DNA from: a virus | Virus record (IMG/VR): IMGVR_UViG_3300036900_000199 | Span: 1-44,934 of that record | Length of the DNA: 44,934 bases | Reading direction: 5' to 3' (one strand) | Shown: positions 1 to 44,934 of the stretch, piece by piece | Layout: the number at the start of each line of letters is the position of its first letter | Position numbering within the stretch: the first letter of the stretch is position 1 | Translations under genes and position numbers: made by a program | Notes under the pieces: model-generated | Told to the model about the DNA's origin: nothing | Database searches by the model: none | What the model saw: only the letters and a program-made list of their open reading frames with translations

Positions 1-127
1 GTGAGCGACTCGAACACCGGCCTGCTCGCGCTGGCCGACTGGCTGACCAACCATGGGTTACCCACCTTCGCGGGCTTCGTCGGTGGCATTGTGGGTGCTG
101 ATGCCAGAGCCCGATGGGTCCGCTGGC
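1..127. repeat. Exact direct terminal repeat, copy 1
   Basis: These 127 bases recur without mismatch as the last 127 bases (44808-44934). Exact identity and a length equal to a common assembler k-mer indicate a circular contig, giving a true genome of about 44807 bp. A biological terminal repeat cannot be excluded from sequence alone. Confidence 0.95.
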
Positions 128-225
128 GACGGTCAACTCGAACTGGTCAAAACGATAGCGATGGCGATCATCGCAATCACGCTGATTCTGGCGATGACGT
201 GGATAGTGGTGAGCCCGGCGACTGA
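1..225 (+). CDS. Small hydrophobic protein after the endolysin
   Basis: A 74-residue frame starting at GTG, placed (through circular closure) three bases after the endolysin stop codon. Residues 8-33 are moderately hydrophobic and glycine-rich, followed by an Arg-rich stretch and an acidic Asp/His-rich tail. No family is recognised. Its second half overlaps, in another frame, the two-membrane-segment protein at 101-298. There is no clear ribosome binding site, so expression would rely on coupling to the endolysin. It may be a lysis accessory protein, or the upstream part of the overlap may not be translated. Confidence 0.45.
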   Translation: MSDSNTGLLALADWLTNHGLPTFAGFVGGIVGADARARWVRWRRSTRTGQNDSDGDHRNHADSGDDVDSGEPGD

Positions 226-298
226 CGAGACGGCCAAGGCGGCGCTCGTGGTGATCGGGAGCGCCGTCGGGTTCATCTTCGGAAGGGAGACAAGGTAG
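101..298 (+). CDS. Putative holin, two membrane segments
   Basis: A 65-residue protein with two hydrophobic segments (about residues 19-39 and 46-60), a short acidic N-terminus and a charged RETR C-terminus, the usual plan of small class II holins. An upstream in-frame ATG at 53 would add a non-hydrophobic extension; ATG 101 gives the more typical protein. The gene overlaps the 3' half of the gene at 1-225 in another frame, and its TAG shares a G with the GTG of the next membrane protein (TAGTG). Position right after the endolysin supports a lysis role by context; no family signature was recognised. Confidence 0.6.
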   Translation: MPEPDGSAGDGQLELVKTIAMAIIAITLILAMTWIVVSPATDETAKAALVVIGSAVGFIFGRETR

Positions 299-459
299 TG
301 CAAGTCACCACGGTCAATGGGCTCGCCATCACCATCGGCTGGCTCATCGCAGTCGTCGTGCTACTCATCGCAATTCTCGGGCTGCTCGGCATCGTGCCGT
401 TGGGGCAGACCGTCATCTTTGGCATGCTCGCAGCGCTGGCGGTCGCTCGCCTGATCTAG
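298..459 (+). CDS. 53-aa double-membrane protein, holin-like
   Basis: A 53-residue frame starting at GTG that overlaps the preceding stop (TAGTG). It has a strong ribosome binding site, GGAAGGGAG, about nine bases upstream. Residues 8-35 and 38-52 are strongly hydrophobic with one short Pro-Leu-Gly-Gln turn, so nearly the whole protein is membrane-embedded. With the previous gene it forms a tandem pair of small two-segment membrane proteins behind the endolysin, as in many holin/holin-like or holin/antiholin cassettes. Its TAG lies on a CTAG that is also the stop of the convergent gene at 456-791. Confidence 0.6.
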   Translation: MQVTTVNGLAITIGWLIAVVVLLIAILGLLGIVPLGQTVIFGMLAALAVARLI

Positions 460-791
460 CTCGTGAAGATGATCACGACGCCGTTGAAGTAGTCGCGCAG
501 GAACTCGACCTCGTCGTCGCTCAGGCTGACCATCTCGGGCGGCTCGGACTTGACGATGATGACCGGGCCAGCGAGTGGGCGGCCCAGGAAGTCCGAGTAC
601 ATGTTCGGCTCAAGGTCCTTGAGGGCGCCCTCCTCATCGACCAGGCCGACGAGGCCGCGCGAGGTGAACACGCCCGGCAGGCGGATCACCTCCATGAACC
701 CGCCGAGCAGATTGTGAAGCGCGGGGCCGTCGTCGGCGACCTCGGGGAAGGCGACGCCGCCGAACGCGGGCAGCAGGCAGACGCGGATCAT
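456..791 (-). CDS. DUF3846-like phage protein
   Basis: A 111-residue protein whose layout matches small phage proteins of the DUF3846 type. These have a beta-strand start, a segment leading to an 'LGGFMEV' helix, a 'GLVGLVDEEG' strand-turn, a 'P.N...DFLGRPLAGP' segment near residues 62-77, and a closing 'SLSDDEVEFLRDYF' helix. Such proteins are common in actinophages and other temperate phages; their function is unknown. It is the last gene of a leftward three-gene unit, beginning seven bases after the preceding stop. Its own stop overlaps that of the convergent gene at 298-459. The family assignment is from recognition of the motif order only. Confidence 0.65.
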   Translation of the reverse strand: MIRVCLLPAFGGVAFPEVADDGPALHNLLGGFMEVIRLPGVFTSRGLVGLVDEEGALKDLEPNMYSDFLGRPLAGPVIIVKSEPPEMVSLSDDEVEFLRDYFNGVVIIFTS

Positions 792-798
792 GCGAGGC

Positions 799-1008
799 CT
801 ACGCCACTCCGGCAGGCGGGTCGTTCTGGATCATGTCCAGGCGCTTCTGGCTCGGCTCGACGTCTTCACCCGCCATCAAGCGTTCTAGCCCGTACAGCAG
901 CAGGATCTTCGCCTGGTCCGACGGCTTGCGCTTGCGCTGGTTGGCGACTTCCCAGAGCCTTCGCCAACCCTCGGTCCCAAGGTCGGTCATGCTGACCGTC
1001 AGCGTCAT
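799..1008 (-). CDS. Small basic helical protein, function unknown
   Basis: A 69-residue protein. I chose ATG 1008 because AAGGGG lies about seven bases upstream. An alternative ATG at 1029 overlaps the preceding stop as TGATG and would add seven residues. The centre, residues 12-47, reads as two amphipathic helices with a basic QRKRKPSDQAK linker, compatible with a small ribbon-helix-helix or other DNA-binding protein, but no diagnostic motif is present. It lies between the coiled-coil/membrane protein and the DUF3846-like gene. Confidence 0.6.
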   Translation of the reverse strand: MTLTVSMTDLGTEGWRRLWEVANQRKRKPSDQAKILLLYGLERLMAGEDVEPSQKRLDMIQNDPPAGVA

Positions 1009-1028
1009 GGTGTACCCCTTGCCCACCA

Positions 1029-1280
1029 TCAGCGGTGCACCGTCGTCCAGAGCAACGTCGCCAGGATGCCGTAGATCGGGATGGCCGTGGTGAACATGAA
1101 CAGCCAGAACATCCAGCGGGTCGGGAGGTTGTCCAGGCGTGTGTTGATCACGGCAAGCTGCTTGCTGATCTCGGCCAGGTCGGCCTTGCTGGCCAGGTCG
1201 CCGAGGCCCGCGTCGATCTTGGTCAGCCGCTCCTCGATGAGCCGTAAGCGCATCTCCATCGCTATGTCGAACGTTGCCAT
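1029..1280 (-). CDS. Coiled-coil plus C-terminal membrane anchor (XhlA-like)
   Basis: An 83-residue protein. Residues 8-52 form a heptad-rich coiled coil (RLIEERLTKID... ISKQLAVINTRLDNL) and residues 56-79 form one hydrophobic segment ending in a short basic tail. This is the arrangement of XhlA/hemolysin-like phage proteins and of small membrane-tethered coiled coils, which sit at the cytoplasmic membrane. The start has GGGGAGTAGTCC directly before ATG, the same GAGTAG start-associated sequence found upstream of the integrase and of many genes at 14.6-18.0 kb. It heads a leftward unit facing away from the rightward lysis genes. Confidence 0.65.
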   Translation of the reverse strand: MATFDIAMEMRLRLIEERLTKIDAGLGDLASKADLAEISKQLAVINTRLDNLPTRWMFWLFMFTTAIPIYGILATLLWTTVHR

Positions 1281-1360
1281 GGACTACTCCCCTGACACCT
1301 TTTTTGGATACCAAAGGCTATCACCGACGGCCGCCCTTCTACGGTCTTCTACGGTCTACT

Positions 1361-1400
1361 CTGAGTTTGAGATCAGGTCGTGAGCCATCCTCAAACTCAG
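1361..1400. repeat. 11-bp perfect inverted repeat in divergent intergenic region
   Basis: CTGAGTTTGAG (1361-1371) and CTCAAACTCAG (1390-1400) are exact reverse complements separated by 18 bases. They sit between the divergent genes starting at 1280 and 1555, so an operator or leader hairpin is likely. Just upstream is a short direct repeat of TCTACGGTCT. No convincing promoter hexamer pair was found in 1281-1554. Confidence 0.6.
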
Positions 1401-1554
1401 TCCTCCACACTTCAGAGGTATCACAGGGAAGCCCTCTCCTGAGATCGAAACAGGTCTTATCAGAGCCATAGACACCGCCAATTGACACCGATACCCCTCA
1501 CACGGCCTCAGTCTGGCATCATCGGCCTCAAACGTGCGTAATGGGTGACGCACC

Positions 1555-2097
1555 ATGGCCGAATCGAACGAGATCGAATGCGACTGGTGCCACACAACGA
1601 TCGTAGGCGTCGGTCGGGCGCCGCGCCTGTACATGCTGTCGCTGCTGAGGATGCCCTCGGCCGACTATCGCCAGTCCTGGCGTATCTGCAATGCCTGCCA
1701 CGATGCGCTGCGGCGCCTCATCTCGAAGCGTGGGCGCTCGAAGCGGAACCCGCGTCCCGAGAAAGCCTGGGGCGCCCTGGAACGGGATGAGCAGGGGGTG
1801 TGGCGGGTGGCGCTCGCGAACAAGGCGAGTACGGAGGCGGCCGGAATGACCCACGCCGACGTGGAGGGCAAGAGCGTGGCCGAGATCGCGGAAATGCTCG
1901 GAGAGCCAGAGAGCCGGCGGGCGCGACTCGCCGCCCTGGACGAGTTGCCCATCGGAGAGCCGCAGGATTGGCCGCCGTCCTTTGGGCTCAACGCCAAGAC
2001 GGGCGAACGGGTCTGGCACGTTCAGCGTTGGACGCGTGTGAGCGAGACGCGCATCGAGGTCTATGTCAGGTTCGTACCGCCGCCCGATCCAGGCTGA
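1555..2097 (+). CDS. Zinc-finger-like protein, function unknown
   Basis: A 180-residue protein with CxxC at residues 9-12 and a second CxxC at 45-48, enough to bind one zinc ion as a treble-clef or ribbon. A basic stretch follows (SKRGRSKRNPRP, about 57-68), then an acidic helical middle and a C-terminal beta-rich part with WHVQRW near residue 153. It is a lone rightward gene between two leftward units, and its 3' end overlaps the convergent SLOG gene by 32 bases. The ribosome binding site is weak (GGGTGA). A nucleic-acid-binding role is plausible; no family is recognised. Confidence 0.65.
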   Translation: MAESNEIECDWCHTTIVGVGRAPRLYMLSLLRMPSADYRQSWRICNACHDALRRLISKRGRSKRNPRPEKAWGALERDEQGVWRVALANKASTEAAGMTHADVEGKSVAEIAEMLGEPESRRARLAALDELPIGEPQDWPPSFGLNAKTGERVWHVQRWTRVSETRIEVYVRFVPPPDPG

Positions 2098-2569
2098 AGC
2101 CCCGGCCCTTGAGCGAACCAGTGGGGTCGATGACCACCAGCAGGTTGATCTTGCCCTGGCGCCGCGCCTGCTTCAGTGTCCAGCAGCCGCCGCTCTTGAC
2201 GTGGTCCTCGGGTGGCGTTTTGCAGTGGTAGCAGCCCTCAGGGAAGCGCATCCCTGTGTAGCCCGGAGGAAGCTCCTTGAGCGTGATGCACGCCACGATG
2301 TCGCTGTCCAGGGCGATCTTCAGGTTGCGCGTGCGGAAGCCGCCAGGCGCGGCCCACGCCATAACCCTGGGCTCGTACTCGCGCGTGGGTACGCCCAGGG
2401 CGTTGGCCTCCTCGATGGCCCACCAGTCGATGCCGCCTAGCGGCGAGTGGCCGGAGATCACGAGGTTGGCCCCGCACTGCTTGATCATCGAGCGCAGCGC
2501 CATACGCGCCGCGCGTTCGGTGTCCTGGGTGAACTTGGCAGCCTCGCTGCCGACGATGCCGAGCTTCAT
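2066..2569 (-). CDS. SLOG-domain (DprA/LOG-like) protein
   Basis: A 167-residue Rossmann-like protein of the SLOG superfamily. 'IVGSEA' forms strand 1. 'LVISGHSPLGGIDWWAIEEA' covers the strand-loop-Asp segment that usually holds the GG and D ligand contacts. 'TRNLKIALDSDIVACI' is the RN...SD segment, and 'SGGCWTLKQARRQGK' near residues 126-140 is the GGT-type loop. The insert CYHC around residues 113-116 could hold zinc. SLOG proteins bind nucleotides or nucleotide derivatives and occur in DNA uptake, cytokinin activation and anti-phage signalling. It is the last gene of the leftward unit that includes the RAMP-like gene, with GAGGG eight bases before ATG. Confidence 0.7.
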   Translation of the reverse strand: MKLGIVGSEAAKFTQDTERAARMALRSMIKQCGANLVISGHSPLGGIDWWAIEEANALGVPTREYEPRVMAWAAPGGFRTRNLKIALDSDIVACITLKELPPGYTGMRFPEGCYHCKTPPEDHVKSGGCWTLKQARRQGKINLLVVIDPTGSLKGRGFSLDRAAVRT

Positions 2570-2579
2570 GTCTATGCCC

Positions 2580-3035
2580 TCAGAGTTTGCCGTCGTCCCG
2601 CAAGATCTCTTCGATGCGGGCCAGCCGCTTCTCGTGCGCCGACACCACGCTGAATAGCGCGAAGTTGATTCGGTTCTGGCGATCCCATTGGTCGCGCTCG
2701 GCGTCGGTGAGGGCCGCTAGGTCGGTGCTGAAATCGACCTCGATCATGCGCGAGAACTGCCGCTGCCCACGCACCTTGTGCGCCTGGGCGACGTAGACGT
2801 GCTCGTTGGCCTCGATGACGCGGTAGCCGACACCGGGCTCGGCGATGAGCCAGCGGTGGCGCACTTCGCCTAGCTCGCGCGTGGCGCGGTAGATCGGAGC
2901 CCTGTTGCGCGCGAAGTCCCGCTCCAGGCAATCGCTCAGGGCCTGGTAGGTGATGATGTCACCGAAGTCCGCGTCGACCAGCAGTTCGTCGTAGATGTAG
3001 CGCCACTCAGCCTTACCGCGTCTTGGCTGAAACAC
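2580..3035 (-). CDS. Winged-helix-like DNA-binding phage protein
   Basis: A 151-residue protein. The frame is open further upstream, but the residues there are a shadow of the RAMP-like gene. GTG 3035 is chosen because GGGAG lies eight bases before it and it begins just inside the end of that gene. 'FGDIITYQALSDCL' followed by 'RNRAPIYRATRELGEVRHRWL' reads as the helix-turn-helix and wing of a small winged helix, then 'GVGYRVIEA.EH...A..HK.RG.RQ'. The last 40 residues form a helix suited to oligomerisation. The assignment is by pattern, without a named family. Confidence 0.6.
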   Translation of the reverse strand: MFQPRRGKAEWRYIYDELLVDADFGDIITYQALSDCLERDFARNRAPIYRATRELGEVRHRWLIAEPGVGYRVIEANEHVYVAQAHKVRGQRQFSRMIEVDFSTDLAALTDAERDQWDRQNRINFALFSVVSAHEKRLARIEEILRDDGKL

Positions 3036-3642
3036 GCCGCACGCTCCCGTTTCGTCCTGGCTGAAGGTTGCCCGTGACCGTCGCGGTAAAGCGACCGTAC
3101 CCAAGTGTTCGGCCGTCGCCCAGGCCCTCGCTGCGGCCGGCACGCTCGGCGACCGCCTCAAGCTCGGCCAGGTCCAGCACGTCCTCGCCAAGCTCCACCT
3201 CGAAGCCGAGCCGCCAGGTGCGGAAGATCGGCCGCACACGCATGATCTTGGCGCGGTTGATGCCAACCGCCACGCGTAGCGTGTACTGCGGGTCGGCGTA
3301 CATCTCTGCCAGGTCACGTGGCCCGCCGTGCTCCAGGGGAACACGATCGGTCAGCATCGAGATGCCGCCCTGGACTTTCTTGCCCAGGCGCGTGACTGCC
3401 CCCGCATTGCGCAGGCAGCGCACGATGTTCGAGGCGGGGACGTACACCCCGATGTCGGGCGCGTGATACAGGCCGCCATACCACTCCAGCCGCTCGATCT
3501 CTACCTCGTCGGCCTCGGTGCGGTTCTGTCCCTTCGAGGTCAGTTCCGCGATCTGTCGCGTGTAGCTGTCACGCGGGTCAGCCAATCGAATGTTGTGAAA
3601 CACCAGGCCTGTTCGGCCTGTGAACTCAACTGCTACCTGCAT
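3013..3642 (-). CDS. RAMP-superfamily-like protein (Cas5/6/7-type glycine loop)
   Basis: A 209-residue protein starting at ATG 3642 with GGAGG eight bases upstream. Residues 173-185, GLGDGRTLGYGRF, fit the glycine-rich loop consensus of the RAMP superfamily (GhG, five residues with a basic one, GhG, then aromatic/hydrophobic). 'VPASNIVRCLRNAGA' at 68-82 resembles the phosphate-binding 'iPxSSLkGxlR' helix of Cas7-like proteins, and a hydrophobic strand at 144-150 precedes the loop as expected. RAMP proteins bind and sometimes cleave RNA. No other cas gene or CRISPR array is present. The gene starts about 20 bases downstream of the GCCNN pentamer array on the same strand. The assignment rests on motif matching by eye. 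Confidence 0.55.
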   Translation of the reverse strand: MQVAVEFTGRTGLVFHNIRLADPRDSYTRQIAELTSKGQNRTEADEVEIERLEWYGGLYHAPDIGVYVPASNIVRCLRNAGAVTRLGKKVQGGISMLTDRVPLEHGGPRDLAEMYADPQYTLRVAVGINRAKIMRVRPIFRTWRLGFEVELGEDVLDLAELEAVAERAGRSEGLGDGRTLGYGRFTATVTGNLQPGRNGSVRRVSAKTR

Positions 3643-3812
3643 TCCCAAACCTCCGTGTTGTGTAGCCCTGCCGTGACTTGCCAAGCCCCGCCACGCCCCG
3701 CCTAAAACTTGCCTAGCCTGGCCATGCCTGGCTCAGCCTTGACCCGCCTTGCCCTGACTCGTCCAGCCTCTGCCGCGCCAGGCCCCGGCCTCGCCCAGCC
3801 ACGCCCCGCCTA

Positions 3813-3831
3813 GTAAATCCACAGAATCCCT
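3813..3831 (-). repeat. 19-bp element, copy 1 in the pentamer array
   Basis: On the minus strand the element reads AGGGATTCTGTGGATTTAC. It is identical to copy 2 and lies 114 bp from it, start to start. Its core AAATCCACA (+ strand) differs from a DnaA box (TTATCCACA) at two positions. Confidence 0.85.
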
Positions 3832-3926
3832 GCCCTGCCTCGCCCGTACCCGCCGGGCCGCGCCATGCCTTGACTTGCCGTGACGTGCCAGGCCTTGACT
3901 CGCCTAGCCGTGCCGAGCCTCGCCTT

Positions 3927-3945
3927 GTAAATCCACAGAATCCCT
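3927..3945 (-). repeat. 19-bp element, copy 2 in the pentamer array
   Basis: Identical to copy 1 over all 19 bases although the surrounding pentamers differ, which points to selection or recent duplication of the element itself. Start-to-start distance to copy 3 is 129 bp. Confidence 0.85.
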
Positions 3946-4055
3946 GCCTAGCCACGCCAGGCCTCGCCTCGCCCGTACCGGCTCAGCCAAGCCTTGCTCA
4001 ACCGCGCCTTGCCATGCCCCGCCAGGCCGCACCAAGCCAAGCCTGGCCTCGCCCT

Positions 4056-4074
4056 GGAAATCCACGAGATCCCT
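4056..4074 (-). repeat. 19-bp element, copy 3 in the pentamer array
   Basis: Diverged copy: on the + strand it reads GGAAATCCACGAGATCCCT, with three changes relative to the other two. It keeps the 19-base length and the flanking GCCNN phase. Confidence 0.8.
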
Positions 4075-4214
4075 GCCATGCCTGGCCCCGCCTATCCACG
4101 CCCAGGCTCGCCGGTGCCACGCCTTGCCGTACCCTGCCGTGCCAGGCCCTACCCTGACCAGCCGCGCCAGGCCCGGCCCCGCCGAGGCAAGCCTAGCCCG
4201 GCCGAGCCAAGTCC

Positions 4215-4379
4215 TCATCGTTCGGTCAGCAACCTTCTGGTCACCGACATGCCCGCGCAGAATCCAAAGCAGATGCCGATGACGACAGCAGAGCCCCAGT
4301 TCTCGTAGATGACACTGAAGACCGTGCTGACCGCCAGCATCACAGGCACGAACACGTCGAACCAGAGATGCCAGCGCAT
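4215..4379 (-). CDS. 54-aa membrane protein
   Basis: A 54-residue protein starting at ATG 4379, which overlaps the preceding TAA (TAATG). Two hydrophobic stretches, about residues 7-25 and 28-43, are separated by a YENWGS turn, and the C-terminus is basic (RRLLTER). It is thus probably a two-segment inner-membrane protein. It is translationally coupled to the 44-residue membrane protein upstream and ends four bases before the pentamer array. No family recognised. Confidence 0.6.
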   Translation of the reverse strand: MRWHLWFDVFVPVMLAVSTVFSVIYENWGSAVVIGICFGFCAGMSVTRRLLTER

Positions 4380-4513
4380 TACCGCCCGATCCGCCAGGCG
4401 ACGAGGCTAAAGGCGACGAGGCTGATGACGCTCGCCGCCGTGCTGATGCAGACACACACGGGGTCGTCCAGGCCGAGCTTGGCGCACGCGTGGGTGTGCA
4501 GCAGAACGACCAT
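4379..4513 (-). CDS. 44-aa single-pass membrane protein
   Basis: A 44-residue protein with a strong ribosome binding site (AGGAGGGG) ending three bases before ATG 4513, which also overlaps the preceding regulator's stop as TGATG. Residues 20-40 form one hydrophobic segment followed by WRIGR. Cysteines at residues 10, 20 and 22 could form disulfides or bind metal. It is coupled at both ends to neighbours. Function unknown. Confidence 0.55.
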   Translation of the reverse strand: MVVLLHTHACAKLGLDDPVCVCISTAASVISLVAFSLVAWRIGR

Positions 4514-4737
4514 CAGCCCCTCCTGTCTCTGCTCCTGATCCGGGCCTTCAGACGCTGGATGATCGTGCGCGGCAGCTTGCTGGACTCGCGGCTGTTGCCC
4601 ATGCGGTCGCCGCGTTCCCAGGCTGAGATCGTCTCACCCGCCACGCCCACGATGGCGCCGACCTCCCTCTGAGAGAGGCCAAGCTCCAGGCGCAGGCGTC
4701 GCATCTCTTCGCCGTATGAGGGTGTCGCCAAGATCAT
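4513..4737 (-). CDS. XRE-family transcriptional regulator
   Basis: A 74-residue protein starting at ATG 4737, overlapping the preceding stop as ATGA. Residues 9-48 form a Cro/C1-type helix-turn-helix: 'EEMRRLRLELGLSQREVGAIVGVAGETISAWERG'. The Gln of 'SQREVG' and the recognition helix 'AGETISAWERG' are typical. The short basic tail has no peptidase or dimerisation domain of a CI repressor, so it is more Cro-like. It sits between the DGQHR protein and two small membrane proteins. Confidence 0.85.
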   Translation of the reverse strand: MILATPSYGEEMRRLRLELGLSQREVGAIVGVAGETISAWERGDRMGNSRESSKLPRTIIQRLKARIRSRDRRG

Positions 4738-5948
4738 TCGGGCACCGGGAACTTCTCGGCTCCGCGACCCGTGGGATGCCAGGAGATGGCTTGCACAAGC
4801 TGATCGTTTCTCCATGCATTCCACGACTTAATCGTGTTGGCCAGCAGCCGCTCGCGGTTCTCGCCCGAGGCGTGCCAGTCCCTGGCGCTGCCCTTGTACA
4901 TGTTCCTGAGCTTCAGAATCGGGCTGCCCGCCTCAAGGTTGGCGCCCTCGATCAAGCTGTTGACGAACACCTCGGTCTGCTCGGGGCTGATGCGCCAGAA
5001 CAGCGTCAGTGCGATTGCCCACAACCCGGTGCCGCCGATGAAGTCGCCTTCGATCCTCAGTTTGTCGGCGAGGTGGATAGCCTCGCTGATCTCGGGGTGC
5101 GCCTCGACGTACGCCAGGATCTGCGCGTTGGAGGGCGCAGGCCCGGCAGTGCGCGAACTCGTGTCGTAATGTCCAATGTTCTCCAGCACGATCAGGCCGC
5201 GCGCCGTGGCGGACTTGGCCGTCACGCTGGTGTGGCCGTGGATGGCGAGCACGTCGGCGGCGCTGCGGCTCTTGCCGGTGTCGATCTTGTCAAAGGCCGA
5301 CTCCTTGATGCCGCGCACCACGATGCACATCTGGCCCTTGCCGGTTTCGATGATCGCGGTGAGGCGGTGCTGGCCGTCGCGCACGCGGCCGTCCCGATCC
5401 AACTTGATCGTCTCGCCCGTGATTTCCCACTCACCGATCTGGATGGCGCGTACCAGGCGCCGCACGCTGCTCTTGTTGATCTTGCGGTTGGCGCCGCCGC
5501 GATCGAGCCAGGCCTGGGCCTGGTCGGGCGTGACCATCTCAACGCTGATGCTCAGGTCGGTGTCGGCGGTGTTGATGTAAACCTTGCCGTTGCCGTTGAC
5601 GCTCGCCTTCGGCGCCTCGACTACTCCCTTGGCCAACTCGGCGTACTCCTCTTCGACTGGAACTTTTGCCAGCTTGCGCGCACGATTGTTCTGACGGAAC
5701 GCGGGCTGCACGCCACCATTCGCGTAGCCGTGGTGACGCTCGTAGAGCGCCAGGAACTGCCCCCTGGGCGTGATGTGGACGTTGTCAGGGTTGTCGCCAG
5801 AATCGCCCGTGCCCTGGCTGTTGCCCTTCTTGACGATGCGGTACTTGATGCCGCCCGCGAAGCTCTGACCCTCGACCTCGACTACCTGGCCAGCGTGATC
5901 GCCTCGGCGCAGGACCCACTCGGAACCTGGCTCAACTCGCGGAGCCAT
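4734..5948 (-). CDS. DGQHR/ParB-like phage protein
   Basis: A 404-residue protein. Residues 135-200 hold a ParB-like core: 'MVTPDQAQAWLDRGGANRKINKSSVRRLVRAIQIGEW' then 'DGRVRDGQHRLTAI', with DGQHR at 191-195, the hallmark of this phage subgroup. The C-terminal 150 residues are helical. The N-terminal 90 residues form a small beta-rich domain. ParB-like phage proteins of this kind are implicated in nucleotide-dependent DNA binding or nuclease action; the precise role here is unknown. Its start has an excellent AAGGAGG site enclosed by GGAG...CTCC, and the integrase terminator lies just upstream. Confidence 0.75.
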   Translation of the reverse strand: MAPRVEPGSEWVLRRGDHAGQVVEVEGQSFAGGIKYRIVKKGNSQGTGDSGDNPDNVHITPRGQFLALYERHHGYANGGVQPAFRQNNRARKLAKVPVEEEYAELAKGVVEAPKASVNGNGKVYINTADTDLSISVEMVTPDQAQAWLDRGGANRKINKSSVRRLVRAIQIGEWEITGETIKLDRDGRVRDGQHRLTAIIETGKGQMCIVVRGIKESAFDKIDTGKSRSAADVLAIHGHTSVTAKSATARGLIVLENIGHYDTSSRTAGPAPSNAQILAYVEAHPEISEAIHLADKLRIEGDFIGGTGLWAIALTLFWRISPEQTEVFVNSLIEGANLEAGSPILKLRNMYKGSARDWHASGENRERLLANTIKSWNAWRNDQLVQAISWHPTGRGAEKFPVPE

Positions 5949-5972
5949 GGAGCAACCTCCTTAAATGCGAAT

Positions 5973-6000
5973 AGCCCCTGGCCGGGAGGGGCCAGGGGCT
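5973..6000 (-). terminator. Hairpin terminator after integrase
   Basis: Perfect 11-bp arms AGCCCCTGGCC (5973-5983) and GGCCAGGGGCT (5990-6000) with a six-base loop, placed five bases after the integrase stop. The downstream minus-strand bases (ATTCGCATTT) give only a weak T tract. It separates the integrase from the DGQHR unit. Confidence 0.75.
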
Positions 6001-6005
6001 GGTGT

Positions 6006-7364
6006 TCATACTGCTTGGGCCTGCCCGTCAACCGAAGCCCAAAGAGCATCGAAAGCGTTGGCGCCCATGCGCGCGTCCTTGGGCAGCATGTGGCTATAGA
6101 TCGCTGCCGTGATCGCCGGGTTGGCGTGGCGCATGTGCTTGCTGACCACCGTCAGCGGCACGTTCTTGGCGAGCAGGAACGAACCGCAGTCGTGGCGCAG
6201 CCCGTGCAGGCTTTTCTTGATGCCGAGGCGCGTGCACACGCCGACGAACCACAGGCCCAGGGCGTTGGTCTTGTACGGCATCCCGTCGGCCATCGGGAAC
6301 ACGAGCGCGTCGTCGGCGCCAGGATCGGTCGGCACCACGAACGGCCTGCCCGTGCGGTCGCGCTTGTTCTTGGCGTAGAACACCGTGCTCGACTGGCCAG
6401 CCTTCCACGCTGGCCCCTGCAGCTTGCGCAGTCGAGCGCGCGCCTCGCGCAGCGCGGCCAGGCTGACCTCCGACAACTCGACGTACTCGGGCAGCCCCTT
6501 GCTGGACTTGGTGCCAGGCCGAAAGGCGGTGACCAGCGTGCCGAGGGTCTTGTTGCCGCTGCTCACGAGGTGCCAGCGCAGGATCAGGCGGCGGTTGTCC
6601 CAGTCCACGTCGCGCCAGTGCAGCGCCGAGATCTCCGAGCGCCGCAGCCCCGCGTCGGTGGCAACCTGAGGCAACGCGGCCAGGTAGCTGTCGCCGATGG
6701 CCGCGATCATGCGCGGCATGTCGGCGGGGTCGCCCTGGTACTCGTCTTCGGTGACCACGTCGTCGCTCTCGGGCAGCTTGACGTACCAGGCCGGGTTCGA
6801 TTTCAGCCCCGTGGTCGCGGGGTCCTGCATCGCTGCCTGCAGGCAGGTCTTGAGCCGCTTGAGCGCGTACTCCACCGACGCTACGCCGACGCCCGCGTCG
6901 ATCAGATCCTGCCGCCACTTCTCGATGCGCGTCTTGGTCAGATCGACTACGGGCAGCTTGCCCAGGTGCGGCAGGACGTGGCGACGGAACGCGCCGCCGT
7001 AGTTGTCGTACGTGGTCGCCGTGCTGTTGGGGCGGATGATCACGTCGAGCCAGTGTTCGGACCACTGGTTCAGCGTCATTGCCTTGGGCGCGCGGCCCAG
7101 GGGCAGCGCCTGCTTGCGCTGCTCGATCTGCAGCGCCAGGTGCTTGTCGCGCGCGGCCTTGGCTTCGGCCAGACCCTCGGGCGTGCCAGGGAACGGCCCG
7201 AAGTTCTTGTACTGGAGCATGCCCAGTTCGTTGCGGCCGTTGGGGCAGCGCACGTAGTACATGCCGGCGCGAGTCTGGTGACTGTCGCCGTGCTGGTGAA
7301 TGTACTCGCCAGCTTTTTCGAGAGCGGTGCGACGCTTGCGCGTGCTAGAAAGAATCCGTGCCAT
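6006..7364 (-). CDS. int: Tyrosine recombinase, phage integrase
   Basis: A 452-residue site-specific recombinase that would integrate the phage into the host chromosome. The SAM-like core-binding domain covers about residues 95-190 and the catalytic domain 205-440. Visible active-site residues are Arg241 (AGLRRSE), His387 and Arg390 (HGLRH), His413 (HMRHAN) and nucleophile Tyr423 (AAIYSHM). The N-terminal 90 residues read as an AP2-like arm-binding region. ATG 7364 is chosen for the GAGGAG site eight bases upstream; that site is part of the GAGTAG start-associated hairpin (GAG...CTC). No attP could be defined by eye. Confidence 0.95.
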   Translation of the reverse strand: MARILSSTRKRRTALEKAGEYIHQHGDSHQTRAGMYYVRCPNGRNELGMLQYKNFGPFPGTPEGLAEAKAARDKHLALQIEQRKQALPLGRAPKAMTLNQWSEHWLDVIIRPNSTATTYDNYGGAFRRHVLPHLGKLPVVDLTKTRIEKWRQDLIDAGVGVASVEYALKRLKTCLQAAMQDPATTGLKSNPAWYVKLPESDDVVTEDEYQGDPADMPRMIAAIGDSYLAALPQVATDAGLRRSEISALHWRDVDWDNRRLILRWHLVSSGNKTLGTLVTAFRPGTKSSKGLPEYVELSEVSLAALREARARLRKLQGPAWKAGQSSTVFYAKNKRDRTGRPFVVPTDPGADDALVFPMADGMPYKTNALGLWFVGVCTRLGIKKSLHGLRHDCGSFLLAKNVPLTVVSKHMRHANPAITAAIYSHMLPKDARMGANAFDALWASVDGQAQAV

Positions 7365-7504
7365 GAGACTACTCCTCGTGGTGCCAAGCCCCCGGGCGTT
7401 CGAGCGTCGCGGGGGCACACCTTTGTTCTGGGCCAGCGGCCGGCTGGCGTCGGGTCCGTGAAGGTACACAACACGGACGGTCGGTATCAACAAACGCTCA
7501 GGTG

Positions 7505-7894
7505 TCAACGGAGTCGCAGCCGCCCATGGCGGCCCGTCGCGCGGCAGTGCTTGCGGATGGTGTCCTTGCTGTAGCCGAGCCTGTCAGCCAGGATCTGGTG
7601 CGAGATCGGCTCGCCCGCGTCGCGCATGTCCTCGATCGTCTGCGCCAGGACATCGTCTGAGAGGCCCCATCCAGGCTGACGGCCTGGGCCGCCAGGATGC
7701 CAGCGACCCGGCGGTTTGACCTTGGACTTGGCGCGGCTGCGTCTGTTGGCCGCCAACTCCCGCAGTGCGTCGATGAGGCGCTGCCAGTTCGTCTCGCGCT
7801 CTTCCTCCCGTCCGAACGTAAGCAGCACGTTTTCATCGAGCATTACGAAGCCTGTTCCTGGGACCTCGTCTCGGTCGATCTCCACTGCCACCAT
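7505..7894 (-). CDS. Helix-turn-helix protein upstream of integrase
   Basis: About 129 residues from ATG 7894; a GTG at 7945 would add 17 residues. The C-terminal half carries 'SDDVLAQTIEDMRDAGEPISHQILADRLGYSKDTIRKHCR', a helix-turn-helix with 'ISHQILADRLGYSKDTIRKH' as its core. The N-terminal half is a short beta strand followed by a charged helix and a Lys/Pro/Gly-rich linker. A 7-bp inverted repeat directly precedes the ATG and may be an autoregulatory site. Its position between the integrase and the divergent early operon suits a lysogeny or excision regulator. Confidence 0.65.
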   Translation of the reverse strand: MVAVEIDRDEVPGTGFVMLDENVLLTFGREEERETNWQRLIDALRELAANRRSRAKSKVKPPGRWHPGGPGRQPGWGLSDDVLAQTIEDMRDAGEPISHQILADRLGYSKDTIRKHCRATGRHGRLRLR

Positions 7895-7910
7895 GAGGCT
7901 TTCAAGCCTC
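7895..7910. promoter_or_regulatory. Inverted repeat abutting the HTH gene start
   Basis: GAGGCTT (7895-7901) and AAGCCTC (7904-7910) are perfect complements around two bases, immediately upstream of ATG 7894. The repeat contains part of the GGGAGG ribosome-binding region, so it could be an operator or a hairpin masking translation. Confidence 0.5.
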
Positions 7911-7968
7911 CCATCCAAACCTTGATGCCCTGCGTCTGCAGTCACTGGCCTACGCGCGCAGACTCGGA

Positions 7969-7998
7969 TTCATAACTCCCGAAGGTGGCCGGATACAA
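7969..7998 (-). promoter_or_regulatory. Possible leftward promoter for the HTH gene
   Basis: On the minus strand TTGTAT (7998-7993) is followed after 18 bases by TATGAA (7974-7969), a mediocre sigma-70-like pair at the expected place upstream of the HTH gene. Confidence 0.3.
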
Positions 7999-8054
7999 GC
8001 CGTTCCGGGTTTGATACCCCTTTGTTGCCTGGGTTTGACGAGGGTGTGAATCAC

Positions 8055-8074
8055 TTTTCCACAGCTTATCCCCA
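8055..8074 (+). promoter_or_regulatory. Two DnaA-box-like 9-mers upstream of the early operon
   Basis: TTTTCCACA (8055-8063) and TTATCCCCA (8066-8074) each match the DnaA box TTATCCACA at eight of nine positions and lie in the same direction two bases apart. They sit in the divergent intergenic region ahead of the replication-type operon. Just upstream, GGGTTTGA occurs twice (8009-8040). Role as an origin or as host-DnaA control is a guess. Confidence 0.4.
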
Positions 8075-8147
8075 AACGGTGCCGGTTCCCACCCTCAAAA
8101 GTCGAAGGAAATAGAGCCCCCTTTGCCTCTTGGTGGTGCGCGTCTGG

Positions 8148-8357
8148 ATGCGGCAGGCTTGCCTGCCTGTGAGGCGATCCATCTATGTGCCCCTAGAGGC
8201 CGAAGAAGTCGCTCTGCTGGCCGCCATGGCCAAGCAAGAGCGCCGCAGCCCGCACGCCCAGGCTGCGCATCTCATCGCCCAGGCGCTTGACCGGTGGCGT
8301 GCCGTTCAGGTGCTCGAAGACTCGCTGGATAGCGAGGTGCTGGAGGAGGTCGCGTGA
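8148..8357 (+). CDS. Ribbon-helix-helix-like regulator
   Basis: About 69 residues from ATG 8148. In-frame TTG 8130, GTG 8136 and GTG 8169 are alternatives, since no site is well placed. 'VRRSIYVPLEAEEVALLAAMAKQERRSPHAQAAHLIAQALDRW' has the strand-helix-helix order of short CopG/Arc-type proteins, in which basic residues of the strand enter the DNA major groove. The tail is acidic. It opens the rightward early operon, and its GTGA overlap couples it to the MerR-like gene. Confidence 0.6.
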   Translation: MRQACLPVRRSIYVPLEAEEVALLAAMAKQERRSPHAQAAHLIAQALDRWRAVQVLEDSLDSEVLEEVA

Positions 8358-8605
8358 AGAACGCTGACCCTGACCGCCAGGCCGATAGTGGCCTGCCGGT
8401 ACTGTTGCTGACCGCCCAACAGGTCGCGGAACTGTGTCAGGTCAGCCTGGACACGGTGTATCGCTGGAGCTACGAACGCGACTTCCCGGTCGTGATGCTC
8501 AACGACAAACGCCACATTCGCGTGCATGCCAGGAAGCTGGATGAATGGCTGGAACGCAGAGCGGAGAGTGGCCGCCCGATTGTGGTGGAGGAAGTGGTCA
8601 CGTGA
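8354..8605 (+). CDS. Excisionase/MerR-like HTH protein
   Basis: An 83-residue protein with a GTG start overlapping the previous stop (GTGA) and an AGGAGG site. Residues 18-68 match the short helix_turn_helix_17/excisionase type: 'LLTAQQVAELCQVSLDTVYRWSYERDFPVVML.DKRHIRVHARKLDEWLERR', an HTH followed by a two-strand wing. Such proteins bend DNA at att sites or act as transcription regulators. In a phage with a tyrosine integrase this is the best excisionase candidate, although it lies in the early operon rather than beside int. Confidence 0.75.
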   Translation: MKNADPDRQADSGLPVLLLTAQQVAELCQVSLDTVYRWSYERDFPVVMLNDKRHIRVHARKLDEWLERRAESGRPIVVEEVVT

Positions 8606-8862
8606 CCAAGACTGACGAGATGCTCGAAGAGTTGATCGGCCACGTCCATGCGTGCTGCAAGTGGCTGGAGTCCATCGACTCCAAATTGGCCAACCAGTCG
8701 AGTGGAGTGTCCAGCGTGAACATCAAGACCAGCACGCGCGGCCACGACATTGACGTGAAGGCGTACACCGGCAGCCCCATCACCGAGGCGGGCGACACCG
8801 CCGTGGCCGAGTACTTCCGCGTGGCCCGAGAGATCGAGGCGCGGCTGATGGGCCAGGCGTGA
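8602..8862 (+). CDS. 86-aa early protein, function unknown
   Basis: An 86-residue protein starting at GTG 8602, overlapping the previous stop as GTGA, with GGAGGA upstream. The N-terminal 32 residues are a helix (KTDEMLEELIGHVHACCKWLESIDSKLA). A beta-rich middle (GVSSVNIKTSTRGHDIDVKAYTG) and a second helix ending in REIEARLMG follow. No family recognised. Both ends overlap neighbours by four bases. Confidence 0.65.
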   Translation: MTKTDEMLEELIGHVHACCKWLESIDSKLANQSSGVSSVNIKTSTRGHDIDVKAYTGSPITEAGDTAVAEYFRVAREIEARLMGQA

Positions 8863-9065
8863 AGCCGCTGAACGTGACCCAGGTCACGCGCTGCGAGATG
8901 GGCCGTACGCCGCGCTGCCGCTGCCGTTGTGGCGGTGTGCTGCACGGTGCGCAGCGCGCCAGGTTGCCGGAGTACTTCGAGAACCTGGGTGAGAGTGACC
9001 CGCATCGCCTGGAGAAGAAGTCGCGACAACTGCGACTGCCTGCACCCGTTGGATCGGAGGAGTGA
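8859..9065 (+). CDS. Cysteine-rich small protein
   Basis: A 68-residue protein with a GTG start overlapping the previous stop (GTGA). Cysteines at residues 12, 20, 22 and 24 (CEMGRTPRCRCRCGG) and a following His-Gly could bind zinc. The rest is basic and helical. Similar short CxCxCGG proteins occur in early regions of actinophages, without known function. It overlaps the next gene as TGATG. Confidence 0.55.
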   Translation: MKPLNVTQVTRCEMGRTPRCRCRCGGVLHGAQRARLPEYFENLGESDPHRLEKKSRQLRLPAPVGSEE

Positions 9066-9337
9066 TGAAGCCTGGCAGGATCATGTCGCGCGAAGACGCG
9101 ACGGCCGGGGACCTGTTCGACATGAACGCCGCGCTCATCAGCCAGATCAATCTGCTGGAGACGGTGCTGGCGATGATGAGCAGCGTGCTGTTGGCCGACC
9201 ACGGTCACTACGAGGCGCCGCCGCCCGAGGATCTCGTCACCACCGCCCTGGACTGCCTGGGCGACTACCTCAACGAGTTCGAGCGTGCGCACCGTGAGCG
9301 CGACGCGGCGATCACCTTCCTGAACTCACCCGAATGA
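9065..9337 (+). CDS. 90-aa helical early protein, function unknown
   Basis: A 90-residue acidic, mainly helical protein starting at ATG 9065 (TGATG overlap) with GGAGGAG close upstream. Helices at about 20-45 (AALISQINLLETVLAMMSSVLLA) and 55-86 (EDLVTTALDCLGDYLNEFERAHRERDAAITFL) suggest a two-helix hairpin or dimer. No catalytic motif is visible. It ends in an ATGA overlap with the zinc-ribbon gene. Confidence 0.6.
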   Translation: MKPGRIMSREDATAGDLFDMNAALISQINLLETVLAMMSSVLLADHGHYEAPPPEDLVTTALDCLGDYLNEFERAHRERDAAITFLNSPE

Positions 9338-9510
9338 AGATCTGCGTCCGCTGCCAGAAGCCGATCCCGCCCGAAGAGCGCCGCACCAAGTTCTGTTCTG
9401 ACGCGTGTGCCGACAGTTCCGCGCGAGCGCGTCTCAAGCTCCGCAAGGCCGCGCCAACACCGCGCCGCCTGTACCGCTACTACCCGAAGACGGAGGACTC
9501 CAATGCCTGA
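9334..9510 (+). CDS. 58-aa zinc-ribbon protein
   Basis: A 58-residue protein with CxxC at residues 4-7 (CVRC) and CxxxC at 21-25 (CSDAC), the spacing of a small zinc ribbon of the type 'C..C...i....+.kFCSd.C...a'. The basic tail (ARLKLRKAAPTPRRLYRYYPK) suits nucleic-acid binding. ATG 9334 overlaps the previous stop (ATGA), and its 3' end overlaps the next gene by eight bases. Confidence 0.65.
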   Translation: MKICVRCQKPIPPEERRTKFCSDACADSSARARLKLRKAAPTPRRLYRYYPKTEDSNA

Positions 9511-9805
9511 GTCGCTGCCGCGCAAGATCACGGGCAGCTACCGCCGCCAGGTGTCGGACGGCAACTACGGCACCGAGTTGGCCGAGGTCACGTTCGAGTG
9601 GTGGACCGATGCCGAGGACAGCGCCAACGACGACATGGCGATTGCCTCCGACATGCTGGCCAACGCCCACGACGTGGTCATGGACCGCCTGCGCAAATCG
9701 CTATCCGCCAGCGTGCGACGCTCAGTTGCGGCGCCGCGCACGATCACGCCGCCCAGGGCCGCGCCAACGACCCCGAGCGGAGATGAAGAGGACTTGCCCT
9801 TCTGA
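9503..9805 (+). CDS. Early protein with SSB-like acidic C-terminal tip
   Basis: A 100-residue protein from ATG 9503 with GGAGG upstream. The first 75 residues form a beta hairpin (ITGSYRRQVSDGNYGTELAEVTFEWW) and a long helix, the plan of small phage proteins found near recombinases. The protein then has a Pro/Arg-rich linker and ends GDEEDLPF. That ending resembles the conserved tip of bacterial SSB (DDDIPF type), which recruits replication and repair proteins. No OB fold is evident, so it is probably a mimic or partner rather than a normal SSB. RecT lies three genes downstream. Confidence 0.65.
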   Translation: MPESLPRKITGSYRRQVSDGNYGTELAEVTFEWWTDAEDSANDDMAIASDMLANAHDVVMDRLRKSLSASVRRSVAAPRTITPPRAAPTTPSGDEEDLPF

Positions 9806-10203
9806 TGGCAAATGCGTTGCTAGCGCTCGCTCTCACCCTGTACGCGATCGGCGACGATGGCGTACCGGCGATCCCTGTACCCGAGGCGGTTGCCTCGGAT
9901 GCGGGAGAGACTGCTGAGTCGCCACCATCTCAGGAAGCCTACTCCGGAACGTATCGTTTCGATACCCTCTGGCGCCCCCTGGCTCGGTGTGAATCCACCG
10001 AGCGCTGGCACATTCGGGGTCGTACCTACTCAGGCGGCCTGCAGATGGACGCTACGTTCTGGCGCCGCTATGGCGGGCTGGACTACGCGGCCACGCCCGC
10101 CGATGCCAGCATCAGCGAACAAGTCGCCGTCGCTGAGCGCGGCCTGGCGGTGCAGGGCTGGCAAGCCTGGCCCTACTGCAGCCGTCACCTCGGGCTGCGC
10201 TGA
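9805..10203 (+). CDS. Rpf-type transglycosylase-like protein
   Basis: A 132-residue protein. Residues 54-132 match the resuscitation-promoting-factor/transglycosylase-like domain: 'FDTLWRPLARCEST..WHI.GRTYSGGLQMDATFWRRYGG....A..A..SEQVAVAERGLAVQGWQAWPYCSRHLGLR'. The catalytic Glu is residue 63, next to Cys62; Cys62 and Cys125 correspond to the conserved disulfide. The domain cleaves peptidoglycan glycan strands. A hydrophobic N-terminus (ALLALALTLYAI) could be an export signal, though without the usual basic start. It lies in the early operon rather than the lysis region, an unusual place. Confidence 0.85.
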   Translation: MANALLALALTLYAIGDDGVPAIPVPEAVASDAGETAESPPSQEAYSGTYRFDTLWRPLARCESTERWHIRGRTYSGGLQMDATFWRRYGGLDYAATPADASISEQVAVAERGLAVQGWQAWPYCSRHLGLR

Positions 10204-10577
10204 TGCCTCCCGATGACCCGCTCTATCCCGAGCGTGACCTTGAGGCGATGCGCCAGGGCGAACTGTTCAAAGCCGACGGCATGCTGCGCGCCGAGATGCA
10301 CGGTCCGCCTAGCTGGCGGGGTTGGGCTGAGATCGCGCTGCAGTACGTGGCCGAGCGCCGCGAGCGCTTCACCACCGACCCGGTGTGGTCGGTGCTGGAG
10401 GCGTGGAAGGTGCCCGTGCCGCACGAGCCGCGCGCCATCGGACCGTTGATGAAAGCTGCCTGCGGGTGGGGCTGGATTGAGCCGACGGGGCAGACGCACA
10501 AGAGCGTGCGTCCTGACTGCCACCGCCGACCGCTCACCGTGTACCGCTCGCGTCTGTTCCAGGGGAGGGTGGCGTGA
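10203..10577 (+). CDS. Conserved early phage protein, function unknown
   Basis: A 124-residue protein starting at ATG 10203 with TGATG overlap. 'REAMRQGELFKADGM' is followed by helices, then 'PRAIGPLMKAACGWGWIEPTG...SVRPDCHRRPLTVYRS'. The 'RAIGPLM..A...GWI..TG' stretch looks like a winged-helix core and recurs in proteins beside phage recombination and replication genes. It directly precedes RecT, overlapping it by four bases. No enzymatic motif seen. Confidence 0.65.
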   Translation: MPPDDPLYPERDLEAMRQGELFKADGMLRAEMHGPPSWRGWAEIALQYVAERRERFTTDPVWSVLEAWKVPVPHEPRAIGPLMKAACGWGWIEPTGQTHKSVRPDCHRRPLTVYRSRLFQGRVA

Positions 10578-11323
10578 CTGACAGCGTCGCCAAGCGTGAG
10601 ACTGGCCTGACCGTCAGGCTGGTGTCCGAGATGACTGGCTTTCAGCCAGCCGAGATCGCGCTCATCTCGCGCAGCGTGGCCATCGGTGCGCCGCTGCAAG
10701 AGCTTGCCGTGTTCCTGCACTCGTGCCGTGCCCTGGGCTTGGACCCACTCTTGAAGCAGGCGTATTGGATTCGCAGGGGCAACCCGCCGAAGGGTGCGCT
10801 GCAGGTCGGCATCGACGGATTCAGGGCGATCGCCGAACGATCTGGCACGTACGCGGGCGCCGAAGCGATCGAGTACCGGGGCGCCACGGAGTGGAAGTAC
10901 AAGGGCCAGGACGTGATGGTGCCCGAGCTTGCGCGGGCCACGATCTGGAAGGTGGTCGCCGGCCACAAGAGCGCGTTTGTGGGCGAGGCGTACTGGTCCG
11001 AGTTCGTCCCCACCGCCGAGAAGGACGCGTTCATGTGGGCGTCGAAGCCGCGCCTGATGTTGGGCAAGTGCGCCGAGGCGCAAGCTCTGCGCCGCGCCTT
11101 CCCCGCGCAGCTTGGCAGCCTGGACTACTCCGACGAGATCGGCGCCGACATCGTGGCCGCGCCGTCTATCAATATCGACGCCGAGCCCGAAGCGGAAGCG
11201 CCGAGGCAGCGCCAACGCCGGCTCGCCGCGCGTCACCAGCAGATCTTTGACCGCAATTACGACGACCTGCCCGCCCAGGCCGAGCTTCCCCAGGCCGAGG
11301 ACTCCGACGATGGCAACGACTGA
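10574..11323 (+). CDS. RecT/Bet family single-strand annealing recombinase
   Basis: A 249-residue protein of the RecT/Redbeta type. It shows 'ELAVFLHSCRALGLDPLLKQAYWIRR', 'LQVGIDGFRAIAERSGTYAGAE', and 'PELARATIWK...GHKSAFVGEAYWSEF...FMW.SKPRLMLGKCAEAQALRRAFPAQL', all characteristic of phage recombination protein Bet. It anneals complementary single strands during recombination or recircularisation. The C-terminal 50 residues are acidic and low in complexity. GTG 10574 overlaps the upstream stop, and no obvious partner exonuclease is recognised nearby. Confidence 0.9.
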   Translation: MTDSVAKRETGLTVRLVSEMTGFQPAEIALISRSVAIGAPLQELAVFLHSCRALGLDPLLKQAYWIRRGNPPKGALQVGIDGFRAIAERSGTYAGAEAIEYRGATEWKYKGQDVMVPELARATIWKVVAGHKSAFVGEAYWSEFVPTAEKDAFMWASKPRLMLGKCAEAQALRRAFPAQLGSLDYSDEIGADIVAAPSINIDAEPEAEAPRQRQRRLAARHQQIFDRNYDDLPAQAELPQAEDSDDGND

Positions 11324-11495
11324 AGACGGCGTGCTGCGCTTTGAGGCGCGGCTGGTTGCCGTGGAGCGCCGCTCGCAGGCGGCCACGATCACGTTTTCCG
11401 TGCCCGTGGGCAAGGATGCCGACGCGCTCGCGAGCAAGCAGGGCGAGACGGTCCTGCTTGGAGTGCTCTTCGAGCGCGAGCCAACCGAAACCTGA
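11310..11495 (+). CDS. 61-aa beta-rich protein after RecT
   Basis: A 61-residue protein from ATG 11310, overlapping the end of recT by 14 bases. Alternating strands, 'GVLRFEARLVAVERRSQAATITFSVPVGKDADALASKQGETVLLGVLFE', suggest a small beta barrel, perhaps a recombinase accessory protein by position. No family recognised. Confidence 0.55.
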   Translation: MATTEDGVLRFEARLVAVERRSQAATITFSVPVGKDADALASKQGETVLLGVLFEREPTET

Positions 11496-11501
11496 GCGGC
11501 C

Positions 11502-11717
11502 ATGCGCACGCCGCCACAACTGTGCCCGGTGCACCTGTATGAGCGCTTGCTCTGCGACGAGGAGTGCATCGAGGCGCGTAACGAACTCAAGAAGCTCGGT
11601 CGCGCCTATCGCCAGTACTGGTACGACCGCCGCCGTGGCGTTCCACCGCAACGCAGGTTCACGCGCTACCACCGCCGCGACGTGCGGCCGGTGTGGGCGG
11701 CGTGGAGTGCGGCATGA
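11502..11717 (+). CDS. Small basic protein, function unknown
   Basis: A 71-residue, strongly basic protein. 'LCPVHLYERLLCDEECIEARNELKKLGRAYRQYWYDRRRGVPPQRR' has three cysteines and a basic helix rich in Arg, Tyr and Trp, consistent with nucleic-acid binding or a short zinc site. It overlaps the next gene as ATGA. No clear ribosome binding site precedes ATG 11502. Confidence 0.5.
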   Translation: MRTPPQLCPVHLYERLLCDEECIEARNELKKLGRAYRQYWYDRRRGVPPQRRFTRYHRRDVRPVWAAWSAA

Positions 11718-12181
11718 GCGAGGCGTCGCGCCACCGGTTTCTGTTCCTGCGCAACAGGCTGGAGGAACTGGAGTGGAAGCTCGGGCCGCTGCCGGAGACT
11801 CCGACGCCGGCCTGGCTGGATCACACCGACGCGGAGCCGACCTGGGGGCCGGTCGGCTCGCTCGCTCGCCAGTGGCTGACCGAGCAGCAGGTCGAATGGC
11901 TGCTCCAGATGGACCGAGAAATGGGCGTGCGCCACGCGGACGCCCAACCAGACGCCGCGCAGCAAGCCCCACAGAATCGCGTCCTAGAGGCCTCTGAGGC
12001 CATGTCCAAGCTGGACCGCTACGGCGAGACACCGCTGTTCGCGTGCCCAACGTGCGCCGAGGAATCCGCCAAGGCGAGCATGCCGCTGGACTACTGGCGC
12101 TGCACGGCGTGCGGCACCTGGGGACGCGCCTCTGCGCTACCAGGCCAACGCCCGCCGGGCACGCGGATCAACCAGCCATGA
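11714..12181 (+). CDS. Zinc-ribbon protein, function unknown
   Basis: A 155-residue protein from ATG 11714, overlapping the previous stop as ATGA. The N-terminal third is helical (RHRFLFLRNRLEELEWKLGPL). The C-terminal third carries 'FACPTCAEES...YWRCTACGTWG', two CxxC pairs typical of a zinc ribbon. It overlaps the ATPase gene by four bases. An accessory role in replication is suggested only by context. Confidence 0.6.
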   Translation: MSEASRHRFLFLRNRLEELEWKLGPLPETPTPAWLDHTDAEPTWGPVGSLARQWLTEQQVEWLLQMDREMGVRHADAQPDAAQQAPQNRVLEASEAMSKLDRYGETPLFACPTCAEESAKASMPLDYWRCTACGTWGRASALPGQRPPGTRINQP

Positions 12182-13491
12182 GTCGGAGGTTCGCCAGGAA
12201 CGGCCTGGGCTATCGCTTTGCTCCAGAAGAGACGCCGCTGGTGTTCATGTTCTCAGCCATTGACCCCGGCACGCGCGAGTTCAGGTCCGACGTGCGCGTG
12301 TTCAACGACCTGGGCGAGCGGTTGATCACCCGCAACATCAACCTCAAGGCGTCGGTGGGTAAGACCGGTTCCGCTCGCGACTTCATCAACGAACTGTGTC
12401 GTCTGTACGGCGCCGCCGATTGGGAATCACTGATCCGCGAGGTGTGCGAGTCGGTGATGGTGGCGCATTATGAAGGCAGGCCGGTGAGTGTGATCCAGGG
12501 AGAGATCGAGAGGCCGCCACCGCCCGCCTGGTTGTGCCAGGGGCTGCTGCTCAAGGACAAACCCAACTGCTGGTTGGGGGCGGCCTCCACAGGCAAGAGC
12601 ACGCTGAGTAAGGGCATCTGCGCTTACTACGCGGCGGGCTTTCGCTTCTGCGACCGAGAGATGGAGCGTGGCGTGCCGTTGTTCCTCGACTGGGAGGATG
12701 ACGAGGCGTCGTTCCGCCGCGTGGTGTACGACGTGTGCCGCAACCTGGGCGCTTGGCCGCTGCCGCTGATGCTCTGGCGCGACATGCGCGGCTACAAGCT
12801 CCGCGATCAGATCGAGCGCCTGGGCGAGATCATCGACAAGTACCACGTCGGCCTCATCGTGCTGGATGCGATCGCGGCGGCCGGTGGCTCACCGAATGAG
12901 CACCTGGGCTACGAGGCCGTTGCGCTGGCGTTGGAGGAATGCCTGGGCGCGCTGCCGCCGGTCACGGTGCTCGCGCTGGACCATGTCACTGGCGAAGAAC
13001 TCAAGAACGGCAGGTCGGTCGTGCCCGTCAAGGGACGCGGCGCAGTACGCAAGGTGGAGTTCTTCCGCAACCAGTGGTCACTCGTGGCCGACGATGAAGC
13101 CTCCAAGCTCGGGCGGCACGTTGTGAACTGGCACCACACCAAGGTCAACGCGATCGCCAAGGAAGAGGCCTTCGCCACGGAGATCATCCACCGAGAGACG
13201 GAGATCAGCATCGTGGTGCGGCCGATGCGTGTGCCTGAACCGGTTGAGGACGACACCAAGACCGGCAAGTTGCTGCTCGCCCTGGGCGACCATTGGCGGA
13301 CCCCGCACGACCTGGCCATGGAGATCGAGGGCGGCGAGCCGACGCGCAGCCAGACCGAGAGCGTTCGCAAGCTCTTGGAGCGCGCATGGAAACAGGGGCG
13401 AGCGGCCAAATCCGAGGAAGCGAAGCCGCGTTATTCCTGCAGACAGGGAGGCGACCAGGGGCTGCTGATCCCCTTCCCTGGTAGCGCCTGA
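12178..13491 (+). CDS. RepA-like/AAA_25 P-loop ATPase
   Basis: A 437-residue protein. Walker A is GAASTGKS at 134-141 and Walker B is 'VGLIVLDAI' with Asp230. 'VPLFLDWEDDEASFRRVVYDVCRNLG' at about 166-191 resembles the RecA-fold ATPases of the RepA/AAA_25 type that act as phage or plasmid replication helicases or loaders. The C-terminal 100 residues contain a probable winged helix (LLLALGDHWRTPHDLAMEIEGGEPTRSQTESVRKLLERA). It closes the early operon; no polymerase or primase gene was recognised, so host replication proteins are probably used. Confidence 0.75.
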   Translation: MSRRFARNGLGYRFAPEETPLVFMFSAIDPGTREFRSDVRVFNDLGERLITRNINLKASVGKTGSARDFINELCRLYGAADWESLIREVCESVMVAHYEGRPVSVIQGEIERPPPPAWLCQGLLLKDKPNCWLGAASTGKSTLSKGICAYYAAGFRFCDREMERGVPLFLDWEDDEASFRRVVYDVCRNLGAWPLPLMLWRDMRGYKLRDQIERLGEIIDKYHVGLIVLDAIAAAGGSPNEHLGYEAVALALEECLGALPPVTVLALDHVTGEELKNGRSVVPVKGRGAVRKVEFFRNQWSLVADDEASKLGRHVVNWHHTKVNAIAKEEAFATEIIHRETEISIVVRPMRVPEPVEDDTKTGKLLLALGDHWRTPHDLAMEIEGGEPTRSQTESVRKLLERAWKQGRAAKSEEAKPRYSCRQGGDQGLLIPFPGSA

Positions 13492-13537
13492 ATCAGGCTG
13501 CAGACTGCAGACAGCCCTTAAGTAAATTTAGGTGTCT

Positions 13538-13574
13538 GTACTGCACCCCCTGTCCGGTTGGGGGTGTGCAGTAC
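13538..13574. repeat. Strong hairpin after the ATPase operon
   Basis: GTACTGCACCCCC (13538-13550) pairs with GGGGGTGTGCAGTAC (13560-13574) apart from two extra bases; the flanks TGTCTG and CAGACA extend it. It follows the ATPase stop by 46 bases. It lacks a T tract on the + strand, so it may be a processing hairpin or weak terminator. Confidence 0.55.
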
Positions 13575-13575
13575 G

Positions 13576-13596
13576 GCAGACAGGTCTGCTGTCTGC
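13576..13596. repeat. Perfect 8-bp inverted repeat
   Basis: GCAGACAG (13576-13583) and CTGTCTGC (13589-13596) flank five bases. Related GCAGAC/GTCTGC words occur throughout 13499-13616, making this convergent intergenic region repeat-rich. Confidence 0.55.
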
Positions 13597-13628
13597 GGGT
13601 GTCTGCAGGCCTGCCACTTAAACGCAAA

Positions 13629-13660
13629 AAGCCCCCGCCAGGCGAACCCGGCGAGGGCTT
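13629..13660 (-). terminator. Rho-independent terminator of the leftward small-gene operon
   Basis: Arms AAGCCCCCGCC (13629-13639) and GGCGAGGGCTT (13650-13660) pair with one mismatch. On the minus strand the hairpin is followed by TTTTTGCG. It lies 36 bases after the stop of the last leftward gene and faces the end of the rightward early operon. Confidence 0.8.
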
Positions 13661-13695
13661 CTGCATCCTCAGGTCCCTGCGAACCCAGGTGGATT

Positions 13696-13842
13696 CTAAC
13701 CGCCAAGCTCTTCGACCTTGCGCAGCAGCATCTGCCGCGAGGCTTCGAGTTCGCCGATGCGCTTCTCGTAGTCGTAGCGCTGGTAGATGATCCAGGCGAC
13801 GAGCGCCAGGATGACGGCCAGGTCGAACCAGTCGATGCTCAC
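13696..13842 (-). CDS. 48-aa membrane/coiled-coil protein
   Basis: A 48-residue protein starting at GTG 13842, overlapping the previous stop as GTGA. Residues 6-19 (FDLAVILALVAWIIY) form one membrane segment. The remainder is a charged helix (YEKRIGELEASRQMLLRKVEELGG) with heptad spacing. It is the last gene before the terminator. Function unknown. Confidence 0.6.
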   Translation of the reverse strand: MSIDWFDLAVILALVAWIIYQRYDYEKRIGELEASRQMLLRKVEELGG

Positions 13843-14093
13843 GAGAGCTTGCCTTTCGCGATAGCCGCGAGGGCGCCCGGGTTGCTCATTGACTGGTAGG
13901 CCTCAAACGCTGCCATAGCGTCGCGCCTGGTCGTGTAGGTTCGCGATGTCTCCGCGACTCCGTTGCACACGAGCGCGACGACCCACTGCTTTGGGCCGAA
14001 GCGTCGAAGCTCAGCCCATATCGGGTGGTCGGTGTTCATGATGGTGCGGTGGCCGATGACGTGCTCGCGCATCGGCGCGTACTGGCCGCTCAC
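13839..14093 (-). CDS. 84-aa protein, function unknown
   Basis: An 84-residue protein. The frame is open further upstream, but that part is a shadow of the XRE gene. GTG 14093 overlaps that gene's stop as GTGA. 'WAELRRFGPKQWVVALVCNGVAETSRTYTTRRDAMAAFEAYQ' suggests a two-strand and helix unit such as a small alpha/beta domain. No family recognised. Confidence 0.55.
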   Translation of the reverse strand: MSGQYAPMREHVIGHRTIMNTDHPIWAELRRFGPKQWVVALVCNGVAETSRTYTTRRDAMAAFEAYQSMSNPGALAAIAKGKLS

Positions 14094-14398
14094 GAGGCGG
14101 CCTTCTTCTGCGCCTTCAGCGCAGCCTTCTTCTCGGGGATGCCCTGGGCGATCTCCTTCAGGTGACGCTTGTGCGCCAGCTTCTCTTGCTCGCGCCGCAG
14201 GCGCCGCACCACGCGCTCGCGGTTGCCGGAGATCTGCTCCAGGGCGAGCATGGTGTGCTGCGGGAGACGGGTGTTGCCCTGTTCCCAGTTGTAGATGGTC
14301 TTGACGTGCACGCCCAGGAGCGTGGCGAGTTGGGTCTGGCTCAGGAACTGCGCCTCCCGCCACTGGCGCAGCGCGTCGCCGTCCTCAATCGGAAACAT
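14090..14398 (-). CDS. XRE-family transcriptional regulator
   Basis: A 102-residue protein. Residues 7-62 form a Cro/C1-type DNA-binding domain of the NadS/XRE type: 'DALRQWREAQFLSQTQLATLLGVHVKTIYNWEQGNTRLPQHTMLALEQI'. The tail is a long basic helix rich in Arg, Lys and Ala. GGAGG lies upstream, and its start overlaps the preceding gene by 14 bases. It may regulate the leftward operon that encodes it. Confidence 0.85.
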   Translation of the reverse strand: MFPIEDGDALRQWREAQFLSQTQLATLLGVHVKTIYNWEQGNTRLPQHTMLALEQISGNRERVVRRLRREQEKLAHKRHLKEIAQGIPEKKAALKAQKKAAS

Positions 14399-14660
14399 GG
14401 TGAACCTCCGGGTGGCTGCCCAGGTTGTAGTGTTGGGCGTAGTGCACGCGACGGCGGCGGCCCATCCAATCGGCGGCGAGGTCCACGTTGTCGCAGGCCG
14501 TTACCTGTTCGTGACCTTCGCGCCACACGATGCGGCCATCGACCTTGACCACGCCGTCGGGCGTGTTGCCCACGATCAGGGCGGCGTCCTCCGCGTAGCG
14601 CAGGCTGGCGACGTGCTCGCCAGCGGTGCCGTAGACCTTCCAAACAAGTGCGGATGCCAT
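14385..14660 (-). CDS. 91-aa protein, function unknown
   Basis: A 91-residue protein from ATG 14660. The start lies at the end of the GAGTAG start-associated sequence, where AAGGAGAG provides the ribosome binding site and TAG is the stop of the upstream gene. The protein has a strand-rich first half ('LVWKVYGTAGEHVASLRYAEDAALIVGNTPDGVVKVDGRIVWREG') and a basic, His-rich C-terminus. No family recognised. Confidence 0.6.
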   Translation of the reverse strand: MASALVWKVYGTAGEHVASLRYAEDAALIVGNTPDGVVKVDGRIVWREGHEQVTACDNVDLAADWMGRRRRVHYAQHYNLGSHPEVHHVSD

Positions 14661-14665
14661 CGGAA

Positions 14666-14875
14666 CTACTCTCCTTCGAGGCAGATAGCGCAGTGCAGGC
14701 GCGCGCCGACGTACGGCATGCGCTCGTGCTCTGCGAGGCGGTACGGGCGCCACTCGTAGGTGTGCCCGCAATCGAAGCTCACGCGGCCGGCGCGGGTGAT
14801 GCGCCCCCGGATGAGCGGCTGGTAGCGATGCGCGTTAGGGCGCCAGGCGGTGACGGTTCGCTCAGCGCTTGTCAC
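14666..14875 (-). CDS. 69-aa cysteine-containing protein
   Basis: A 69-residue protein starting at GTG 14875 (GTGA overlap). 'FDCGHTYEWRPYRL' and 'LHCAICLEGE' supply Cys-x-His and CxxC ligands for one zinc ribbon. Its last two codons GAG TAG form the core of the start-associated sequence for the next gene, so stop codon and translation signal are merged. Confidence 0.55.
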   Translation of the reverse strand: MTSAERTVTAWRPNAHRYQPLIRGRITRAGRVSFDCGHTYEWRPYRLAEHERMPYVGARLHCAICLEGE

Positions 14876-15174
14876 CGCGTCAGGAGGTCGGTGCGGATGG
14901 ACTCCGGCGCCATGACGCGCACGAGGCTATGGCCACGCGCCAGGTCGGCGACCCACACGCTGCCGTGGGCGGTGCTGCCGCCGTAGAACGAGATATCGAA
15001 CCATTCGAGCTTGGCGATAAGCGCCTCAGCGGCAGCCCGGTGGTTGTCCCACGAGTTGAGCGCGTGATCCAGCGGGATGGTGACGCTGGCGGCGTGGTTG
15101 CCCAGGGTGGTGGCTTTGATGCGACCGCCGCGCGTGTTGGTGGGGCCGAGGTAGCGGGTTTCGATTGCGTCCAT
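14872..15174 (-). CDS. 100-aa protein, function unknown
   Basis: A 100-residue protein from ATG 15174, preceded by structured cassette 1. The sequence 'TRYLGPTNTRGGRIKATTLGNHAASVTIPLDHALNSWDNHRAAAEALIAKLEW' recurs in phage proteins of unknown function. 'FYGGSTAHGSVWV' follows. It probably adopts a compact alpha/beta fold. It overlaps the next gene as GTGA. Confidence 0.65.
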   Translation of the reverse strand: MDAIETRYLGPTNTRGGRIKATTLGNHAASVTIPLDHALNSWDNHRAAAEALIAKLEWFDISFYGGSTAHGSVWVADLARGHSLVRVMAPESIRTDLLTR

Positions 15175-15262
15175 GGTTGGAACTACTCTCCAATGCGTTG
15201 GAATCGCACGGGCTTGTGACCGTGCTGCCGCATTACCCCGGCTCAGCCGGGTTCACTCTGCG
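15175..15262 (-). promoter_or_regulatory. Structured start-associated cassette 1
   Basis: On the minus strand it holds, in order, CGCAGAGTGA, which includes the stop of the upstream gene. Hairpin 1 follows (CCCGGC 15237-15242 with GCCGGG 15246-15251), then AATGCGGCA. Hairpin 2 has loop TCACAAGC (GCACGG 15206-15211 with CCGTGC 15220-15225). Hairpin 3 carries GGAGAGTAGT between TTGGA and TCCAA, ending four bases before ATG 15174. Confidence 0.8.
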
Positions 15263-15444
15263 TGAGAGCGTTCCGCGATCAGGTCGCGCAGGGCGCCGAG
15301 GGTTTCGACGCACGCGGAGTACTCGTCTATGTGGCCTTGCGTCTCTTCGCGCGGCACGCGTGCATCGTTGAGCACGCGCTCAAACGTGCGCAGGTTGCGG
15401 TTCAGTCGCTCAATGGCGAAGTCGAGAGCTTCTACGCTGTTCAC
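15253..15444 (-). CDS. 63-aa helical protein, function unknown
   Basis: A 63-residue protein starting at GTG 15444, overlapping the previous stop as GTGA. It is almost entirely helical and charged: 'EALDFAIERLNRNLRTFERVLNDARVPREETQGHIDEYSACVETLGALRDLIAER'. Its last codons GCA GAG TGA lie inside the conserved box of cassette 1. No family recognised. Confidence 0.55.
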   Translation of the reverse strand: MNSVEALDFAIERLNRNLRTFERVLNDARVPREETQGHIDEYSACVETLGALRDLIAERSHAE

Positions 15445-15656
15445 GCGTCCACCTCCGCGAGCAGCCCGGGGTACGTGGCGCAGCCGGTGCAATCCGGCAC
15501 GGTGCAGACGATCTCGTTGAGGTCGTCGGCGTGGTGATACTGGCGCGCGACCAGGCGCAGCGCTTCAAGGACGCGGATCTCGGCAGCGAAGCTATCGCCG
15601 TGGTCTTTGAGGGCGGAAATGGCGACGCCAATGGCGAATGGAGCGGAGGGGTTCAT
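15441..15656 (-). CDS. 71-aa protein, function unknown
   Basis: A 71-residue protein from ATG 15656, immediately after cassette 2. The N-terminal part is helical (AIGVAISALKDHGDSFAAEIRVLEALRLVARQYHHADDLNEI), and the C-terminus has CTVPDCTGC, which may bind metal. It overlaps the next gene by four bases. Confidence 0.55.
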   Translation of the reverse strand: MNPSAPFAIGVAISALKDHGDSFAAEIRVLEALRLVARQYHHADDLNEIVCTVPDCTGCATYPGLLAEVDA

Positions 15657-15746
15657 CGTTCTACTCCCGATGAATGCGGGATGGTTTGGCCGGGCTTGTG
15701 ACCGACCTGCCGCATTAGCGCTAGCCGGGGCTAGCGTCACTCTGCG
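15657..15746 (-). promoter_or_regulatory. Structured start-associated cassette 2
   Basis: Same order as cassette 1. Hairpin 1 is CGCTAGCC paired with GGCTAGCG. Hairpin 2 keeps loop TCACAAGC (15694-15701) with arms GGCCGG and CCGACC, one mismatch in six. Hairpin 3 is the second type, ATCG...CGAT enclosing GGAGTAGAA, directly before ATG 15656. Confidence 0.8.
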
Positions 15747-15747
15747 C

Positions 15748-16140
15748 TTACGCGTCCACCTCCGCGCCGTTAGCCGTGAGTGTGTCGCGGATGAAGGCGT
15801 CCAGGGTTCCCCCGTCCAGGCGCTGCAGGTCGCCATTGAGCAAGCCGAGCATGGCGTGCCCGATGGCTGCCCACTCCGGGCCAAGCACGCCGTCATCGCC
15901 GATGGGCGAATCGTAGGCGTCACGGTGAGCCTGGGCATACGTTGCCCATCCGCGCAGCATGGCGACGATAGCGGCTTCAAAGCCGGCGCGTGGCGCCGTC
16001 ACGGCGTCGTTGTGGCGACGCTGCCAGTTGCCGGTATTGGGCAGGCGAGGGTTAGCGAGCGGCACGATGCTGAGCGCCGGGCCGATGCCGCGAGGATCAA
16101 ACACGGTGTCCCCGTCCGGGGTGTCAGTGAAGTAAGGCAT
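15748..16140 (-). CDS. 130-aa protein, function unknown
   Basis: A 130-residue protein from ATG 16140. Sequence readable further upstream belongs to cassette 3, not to the protein. Beta-rich start ('MPYFTDTPDGDTVFDPRGIGPALSIVPLANP'), then helices ('HNDAVTAPRAGFEAAIVAMLRGWATYAQAHRDAY' and 'GPEWAAIGHAMLGLLNGDLQRLDGGTLDAFIRDTL'). Similar proteins of unknown function occur in actinophage early regions. Confidence 0.6.
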   Translation of the reverse strand: MPYFTDTPDGDTVFDPRGIGPALSIVPLANPRLPNTGNWQRRHNDAVTAPRAGFEAAIVAMLRGWATYAQAHRDAYDSPIGDDGVLGPEWAAIGHAMLGLLNGDLQRLDGGTLDAFIRDTLTANGAEVDA

Positions 16141-16237
16141 TGGAACTACTCTCCAAAGTTGGCCATGCGGAGGCCGGATGTGCCTGGGCTTGTGACCAGG
16201 CTGCCGCATTACCGGGGCAGTGCCCCGTCACTCTGCG
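16141..16237 (-). promoter_or_regulatory. Structured start-associated cassette 3
   Basis: Hairpin 1: CGGGGC with GCCCCG, three-base loop. Hairpin 2: GCCTGG (16182-16187) with CCAGGC (16196-16201) around loop TCACAAGC. Hairpin 3: TTGGA...TCCAA around GAGTAGT. The CGCAGAGTG box immediately follows the upstream gene's TAA. Confidence 0.8.
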
Positions 16238-16564
16238 TTAGGCGAGTGCGCTGATACGTGTGTCGGCGGGCAGTTCGCCAAACTGGGCGCGCAGGTCGTC
16301 CGGCAGCGCTGCCCATTGCTCGCCGGCGATGCCGCGAACGTACGCCTCATTGTTGTCGAAGTAGCCATACTCGACACCCCATAGGCCGTCGGTAATCGCG
16401 TCCAGGTCGTACCCCTCCGCGCGAATCGTGGCCTTGACGCGCACTCCAACGTAGCGCCATTCGTCGTTTTTCCACGCCGTGATATCGGCTGCGTCGTAGC
16501 AGTCGAACTCGTCCGGGCGTGTGTCGTAGTCGGGTAGCAATTCGATGGTGAATGTGGCGGACAT
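16238..16564 (-). CDS. 108-aa acidic protein, function unknown
   Basis: A 108-residue protein from ATG 16564. 'MSATFTIELLPDYDTRPDEFDCYDAADITAWKNDEWRYVGVRVKATI' reads as a beta-strand domain, followed by 'GLWGVEYGYFDNNEAYVRGIAGEQWAALPDDLRAQFGEL'. Comparable phage proteins with a 'GLWGIE' stretch are of unknown function. Cassettes stand on both sides. Confidence 0.65.
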   Translation of the reverse strand: MSATFTIELLPDYDTRPDEFDCYDAADITAWKNDEWRYVGVRVKATIRAEGYDLDAITDGLWGVEYGYFDNNEAYVRGIAGEQWAALPDDLRAQFGELPADTRISALA

Positions 16565-16649
16565 TGGAACTACTCTCCAGCGGTCAGAATTGCCTGGGCT
16601 TGTGACCAGGCTGCCGCATTACCCCGGCGCGTTACCGGGTCACTCTGCG
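16565..16649 (-). promoter_or_regulatory. Structured start-associated cassette 4
   Basis: Hairpin 1: CCCGG with CCGGG; the TAA stop of the upstream gene lies in its loop, so the CGCAGAGTG box is inside coding sequence here. Hairpin 2: GCCTGG (16592-16597) with CCAGGC (16606-16611), loop TCACAAGC. Hairpin 3: TGGA...TCCA around GAGTAGT before ATG 16564. Confidence 0.8.
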
Positions 16650-16856
16650 CAGTGTTTCGTACCAAACCGGGTTCGCCTCGCTCCGCGCGTTGAGCGCGTC
16701 GTAAATGTCCTTGGCGTTGTCTTCGAGCGCCGCGTACCCGTCCAGAAGGGGCGAGGCACGGAACCCCATGCGCCTCAGTCGGGTGATCACGTCGTACTGT
16801 CCCCAATCGTGCGCCCAGACGTACCAGGCGCTGCAGATATCGAATCGGTCAAACAT
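16632..16856 (-). CDS. 74-aa protein, function unknown
   Basis: A 74-residue protein from ATG 16856, which overlaps the previous stop as TAATG. 'MFDRFDICSAWYVWAHDWGQYDVITRLRRMGFRAS' followed by helices ('YAALEDNAKDIYDALNA') and 'NPVWYETLRRVTR'. Similar short proteins are known in phages without assigned function. Its end runs into cassette 4. Confidence 0.6.
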   Translation of the reverse strand: MFDRFDICSAWYVWAHDWGQYDVITRLRRMGFRASPLLDGYAALEDNAKDIYDALNARSEANPVWYETLRRVTR

Positions 16857-17068
16857 TAGTCGCGGCTCCAATAGGACACGCTGCCATCGTTGCCCGTGCA
16901 GCGAATCAGGTACTCGAACGGGTATGCCCAGTGTGTGGAGGAGACTACGTCCACCTTGCACGCGACCGGGCGTCCGTGCTGCTGTTCGTACTTGCGCATC
17001 ACCCGGCGCATGGCGCGGGTAGCTGCAGCCTCATTGCGATAGTGGAGAATCTCGTTTCGACGTGCCAT
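16856..17068 (-). CDS. 70-aa basic protein, function unknown
   Basis: A 70-residue protein from ATG 17068 after cassette 5. A basic helix (RNEILHYRNEAAATRAMRRVMRKYEQQHG) is followed by strands ('PVACKVDVVSSTHWAYPFEYLIRCTGNDGSVSYWSRD'). It may bind nucleic acid. It is coupled to the next gene through TAATG. Confidence 0.55.
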   Translation of the reverse strand: MARRNEILHYRNEAAATRAMRRVMRKYEQQHGRPVACKVDVVSSTHWAYPFEYLIRCTGNDGSVSYWSRD

Positions 17069-17152
17069 CGTTCTACTCCCGATGTGCGTTAGCGTTCGCC
17101 GGGCTTGTGACCGGCGTGCCGCATTACACCCGGCGAACCGGGCCACTCTGCG
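17069..17152 (-). promoter_or_regulatory. Structured start-associated cassette 5
   Basis: Hairpin 1: CCCGG with CCGGG; on the transcribed strand the loop is TTCG. Hairpin 2: CGCCGG (17097-17102) with CCGGCG (17111-17116), loop TCACAAGC. Hairpin 3: ATCG...CGAT around GGAGTAGAA before ATG 17068. Confidence 0.8.
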
Positions 17153-17626
17153 CTAGTAGCGAATCATGCGAGCGCTGTTGTCCGGGCAGACCGAGACAAC
17201 GAGCAAGTAGGTTCCGACGCGGAGGCGATGCTCCGACTTGTCTTGTCGGAAGACGTGCAGCACAAGCTCGTCCAGATTGAGCCCGGCGTCCTTGACGTAC
17301 CCGTTTGAATTGGCGCGCCACTCCATCGACAGCACGTCCCCCACGCGGAGCGACTTGACGGCCGTGCGCCATTCCTCGTTGAACTGCGCGGACTGAATCA
17401 GTGCGAACGCACTGTTGTACTCGTGAGCATCGGAGTACTTGGTGATGCGGCTGCTGGCCGGGATGCAAAGCTCGCCCCGCGTCTCGTACACGCCGTCGCG
17501 TTTTTCGAGAATGGCGCGCAGCTTGTGCTCGCCGTCGCGCATGTGGCCAAAGGCCACCATCGTGGCGCCTTTGAGCGCCTTCACATCTTCGGCCGTCAGC
17601 GTATGGAACTCGGTAACCGTGGACAT
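17153..17626 (-). CDS. 157-aa protein, function unknown
   Basis: A 157-residue protein from ATG 17626. It is beta-rich: 'VKALKGATMVAFGHMRDGEHKLRAILEKRDGVYETRGELCIPASSRITKY' and 'RVGDVLSMEWRANSNGYVKDAGLNLDELVLHVFRQDKSEHRLRVGTYLLVVSVCPDNSARMIRY'. No catalytic pattern is evident. It is the longest gene of this operon and sits between cassettes 5 and 6. Confidence 0.65.
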   Translation of the reverse strand: MSTVTEFHTLTAEDVKALKGATMVAFGHMRDGEHKLRAILEKRDGVYETRGELCIPASSRITKYSDAHEYNSAFALIQSAQFNEEWRTAVKSLRVGDVLSMEWRANSNGYVKDAGLNLDELVLHVFRQDKSEHRLRVGTYLLVVSVCPDNSARMIRY

Positions 17627-17717
17627 CGTTCTACTCCCGATGTATGCGGGATAGCTTGCCCGGGCTTGTGACCGGGCTGCCGCATTGATCCGGGGCGCAA
17701 ACCCCGGCCACTCTGCG
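17627..17717 (-). promoter_or_regulatory. Structured start-associated cassette 6
   Basis: Hairpin 1: CCGGGG with CCCCGG. Hairpin 2: GCCCGG (17658-17663) with CCGGGC (17672-17677), loop TCACAAGC. Hairpin 3: ATCG...CGAT around GGAGTAGAA before ATG 17626. Confidence 0.8.
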
Positions 17718-17719
17718 CG

Positions 17720-17980
17720 TTAGGCGAGAAAGTCCACTGGCCAGAATCCGTAATCGGAGCCATCGCCAGGATGCGCACCAAAGTACGTACCCTCCGGGGC
17801 GAGCGCGTCGAGTGCGTCGAACAGGCACTCAAGCAAGTCGTCTGCGTCGGCCGCGTTGTAGCCATGCTCGTCATACTCAACGCGCAGCTTGTGTGAGGCT
17901 GGCAATTCAGCCATAAACGCGGGGATCAAATCGCTGGCCAGCATCGTGCCGGTGCTTACCGTGCCAATTTCGTACGTCAT
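17720..17980 (-). CDS. 86-aa acidic protein, first gene of the cassette operon
   Basis: An 86-residue acidic protein from ATG 17980: 'MTYEIGTVSTGTMLASDLIPAFMAELPASHKLRVEYDEHGYNAADADDLLECLFDALDALAPEG', then 'YFGAHPGDGSDYGFWPVDFLA'. Net charge is strongly negative, which could fit a DNA-mimic or inhibitor, but there is no direct evidence. It is the promoter-proximal gene of the leftward operon. Confidence 0.6.
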   Translation of the reverse strand: MTYEIGTVSTGTMLASDLIPAFMAELPASHKLRVEYDEHGYNAADADDLLECLFDALDALAPEGTYFGAHPGDGSDYGFWPVDFLA

Positions 17981-18125
17981 CGTTCTACTCCCGATGTGTA
18001 GCGTTGCCCGGGCTTGTGACCGGGCTGCCGCATTGCCACCTAGTGCTCAACTTGGTTTCTGACGTTTCCAGCCGGCCATCTCTACGCGCCTTGCGATACA
18101 TTGCAGCACTTGGTGTCACTCTGCG
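17981..18125 (-). promoter_or_regulatory. Structured start-associated cassette 7 (extended)
   Basis: Hairpin 2: GCCCGG (18006-18011) with CCGGGC (18020-18025), loop TCACAAGC. Hairpin 3: ATCG...CGAT around GGAGTAGAA. Hairpin 1 is enlarged: CACCTAGTGCT (18037-18047) pairs with AGCACTTGGTG (18105-18115), one mismatch in eleven, across 57 bases. The CGCAGAGTGA box ends the unit although no gene lies upstream. Confidence 0.75.
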
Positions 18126-18682
18126 CATCGAACGGGCAGCGTTTACTTGCGAGCCGTCCGGTCTGTGAGCGGGCTTACGCACCGTGCCCATACTGGCGCT
18201 CACTAACAGCAGACTGCTGCCTAGGTTCTATCGTTCGATGGAGTGTTGGGTGGTGAGCGACTTACCACGCTGCCGTTTCTGGCAGACGTAGTGTGCTCGA
18301 ACCGTTCGCACACTGGACACTGGGCGCTGCTACTCGTTATCGCTCCGGGGCTTGTCCTACTCCGAACCACTTTCCGAACGGGTAGGGTTGCACGGTTCCG
18401 CATCCTAGCTGCCAGGTTCTAGTTCGCTCCACTCTTGGCTTGTCTGGCCAGTGAGCAACCTCGCTTGTGATGCACGCCGTGGTCGGGCGAGATGCCTTCG
18501 CATCGCCGGGTCACTTGTGTGCTGGCCGCTTGAACTAGCCCCTTGCCTTGCATGCGCCCCGATTCGCACGGATGCGGTTCACTCGCTTGTCTGGCGAGCC
18601 CCGCACGCTGGTCGCGTTTGGTAGGTGACCTCTTGGTCGGTTGGTGTCTTGTCCGCCCCTTGCGGTTCGGCCGACGACGGGA
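18126..18682 (-). other. Gene-free leader of the leftward operon
   Basis: No credible gene in either direction. The stretch is rich in small hairpins, for example CTGCC/GGCAG (18270-18285), GTGTG...CACAC enclosing CGAAC/GTTCG (18291-18313) and GATGC/GCATC (18491-18504). Degenerate echoes of the cassette words occur, such as ATCGTTCGAT, GGGCTTGTCCTACTCC and CGCTTGTGA. It may be a long structured 5' leader, a non-coding RNA, or decayed cassettes. No tRNA cloverleaf was convincing. Confidence 0.5.
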
Positions 18683-18711
18683 ACTATGGGGCATGGTTGC
18701 AAAACTTGCAA
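18683..18711 (-). promoter_or_regulatory. Candidate leftward promoter for the cassette operon
   Basis: On the minus strand TTGCAA (18711-18706) and CATAGT (18688-18683) are separated by 17 bases, each matching the sigma-70 consensus at four of six positions. Two direct repeats, ACTTGCAAGGGT (18704-18715) and ACTTGCAGGGGT (18726-18737), lie 22 bp apart over and upstream of the -35 site, as an operator would. Confidence 0.45.
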
Positions 18712-18999
18712 GGGTATTCCGCAAGACTTGCAGGGGTGATTTGATCTCAAATCGTTCTCAGCGAGATTGCCACGGTTTGTGACGGTTGCTAACGCCCTCA
18801 AACTGGCTCAGTCGGTTTCGTTAGCAATTGCGCAGGGTTTCCAGTTCGGAGCGAGTAGGCGAGACGCAGCAGCCAGCGCTGATTCAGGCTGAAAGTGCCA
18901 GGGATATGCCCCGTCATATCCCACACCTGCGCCCACGGAAACATGCAGGCCATCTCACGTGGATTTGGCGGCCTGCAGACACCACCCGTGCCTTGCGAC

Positions 19000-19009
19000 C
19001 CCCGGGGTG
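19000..19009 (+). repeat. CCCCGGGGTG repeat, copy 1
   Basis: One of three exact 10-bp copies near the small terminase; copies 2 and 3 are at 19333-19342 and 19395-19404. Each contains the palindrome CCCCGGGG followed by TG. Confidence 0.5.
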
Positions 19010-19240
19010 TCCCGGGCCTATCGGTGTCTGGCGTCGGTGTCTGCAGCTAGCTGGCCAGGGCTGCGCATCTCAGGTGTGTCACTCCCTGCGACACCAACAA
19101 GGTGTGGCAGTAGTTCGCTTCAACCCTGGACGCGCGCGAGCGCCACGTGGCGACCGTGGGGGACGGGGCGCCCGGGGCGGGGGACGGGTGGCACCATCGC
19201 GGGGCGGGCTTCCCTGGCGCGCATCCTTGATGTTGACCCC

Positions 19241-19267
19241 TGAAAAAATTCTGTATCGGCGGGGAGG
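19241..19267 (+). repeat. 27-bp direct repeat, copy 1
   Basis: TGAAAAAATTCTGTATC followed by GGCGGGGAGG. The AT-rich block is exceptional in this GC-rich genome. The partner starts at 19303, 62 bases away. Confidence 0.7.
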
Positions 19268-19302
19268 TCGCTCCTGAGACGGCGTCTCTGAAACCCCGCC
19301 TC

Positions 19303-19329
19303 TGAAAAAATTCTATATCCGGCGGGAGG
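19303..19329 (+). repeat. 27-bp direct repeat, copy 2
   Basis: TGAAAAAATTCTATATC followed by CGGCGGGAGG, differing from copy 1 at a few positions. The pair could be binding sites for the terminase or a regulator, or A-tract promoter elements. Confidence 0.7.
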
Positions 19330-19476
19330 GGACCCCGGGGTGGCCCGCGACTGGAAGGCCTGGGAATATGGAGGCGGCCCGCCAGCTTTTTCCTCCCCGG
19401 GGTGGCTTCAGTCTACACGCCGTTCTGACATGTCACCGGTAGAGACGCGCGCGCGCGAGGGAAACTGAGTTCAATT

Positions 19477-19529
19477 TGATATCATTCGTTGTCAAAAAGT
19501 GACAACTTTTGATAGCAAACGTGATATCA
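19477..19529. promoter_or_regulatory. Operator-like palindrome cluster over the RHH gene start
   Basis: TGATATCA occurs at 19477-19484 and 19522-19529. Between them GTTGTC (19488-19493) and GACAAC (19501-19506) are inverted around seven bases. The GTG start at 19499 lies inside. Clustered short palindromes over its own start fit autorepression by the ribbon-helix-helix protein. Confidence 0.55.
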
Positions 19530-19720
19530 AAAGGGTCCTCGTGCGCATGCCGCTGGCACTCTACGCCGATATCGTTGATGAGGCTGATCGGCGGGGGCTG
19601 AGCATCAACCGTGAGGTCATCCGCAGGCTCAAGCTCAAGCGCTGGAGCAACCAGGCGGATTACAGCCGACGCCGCACTCCGCCTATACAACCCCTCAACG
19701 GCAGCCTGGACTTCGACTAG
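19499..19720 (+). CDS. Arc-like ribbon-helix-helix DNA-binding protein
   Basis: A 73-residue protein starting at GTG 19499. Residues 11-46, 'KRVLVRMPLALYADIVDEADRRGLSINREVIRRLKLKR', follow the Arc pattern: strand, helix, 'RGLSINRE' turn, helix. The beta strand needs residues before Met17, which supports the upstream GTG over later starts. The tail is basic then acidic. It overlaps an operator-like palindrome cluster. Its stop overlaps that of the convergent small terminase gene in one CTAG. Confidence 0.75.
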   Translation: MTTFDSKRDIKRVLVRMPLALYADIVDEADRRGLSINREVIRRLKLKRWSNQADYSRRRTPPIQPLNGSLDFD

Positions 19721-20178
19721 AGCACCTCGGCGGGATCGAAGCCGGCGACGACCTTGACGATGGGTTGCGTGACCGTCACGTCCGTGCGCTCGCGGAACTT
19801 CTCGGGGCGCAAGGCCTTGAGCATCAAGGTCAGGAGTTGGTCGGAGTACTGGGTGATGTACCCCGCCAGCAGGCCACCCTGGTACACCGGGGTCTTCACC
19901 CCCTTGAACGCGCGGCGGATGGCTTCGGCTTCCAGGCGGTCGGCAAGCTGGTCGCGTGCCCACTTCTCCTTCACGAGGAACTCGGGGTCGGCTTCCCGCC
20001 AGCGCATCAGCATGCTCATCGGCGCGCCGACCTTCGCCAGCGCGGCCGTCACCGTGAAGTAGTTCGGCAGCGCTTCGAGGTACGCGACCTTGGCTGCCTC
20101 GGGGTCCTTGAGGTGACGCGTGCGCGTGCGGCGGTTCGGGATCTGCGCTTCCACGCTGGCCATGGTTCGGGTGGGCAT
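19717..20178 (-). CDS. terS: Terminase small subunit-like protein
   Basis: A 153-residue protein. 'EALPNYFTVTAALAKVGAPMSMLMRWREADPEF' is a helix-turn-helix of the kind in phage terminase small subunits and 'helix-turn-helix' packaging proteins. 'LEAEAIRRAFKGVKTPVYQGG...YSDQLLTLMLKALRPEKFRERTDV' follows, a distinctive run in this family. Small terminases bind the packaging site and recruit the large subunit. It is unusual that it lies on the opposite strand from the large terminase, 54 bases away and divergent. No clear ribosome binding site precedes ATG 20178 or ATG 20163. Confidence 0.75.
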   Translation of the reverse strand: MPTRTMASVEAQIPNRRTRTRHLKDPEAAKVAYLEALPNYFTVTAALAKVGAPMSMLMRWREADPEFLVKEKWARDQLADRLEAEAIRRAFKGVKTPVYQGGLLAGYITQYSDQLLTLMLKALRPEKFRERTDVTVTQPIVKVVAGFDPAEVL

Positions 20179-20232
20179 GCACGGATTGTGACCCGGAGCT
20201 ACACTGCCGTCCAGCGTGAGGTCGATTGACGG

Positions 20233-21642
20233 GTGACCGCAGCCCTGCGTCCGCAGCGAGCCGCAGCGAGACGTAGGACGACGACCACTGGTGATACGAC
20301 CGACGCCATTGCCGACACAGTCCGCGTAAGACCGCAGGAGTCCGCTTACAGGCCGTATGGGGCTGCTGCGGAGCTAATGCGCTTCCGGGGGCGCGAGGTG
20401 GTGCTCGCTGGACCCGCCGGCACCGGGAAAAGCAGGGCGGCGCTGGAGAAGCTGTCGTTCGTGGCCTACCACGCGCCCATTCGGGCGGCGATCGTCAGGA
20501 AGGTCAGGAAGTCGCTCACCCAGGCGGCGCTGGTGACCTTCGAGAAGAAGGTGCTGCCGGAGCCCTCGGGGGTGAGGTTCTGGACCGAGGATCAGGAGTA
20601 CCGCTACCCCAATGGCGCGGTCATCGCCCTGGCCGGGCTGGACGACCCCGAGAAGGTCAAATCAACGGAATTCGATTTGATTTATGTGCAAGAAGCTACG
20701 GAACTCGACCAACTCGACTGGGAACTGCTCGTGTCCCGACTCCGCAACGGTGTGCTCAGCTATCAGCAGATCATTGCAGACTGTAACCCCGCAGATCCGT
20801 ATCACTGGCTCAAGCAGCGTTGTGACCGTGGTGAGTGTTCGCTGCTCGATACACGGCATGAGGACAACCCACTTCTATACGATCACGTACTGGGGGCCTG
20901 GACCGACTTCGGCGAGCAGTACCTCAAGACCCTCGACACCCTCACCGGCTACCTGTACCAGCGGCTGCGGCTAGGCCTGTGGGTGGCCGCCGATGGCATG
21001 TTCTTCACCGAGTGGAACCCCGAGGTCCACATAGTCGAGCCGTTCGAGATCCCCGACCACTGGCCCAGGTGGATCGCCGTGGACTACGGCTACCAGGCGC
21101 CCTGGTGCGCCCTGTGGTTGGCCAGGGACCCCGAGGGCAGCCGTCCCATCTACGTCTACCGCGAGCGGTACGGCGCGGGGCTGCGGGACGAGGAGCAGGC
21201 GGACATCATCTGCGAGGTGTCCCAGGACGAAAACATCGTTGCCAGGGTGCTCGACCCGTCGATGTTCAACGCGCGGACGGAGTCCAATCGGCCCTCGATC
21301 GCCCAGGTGTACGCTGACCACGGCGTCTGGCCGGTGGTGCCGGGTCACAACAACCGCCGTACCGGATGGGCCACACTCCGTCGCGCGTTGGCCTGGGATG
21401 ACGGCGTCGCCCTGGGCCACGCGCCCTCAGTGCCCCGCCTGCGCATCTTCGAGGGCCGCGCCCCCAACCTCGTGCGCACCCTGCCAGCCATGGTGCACGA
21501 CCCGCTCGATCCCGAGGACGTGGCCGACAAGCTGCACGGCACCAAGACCGAGGACCACGCCCCCGACGCGCTCAGGTACGCCATGAGCGTTGAGAGCGCG
21601 CCCGAGCCAAGCCAGGAGATCGGGACTCTCCAGTGGGGATGA
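20233..21642 (+). CDS. terL: Terminase large subunit
   Basis: A 469-residue packaging motor and nuclease. Walker A is GPAGTGKS at 60-67, and Walker B with the catalytic Glu is 'FDLIYVQEATE' (Glu154). The RNase H-like nuclease shows Asp284 (WIAVDYG), Asp341 (VLDPS) and Asp445 (HAPDALRYAM). It belongs to the Terminase_3/PBSX-like group by motif order. It begins the rightward late operon with GTG 20233 and only a weak AGG upstream. The late promoter is probably in or near 20179-20232 but was not identified. Confidence 0.95.
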   Translation: MTAALRPQRAAARRRTTTTGDTTDAIADTVRVRPQESAYRPYGAAAELMRFRGREVVLAGPAGTGKSRAALEKLSFVAYHAPIRAAIVRKVRKSLTQAALVTFEKKVLPEPSGVRFWTEDQEYRYPNGAVIALAGLDDPEKVKSTEFDLIYVQEATELDQLDWELLVSRLRNGVLSYQQIIADCNPADPYHWLKQRCDRGECSLLDTRHEDNPLLYDHVLGAWTDFGEQYLKTLDTLTGYLYQRLRLGLWVAADGMFFTEWNPEVHIVEPFEIPDHWPRWIAVDYGYQAPWCALWLARDPEGSRPIYVYRERYGAGLRDEEQADIICEVSQDENIVARVLDPSMFNARTESNRPSIAQVYADHGVWPVVPGHNNRRTGWATLRRALAWDDGVALGHAPSVPRLRIFEGRAPNLVRTLPAMVHDPLDPEDVADKLHGTKTEDHAPDALRYAMSVESAPEPSQEIGTLQWG

Positions 21643-21661
21643 AGTGTGAGGGTGTGGTGGG

Positions 21662-22369
21662 TTGACGCAATCCGCCGTTGCCTACCGCGAAACCGAGAGC
21701 GGCAACACCACGCTCAGCACCGGGCTGCGCACCCACAAGGGCTTGCAGGAAGCCACCTCGATGCGCATCCGTGGGCCGCTGCTCTACCCCGGCGCGACCC
21801 AGGGCAACGGCCCGAGTCCAGGCGGCGGCCAGGGCATGGAGTTGCTGCACAACACCGACGTGGGCAGCGGCATCCAGTCCTTCGATCGCGAGAAGTACGC
21901 CTGGCTGGACTTCAGCATCAACGCCAGGAACATCAACCTCGTGCCTCAGGGCGGCAAGGTCACGATGCCCGCCGGGTCGGCGCAGTCCTTGCTCGGCTAC
22001 TGGTTCCAGGGCAGCAGTTGGGCGCCGCCGACCATCAACCAGTGGTATGAGTCCAACGTCACCGCTAACTTCACCACCACCGGGGCGTATCCGTGGCGCA
22101 TCGAGTGGAGCACCATTGTGTACGGCCCCGCTGGTGCGTCCATCTACATCGGTCTGGGCTACGACGGCACCCTTCAGTGGGCTTCCGTTAGCGTGGTCAA
22201 CGTCCCGAACACCAACTACCAGTGCCCGCTGAGTGGCGTCGTGTATCAGCCCAACCCTCCCCCACCTGGGCCGCACCACATCAGCCTGTGGATGTACGCC
22301 AGCCTGGCAGGTTGTCAGTTCTCGCCCAACGCCACCTCTAGCGTGTGGGTTACGGAGCAACGCGCATGA
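21662..22369 (+). CDS. Putative virion protein after TerL
   Basis: A 235-residue protein from TTG 21662; an in-frame stop just upstream leaves no ATG or GTG option. GAGGG lies about ten bases before it. It is beta-rich, with 'WYESNVTANFTTTGAYPWRIEWSTIVYGPAGASIYIGLGYDGTLQWASVSVVNVPNTNYQCPLSGVVYQPNPPPPGPHHISLWMYAS', a jelly-roll-like pattern. This suggests a structural or decoration protein. It overlaps the portal gene as ATGA. No family recognised. Confidence 0.65.
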   Translation: MTQSAVAYRETESGNTTLSTGLRTHKGLQEATSMRIRGPLLYPGATQGNGPSPGGGQGMELLHNTDVGSGIQSFDREKYAWLDFSINARNINLVPQGGKVTMPAGSAQSLLGYWFQGSSWAPPTINQWYESNVTANFTTTGAYPWRIEWSTIVYGPAGASIYIGLGYDGTLQWASVSVVNVPNTNYQCPLSGVVYQPNPPPPGPHHISLWMYASLAGCQFSPNATSSVWVTEQRA

Positions 22370-24510
22370 GCATGGTCACCGCGCCGCCGCCGAACTGGTT
22401 CCCAGGCGCCAACACCGAGGACGCCATGGAGCGGGCCACCATGGAGCTTGCCCAGGACCTCAAGCACCAGTTCAAGGACCGGGACGCGCTCTACCGCGAC
22501 ATCGACGCGGTGCTGTTCGGCGAGCTTCCGGTGGAGATCCCCGACGCCTACCGCAAGACCGCCGTCGAGGTGCGCTCGCCCCTGGCGCTGCACATCGCCA
22601 CCACCGTCACCGCCGCGCTGAGCGTCAACCCGATGAGCACCGTCTTCAAGCCGGTCGGCTTCGGCGACATCTACCAGCAGAACTCCACGCTCAGGGAGAA
22701 CTTCTTCGAGGCAAGCTGGAAGCGCCAGGAGACGGAGGCGCGCCGCCAACTGCTGCGGCTGTTCATGTGGAGCATGGCCGTCAAGGGCGAGGGCATCATC
22801 AAGACCGTCGAGCGCGCCAGAACCGCCTGGAGCGAGTACGGCGACAAGGCCATGACCCTGGAGCAGCAACTCAAGACCGTCAAGGAGTACGACCAGCACG
22901 CCCAGGACATGGTCTACGACCATGAGACGGAGAACATGAAGCTGGCGCTGCCGTATCCGATCGCCAGCACCGACGTTCCTCCAGAAACCTTCTACTACAC
23001 CAAGAACGAGAACGGTTTCACCTCCGTCGTGGAGATCAAGGAACTGCCGTACCTGGACGCCCTGGAGCGGTTTGGAGCGGGCTTGAACTCCCGTGGCGAG
23101 GTGGTGGCTCCCGAAACGTGGAGCGGCCTGGACCCGCAGGCTATGGAGCTTGCGCGCGCGGAGTGGACGCGCATGATGAGTGGCAAAAGCGAGCGCACCA
23201 TCCGCTGCATCGAGGCCTGGGACTACCAGCATCAGGTCATCCTGCTGAGCGGTCCCGGCCAGCGCGATCGCGGCCAGAGCGGTAGCTTGGGCAAGAGCAC
23301 CCTGTGCCGCGTGCTCAAGCACTCCTACGGCGATCCGTTGCTCAAGACCTTGAAGGGTCCCTACTTCCACGCTCTGGGCATCACCACCGCCTCGCGCCTG
23401 CCCGAGCACGCCGGGCTGAGCATCCTGTTTGGCTTCCTGCGGCTGTTCCCACTGCTCGACAGCTTGCTGACGATGCAGGGCAACGCGGCGTACATCACCG
23501 GCTATCCGGCCTTCAAAAAAACCACGCCGCCGGGCGTGCTGCCGGGGCTGCCGGCGATGCCGTACGGCATCGACGCGCGCGAGGCTAACACCAAGGCGCA
23601 GACCATCGAGCCAGGCAAGCTGTTTCCGTTCGACGTCGCGCCCATCGACCAGCCGAGATCCGGCGTGGATAGCGACAAGCTCATCGAAAACATCCAGAAG
23701 ATGCTGGAGTGGGCGCTGCCGAGCGTCGTGCAGGGCATGGTCGCCAGCGATCAGTCGGGCTACGCGCTGAACCAGGCGGCGTATCTAGCGCGGCTCGGGT
23801 GGGACCCGATCGTCTCCAACGCCGAGGTCGCCCTGGGCGAGCGCATCGGCTTCGAGAGTTGGATGATCGAGCACAGGATCGGCGAGAAGGTCTACGCCTG
23901 GGGCGAGGTCGAAGCTAAAAAGGGCAAGAAGCAGATCGGGGGTCAGACCAAGGCCGCGTGGCTTGGCGTCGGACCCGATGACCTGAAGGGCGTGCACCGC
24001 TACGAGTGCAAGCTCGCTCCATCCACTCCGTCGAACGAAATCATCGAGACGCGCGCGATCGGCGAAAAGATGCAACTCAAGCTCATCACGTACGAAGACG
24101 CCGTGGAGCGGGCGGGTGCCAACCCCGATGAGGTCGAAAAGTCCTGGCTCCTGCACGACTTGAAGAATAGCCAGGAGGTCCAGCAGGAACTGAAGGACAG
24201 CATCTTCCAGAAGATCGCCACCATCCGCTCTGCGAGAATGAGTGCGGCGGGGGTGCCCGTCCCCGGCGCGCCACCGCCTGGTATGCCCGGTCCAGCAGCC
24301 ACGGGTGTGCCAGGCGGCACGCCGGGCGCCCCGCCCGCGCCAGGCCCCGGTGGTATGCCCCCGAATCCCGTGCCCTCGCCCGGTCAGGGATTGCCCATCG
24401 CTCCACCTCCCCCAGGAGGCGGCGGTGGAGGCATGCCACCGGGTGGCGTGCCCGGCACACCTGTCGTTCCGCAGCCGCCGCACGGCGCCATGCCGCTGCC
24501 TGGAGGGTAG
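22366..24510 (+). CDS. Portal protein with Pro/Gly-rich tail
   Basis: A 714-residue protein, the size of large portals of short-tailed phages, placed after the terminase. The order of features fits a portal: an N-terminal helical region ('DRDALYRDIDAVLFGELPVEIPDAYRKTAVEVRSPLALHIATTVTAALS'), a central wing, and a long helix ('LIENIQKMLEWALPSVVQGMVASDQSGYALNQAAYLAR') like the portal stem. The last 100 residues are almost only Pro, Gly, Met and Ala, a disordered tail. ATG 22366 has GGAG eight bases upstream. The assignment rests on position, size and layout. Confidence 0.7.
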   Translation: MSMVTAPPPNWFPGANTEDAMERATMELAQDLKHQFKDRDALYRDIDAVLFGELPVEIPDAYRKTAVEVRSPLALHIATTVTAALSVNPMSTVFKPVGFGDIYQQNSTLRENFFEASWKRQETEARRQLLRLFMWSMAVKGEGIIKTVERARTAWSEYGDKAMTLEQQLKTVKEYDQHAQDMVYDHETENMKLALPYPIASTDVPPETFYYTKNENGFTSVVEIKELPYLDALERFGAGLNSRGEVVAPETWSGLDPQAMELARAEWTRMMSGKSERTIRCIEAWDYQHQVILLSGPGQRDRGQSGSLGKSTLCRVLKHSYGDPLLKTLKGPYFHALGITTASRLPEHAGLSILFGFLRLFPLLDSLLTMQGNAAYITGYPAFKKTTPPGVLPGLPAMPYGIDAREANTKAQTIEPGKLFPFDVAPIDQPRSGVDSDKLIENIQKMLEWALPSVVQGMVASDQSGYALNQAAYLARLGWDPIVSNAEVALGERIGFESWMIEHRIGEKVYAWGEVEAKKGKKQIGGQTKAAWLGVGPDDLKGVHRYECKLAPSTPSNEIIETRAIGEKMQLKLITYEDAVERAGANPDEVEKSWLLHDLKNSQEVQQELKDSIFQKIATIRSARMSAAGVPVPGAPPPGMPGPAATGVPGGTPGAPPAPGPGGMPPNPVPSPGQGLPIAPPPPGGGGGGMPPGGVPGTPVVPQPPHGAMPLPGG

Positions 24511-24513
24511 GGC

Positions 24514-24993
24514 ATGCCAGGCACCCAGAACCCGCTGGATGAGATCGCCAACGACCTGGCGCTCTGGATAGACCAGACCTCCACGGAGATTGCGCTCGCG
24601 TTCGCCCCGACCAGGGCGCCGTTTTCGGCCAACGTGACCGAGGAGCAGAAGCTGGAGTTCTATCGGACCAGGCTGTTCAACCCGGACGGCACGCCCAACG
24701 AGGCTGGCCGCCAGGCCGAACTCCAGCGCCTGGGCACCACCGGCTTCACCCAGGTCTACAAGGCTGTCATCCACCGCTACCCGGACCTGCGCATCCCGAT
24801 GCCCGAGGTGGACCTCACCGTGCCGGACCAGTGGCCGCAGCCGCCGCCGTCGGGTGGTCCCCCGCCACCGATCCCGTCGCTGCCAAGTGGGCCAGGCGTG
24901 CGCGGCGCCGGTCCCGTTCAGCCCGGTCCGCCGGTGCTGGTCCCGCCCGCGCCGCCCATGGTGCCGCCACCCCCGCCGAGGAGTAATCGCTGA
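24514..24993 (+). CDS. Structural-region protein with Pro-rich tail
   Basis: A 159-residue protein from ATG 24514, preceded by GGAGGG. The first 110 residues are helical ('LDEIANDLALWIDQTSTEIALAFAPTRAPFSANVTEEQKLEFYRTRLFNPDG') and the last 50 are Pro/Gly-rich. It probably is a head or portal-associated protein. No family recognised. It overlaps the next gene as TGATG. Confidence 0.55.
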   Translation: MPGTQNPLDEIANDLALWIDQTSTEIALAFAPTRAPFSANVTEEQKLEFYRTRLFNPDGTPNEAGRQAELQRLGTTGFTQVYKAVIHRYPDLRIPMPEVDLTVPDQWPQPPPSGGPPPPIPSLPSGPGVRGAGPVQPGPPVLVPPAPPMVPPPPPRSNR

Positions 24994-26519
24994 TGCCTGA
25001 CGCCAATGGCCAGATGACGCTGAACGACCTGCTCGCCCAGTCCAGCGGGTTGCCCTCGTACAACTACTACGACCCGTCGGCGATCGACTACGGCAACGCC
25101 GCCAACCAGAACAACCTGCGCAACGCCCAGGCGGGCTACTACGGTTCCCAGGGCAACTACTACAACGCCCAGGCCGCCAACATCCCGTTCCAGAACGCGC
25201 TCAGCACCGCCCAACTCAGCGGCTACTTCGGTCCGAGCGTGGGCTACGGCACCGTGGGCGGGCAGGCGACGTTCCCCAACCTGCAGTACACCACCGGCGC
25301 TTTCGGCCAGTACTACCCCGGTGGCCTCTCAGGTGTCTCGCCTGGCACGCCGACCATGGAAGCGCAGCAGAACATGCAGAACTACGGCCTGAATCAGGCC
25401 GGCGTCACGGGTGTGTACTACGACCCGTCGCAGATGACGTACGCGCCGGGCACCTTCATCCGCGACCCGAGCACCAACGCCATCGGCCAGATCCAATCCA
25501 ACGGCCAGATGCGCATGTTCGGCGACCAGGGCGACTTCCTGCGCGCGGGTGGCAACTGGGACATGGTCAACAACCCGGACATGATGCGCAACGTGGACAC
25601 CGCCACGTACCAGCGCCTCGCTCAGCCCGGTCAGAACGGCAACGGCGGCACCGCCTCACTCCAGACGCAGCAGTTGTATGGCACCAACGCCGTACCGGGG
25701 CAGAACGCGGCGACGATGGCGATGCAGGCGATGTACGGCGGCTATGGCATGCCGACCGAGGGCCAGCAAACCCTCGGCGCGCAGCAGCAGTACTGGCAAC
25801 AGGGCTTCTCGCAGTCGCAGGCTGACATCGCGCAGCAGAACTGGCAGAAGGCCTTCCAGGCGCAGCAGGGCCAGAACGTCCAGCAGAACACGCTGGCCTA
25901 CCTGCAGCAGTTGGCCAGCTTGCGCGGACCTGCCGACTGGGCCAAGTACCAGCAGGTCCTGGGCTCCACGCCGCAGGGCATGCGCGACCTGTACTCCGCA
26001 GCCATGGGTCAGTACATCCCTGGCGGTGGAGCGACCAGCGGTGTGGCGCCGCAGGCGGCGGACCTGAGCACCATGCAGCAGCAGATGGCTGGCGGCCAGG
26101 GCTACGCGCAGCAACAGGGCGGCTACTACCCACCCAACAACCAGCAGAACCAGATGCTCGCCTCGGGCAACCAGCAGTACCAGAATCAGATGCTCGCCTC
26201 GGGCGGCTACCGCAACGCGGCGCTGCCCAACGGTGGCAACACGGGCATGAGCGGCGACCAGATGAGCGCGCAGTCGGTGCAGGCCACCGGCAACGGCACC
26301 AACATGTACGGCGGCCCGCAGCAGCAGTACAACCTGCCCGCCCCCAACCAGATCAGCAACCAGGCCTGGAACAACATGGCGCCGTCGCAGCAGCAGATGC
26401 TCTTCGGCATGTACGAGGCCAACGGGTGGGACAAGGGCGACGTTGAGGCGCTGCGCCAGCAGAGCTTGCCGAAGTACGGCACCAACAACGCCACGGCGGG
26501 GACCTGGCGACTCCAGTGA
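24993..26519 (+). CDS. Gln/Asn/Tyr/Gly-rich virion-region protein
   Basis: A 508-residue low-complexity protein rich in Gln, Asn, Tyr, Gly and Ala. It has repeated 'YYGSQGNYYNAQ'-like and 'QQQMAGGQGYAQQQGGYY' stretches and 'QMLASGNQQYQNQMLASGG' near the C-terminal third. The C-terminus has a more normal sequence ('APSQQQMLFGMYEANGWDKGDVEALRQQSLPKYG'). Composition is prion-like. Position between the portal and the giant injection protein suggests an internal or ejected virion component. No enzymatic motif. Confidence 0.6.
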   Translation: MPDANGQMTLNDLLAQSSGLPSYNYYDPSAIDYGNAANQNNLRNAQAGYYGSQGNYYNAQAANIPFQNALSTAQLSGYFGPSVGYGTVGGQATFPNLQYTTGAFGQYYPGGLSGVSPGTPTMEAQQNMQNYGLNQAGVTGVYYDPSQMTYAPGTFIRDPSTNAIGQIQSNGQMRMFGDQGDFLRAGGNWDMVNNPDMMRNVDTATYQRLAQPGQNGNGGTASLQTQQLYGTNAVPGQNAATMAMQAMYGGYGMPTEGQQTLGAQQQYWQQGFSQSQADIAQQNWQKAFQAQQGQNVQQNTLAYLQQLASLRGPADWAKYQQVLGSTPQGMRDLYSAAMGQYIPGGGATSGVAPQAADLSTMQQQMAGGQGYAQQQGGYYPPNNQQNQMLASGNQQYQNQMLASGGYRNAALPNGGNTGMSGDQMSAQSVQATGNGTNMYGGPQQQYNLPAPNQISNQAWNNMAPSQQQMLFGMYEANGWDKGDVEALRQQSLPKYGTNNATAGTWRLQ

Positions 26520-26704
26520 CAGCCGTCGCCTTCAGTCTCCCGAAAGGCATCCTCGTCTACCAGGCGAACTGCGGCGACTGCCGGGGGAGATTCGGCGTGA
26601 TGTGTGCCGAACCTCCGGATGAGATCACGCCCACGTATTGCCCCTTCTGCGCACGTCGCGTCACCTTCCGCCTGGCGAGCCATAGGGAGGTGCCTGCCGA
26701 GTGA
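26516..26704 (+). CDS. 62-aa zinc-ribbon protein
   Basis: A 62-residue protein from GTG 26516, overlapping the previous stop (GTGA). 'CGDC' (residues 19-22) and 'CPFC' (42-45) give a zinc ribbon. It lies inside the virion gene series, just before the giant protein, and overlaps that gene by four bases. Function unknown. Confidence 0.6.
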   Translation: MTAVAFSLPKGILVYQANCGDCRGRFGVMCAEPPDEITPTYCPFCARRVTFRLASHREVPAE

Positions 26705-29700
26705 CGATGCTGCCGGACATCGACCAGACCGACTGGGACCAATACCAGCAGGAGAAGCTGCAGCAAGACCTGAAGACCAAGATCGACTCCTTTGGAGTCG
26801 GTCAGATGCTGCAGGAAAAGATCAGCGACCTCCAGAGCCTGGTAGGGGCGCACCCGGAGCCTCCACCTCCGGCACCGACACCACCTCCACCGGAGCCGAC
26901 CCCGGCGCCGCCGCCACCCGAACCGACGCCGGCTCCGGCACCCTTACCTCCTCCGGAGCCTGAGCCGGCGCCAGCCCCGCTCACCACGGCCGCACCCCCG
27001 ACGCCTGACCAGGCACTGCCGGACACTGCGCAGGCTGCGCCGTTCGATCAGGGCAGCCAGGACCAGGCCCCCTTGCCGGCCCCGGCGCCCGCGCCCGCGC
27101 CGCCTGCCCCAACACCAACACCAACACCAATCCCATCACCAGCGGCCACTCCCTCCCGAGCGACCGGTAGCGACGACTGGATTGGCAGTATGTTGGGGCA
27201 GGTTGCAGCGGCGGGTGGAAACGTTCAGCAATTCGCCTCTAACTTCAATTCGCGTGCCGACGATGCGGTCGGGAGTGCCCTGGGCGCTGCCAGCGCGGCC
27301 GGTGCGAACATCCAGCAGTTCGCCTCGACGCTGACCGCGCCGCCACCAGAACCCGTCCCCACCAGTAGCGCCGCAACGTCTGGCGGGACGCTCGGGCCGT
27401 CGGGGGCCTCCAGTGTGTCGGGGGTCCCTGACTGGCTCGCGACGCTGATCGCCAAGAACACCCCGGACCCGAACCTGGCGAATGATCCCGACTTCATCCG
27501 CACCGTGGCTGCCGGTTCCAAGGCTGAGTCGGGGTGGGACCCCAACCGCGTGCAGAACGGCTTTGCGATGGGCAGCGGCAAGGGCGCGCGCGGGCTGTTC
27601 CAGTTCGACATGGGTGGTATGGGCGCGGGCATCCCCGAGGAGCAGTTGCTCGGCGACGCCGGTGCCGAGTTTCAGGCGTCCAAGATCGTGCCGATCTACG
27701 CCAAGGCGTACGCCAGCGCGCCTGGCAACCTGAGCGGCGCCGAGAAGGCGTCCTGGGTCGCGGCGCAGGCTGAGCGCCCGTATCAATTCGACAATCCGAA
27801 CTCGGCCGCACGTCGGAACTACGCGGCTGCATATAACGAGATAGGCGGCAGCGACCAGCCCATCTGGCAGAAGGCCGGCAACGCCGTGGTCAGCAAGGCG
27901 CAGGATCTGGCCGGCAGCGTGTTCCCGCTGCCGGACTGGAAGGGCGCCGTGCAGGATCACTGGGGCTCGGTCAAGGGCGGCTCGGATCTGTTCGCGCCGC
28001 GCGGCACGCCGGTGATGGCGATGCAGGGCGGCAAGGTTGTGGAGTCCGGCTACAACAGCGTCGGCGGCAACAGCGTCCTGATCCAGGGCAACGACGGCCT
28101 GCAGTACTACTACGCCCACGGCGACCAGGCGCCCTCGGTCAAGGTCGGCGACGTGATTGGTCCAGGCACCTTTCTCATGCCCGTGGGGGACACGGGTGAC
28201 GCCAAGGGCACCGGCACCCACCTCCACCTGGGCATCGGTCCGGACATCAAGCTCGGCGCCGACAAGTACGGCGGCACCGGCGGCGACTACGACGCGGTGT
28301 CGATGCTCCAGAACGCGCTCGCCGGGCAGCGCGGCCAGCAACAGCCGCAAACCATGACCATGGGACCGCAGGCGATCGCGCAGTCCACCAGCCAGGCGGA
28401 AGGCTACGAGCCCGGCAGCATCCTCGACAGCCTGGGCCAGGCCAAGGATTCGCTCACCAGCCGCCTGAGCGGTGCTGGCCGTGGTGCTCAGGACGCGCTC
28501 ACCGACATCTACGGCAACCTCACCTCGGCCGCCCTGGGCGCTAGCCCGTCCGCGCCGACGGATCTGAGCAAGCAGTACCCGTCGGCCCAGACGCCGGTGC
28601 TGGACGACTTGCGCCAGAAGGCCTCCAGCGCCCTGGACGACTACAACACCAACGTCCTGCAGGGACCGGGCTCGCTGCGCAACCCCGAGAACCAGAACCT
28701 GCGTACCGCGCTCGCCGATCGCGGACTGCCGTCCACGCCGACCGAGGTGAGCGGCCCGATCGACCCGAGCACGCCCCTCGGCCGCATGGAGGCTGGCCAG
28801 GACCTCGACCCGCTCGAAGTGGCCCAGGCCACGCTCCAGGGTGTGCAGCGCATCGAAGCACTGCGGCGCAAGGACATCGAGGCAGCCAACCCGCTGCGCG
28901 ACGTGCCGGTCGTGGGCGGCGGGATCAACCTGGCGGCCGACATCGCCACCGATCCGCTCAACCTGATCGCCATGGGACCCGCCGGACGGGTGGGCGGCGC
29001 AGCGGAGGACATCGTCGCTAGCCGTCTCGGCCAGGGCGCACTCGGCCGACTGGGGGCGGGGGCTGCCAATCAGGCGGTGCAGGGTGCACTGCTCGGCGGC
29101 CTGGGGGGTGTGGAGGAACCGGGCGCTACGCCTGGCAGCGTGCTGGAGCAGGCGGCGGGTGGGGCACTGCTCGGCGCGGGCATCCACGCCGCAGGCACCG
29201 GCGCGGTAGCTGGAGTACGCGGCGCGGCTGATGTGCTCTCCAACCCGGACGTGCAGGCCGTGTTGCGCACGCGTCAGGCGGGCCAGGCGGATGTGAACGC
29301 GGCCCTGGGCGGCATCCCTGGCCTCATCGACAAGGCGGGCAACATGCTCGGCCGCGACGGCACGCCGATTGTGGAGGCCAACGGCAAGCTCGCCAGCAAG
29401 CCCACCGATCTCGAAAGCTCGCTCATCATCCCCAACAAGCTGAGCAGCGATCCGGTGCAGATCGTCAGCCCCGGCGGCAACCTGCTCTCCACGGTGGCCA
29501 GGAGCGACATCCCCCGCTTCTCGCCTGGCGCAGGCCAGCCGGTGAGTGAGATCACGCGCAGTCTCATGGGCGCCGAGAACCTGAACCCGCCGTCTGCCGA
29601 AACCCTGGCGCGCATGCCGAACCTGATGCACATGGCCGTCGGCTCGCCCGACATCCAGGCCAGCTTGCAGCGCTTCGCCGAGGACAACGGTCACCTCATC

Positions 29701-32535
29701 GACCAGTACCGCCAGGGCGTGCGCACGCGCGACCAGTTAGTGAACGAACTGGCTCCGGCGCTCGGCATGACCAAAGACGACTTTCTCAAGTCCAAGGTCG
29801 GCCAGGCCTTCAACGACGCGGAACTGGTGTCGCTGCACGCGGCGGTGGTGGACTCCAAGAGCGGGCTCCAGAACTCCGCGCGGGAGATCTTGGACAAGGG
29901 CGGTGTCGGCGCCATGAACGACTCCGACAAGGTCGCGCTGCTCGGCCAGATCAACGACGCCAGCCGCCTGCAACTGGTGGGGCGCGGCGCGGATGCCACC
30001 GCTGGCCGGGCGCTCAATTCCCTGAAGACGAACATGACGCGCGAGCTTGCGCGCAGCATCACCGGCGGCAACGAGGCCACGGCCGCCGCTGCCGACCTGG
30101 CCAGGTCCACCTCGCGCGCCGCGCGCAGCAAAGCCGTGGGCGATGCCGTGACGGACCTGCACGCCGAGCGCCAGCAAGCGGTCAACGTCGCGCGCCAGGT
30201 GCCGGATCGAGGCAAAGCCGCCACGCTGGCGGACCAGATCAGCAAGGCGTACGACTCGCTCGGTCGCTACAAGTCGATGTCCTTGAGCGAAAAGGACGAG
30301 GTCTTCCTGCGGGAGCAGGCCGCACGGGAAGAGCGTGCCGCCGCGCGCGCCGAAGCGCTGGCCAACAAGGAACCGCCGAATGCGGAGCAGGCCGCGCGTC
30401 ACTTGCTGGACTCGCTCAACAAGGAACTCGACGCCGAGAAGAAGCACTTCCAGCGCAGCCGCGAGACGTGGCAGGACATGGGTTACCGCGCCGACAAGCG
30501 CTACGAGAACCTGTCGCGCCAGACGGACCTGAAAGGCCAGGGTCAGTACCTGCGCAACATCGAGAAGATGTACCGCCAGGAGGCCGACGCCGCCGGTCGG
30601 CGCCAGGAGAAGGCCTTCGACCGCCAGTTGCGCGGACGCGAACTCCAGACCCAGGCAGCCGGCAAGATTCTGGAGCGCATGGGCGGACGCAAGGCGAACG
30701 ACAGGGTCCTCCAGCAGTTTCTGCACGTCATGGCCAGCGGTGATCAGGCGCAGGCGGCCAACTTCCTGCGCGGCCTGTCTAAAACCAACTGGTGGGATCG
30801 TGTGCAGATCCTCCGCTACGCGGGCATGCTCTCAGCCTCCACCACCCACACCGCCCAGGCGCTCAGCAACGCGGCCAACCTGGGCATCCAGATCGGTGGG
30901 GTCCACCCGGTGGCCACGGCGATCGACGCCGCGCGCGCGGGCATCACCGGCGGTGAGCGGACGCGCTACCTGTCGGAGTGGGGGCCGATGCTGCGCGGGG
31001 CGCTCGATGGCTTTGACTCTGGTCGTCACGACGCCGCCGAGATCCTGCGCACGGGCGTCAACCCGGCGGACGTGGGCAAGAACATCGAAAACGTCCACCC
31101 AGGCTTCAACTTCCAGCAGACGCGTCTCGGTCAGGCGCTGCCCTCGGGCGTCAGCACCGGCGTCAACGTGGCAGCCGAAGCGCCGCTGCGCTTGCTGGAG
31201 GCCGGTGACGCGCTCTTCCGTGGCAGCGCGCGCGGAGCGTACGCTCGCCAGCTTGCCACGCGGCAGGCGATCAAAGAGGGCTACGCCGGTGCGGACGCCG
31301 TGGCCGAGCGCGCGCACCAGATCATGGGCAATCTAGACGAGTTCCCAGAACTGATGGACATGGCCGACAAGCAGGCGCGCAAGGTGGTGTTTCAGGAGCA
31401 CCGCTCCGACATCCCGCTGGCGGGTGGCAAGCAAGGCGCCGTGAGTGCCGTTCGCTCGATCCTGCTGCCGTTCGTACGCACGCCGTACAACGTCGCCGCC
31501 CAGGGCCTGGGCATGACGCCCGCCGGGCTACTCGGGGTGATCGCCGCCGCCAAGAACGGCGACACCAGCCTGGCCACCGAGCGCGCCGCGCGAGCGGTGA
31601 TCGGCACCGGCATCATGGCCCTCGGGCTGAAGCTCGCCGCTGACGGGCACCTGACGGCCGGCTACCCCGACAACCCGTCGGAGCGCAGCACCCTGCCCGC
31701 CGGCTGGTCGCCCTGGTCGTTCAAGGTGGATGGCCCTGACGGCCCGAGCTACATCCGCTTCAGCCAGCTTGGTGGTGTGGGTGTGCCGCTGGCGATCGCC
31801 TCCAGCATGGTGGATCACGCCAAGCGGGGCGACATCACCGATCCAGGCAAGGCCGTCTCCGCGCTCATCAGCGGCCCCGGCTCGTATCTGGTGGATCAGA
31901 CCATGCTCCAGCAGGTCCAGAACATCATGGACGCCGCCAACGACCCGCAGCACAAGGCTGAAGCCCTGCTGGAGTCCACCGCCTCCGGGTTCATGCCCTA
32001 CGGGGCACTGGGGCGCCAGATCCAGCGTGCGGGGGGTGTGGCCAATCGTGACCCCAACAACGCCCTGGAAGCCATGGCAGCGGTCTACCCAGGCCTCTCA
32101 GGCATGGTGCAGCCGAAGCTCGACGCCCTGGGTCGCACCGTCAAGCCGACGCAGACCGGCATCGGCACCTTCGCCTCTCCGCTGCCGTACTCCATCGAGG
32201 ACCAGAACAAGGCGCTCGCCGAACTCCACCGCGTGGGCGCGGGCATCAGTGCGCAGCCGGATTCGTACCGCAACCTGGCGCTCACGCCCCTGGAGCAGCG
32301 CCAGATCCAGCAGCAGACCGGCTACTACGTCAACAAGATGGTCAATGAAATGATGACCAACCCGGACTATGCGAAGCTCACGCGGGACCAGCAGCGCGAG
32401 GTGATGCGCAACATCGTCTCCAGTGCCCGAGAGGCTGGCAGTGGCGATATCCTGCGCGGACTCAGCCAGGCCGAATTGCAGCAGCGTGCCGATCAGCAGA
32501 AGACCAAGCAAGCGACGCAGGCGTACGTCGCATAA
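26701..32535 (+). CDS. Giant injection/internal virion protein with two muralytic domains
   Basis: A 1944-residue protein, by far the largest. Residues 55-165 are Pro-rich. Residues 255-385 form a lysozyme/transglycosylase-like domain with Glu276 (SKAESGW) and 'GARGLFQFD'. Residues 425-515 form an M23-type peptidase domain with 'DLFAPRGTPV', His473 (YAHGD) and 'HLHLG' (His507, His509). The middle is long and helical. The C-terminal 600 residues ('LLPFVRTPYNVAAQGL', 'AADGHLTAGYPDNPSERSTLPAGWSPWSFK') resemble the last domain of podovirus ejection and large polyvalent proteins. It would enter the host envelope with the DNA and open peptidoglycan. GTG 26701 follows GGGAGGTG. Confidence 0.8.
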   Translation: MTMLPDIDQTDWDQYQQEKLQQDLKTKIDSFGVGQMLQEKISDLQSLVGAHPEPPPPAPTPPPPEPTPAPPPPEPTPAPAPLPPPEPEPAPAPLTTAAPPTPDQALPDTAQAAPFDQGSQDQAPLPAPAPAPAPPAPTPTPTPIPSPAATPSRATGSDDWIGSMLGQVAAAGGNVQQFASNFNSRADDAVGSALGAASAAGANIQQFASTLTAPPPEPVPTSSAATSGGTLGPSGASSVSGVPDWLATLIAKNTPDPNLANDPDFIRTVAAGSKAESGWDPNRVQNGFAMGSGKGARGLFQFDMGGMGAGIPEEQLLGDAGAEFQASKIVPIYAKAYASAPGNLSGAEKASWVAAQAERPYQFDNPNSAARRNYAAAYNEIGGSDQPIWQKAGNAVVSKAQDLAGSVFPLPDWKGAVQDHWGSVKGGSDLFAPRGTPVMAMQGGKVVESGYNSVGGNSVLIQGNDGLQYYYAHGDQAPSVKVGDVIGPGTFLMPVGDTGDAKGTGTHLHLGIGPDIKLGADKYGGTGGDYDAVSMLQNALAGQRGQQQPQTMTMGPQAIAQSTSQAEGYEPGSILDSLGQAKDSLTSRLSGAGRGAQDALTDIYGNLTSAALGASPSAPTDLSKQYPSAQTPVLDDLRQKASSALDDYNTNVLQGPGSLRNPENQNLRTALADRGLPSTPTEVSGPIDPSTPLGRMEAGQDLDPLEVAQATLQGVQRIEALRRKDIEAANPLRDVPVVGGGINLAADIATDPLNLIAMGPAGRVGGAAEDIVASRLGQGALGRLGAGAANQAVQGALLGGLGGVEEPGATPGSVLEQAAGGALLGAGIHAAGTGAVAGVRGAADVLSNPDVQAVLRTRQAGQADVNAALGGIPGLIDKAGNMLGRDGTPIVEANGKLASKPTDLESSLIIPNKLSSDPVQIVSPGGNLLSTVARSDIPRFSPGAGQPVSEITRSLMGAENLNPPSAETLARMPNLMHMAVGSPDIQASLQRFAEDNGHLIDQYRQGVRTRDQLVNELAPALGMTKDDFLKSKVGQAFNDAELVSLHAAVVDSKSGLQNSAREILDKGGVGAMNDSDKVALLGQINDASRLQLVGRGADATAGRALNSLKTNMTRELARSITGGNEATAAAADLARSTSRAARSKAVGDAVTDLHAERQQAVNVARQVPDRGKAATLADQISKAYDSLGRYKSMSLSEKDEVFLREQAAREERAAARAEALANKEPPNAEQAARHLLDSLNKELDAEKKHFQRSRETWQDMGYRADKRYENLSRQTDLKGQGQYLRNIEKMYRQEADAAGRRQEKAFDRQLRGRELQTQAAGKILERMGGRKANDRVLQQFLHVMASGDQAQAANFLRGLSKTNWWDRVQILRYAGMLSASTTHTAQALSNAANLGIQIGGVHPVATAIDAARAGITGGERTRYLSEWGPMLRGALDGFDSGRHDAAEILRTGVNPADVGKNIENVHPGFNFQQTRLGQALPSGVSTGVNVAAEAPLRLLEAGDALFRGSARGAYARQLATRQAIKEGYAGADAVAERAHQIMGNLDEFPELMDMADKQARKVVFQEHRSDIPLAGGKQGAVSAVRSILLPFVRTPYNVAAQGLGMTPAGLLGVIAAAKNGDTSLATERAARAVIGTGIMALGLKLAADGHLTAGYPDNPSERSTLPAGWSPWSFKVDGPDGPSYIRFSQLGGVGVPLAIASSMVDHAKRGDITDPGKAVSALISGPGSYLVDQTMLQQVQNIMDAANDPQHKAEALLESTASGFMPYGALGRQIQRAGGVANRDPNNALEAMAAVYPGLSGMVQPKLDALGRTVKPTQTGIGTFASPLPYSIEDQNKALAELHRVGAGISAQPDSYRNLALTPLEQRQIQQQTGYYVNKMVNEMMTNPDYAKLTRDQQREVMRNIVSSAREAGSGDILRGLSQAELQQRADQQKTKQATQAYVA

Positions 32536-32544
32536 GGAGGTGTT

Positions 32545-34566
32545 ATGGCCGACGATCCCACTCCAGTCGTAGCCCCAGGCGGTGGCGGCACGTCCGCCTC
32601 GCGCCCCGCCAACGTCAACCTGACCCCGCAAGAGGTCCAGGCGCTGCTGGCCAAGCTCGGCTACCCCAACGGCACCATCGTCGGCAACGTCGCTGTCTCG
32701 CAGCCCAAGATGGGCACCGGCCTGGGCGGCGCGACCGTGCCCATCGACATCGGTGAGTACCAGATCAGCGTGCAGGACCCGTCGCGACCGGGTGCCGCCA
32801 TTCCGGTGACGATCACCAAGGGCACCGACGCCAACGGCAACGCGACCTGGGACCCATCCGATCTGCCCAAGACCAGTCCCACCAACGTGGACAAGCCGTC
32901 GGACCTCGTGGTCAAGATCACGGGCAAGGGCGCGTACTACCCCAACGACCCGAACAACCTGAACGGTGGCTACCACCTCATCGTCCCCGAGAACGCGCCC
33001 AATCAGGACGAGGAGATCAAAAAGGCGGTGGACCGCCAGGTCGCCGAGGGCGAGCGCAACGCGCGGCAGCGCAACGAGGCGACCACGGGTATCTACGGCA
33101 CCGACGCCGAGGTCGCCACCATCCAGCACCAGGCGGCGGCGGACAAGCTCGGCCAGGACCAACTCGCGCAGCGCATCACCGAGTTCAACCGCACACAGAA
33201 GGCCGCCGATGCGAAACAGGCCACCGACGACAGGGTCGCTAACCAGAACATCCTCCAGTCGCAGGCGCAGGTCGGGCTGATCGGCGCCCAGACTGGTTCC
33301 GCGCAAGCCACCACCGAAGGCACCAAGGCCACCACGGCCGCGACGACGCAGACCACCGAGCAGCAGGCAAAGCTGTTCCCGACCGTCGAGGCCCAGGCGA
33401 AGGCCACGCTGGCGGGCACCGAGGAGGCCAACAAGACCGCCGCGCAGAGCAGAACGATCGCGGGGCAGCCAACCCTGCAGGGCACCGTCGGCGGCACGCC
33501 GGTCATTACGCAGCGCAACCCGCTCACCGGCGAGGTGACGCAGAACCAGATGGACCTGGCGTACCAGCCGAAGACGCAGGCTGAGATCGCCGCGCGCGTC
33601 GGGCAGATCAACAGCCTGATGACGCAAAAGTCGCAGCAGGTCCAGTCCAAAGTCGGCCAGATGGTCAACGGCAAGCAGTTCACCGCCGACGATGCACTCC
33701 AAGAGTTCAATACGTGGTACGGCCAGCAGGTCGCGCCGCAGACCGACGCGCTCAAAGCCGCCCAGGACGAGGCTGCCTTCGCGCGGGGCAAGGACCTGGC
33801 GACGATGCGGACCTCGGCGGCCACCGCCGCTAACGCCGCTGGCACCCAGACCACCAACGCCTTCAACGCCCTGGTCGCGGCCAAGCCGATGGGCGACCCC
33901 GCCGCGATCCAGGCGGCGGCCAAGGACATCGCCGCTGGACGGGTGCCGTCCAACATGGATCAGCTTGGCTGGAAGGGTCCCAACCCGATCGCCCTCCAGC
34001 AGCAGGCGATCGCCGCCGCGCAGAAGTACCTCACCCCTGACAACCTCGGCACGGGCGCGGCGCCGGTCAACATCGACGCCCTGACGCGCAATCCGTACAC
34101 CGCGCCTGGGGTGACGGTCGCCCAACCCATGCCGTTTACTGGCGGTGCCACCCCTACCCCTCAGCCGATGCCGAACACGGGTGGTCAGACGCCGGCGATG
34201 CAAAACATGGCCGCACCCGCGACGGCCCAGGCGCCCGCTCAGCCGGCAGCGACGCCTGGCGGCATGCCGCAGGAGTTCTGGGACAAGCTTTTCGGCCGCA
34301 TCCGCTCCGACCAGGCTGAGCAGCAGGTCCAGGCCTCGGCCATGCCGCAGCAGCGACCGCCAGGCATGTACGACCCCGGCTTCCAGGCGCGCAACCCGAG
34401 CGCTGTCGGTCAGCCGGCCACCGGGCCAGTCGCGGGCGACACCTCGCCGGCGCTGCCGCCGCAGATGCAGCCGCAGCCGAACGAGTCGATCGAGGCGTGG
34501 AGATCCCGAGTGATGGGTGGCTTGTCGAGCTTCGCCTCGCCGCAGCCGACGTTGCAGTACGCATAG
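32545..34566 (+). CDS. Coiled-coil virion protein, Ala/Gln/Thr-rich
   Basis: A 673-residue protein from ATG 32545 with a strong AAGGAGG site. After a beta-containing N-terminal 150 residues (with 'NLTPQEVQALLAKLGYPNGTIVGNVAVSQPKMG') there is a long Ala/Gln/Thr-rich coiled coil (about 155-400). A Pro/Gln/Met-rich tail includes 'MPQEFWDKLFGRIRSDQAEQQV'. Position after the giant protein and coiled-coil content suggest a second injected protein. No family recognised. Confidence 0.6.
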   Translation: MADDPTPVVAPGGGGTSASRPANVNLTPQEVQALLAKLGYPNGTIVGNVAVSQPKMGTGLGGATVPIDIGEYQISVQDPSRPGAAIPVTITKGTDANGNATWDPSDLPKTSPTNVDKPSDLVVKITGKGAYYPNDPNNLNGGYHLIVPENAPNQDEEIKKAVDRQVAEGERNARQRNEATTGIYGTDAEVATIQHQAAADKLGQDQLAQRITEFNRTQKAADAKQATDDRVANQNILQSQAQVGLIGAQTGSAQATTEGTKATTAATTQTTEQQAKLFPTVEAQAKATLAGTEEANKTAAQSRTIAGQPTLQGTVGGTPVITQRNPLTGEVTQNQMDLAYQPKTQAEIAARVGQINSLMTQKSQQVQSKVGQMVNGKQFTADDALQEFNTWYGQQVAPQTDALKAAQDEAAFARGKDLATMRTSAATAANAAGTQTTNAFNALVAAKPMGDPAAIQAAAKDIAAGRVPSNMDQLGWKGPNPIALQQQAIAAAQKYLTPDNLGTGAAPVNIDALTRNPYTAPGVTVAQPMPFTGGATPTPQPMPNTGGQTPAMQNMAAPATAQAPAQPAATPGGMPQEFWDKLFGRIRSDQAEQQVQASAMPQQRPPGMYDPGFQARNPSAVGQPATGPVAGDTSPALPPQMQPQPNESIEAWRSRVMGGLSSFASPQPTLQYA

Positions 34567-34578
34567 GAGAACGCAATA

Positions 34579-35334
34579 ATGGCCGACGAACAACCAAACA
34601 CCCCTTCAGAGGACGTAGCGTCGTCCGATGTAGCGGCTCCGGAGCAGACTTCCGACGAGTCACCCAAGGAGTCTTCACACTGGTGGGATCGCTTGCTCAA
34701 CAAGCGGACCGCCACGGAGGCCACCGGCGAGGACGGGGAGTCAGGCAAACCAGGCAGCGGCGCGTCGCAGCGAGTGTCACTGACCCAGGAGGAGTTAGAC
34801 CGTCGGGTTCAGGCTGAGACTGACCGCCGAGAGGCGAAGCGTGCAGCCGAGCAGAGGGCCGCTGAGAGGCGCCGTCTGCGCGATGAGGACCCCTGGGCGT
34901 ACGCCGAGCAGGAACGCGAGGCAGAAACTCAGCAGCAGCAGGCCGCGAGCGTTTCCGAACTTTTCGCGGGTGTGAGTTCTCAGCACGATCGAGCTTCGAT
35001 CGACCCCGTTATGGAAGCGCTGCCACTCGCTGAACGTCAGCGCATCATGGCGATCGAGGGCGCGGGTGTAGGCCTCGACGGACGGAAGTTGGTTGTGGGG
35101 GAAGCGCTGAAGGCGCTCGAAAGACACTGGAAGGCAGAAGGCGAAAGAGCGGCTGAGGCCAAGCTGCGACGCAACCAGGCGTTCCGCAAGCAGGTTCTCG
35201 CCGAAAGCAGAGGCATGGCCGTAGAGCCGGAGCTTTTGCCCGCCACAGGTCCTTCCTCGGCTGACAAGAAGGTCGCCAATATCCTCCGCGACTTCTATGC
35301 GGTGGGTGGCGCGCGACACAACAGTGCGGGCTGA
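34579..35334 (+). CDS. Putative scaffolding protein
   Basis: A 251-residue hydrophilic protein from ATG 34579 with AGGAG upstream. An acidic disordered N-terminus (EDVASSDVAAPEQTSDESPKESS) precedes a highly charged helix ('LDRRVQAETDRREAKRAAEQRAAERRRLRDEDPWAYAEQEREAETQQQQA'), then smaller helices. This composition, together with its position directly before the major capsid gene, is typical of scaffold proteins. Confidence 0.75.
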   Translation: MADEQPNTPSEDVASSDVAAPEQTSDESPKESSHWWDRLLNKRTATEATGEDGESGKPGSGASQRVSLTQEELDRRVQAETDRREAKRAAEQRAAERRRLRDEDPWAYAEQEREAETQQQQAASVSELFAGVSSQHDRASIDPVMEALPLAERQRIMAIEGAGVGLDGRKLVVGEALKALERHWKAEGERAAEAKLRRNQAFRKQVLAESRGMAVEPELLPATGPSSADKKVANILRDFYAVGGARHNSAG

Positions 35335-35354
35335 CCGAGCGCTGAGCTAATCGC

Positions 35355-35388
35355 GAGAGTCGGCCCCGTTCGCTAGAGGGCCACTCTC
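35355..35388 (+). promoter_or_regulatory. Hairpin directly upstream of the capsid reading frame
   Basis: GAGAGT (35355-35360) and ACTCTC (35383-35388), plus inner GGCCC/GGGCC, pair with a single bulged C. The AGAGGG in the 3' part could be the ribosome binding site for an ATT start at 35389. There is no T tract, so it may set scaffold/capsid ratios by mRNA processing or by occlusion. Confidence 0.55.
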
Positions 35389-36396
35389 ATTCCGTACAAC
35401 AGCATCGCCACCCGTGCGACCCCAGGTTCGGGGCCGCTGATTCCTGAGGACGTGCAGCGTGACATCGTCCAGTCGATCGAGGTGAAGTCGGCCGCACTGC
35501 AACTCATGCCTCATGTACGCATGAAGCGTGCTCAGCAGCGCATCCCGGTCATGTCGCAGTTGCCTGTGGCGTACTGGATCACCGGCGCCTCGCTCGACGC
35601 GCGTGACATCGGCATGAAGCAGACGACCTCGCTCCTGTGGGACAACGTCTACCTCAACGCCGAAGAAATGGCCGTGATCGTCCCGATCGCAAAGAATCTG
35701 CTGGACGACATGGACTACGACTTCTGGGCGCAGACCAAGCCCAAGATCACCGAGGCCTTCGGCGTTGCCCTGGACGACGCGATTTTCTTCGGCACCAACG
35801 CGCCGTCTACGTTCCCGCCAGCGATCGTCACGAGCGCCAACAGCGCGGGCAACCTCGTCATCGCGGGCACCAGCACCGTGGACTTCCTCGATGACGTCAA
35901 CAGCGCGATGGCCCTGGTGGAGGCTGACGGCTTCGACGTGACCGGCTTTTGGGCGCGGCGTCAGGTCAAGGCCAAACTGCGCGGCATGCGCGACACCACC
36001 AAGGGCTTCATCTACTACCCCGAGACGGCGCCGAACGACTCGCCCAACGTCGGGTCGCTCTACGGTGAGCCGATCGTTTTCTCCAATGCGGGCCTGACCA
36101 GCTTCAACACCGGCGCCAGCGGCTACAGCATGATCGGCGGCCAATGGGACCAGTCGATGCTCGCCGTTCGCGAGGACATCAGCATGGAGATGTTCGACAC
36201 GGGCGTCATCACCGACAACGGCTCGCCGCCCGTTATTCAGTACAACCTGATGCAGCAGGACATGGTGGCGCTCCGCGTCGTGGCCCGCTTCGCCTGGGCG
36301 ATCCCGAACCCCGTCAACCGCCAGCAGCCGACCAAGGCGAGCCGCTACCCGTTCTTCGCCGTGCAGCAGAAGGCCAGCACCGGCGGTGAAGGCTGA
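35389..36396 (+). CDS. HK97-fold major capsid protein
   Basis: The protein has HK97 capsid motifs: '[49 protein letters not shown]', '[36 protein letters not shown]', '[13 protein letters not shown]', and a C-terminal '[20 protein letters not shown]'. The conserved N-terminal 'GPLIPEDVQ' lies upstream of the first canonical in-frame start (GTG 35452). The frame is closed by TAG at 35374-35376. Hence the start is probably a rare ATT at 35389 (335 residues), although CTG 35437 is possible. It follows the scaffold as expected. Confidence 0.85.
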
Positions 36397-36401
36397 GGCT
36401 G

Positions 36402-36545
36402 ATGCCTCTCAAGAAGGGGTCCAGCCAGAAGACGATCTCCGAGAACATCAAGGAACTCAAGGCCAGTGGGCGACCGCAGAAACAAGCGGTCGCTATCGCC
36501 CTGGACGAGGCGCGTCGGTCCGGAGGCAAGAAGGGAAAGAAGTAA
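36402..36545 (+). CDS. 47-aa Lys-rich protein (DUF6496-like)
   Basis: A 47-residue protein from ATG 36402: '[23 protein letters not shown]' then '[24 protein letters not shown]'. The '[28 protein letters not shown]' pattern is widespread in small phage proteins found near capsid genes. Function is unknown, possibly DNA binding or capsid maturation. It ends immediately before the next ATG. Confidence 0.8.
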
Positions 36546-36779
36546 ATGGCCAAGGTCAGGACCCTGGTGCCGCTGACGCACCCCAAGACCGGGGAGCAGT
36601 TCGCAGCAGGCACCGAGGTAGACGTGGACGACGAGGTCTTCAAAGACTGGCGCGCCGACGGCAAGGTCGCGGACATCGCCGTGGAGGAGGAGCAGGCCAA
36701 GCAGCCAGGTCACTACAGCGATGTCACGGGGCGCGAGGCCACTACCAGCACCACGCCGACGCCCAAGAGCAAGAAGTGA
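36546..36779 (+). CDS. 77-aa head-region protein
   Basis: A 77-residue protein beginning right after the previous TAA, with AAGGGAAAG upstream. 'KVRTLVPLTHPKTGEQFAAGTEVDVDDEVFKDWRADGKVADI' is a beta-strand module seen in small phage head-completion or accessory proteins; the tail is Ser/Thr/Lys-rich. It overlaps the next gene as TGATG. Confidence 0.6.
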   Translation: MAKVRTLVPLTHPKTGEQFAAGTEVDVDDEVFKDWRADGKVADIAVEEEQAKQPGHYSDVTGREATTSTTPTPKSKK

Positions 36780-36982
36780 TGGCGCGTCTCCGTTTTCTGG
36801 CCGCTGCGGCAGATCCGCGCCCTGGGCAGGAGGGCATCGTCTACGGCCCGCAGCATGAAACCGATTTCGATGAAACCGACTACGACTACATCAAGTCGCT
36901 GCTGTTGGAGGGCAAGGCCGAGATCATCGACAGCACGCCGCCAGCGGAAGTCCTCAAGGCCCCACCTCCAGAGGCTGCCTGA
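36779..36982 (+). CDS. 67-aa head-region protein
   Basis: A 67-residue protein from ATG 36779. 'RLRFLAAAADPRPGQEGIVYGPQHETDFDETDYDYIKSLLLEGKAEIID' resembles the preceding small protein in layout (strand, turn, strand, helix, 'L..GKAEII'), suggesting paralogous modules. The tail is Pro-rich. Coupled through TGATG to the next gene. Confidence 0.55.
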   Translation: MARLRFLAAAADPRPGQEGIVYGPQHETDFDETDYDYIKSLLLEGKAEIIDSTPPAEVLKAPPPEAA

Positions 36983-37395
36983 TGTCGGACATCGTGTTCC
37001 TGGCGCCCGCGCCCGACTCGGTGGCGCCGACCACTATCCATGGCGCGGGTCACGTCGCCAATATCACCGACGAGGCGTACGTGGCGGCGCTCATCAACGA
37101 CGGTAAGGCGTCACTGCGGGGGGCGCGCATCCGTGGCATCTCCGTGGCGCCGATCGGCACCACCACGGCGAGCGTCAACTGGATCGTGGATCAGCCCTGC
37201 ACGGGCATGAAGGTGGACTACGGCACCAGCAGCGCATACGGCTCGTCGCTGGCTGGCTCGCCCGCTTCAGGCTCGGGGCCAGTCGTGGCCGCGCTCACTG
37301 GCCTGACGACGGGCACGCTCTACCACTACCGCGTCTCGGTGACCTTTGGCAGCTACACCACCATGACCCCGGATCTGACCTTCAGGACTGCCTGA
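36982..37395 (+). CDS. FN3-like domain protein
   Basis: A 137-residue protein. Residues 1-48 repeat the small-module pattern ('DIVFLAPAPDSVAPTTIHGAGHVANITDEAYVAALINDGKAS'). Residues 50-137 form a fibronectin-III-like beta sandwich with 'TTTASVNWIVDQPCTGMKVDYGTSSAYGSS' and 'ALTGLTTGTLYHYRVSVTFG' as its signature strands. It may decorate the capsid surface and aid cell or mucus binding. It overlaps the next gene as TGATG. Confidence 0.75.
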   Translation: MSDIVFLAPAPDSVAPTTIHGAGHVANITDEAYVAALINDGKASLRGARIRGISVAPIGTTTASVNWIVDQPCTGMKVDYGTSSAYGSSLAGSPASGSGPVVAALTGLTTGTLYHYRVSVTFGSYTTMTPDLTFRTA

Positions 37396-38303
37396 TGATC
37401 ACCCTCGCCAGGCTGGAGCAAGAAGTGGCTCGCCGGACGGGTCCCTTCTTCCAGGCTGCCCAGGATTCTTCTGTCCCAACCACCTCGACCACGATCTCGG
37501 CGTACATGCCGGCACTGAGAACGTCGGCCGTCCTGGGCGGGCCAGAGAACCTGTGGCTGCTGCGCCGTGGCGTGCTGTCCGACGGGACCTCTACTGCATA
37601 CAACTCGCAGGACCGCACGCGCATGGTGCAGAGCTTCGACGCCTCGGCGGGCCGTGTGGTCATCGACCGCAACTGGTACTCGCCGATGGCGCCGAGCGAG
37701 CTTGCCGATTTCACCCACCTCCACCCCGAGCAAGAGCTTCGCCAGGTGGTCCTGGCCGGGCTGCGGCGTTGCTTCCTGTCGGATGTCATCCAGGCGCTCA
37801 TCACCTCCCCCGCAGGGGACATCGACCTGACCTACCAGGCGCCCTGGATCACCAGCCCGAATCAGGTGCAGCGCGTCCAGTACGGCTGGTACAGCCCCTA
37901 CGCTGATGCGCCGTTCGAGGCCGTCATGCAGCAGGGCCACGTGCTGCTGCGCGGCACCAGCGGCAACACCGCGCCTGCCAACGTGTGGGTCACGGCGATG
38001 CGTCCAGCCTGGTCCTGGGTCAACTCAGCCGACAGCCTGGACGGCCCGACCAACGATGACGACACGCTCGACGTGGACCTCGACTACGCCGCGAGTGCGG
38101 GCCACATCGAGGCCTGGCATCTGTTCCCGAGCCACCTCTTCGCAGCAGCCGCAGGCAGCCTCCAGGCGACGCAGGAGATGGCCGCGCGCGAGTTCACGCG
38201 CCAGAGCACCATCTGGGGGCCGATGGCCACACAGGGGCAGCCTGACGTCGCTTTCAGCGAGGTCGTGACGCTGCCACTCCAGGGGAGCAGCGCCGCCCTG
38301 TGA
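37395..38303 (+). CDS. Putative head-tail connector protein
   Basis: A 302-residue protein from ATG 37395. Helical start ('[21 protein letters not shown]'), then mixed alpha/beta with '[26 protein letters not shown]' and a beta-rich C-terminal half. Position after the small head proteins and before the fibre gene suits an adaptor below the portal. No specific family motif; assignment is contextual. Confidence 0.5.
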
Positions 38304-40414
38304 CCACGCGCGACAACACCGAGCCGCGCGTCAACTGGAACCCGGTCAGCAACCAGCCGCTGCCACCGACCTGGGCGCAAGGGCCGCCAGGACCTCCAGG
38401 CCCGCCCGGTCCGATGGGACCCGTGGGGCCAGCGGGCACCAACGGGCAGGAGGGTATCGCCGGTCCGATGGGTCCGGCTGGCGCGACGGGTGCAACGGGT
38501 CCGCAGGGACCAGCAGGCATCAACGGCTCGCCTGGGCCTCAGGGTCCGCAGGGGCTGACCGGGCCGACAGGGCCACAGGGCGCAGGCGTGCCCACCGGTG
38601 GCTTGACCGGCCAGCATCTGCTCAAGGCGTCCAACGCCGACTATGACTACGCCTGGGGCACGCCGAGCGGCGGCGGCATCACCATGCCGTTGACGCAGGA
38701 TCTCACGTTCAGCCCGGACGGCGACTGGAACATCGGCACCAGTTCGGACCTGCGCCCGTATCAGGTCTACGTCTACTCCAATATCCGCGTCGGTGACACG
38801 GGCCAATTGAACGTGCTGCCGGACACGATCGCGGCGGCCTACGACCTCACGATCCGTGCAGGTTCTGGACAGCCGTTGCGGTTAGGTGCTGGTGGAAACA
38901 ATCGCTGGACGATTGATAGCGCGGGCAACTTCACCGCCGTTAGTGACAACGCCTACGACATTGGCCTGAGCGGGGCTACGCGCCCGCGCACGCTCTATAT
39001 CGGGACCAGCGTCAACACGCCGATGGTGGTCAGCCCGTCAATCCTGGCGCTCGCGGGCACCAGTGGCCTGAACTTCCAGGCGGCGGGCACCAACCGCTGG
39101 AGTCTCAGCACGGCTGGACACCTGACCACCTTTGTGGACAACGTCTACGACATCGGCGCCAGCGGCGCGAACCGTCCGCGCAGCATCTACGCCGGGACGT
39201 CGTTCATTGGCCCAGGAGCGGTGCCGACTGGCGGCACTGCCGGCCAGGTGCTCTCAAAGGTTGACGCTACCAACTACAACCTGACCTGGGCGACGCCGTT
39301 TTCGCAGACGACCGCTGACGCGAGGTACTTGCTGCTCACCGGCGGCACGCTGACTGGCAACCTGCTGTTCTCGACAGACAACACGCTGGACATTGGTGCC
39401 TCAGGTGCGACGCGCCCGCGCAATATCTACGCCGGCAGCAGCGTTTTCTCGAACGTCTTCACCGCGTCTTCGGGCGACATCACCGTCGGGCCGACGGCTG
39501 GCTCGACGCAGCTACGTCTGCGCACCGTCGGCACCAATCGCTGGATCATCGACGCTAGCGGCAACTTCATCACAGGCGCGGACAACAGCTACGACATTGG
39601 CGCGAGCGGCGCGACCAGGCCGCGCGACCTGTTCCTCGGCCGCAGTCTCAGCGTCGCGAGCACCAGCACGTTCATGAGCGGCATTGGACTCGGCCTCGCT
39701 GGATCGTCCTCAGTCGGCTTCAACTTCCAGATGGCGCTCAGCGGCGGCGTCAACCAGTGGGGCGTCTACGACGCTCCCGTGTTCGGGACCGACTGCACCA
39801 GCCAGGGTGCAGTACTGGAGATCCACCCCAATACGGCGGTGGGCACGCACACACTGAGCAACCTGCTCGGCGTCAACATTGGTGCGCCGGGCCTGGGCGC
39901 GGGCACGACCGTGACCAACGCCTACGGCCTGTACGTCGCCAACATGGGCGTGAGCGGCGTGGGTCAGGCGCGCGGTGTCTATGTTGCGGCGCAGTCCGGA
40001 GCCGCCACGTCCAACGTCGGCATCTGGAACGACGGCACCAGCCAGCTCGTCGGCCCGGTGAACGTCGGTGACGGCAACATCGGCACCCTCGACATCTCGC
40101 GTGGCAGTACCACCAGTGGGGTCAATGTTGCCGTCGGCGGAGTTGCCATCCTGTGGCCGGGCAACAGCTTCAGCGGCATGCTGCTGATCTCGGACACCAT
40201 CGCGGTCGGCGGCGTAGCGATGTACCTGAGTGGTGGCGCAGTGCTCGTGCTGGTGAACCAGTCCGCGCCTCTGGCGTACTACTCCGCCACCAAGGACACG
40301 CCGAGCAAGATCAATGTTTATCTGGACGGCAGCTACAACATCGTCGCCCAAAACCTGCTGAGCAACCCCATCCGCATCATGGCCTTTTTCGTCCGAACCA
40401 GAGGTAGCCAGTAA
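38300..40414 (+). CDS. Collagen-like tail fibre protein
   Basis: A 704-residue protein. After a 27-residue leader it has about 23 Gly-X-Y triplets (residues 28-98, '[19 protein letters not shown]'...), a collagen-like triple-helix stalk. Then five imperfect repeats of the form '(Y/L)[17 protein letters not shown]' occur between about residues 137 and 455, likely a beta-rich shaft. A glycine-rich C-terminal domain of about 240 residues may bind the receptor. GTG 38300 overlaps the previous stop. Confidence 0.85.
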
Positions 40415-40424
40415 AGGAGCAAGC

Positions 40425-40709
40425 ATGACTCTCCCCGTCGAACCGTCCCCGCCCGCAACTGTCGGAACGCAGCCACGCAATGCCGACGAGGTGAACGCCC
40501 TGGTGGGCACTCACTTGCGCGGGTTCATCGCCAACAAGAACACCATCAATCAGGACCACGACTTTTTCACCAGCGCCGACCTGAAAGCGGCTCCGTACTA
40601 CTTCACCGTCGATCAGGAGACGCTGATCAAGTCTGCTATTGCGGATCTGGACACTGCCCTGGACGCCATCGATATGACCTTCATCAACCGCATCGTCGGC
40701 ATGGGGTGA
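40425..40709 (+). CDS. 94-aa tail-region protein
   Basis: A 94-residue protein from ATG 40425 with AAGGAG upstream. It has a Pro-rich start and then 'NADEVNALVGTHLRGFIANKNTINQDHDFFTSADLKAAPYYFTVDQETLIKSAIADLDTALDAIDMTFINRIVG', a helical protein. Small helical proteins with 'NKNTINQDHDFF' occur beside phage tail fibre genes. Function unknown. Confidence 0.6.
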   Translation: MTLPVEPSPPATVGTQPRNADEVNALVGTHLRGFIANKNTINQDHDFFTSADLKAAPYYFTVDQETLIKSAIADLDTALDAIDMTFINRIVGMG

Positions 40710-40710
40710 C

Positions 40711-42735
40711 GTGCCGCTCCAGTCATCACACCGACGTCCCTGGCCGTACCACATGCGGCTCGGCAGCATCCTGGGCGATCCGCTCGATCGCCTCGGGCTG
40801 ATGCTGGTCGTTGCCCAGGACGGCAGTCTGATGCTCAGCAAAAAGCAGCAGATGCTGGACAGCGTCGTGCCCTCGGTGCAGGAGTACGGCTCGGCGCCGG
40901 TCTACCGCGAGCGCACCTTCCCGCTGCGGCCGACGGGCGGCTACGGCGAGCGCGTGCAGTCCAGCTTTGGCGACAAGCGCTACTACTGGGGCATCGACAT
41001 TCAGGTCGATGGCGGGCTGTTCGGCAAGGGACCGCAGACGCACCCGATCCAGCCGCAGACGGCCGCTGGCGGGTACATCGCCAAGTTCATCGACACGCCG
41101 GCTGGCACCCAGTTCATCCTGGGCGGCACCAAGGTCTACCGCCGCGTGGACGACACCAACCTGCAGCCCGTCGATCGCGACATGGGCTACCAGACGCTCG
41201 ATGCCGTGGTGTTTCAGGGCGGCTTCTCGGGCGCTGCCAGCAGCATGTACGTCACGATCGCATCAGGCGTGTTGTGGGAACGCACGCCTTCCGGGACGTG
41301 GACCGCGTGTGCGACACCCTCTGGTTTCTTCCCGTGCTTTCTGGAGGTTGTCGGCACCGAGCTATGGGCGGCTGACCGCGACGCCAGCGTGATTCGCAAG
41401 GTCACCGCAGACCCCAAGGTCGCAGGCAACTGGAGCGGCCCGTACCTGATCGGCAACCCCGCGACAAAGATCACGGCGCTGCGGCAGAGTGGCAACAGCC
41501 TGCATATCTTCAAGGACGACGGCCGCGTCTACACGCTCAACTCGGACGGCTCGGTCAACGACCTGTTCCCTGGCATCAAGGCGCCGACGAGCACCGAGAA
41601 CGGGCGTACGGCCGCCGCTTGGATGGGCGCGATCTGGTTCCGCGCGGGCACGAGCTTCTACCGCCTCGACGTGCCGAGCGAGAATCTGGTGGCCGCCGGG
41701 CCAGGCATGATGCTGGACAACGCCTCACCCGTTCGGGGTGATGTGCAGTGCTTTGTGGGGTGGGGCGGCTACCGCGCGTACCTCTGCCTCTGGAACGCCA
41801 TCAACTCCACCACGTACCTGTTGAGCTACGGCAACTGGGAGCCGCGCGAGACGGAAGAGGGCACGAGCTTCATCTTCGATAACCAGTTCGACGGCGCGCT
41901 CGCGCACTGGGGCGCCAAAGCCACGTCGATGGGAGTCTCGGGCGCCTCGGGCAACGATCGCCTGTACATCGGTTTCGACAACGGCACCTGGCAGTGGATC
42001 AAGCTTGTGCGCAACCCGCTGGCGGCCGACTCGGGCGCTGAGTTCGTGCTTGGTCCGAGCGAGATCGTTTTCCCGCTGCACCACGCCATGTTCCAGGCGG
42101 ATCTCAAACACTGGCTCGGCTTCAGTTGCTTCGGTCCCGTGATGCGCCCAGGCGACGAGGTCCAGCTTTACTACCGCATCATGGCCTCGGCGGGCGCACC
42201 GCCCACCGATCCGAGCGGCAACTGGCTCTACCTGGGCGAGTTCACGTCCAACGGCCAGCGCATCGACACGCCGTCGAATCTGGTCGGCAACGCGCTCAGC
42301 CTGAAGGCCGCGCTCAGTAACGTCAGCACGGCCGACACCCCGGTGCTGGAAGTGGTGGCCTACCACGAGCGCGTGGTGCCAGCCTTCAAGCGGGACATCC
42401 AGGCGACCATCAACGCCAATGGCTACCAGGCCCGCCTCGACGGCGCGGTGCAGCGCATCAACTCCGACAACCTGCACCAGGCGCTGCTCGACTTCGCGGG
42501 CAACCCTGGCAGCCTGGCGATCGAGCTACCGGACGAGACGATCAACGAGATCGCGCTGTTCGGCTATCAGGAGTCGCTGAAAGCGATGCAGGCTGGCGGC
42601 GGGCGGTCCTGGGCGATCGACATCTCCGCGACCCAGTTCCGCATCCTGACTATCTACGGCATCGTCAAGCGCCTGAGAGGCACCAGGGTGCGTGATCTGC
42701 AAGGCTACACAGTCGATTCATTGAGGGCCTTATGA
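40711..42735 (+). CDS. Putative tail nozzle / beta-propeller-like protein
   Basis: A 674-residue protein from GTG 40711. Residues 100-450 have recurring strand blocks such as 'VDDTNLQPVDRDMGYQTLDAVVFQGG', 'VVGTELWAADRDASVIRKVT', 'ALRQSGNSLHIFKDDGRVYTLNSDGSV', 'AAAWMGAIWFRAGTSFYRLD' and 'DRLYIGFDNGTWQWIKL'. Each is a blade-like repeat, pointing to a beta-propeller as in podovirus nozzle proteins. The C-terminal 150 residues form a separate beta-rich domain. Location among the fibre genes agrees. Confidence 0.65.
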   Translation: MPLQSSHRRPWPYHMRLGSILGDPLDRLGLMLVVAQDGSLMLSKKQQMLDSVVPSVQEYGSAPVYRERTFPLRPTGGYGERVQSSFGDKRYYWGIDIQVDGGLFGKGPQTHPIQPQTAAGGYIAKFIDTPAGTQFILGGTKVYRRVDDTNLQPVDRDMGYQTLDAVVFQGGFSGAASSMYVTIASGVLWERTPSGTWTACATPSGFFPCFLEVVGTELWAADRDASVIRKVTADPKVAGNWSGPYLIGNPATKITALRQSGNSLHIFKDDGRVYTLNSDGSVNDLFPGIKAPTSTENGRTAAAWMGAIWFRAGTSFYRLDVPSENLVAAGPGMMLDNASPVRGDVQCFVGWGGYRAYLCLWNAINSTTYLLSYGNWEPRETEEGTSFIFDNQFDGALAHWGAKATSMGVSGASGNDRLYIGFDNGTWQWIKLVRNPLAADSGAEFVLGPSEIVFPLHHAMFQADLKHWLGFSCFGPVMRPGDEVQLYYRIMASAGAPPTDPSGNWLYLGEFTSNGQRIDTPSNLVGNALSLKAALSNVSTADTPVLEVVAYHERVVPAFKRDIQATINANGYQARLDGAVQRINSDNLHQALLDFAGNPGSLAIELPDETINEIALFGYQESLKAMQAGGGRSWAIDISATQFRILTIYGIVKRLRGTRVRDLQGYTVDSLRAL

Positions 42736-43838
42736 GCGACCTGACTCCTGAACTCAACCTCGCGTTGTGCGTTGGTGACGATGACACCGCCGACTACCTG
42801 ACGCAGTCGGCTGGCCTGCGCGGGTCGCTCAGCACCATTGATGGTCTGTTCTCCTCCTCGACCGGCCACAACCACAATGGCGCGCACCAGGGCGGCAACT
42901 TCACCACCCTGAGCCTCAGCGGCGACCTGACCATCGGCGGCAACATCCAGGCCAGCGGCACGCTCACCGCCCTGGGCGCGGCGCACTTCCCGAGCCTGAC
43001 CGTGGATGGTGCCGTGTCGGCGGGCAGCTTGTCGGTCAGCGGAGCGCTCACCACCTCCACGCTGCACGTCACCAGCACCAGCCAGTTCGACGGCGCACTC
43101 ACCGTCTCGAACACGCTCACGGCGTCGTCGGTGTCGGCGACCACGCTCGCGTCCACACTCGACACGACCGTCGGGCGCACCCTGACCGTCAACGGCAGCG
43201 CCACTGTCGCCGCCAACCTGTCAGCCAACGTCGTCACGGGCAATGCGCTCGTCAGCAACGGCAACGCCAACGTCGCGGCCACCCTCACGGCCGGAGCGGT
43301 GAACACCAACGGGGGCACGCTCACAAGCGTGACCCTGGCCAGTCCGAGCGTCAACGGTAACCTCGCCTTTCAGGCAAACGGCAATACGATCACCTGGCCG
43401 GGCGGGGAGCTTGTTGGTGCGGGCGAGACGATTGGGCGGGCTGCCACCGTCTATCTGAACCCGCACGCGTACGTCTATTTCGACCTGGGCGTGGGCCACG
43501 TCGTCACGTGCCAGTCGCTGGTGCAGACCTCAGACCCCAACGTCAAAGCCAACGCTGTGGTGATGACCGACGACACGTGCATGACGCGCGTGCGGGGCAA
43601 CGTGCCGGTGTACACCTATCAGCTAACCCCACCGAGCGGTGGAGACGAGTCCACCGCGCCGTCTCCCACCCCGACGGATATCGGTTTCATGGCGACGGAC
43701 GTGTACGCTGCGTCGCCCGAGTTTGCCGCCCTGGACACAGGCGGCGCAGCCGTGGGCGTCAACTACGCCAATATGGCCGCGATGCTGTGGGGAGCCTTGC
43801 GCCAACTCGACGCCCGTTGCACGGCGAAAGGAATCTGA
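42732..43838 (+). CDS. Tail fibre/spike with S74 intramolecular chaperone
   Basis: A 368-residue protein. The middle is a Ser/Thr/Ala/Val-rich repeat of short strands ('TLSLSGDLTIGGNIQASGTLTALGAAHF...'), as in trimeric beta-helical spikes. Residues 255-368 match the peptidase S74 intramolecular chaperone: 'VQTSDPNVKANAVVMTDD' with Ser267 and Lys272 in the S-x4-K spacing of the self-cleaving dyad. 'DIGFMATDVYAASPEF' and 'GVNYANMAAMLWGALRQLDAR' follow. The domain would trimerise the fibre and then cleave itself off. Confidence 0.85.
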   Translation: MSDLTPELNLALCVGDDDTADYLTQSAGLRGSLSTIDGLFSSSTGHNHNGAHQGGNFTTLSLSGDLTIGGNIQASGTLTALGAAHFPSLTVDGAVSAGSLSVSGALTTSTLHVTSTSQFDGALTVSNTLTASSVSATTLASTLDTTVGRTLTVNGSATVAANLSANVVTGNALVSNGNANVAATLTAGAVNTNGGTLTSVTLASPSVNGNLAFQANGNTITWPGGELVGAGETIGRAATVYLNPHAYVYFDLGVGHVVTCQSLVQTSDPNVKANAVVMTDDTCMTRVRGNVPVYTYQLTPPSGGDESTAPSPTPTDIGFMATDVYAASPEFAALDTGGAAVGVNYANMAAMLWGALRQLDARCTAKGI

Positions 43839-44146
43839 TGGAGACAGAGATCATCGAAAACGGCCACCAGAGCGCGTCTGAAGCCATCCTGGCCGCGAGT
43901 GAGCCCTACAGTGCCCCTCGCCTCCAGGCGGGGCAGTTGCGGCGCCTGGCGCGTATGGGCGCGGGTGTGGAGGGCGCGACCGAAGTGGCCCAGGCGGCCA
44001 TCGCAGCGCACAACCAGCGGCGTCAGGCCTACCAGCAGGCCTTCGAGGCCGCGTGCGAAGACGCGGGCATCCAGATCCCCCAGGGCGAGCACGACGTGGA
44101 TATCGACTGGAATAGCGGAGAGGTGAGGTTCAGACCGCGCCAATGA
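43838..44146 (+). CDS. 102-aa protein before the lysis genes
   Basis: A 102-residue protein from ATG 43838 (TGATG overlap with the spike gene). Largely helical: 'GHQSASEAILAASEPYSAPRLQAGQLRRLARMGAGVEGATEVAQAAIAAHNQRRQAYQQAFEAACEDAGI', ending 'IDWNSGEVRFRPRQ'. It could be a fibre chaperone or accessory by position. No family recognised. Confidence 0.6.
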   Translation: METEIIENGHQSASEAILAASEPYSAPRLQAGQLRRLARMGAGVEGATEVAQAAIAAHNQRRQAYQQAFEAACEDAGIQIPQGEHDVDIDWNSGEVRFRPRQ

Positions 44147-44328
44147 CGGACTACAACATCGGCCCCGGAGTGGCCCAGGCAATCGCCGAAAACGGCGACG
44201 AAGCTCGCAGCGATGAGCGCTACGTGATCATGGACGATGGCCACAAGGTCAGCCTCACCCTCGCCCGCGATGCCCAATACTGGTATTACGAGGAGGACAA
44301 CCGGGTCAACCGGCTCCCTTTCTCGTAG
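44143..44328 (+). CDS. Endolysin N-terminal module (zero frame)
   Basis: A 61-residue frame from ATG 44143, overlapping the previous stop: 'MTDYNIGPGVAQAIAENGDEARSDERYVIMDDGHKVSLTLARDAQYWYYEEDNRVNRLPFS'. The pattern '..GVAQA..ENGD...SDERYV....G.....L....QYWYYEE.NRV..LPF' looks like a domain that should continue into the C39-like peptidase just downstream. It ends in TAG 44326-44328, three codons after a perfect slippery heptamer CCCTTTC. A -1 shift there gives a 220-residue endolysin. Alternatively it is a separate small protein. Confidence 0.55.
   Translation: MTDYNIGPGVAQAIAENGDEARSDERYVIMDDGHKVSLTLARDAQYWYYEEDNRVNRLPFS
44316..44322 (+). other. Candidate -1 programmed frameshift site CCCTTTC
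   Basis: The heptamer is X XXY YYZ in the zero frame (C CCT TTC). The zero-frame stop follows after one codon. TCGTAG (44323-44328) pairs with CTACGA (44348-44353), and a GAGGAGG Shine-Dalgarno-like sequence lies 20 bases upstream. The -1 frame continues without a stop to 44804, and no canonical start exists for it upstream of the catalytic Cys. Confidence 0.5.
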
Positions 44329-44804
44329 ACGACGCGATCGAGCTTGCCTACGACCCGTGGACTTCGCAGCCGGGCCAACTCTACGACTGGACCTGCAGCG
44401 CCTGTAGCTTGAATTGGCTGCTGCGCTCCCTGGGGCTGCTCATCACCGGCGACATCTACGGCAGCCGCGAGGGCACGGTCTACGAGATCGGCTACACCAA
44501 CAACATCAACCCCCAGTACGGGCTGATGAACGCGGACGGCTCGGCGCTGCGCCGCGTGCTCGATGACTACGGCCAGAGCAGCGAGCAGGGCTGGCTCGAC
44601 TTCGACACCGCGTACTCCATCGCATCCACCACGCCGGGCATGTGCTCGGGGGCCAAGTGGTATCACTGGGTCGGCATCCGAGGCGTGCAGGGCAACTCAC
44701 TCTGGGTCGCCAACAGCGCGCCTGGCTACAAGGGTGTGTGGGACACGCTGACCAGGGAGCAGTTCAACGCCCTGGGCGGGTTCAGCGTGGTGTGGCTCGT
44801 GTGA
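44322..44804 (+). CDS. Endolysin, C39-like cysteine peptidase domain (-1 frame)
   Basis: Read from the slip site this adds 160 residues: 'LVDDAIELAYDPWTSQPGQLYDWTCSACSLNWLLRSLGL', then 'KWYHWVGIRG' and 'LWVANSAPGYKGVWDTLTREQFNALGGFSVVWLV'. The Cys in 'DWTCSACSLNW', the His in 'WYHWVGI' and the Asn-containing strand give the C39/NlpC-like papain-fold order. The domain would cleave peptidoglycan cross-links. The first possible start in this frame is TTG 44409, which would remove the catalytic Cys. Translation therefore seems to require the -1 shift or a non-canonical start. It sits before the holin-like genes. Confidence 0.65.
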   Translation, partial: LVDDAIELAYDPWTSQPGQLYDWTCSACSLNWLLRSLGLLITGDIYGSREGTVYEIGYTNNINPQYGLMNADGSALRRVLDDYGQSSEQGWLDFDTAYSIASTTPGMCSGAKWYHWVGIRGVQGNSLWVANSAPGYKGVWDTLTREQFNALGGFSVVWLV

Positions 44805-44807
44805 CAT

Positions 44808-44934
44808 GTGAGCGACTCGAACACCGGCCTGCTCGCGCTGGCCGACTGGCTGACCAACCATGGGTTACCCACCTTCGCGGGCTTCGTCGGTGGCATTGTG
44901 GGTGCTGATGCCAGAGCCCGATGGGTCCGCTGGC
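44808..44934. repeat. Exact direct terminal repeat, copy 2
   Basis: Second copy of the 127-bp terminal repeat. It starts three bases after the endolysin stop codon and holds the beginning of the gene at 1-225, so the lysis region runs across the contig junction without interruption. Confidence 0.95.

Follow-up and report, generated by a model that had tools for sequence, protein, structure and literature searches.

The seven repeated cassettes between the small leftward genes of this phage are identified by covariance model as type-P5 twister self-cleaving ribozymes (Rfam RF02684), a ribozyme type already known, and they probably cleave the leftward transcript of the phage at the junctions of its translation units to yield gene-length mRNAs. 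All seven, first noticed in a sequence-only reading of this DNA, lie on the minus strand of the window (the whole 44,934-nucleotide stretch analysed), from 15208 to 18126. Six score 50.7–60.8 bits against the RF02684 model, above its curated cut-off of 37.6 bits, with E values of 1e-8 to 3e-11, and the same scan of 14 control genomes gave zero matches; chance is thereby excluded. Copy 1, the seventh by score, falls under the cut-off at 26.4 bits because of a long insert in P1, unusual for the family. Its core is intact, with P2, T1 and L4 parsed in full, and its P1 can be read as CACC-A-AGTGCT / AGCACT-A-GGTG. This most 5′ copy is much longer than the others owing to the insert in hairpin 1. 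Within the array region, no other Rfam family matched even at E values as high as 1. The earlier reading had treated the element as novel, a view that assignment to a known Rfam family would overturn, and RF02684 is such a family.

The box, hairpin 1, AATGCGGCA, hairpin 2 with loop TCACAAGC and ribosome-binding-site (RBS) hairpin that had been described were all found. The 'CGCAGAGTG' box, 'AATGCGGCA' and the loop 'TCACAAGC' make up the catalytic core, and the predicted cut lies immediately 5′ of AATGCGGCA. P1, P2 and P4 pair as RF02684 requires, P1 ending in a loop and the open ends lying between P4 and P2; P2 is CGCA/TGCG and P4 has five pairs in 7/7 window copies. The fixed loop is twister L4, which two pseudoknots within the same molecule keep in place, T1 to L1 and T2 to L2, and a single T1 type is common to all seven copies. 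The conserved core around the cleavage site (AA 3′ of it, GA in L1, AAG/AAC in L4) is likewise present in 7/7. P1, P2, P4, T1, T2 and the conserved nucleotides are all as in the type-P5 family, with no difference in the core. Hairpin 2 of the copy at 15690, previously called mismatched, is GGTCGG/CCGGCC and pairs fully as RNA, with one U·G wobble.

Seven ribozymes precede nine genes in the window, all on one strand. Copy 1 (18008–18126), first in transcription order and with a predicted cut at C|AATGCG, stands before gene 1 (17720–17980, phrog_29605). Copy 2 (17660–17717; 50.7 bits, E 1e-8; same predicted cut) stands before gene 2 (17153–17626, phrog_27970), and copy 3 (17099–17152; 55.2 bits) before gene 3, an ORF at 16856–17068. 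Gene 4 (16632–16856) overlaps gene 3 and has no ribozyme of its own; its TGA stop lies inside copy 4 (GAGTGA; 16594–16649; 57.7 bits), which is followed by gene 5 (16238–16564, phrog_5644). Copy 5 (16184–16237; 60.8 bits) precedes gene 6, an ORF at 15748–16140, and copy 6 (15690–15746; 53.5 bits) precedes gene 7, an ORF at 15441–15656, which gene 8 (15253–15444) overlaps without a ribozyme of its own. Copy 7 (15208–15262; 50.7 bits) leads into gene 9 (14872–15174, phrog_3199). Four more minus-strand genes within 13839–14875 carry no ribozyme (14666–14875, 14385–14660, 14090–14398, a helix-turn-helix regulator, and 13839–14093). That genes without a cassette overlap the gene before them was borne out for the starts at 16856, 15444, 14875, 14398 and 14093 and not for the start at 14660, which lies 5 nt past its predecessor and keeps the RBS box alone; a cassette precedes most translation units. 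In copies 4, 5 and 7 a hairpin bearing the Shine-Dalgarno (SD) sequence, apparent as TTGGA-GAGTAG-TTCCAA, directly precedes the start codon (15177–15193, minus strand); its box recurs in related contigs such as G035, and the remaining copies have CATCG-GGAGTAGAA-CGATG as their RBS hairpin. Family scans of about 30 window proteins returned no RNA ligase or kinase.

The proposal of a structured RNA with compensatory changes is borne out by the covariation of T1 in a set of 281 copies drawn from 116 records; the parser required the conserved core, and 281 of 286 sequences passed. The most variable T1 position, x8–y4, is paired in 280 of the 281 copies (shuffled mean 131, maximum 157) through G-C (145), U-A (107), A-U (18), C-G (9) and U·G (1) pairs. 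With one copy taken per record, 99.6% of T1 cells are paired, against 27–60% in slid controls. T2 shows compensation as well, from GGCA/AAGCC to GGGA/AACCC or ACA/AAGTC, and the P1 arms are unrelated between copies with their pairing kept. Immediately 5′ of the cleavage site, 262 of 281 copies have U and 15 have C.

These ribozymes start at the stop codon of the preceding gene, and the following start codon lies a median of 29 nt past P4. An ORF stop falls at −30 to +12 of the ribozyme edge in 184/281 copies (65%, against 13% at random positions), and an ATG with an SD sequence follows within 70 nt in 84% (21% at random positions). Family membership, an intact core, covariation and this stop-codon-to-RBS placement can all be read directly from the DNA. 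Related phage contigs carry 5–20 copies each, nearly always on one strand; the largest arrays hold 20, 15, 14 and 9, each on a single strand. Ribozymes precede homologous genes across phages at 68–71% protein identity: gene 1 has a 71% identical homologue after a ribozyme in G035, gene 2 a 68% identical one after a ribozyme in G004, and both contigs have homologues of gene 4. All four copies (4/4) in the cultured phage Tunturi_4 lie between annotated genes. Beyond Tunturi_4, blastn with the short consensus against cultured phages gave half-length matches only. The match in Pseudomonas phage 73, downstream of the major head gene, was taken as an unrelated hairpin, and that in MT835922 was set aside, having no Rfam match. 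T1 types of neighbours often differ in other arrays. An orthogonality code between neighbours was rejected, since their T1 types are slightly more alike than in shuffled order, not less.

From these features we infer how the RNA would fold and cut in this phage and which mRNA ends would result. Each ribozyme would fold once its P4 has been transcribed and cut before AAUGCGGCA. The upstream mRNA would then end in the GC-rich P1 hairpin with a 2′,3′-cyclic phosphate, while the downstream mRNA would begin with a uniform 5′-hydroxyl leader running from AAUGCGGCA through the P4 hairpin to the RBS hairpin. One long transcript would in this way be divided into gene-length mRNAs with standard, structured ends, each of which could be translated and decay independently. 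In the 20-copy phage G095, all but two of the 18 segments (16/18) carry just one gene. Some observations were counted against segmentation: half of the segments in other phages are multi-gene (81 of 162 are single-gene over all records), and the promoter of the transcript was not found in 13800–19500, where a search for promoters and terminators gave no minus-strand site and a site count not above shuffles.

A subset of phages adds a leader element, which we call P2*, complementary to the freed 5′ end (CCGCAUU to AAUGCGG). It occurs in 4/7 window copies, all on the minus strand: CCGCAT in copy 2 (17644–17649; complementary over 6 bp to AATGCGG at the newly freed 5′ end of the product) and in copy 5 (16165–16170; 6 bp, where RNAfold prefers another pairing), CCGCATT in copy 6 (15673–15679; 7 bp complement to AATGCGG, paired in the RNAfold minimum-energy structure) and CGCATT in copy 7 (15192–15197; 6 bp). 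P2* helices of at least 6 bp number 35 against 3.8 expected from shuffles (maximum 10), about a nine-fold enrichment, and 17 genomes have them against 3.7 expected; many phages lack the element or show it weakly, as do most copies of G095 and G083. In a class swap, AATGCGG products paired as well with leaders from other AATGCGG phages as with their own, and for AATGCAC products the own leader gave no better score than a foreign one. Because both classes show no own-leader preference, the swap is no proof of P2* pairing, and since AATGCGG phages have a common leader motif, part of the signal could reflect shared ancestry rather than selection for pairing. Support for P2* comes from the enrichment over shuffles and from matched changes within G072 and G098, which together suggest refolding after cleavage, a possible new detail of these elements. 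P2* would pair with the freed AAUGCGG and displace its old P2 partner, making the cut irreversible and enclosing the 5′ terminus in a stem that immediately precedes the Shine-Dalgarno sequence. More tentatively, some phages may have a ribozyme for nearly every gene of a long unit together with such a leader element, so that a cleavage-triggered refold gives an irreversible cut and a 5′-terminal stem by the RBS; this would be a protein-free system that replaces intergenic promoters and terminators and sets mRNA ends.

The same complementarity could instead make each cassette a switch. P2* complements the 3′ strand of P2, which makes the two folds mutually exclusive, and with the stop codon at the ribozyme edge a ribosome terminating on the preceding gene would sit over the 5′ strand; P2*, a bound protein or the ribosome might then block P2 folding and leave an uncut RNA with a different fate. 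We regard such regulation as unlikely, because transcription reaches P2* only once the ribozyme is complete and twister cutting is fast (PMC6154101), so that little competition is expected before cleavage, and the Rfam scan of the array region recognised no ligand-binding domain. A cut that serves circularisation of single-gene mRNAs, with RtcB joining the 5′-hydroxyl to the 2′,3′-cyclic phosphate or the ends re-forming a twister and ligating, is more improbable still. Segments begin UGCG...P4 and finish CGCAGAGUG-P1, from which P2 and T1 could be rebuilt, and the one T1 type of the window means that any two ends match; P2* would compete with P2 re-formation, however, and the differing T1 types of neighbours in other arrays also argue against it. 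Circularisation was considered for hammerheads by Perreault et al., who sought spliced or circular products and detected none (PMC3088659).

It is very improbable that the copies are selfish elements, or products of passive duplication, that the phage tolerates between its genes to no benefit of its own. Copies within an array are alike and have common leader motifs, which points to duplication as their probable origin, and the slight excess of a common T1 type among neighbours over shuffled order would also fit. Their precise stop-to-RBS position, the unrelated yet paired P1 arms and their recurrence ahead of homologous genes in phages whose proteins differ by about 30% speak against mere tolerance. 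The sequence-only reading had proposed a novel translational control element bound by a protein or another RNA, with the SAS/ESAS of cluster K mycobacteriophages as precedent. SAS/ESAS is a repeated phage element found just before start codons, like the cassettes here, and is not known to be a ribozyme. The leader does hold RBS hairpins, but the twister pseudoknots explain the conserved loop, and we give this proposal almost no credence.

Segmentation of the transcript, the reading we prefer, has its closest relatives among tandem hammerheads in prophages, which cut in vitro, and in an Agrobacterium array also in E. coli (Perreault et al. 2011, PMC3088659). There too, groups of self-cleaving ribozymes border single genes or short phage gene blocks, and processing into gene-length mRNAs was proposed (PMC3088659). 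The present arrays differ in ribozyme class, in number (up to 20 twisters in a phage contig), in their tight fit between stop codon and RBS and, in a subset, in the leader complement of the freed 5′ end. In selective RNA processing and stabilisation operons such as cip-cel, as their abstracts describe them, polycistronic RNA is likewise processed between genes and end stem-loops set stability (PMC4423207, PMC10311766); those abstracts name no ribozyme, whereas here the RNA would cut itself. Why small self-cleaving ribozymes are associated with phage genes is, according to a 2023 paper, unknown (PMC10085705). Arrays that place one ribozyme before each translation unit make the role of phage ribozymes directly testable, including in the cultured Tunturi_4. 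The engineered RiboJ insulator uses a ribozyme to shorten the 5′ leader, with a hairpin remaining ahead of the RBS (PMC6206723), much as proposed here, although RiboJ is a synthetic hammerhead-type element after one promoter and these are natural twisters between genes; the leader refold, if true, would be its natural counterpart.

The seven structured cassettes that the sequence-only reading described on the minus strand (15208-18126) are real, and six of them are type-P5 twister ribozymes (RF02684), matching well over the curated cut-off when the whole window was scanned against Rfam. The seventh matches RF02684 at 26.4 bits in a permissive scan of 14300-19400, which returned no other Rfam family even at E = 1. 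This copy carries a long insert inside stem P1, with CGCAGAGTG, AATGCGG, the L4 loop and P4 intact and the P1 pairing kept despite the insert (CACC-A-AGTGCT with AGCACT-A-GGTG). No RF02684 match was found in 14 control genomes. The window ribozymes belong to an already known family, and each part of the cassette has its place in the twister fold: box CGCAGAGTG comprises the P2 5′ strand (CGCA) and loop L1 (GAG...), hairpin 1 is P1, AATGCGGCA holds the post-cut bases, the P2 3′ strand and L2, and hairpin 2 is P4, closed by loop L4 (TCACAAGC). L4 is fixed because two pseudoknots use it, T1 with L1 (GUG with CAC in the window) and T2 with L2, both present in published twister structures (PMC6154101). 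The copy in which hairpin 2 had been read as mismatched pairs after all, via a U·G wobble.

A first pattern, with the middle T1 pair left free, matched 78 stretches in viral contigs, and a second pattern 51; in bacterial and archaeal genomes the first pattern matched only 19 stretches across 257 billion bases, among which Rfam confirms twisters. One Clostridia contig has five twister-P5 copies (L216:1307-3499), lying some 3.5 kb away from a tmRNA gene, perhaps in a prophage integrated near that gene. Covariation was assessed on 286 sequences from an RF02684 search of whole viral records, the window and the cultured phage Tunturi_4, 281 of them, from 116 records, being parseable. The T1 pair x8-y4 is formed in 280 of the 281, with G-C, U-A, A-U and C-G all seen, versus a mean of 131 and a maximum of 157 with shuffled partners. 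With one sequence per record, T1 is paired in 99.6% of cells, falling to 27-60% when slid by one or two positions. T2 likewise shows compensations (GGCA/AAGCC, GGGA/AACCC, ACA/AAGTC). Type II hammerhead ribozymes adjoin twisters at L156:2000-2064 (record G070) and L211:2832-2893; arrays can therefore mix ribozyme classes, which agrees with a published view of such places as open to any self-cleaving class (PMC10085705).

The ribozymes sit between genes. The preceding gene's stop codon coincides with the ribozyme start, ending most commonly at -1, 0, +2 or +10 as counted from the ribozyme edge; the +2 stop is a TAG formed with the AG of AGCAGAG, and the +10 stop is the TGA within GAGTGA. An ORF stop lies at -30 to +12 for 65% of ribozymes versus 13% of random positions, and an ATG with a Shine-Dalgarno sequence lies within 70 nt of P4 for 84% versus 21%. 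Exactly one gene is enclosed by 81 of 162 neighbouring ribozyme pairs (16 of 18 in record G095), and in Tunturi_4 all four copies fall between annotated genes. The members of an array share one strand, both strands bearing ribozymes in one record only, and number 20 in G095, 15 in G083, 14 in G098 and 9 in G072, counts that are no census since the records were selected for holding a match. AGCAGAG starts, where the edge supplies the upstream TAG at the price of the first P2 pair, are common in contigs L158 (G072), L142 (G056), L101 (G015) and L130 (G044).

Within the window, a ribozyme precedes the genes starting at 17980, 17626, 17068, 16564, 16140, 15656 and 15174. The claim that cassette-less genes overlap their predecessor holds for starts 16856, 15444, 14875, 14398 and 14093 and fails for the gene at 14660, which has no ribozyme and begins 5 nt behind the preceding gene. 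The ribosome-binding box GGAGAGTAGTTCCGATG, used behind ribozymes, recurs without one at 14660-14680 (minus), around the end of that preceding gene. Homologues of the window's array genes occur in several ribozyme contigs (43-71% protein identity), and in G035 and G004, too, a ribozyme immediately precedes the counterparts of array genes 1 and 2 (window 17720-17980 and 17153-17626, minus).

Twister-class self-cleavage leaves a 2′,3′-cyclic phosphate and a 5′-hydroxyl. The leftward transcript would be cut between translation units during its synthesis, and the products would be gene-length mRNAs with the GC-rich P1 hairpin at the end and P4 plus the ribosome-binding hairpin at the start. Cutting of this kind was likewise proposed by Perreault et al. 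for prophage hammerheads, whose tandem arrays cut in vitro and, for the Agrobacterium array, also in E. coli (PMC3088659). The engineered RiboJ insulator is alike in that the ribozyme trims the leader, a hairpin remains and expression rises (PMC6206723). Phage ribozyme arrays already have precedent in hammerheads; neither large twister arrays nor a leader complement of the cleavage product was found described in the full-text literature searched, in which subscription journals are mostly not covered.

The predicted 5′ start of the downstream product is AAUGCGG, and many leaders carry its complement (CCGCAUU, CGCAUU) just upstream of the Shine-Dalgarno sequence; the G098 version is AUGUGC opposite GCACAU. 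After removal of duplicates, a complement of at least 6 bases is found in 35 leaders from 17 records, where dinucleotide shuffles give 3.8 leaders (maximum 10) and 3.7 records (maximum 10). Four window copies (15208, 15690, 16184, 17660) have 6 or 7 bp. Matched changes occur in G072, where one copy has AATGCACG with CGTGCA and its siblings AATGCGC with GCGCA, and in G098, where the copy with AATGCACTT has AGTGC and siblings with AATGCACAT have ATGTGC. RNAfold places the 5′ end in a leader stem for some window copies (15690, 17660) and predicts no such stem in others, e.g. 16184. A class-swap test gave no distinction between own and foreign leaders within a class, and the complement is absent from many phages. 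A possible pairing between leader and freed 5′ end is a good lead. In contigs L090, L126, L133 and L151 (G004, G040, G047, G065), a CGCATT complement lies in the loop of a second, P4-like hairpin with a changed loop (CCGGT-CGCATT-CCGG type); a pseudoknot would result if this complement paired with the 5′ end of the product.

The record is a tailed phage, with a terminase, major head protein, tail fibre and RecT-like annealing protein; its array comprises genes of unknown function, and a helix-turn-helix regulator comes after them. The roughly 800 bases ahead of the first ribozyme (18130-18960, minus) hold no convincing gene, Rfam match or promoter-like site, and contain a stray TCACAAGC as well as local inverted repeats; the array transcript perhaps has its leader or promoter here. 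The terminase small subunit (19717-20178, minus) is divergent from the large subunit (20233-21642, plus). A 1944-residue protein (26701-32535), metallo-endopeptidase/endolysin-like over roughly residues 420-515, is probably a virion-associated lysin.
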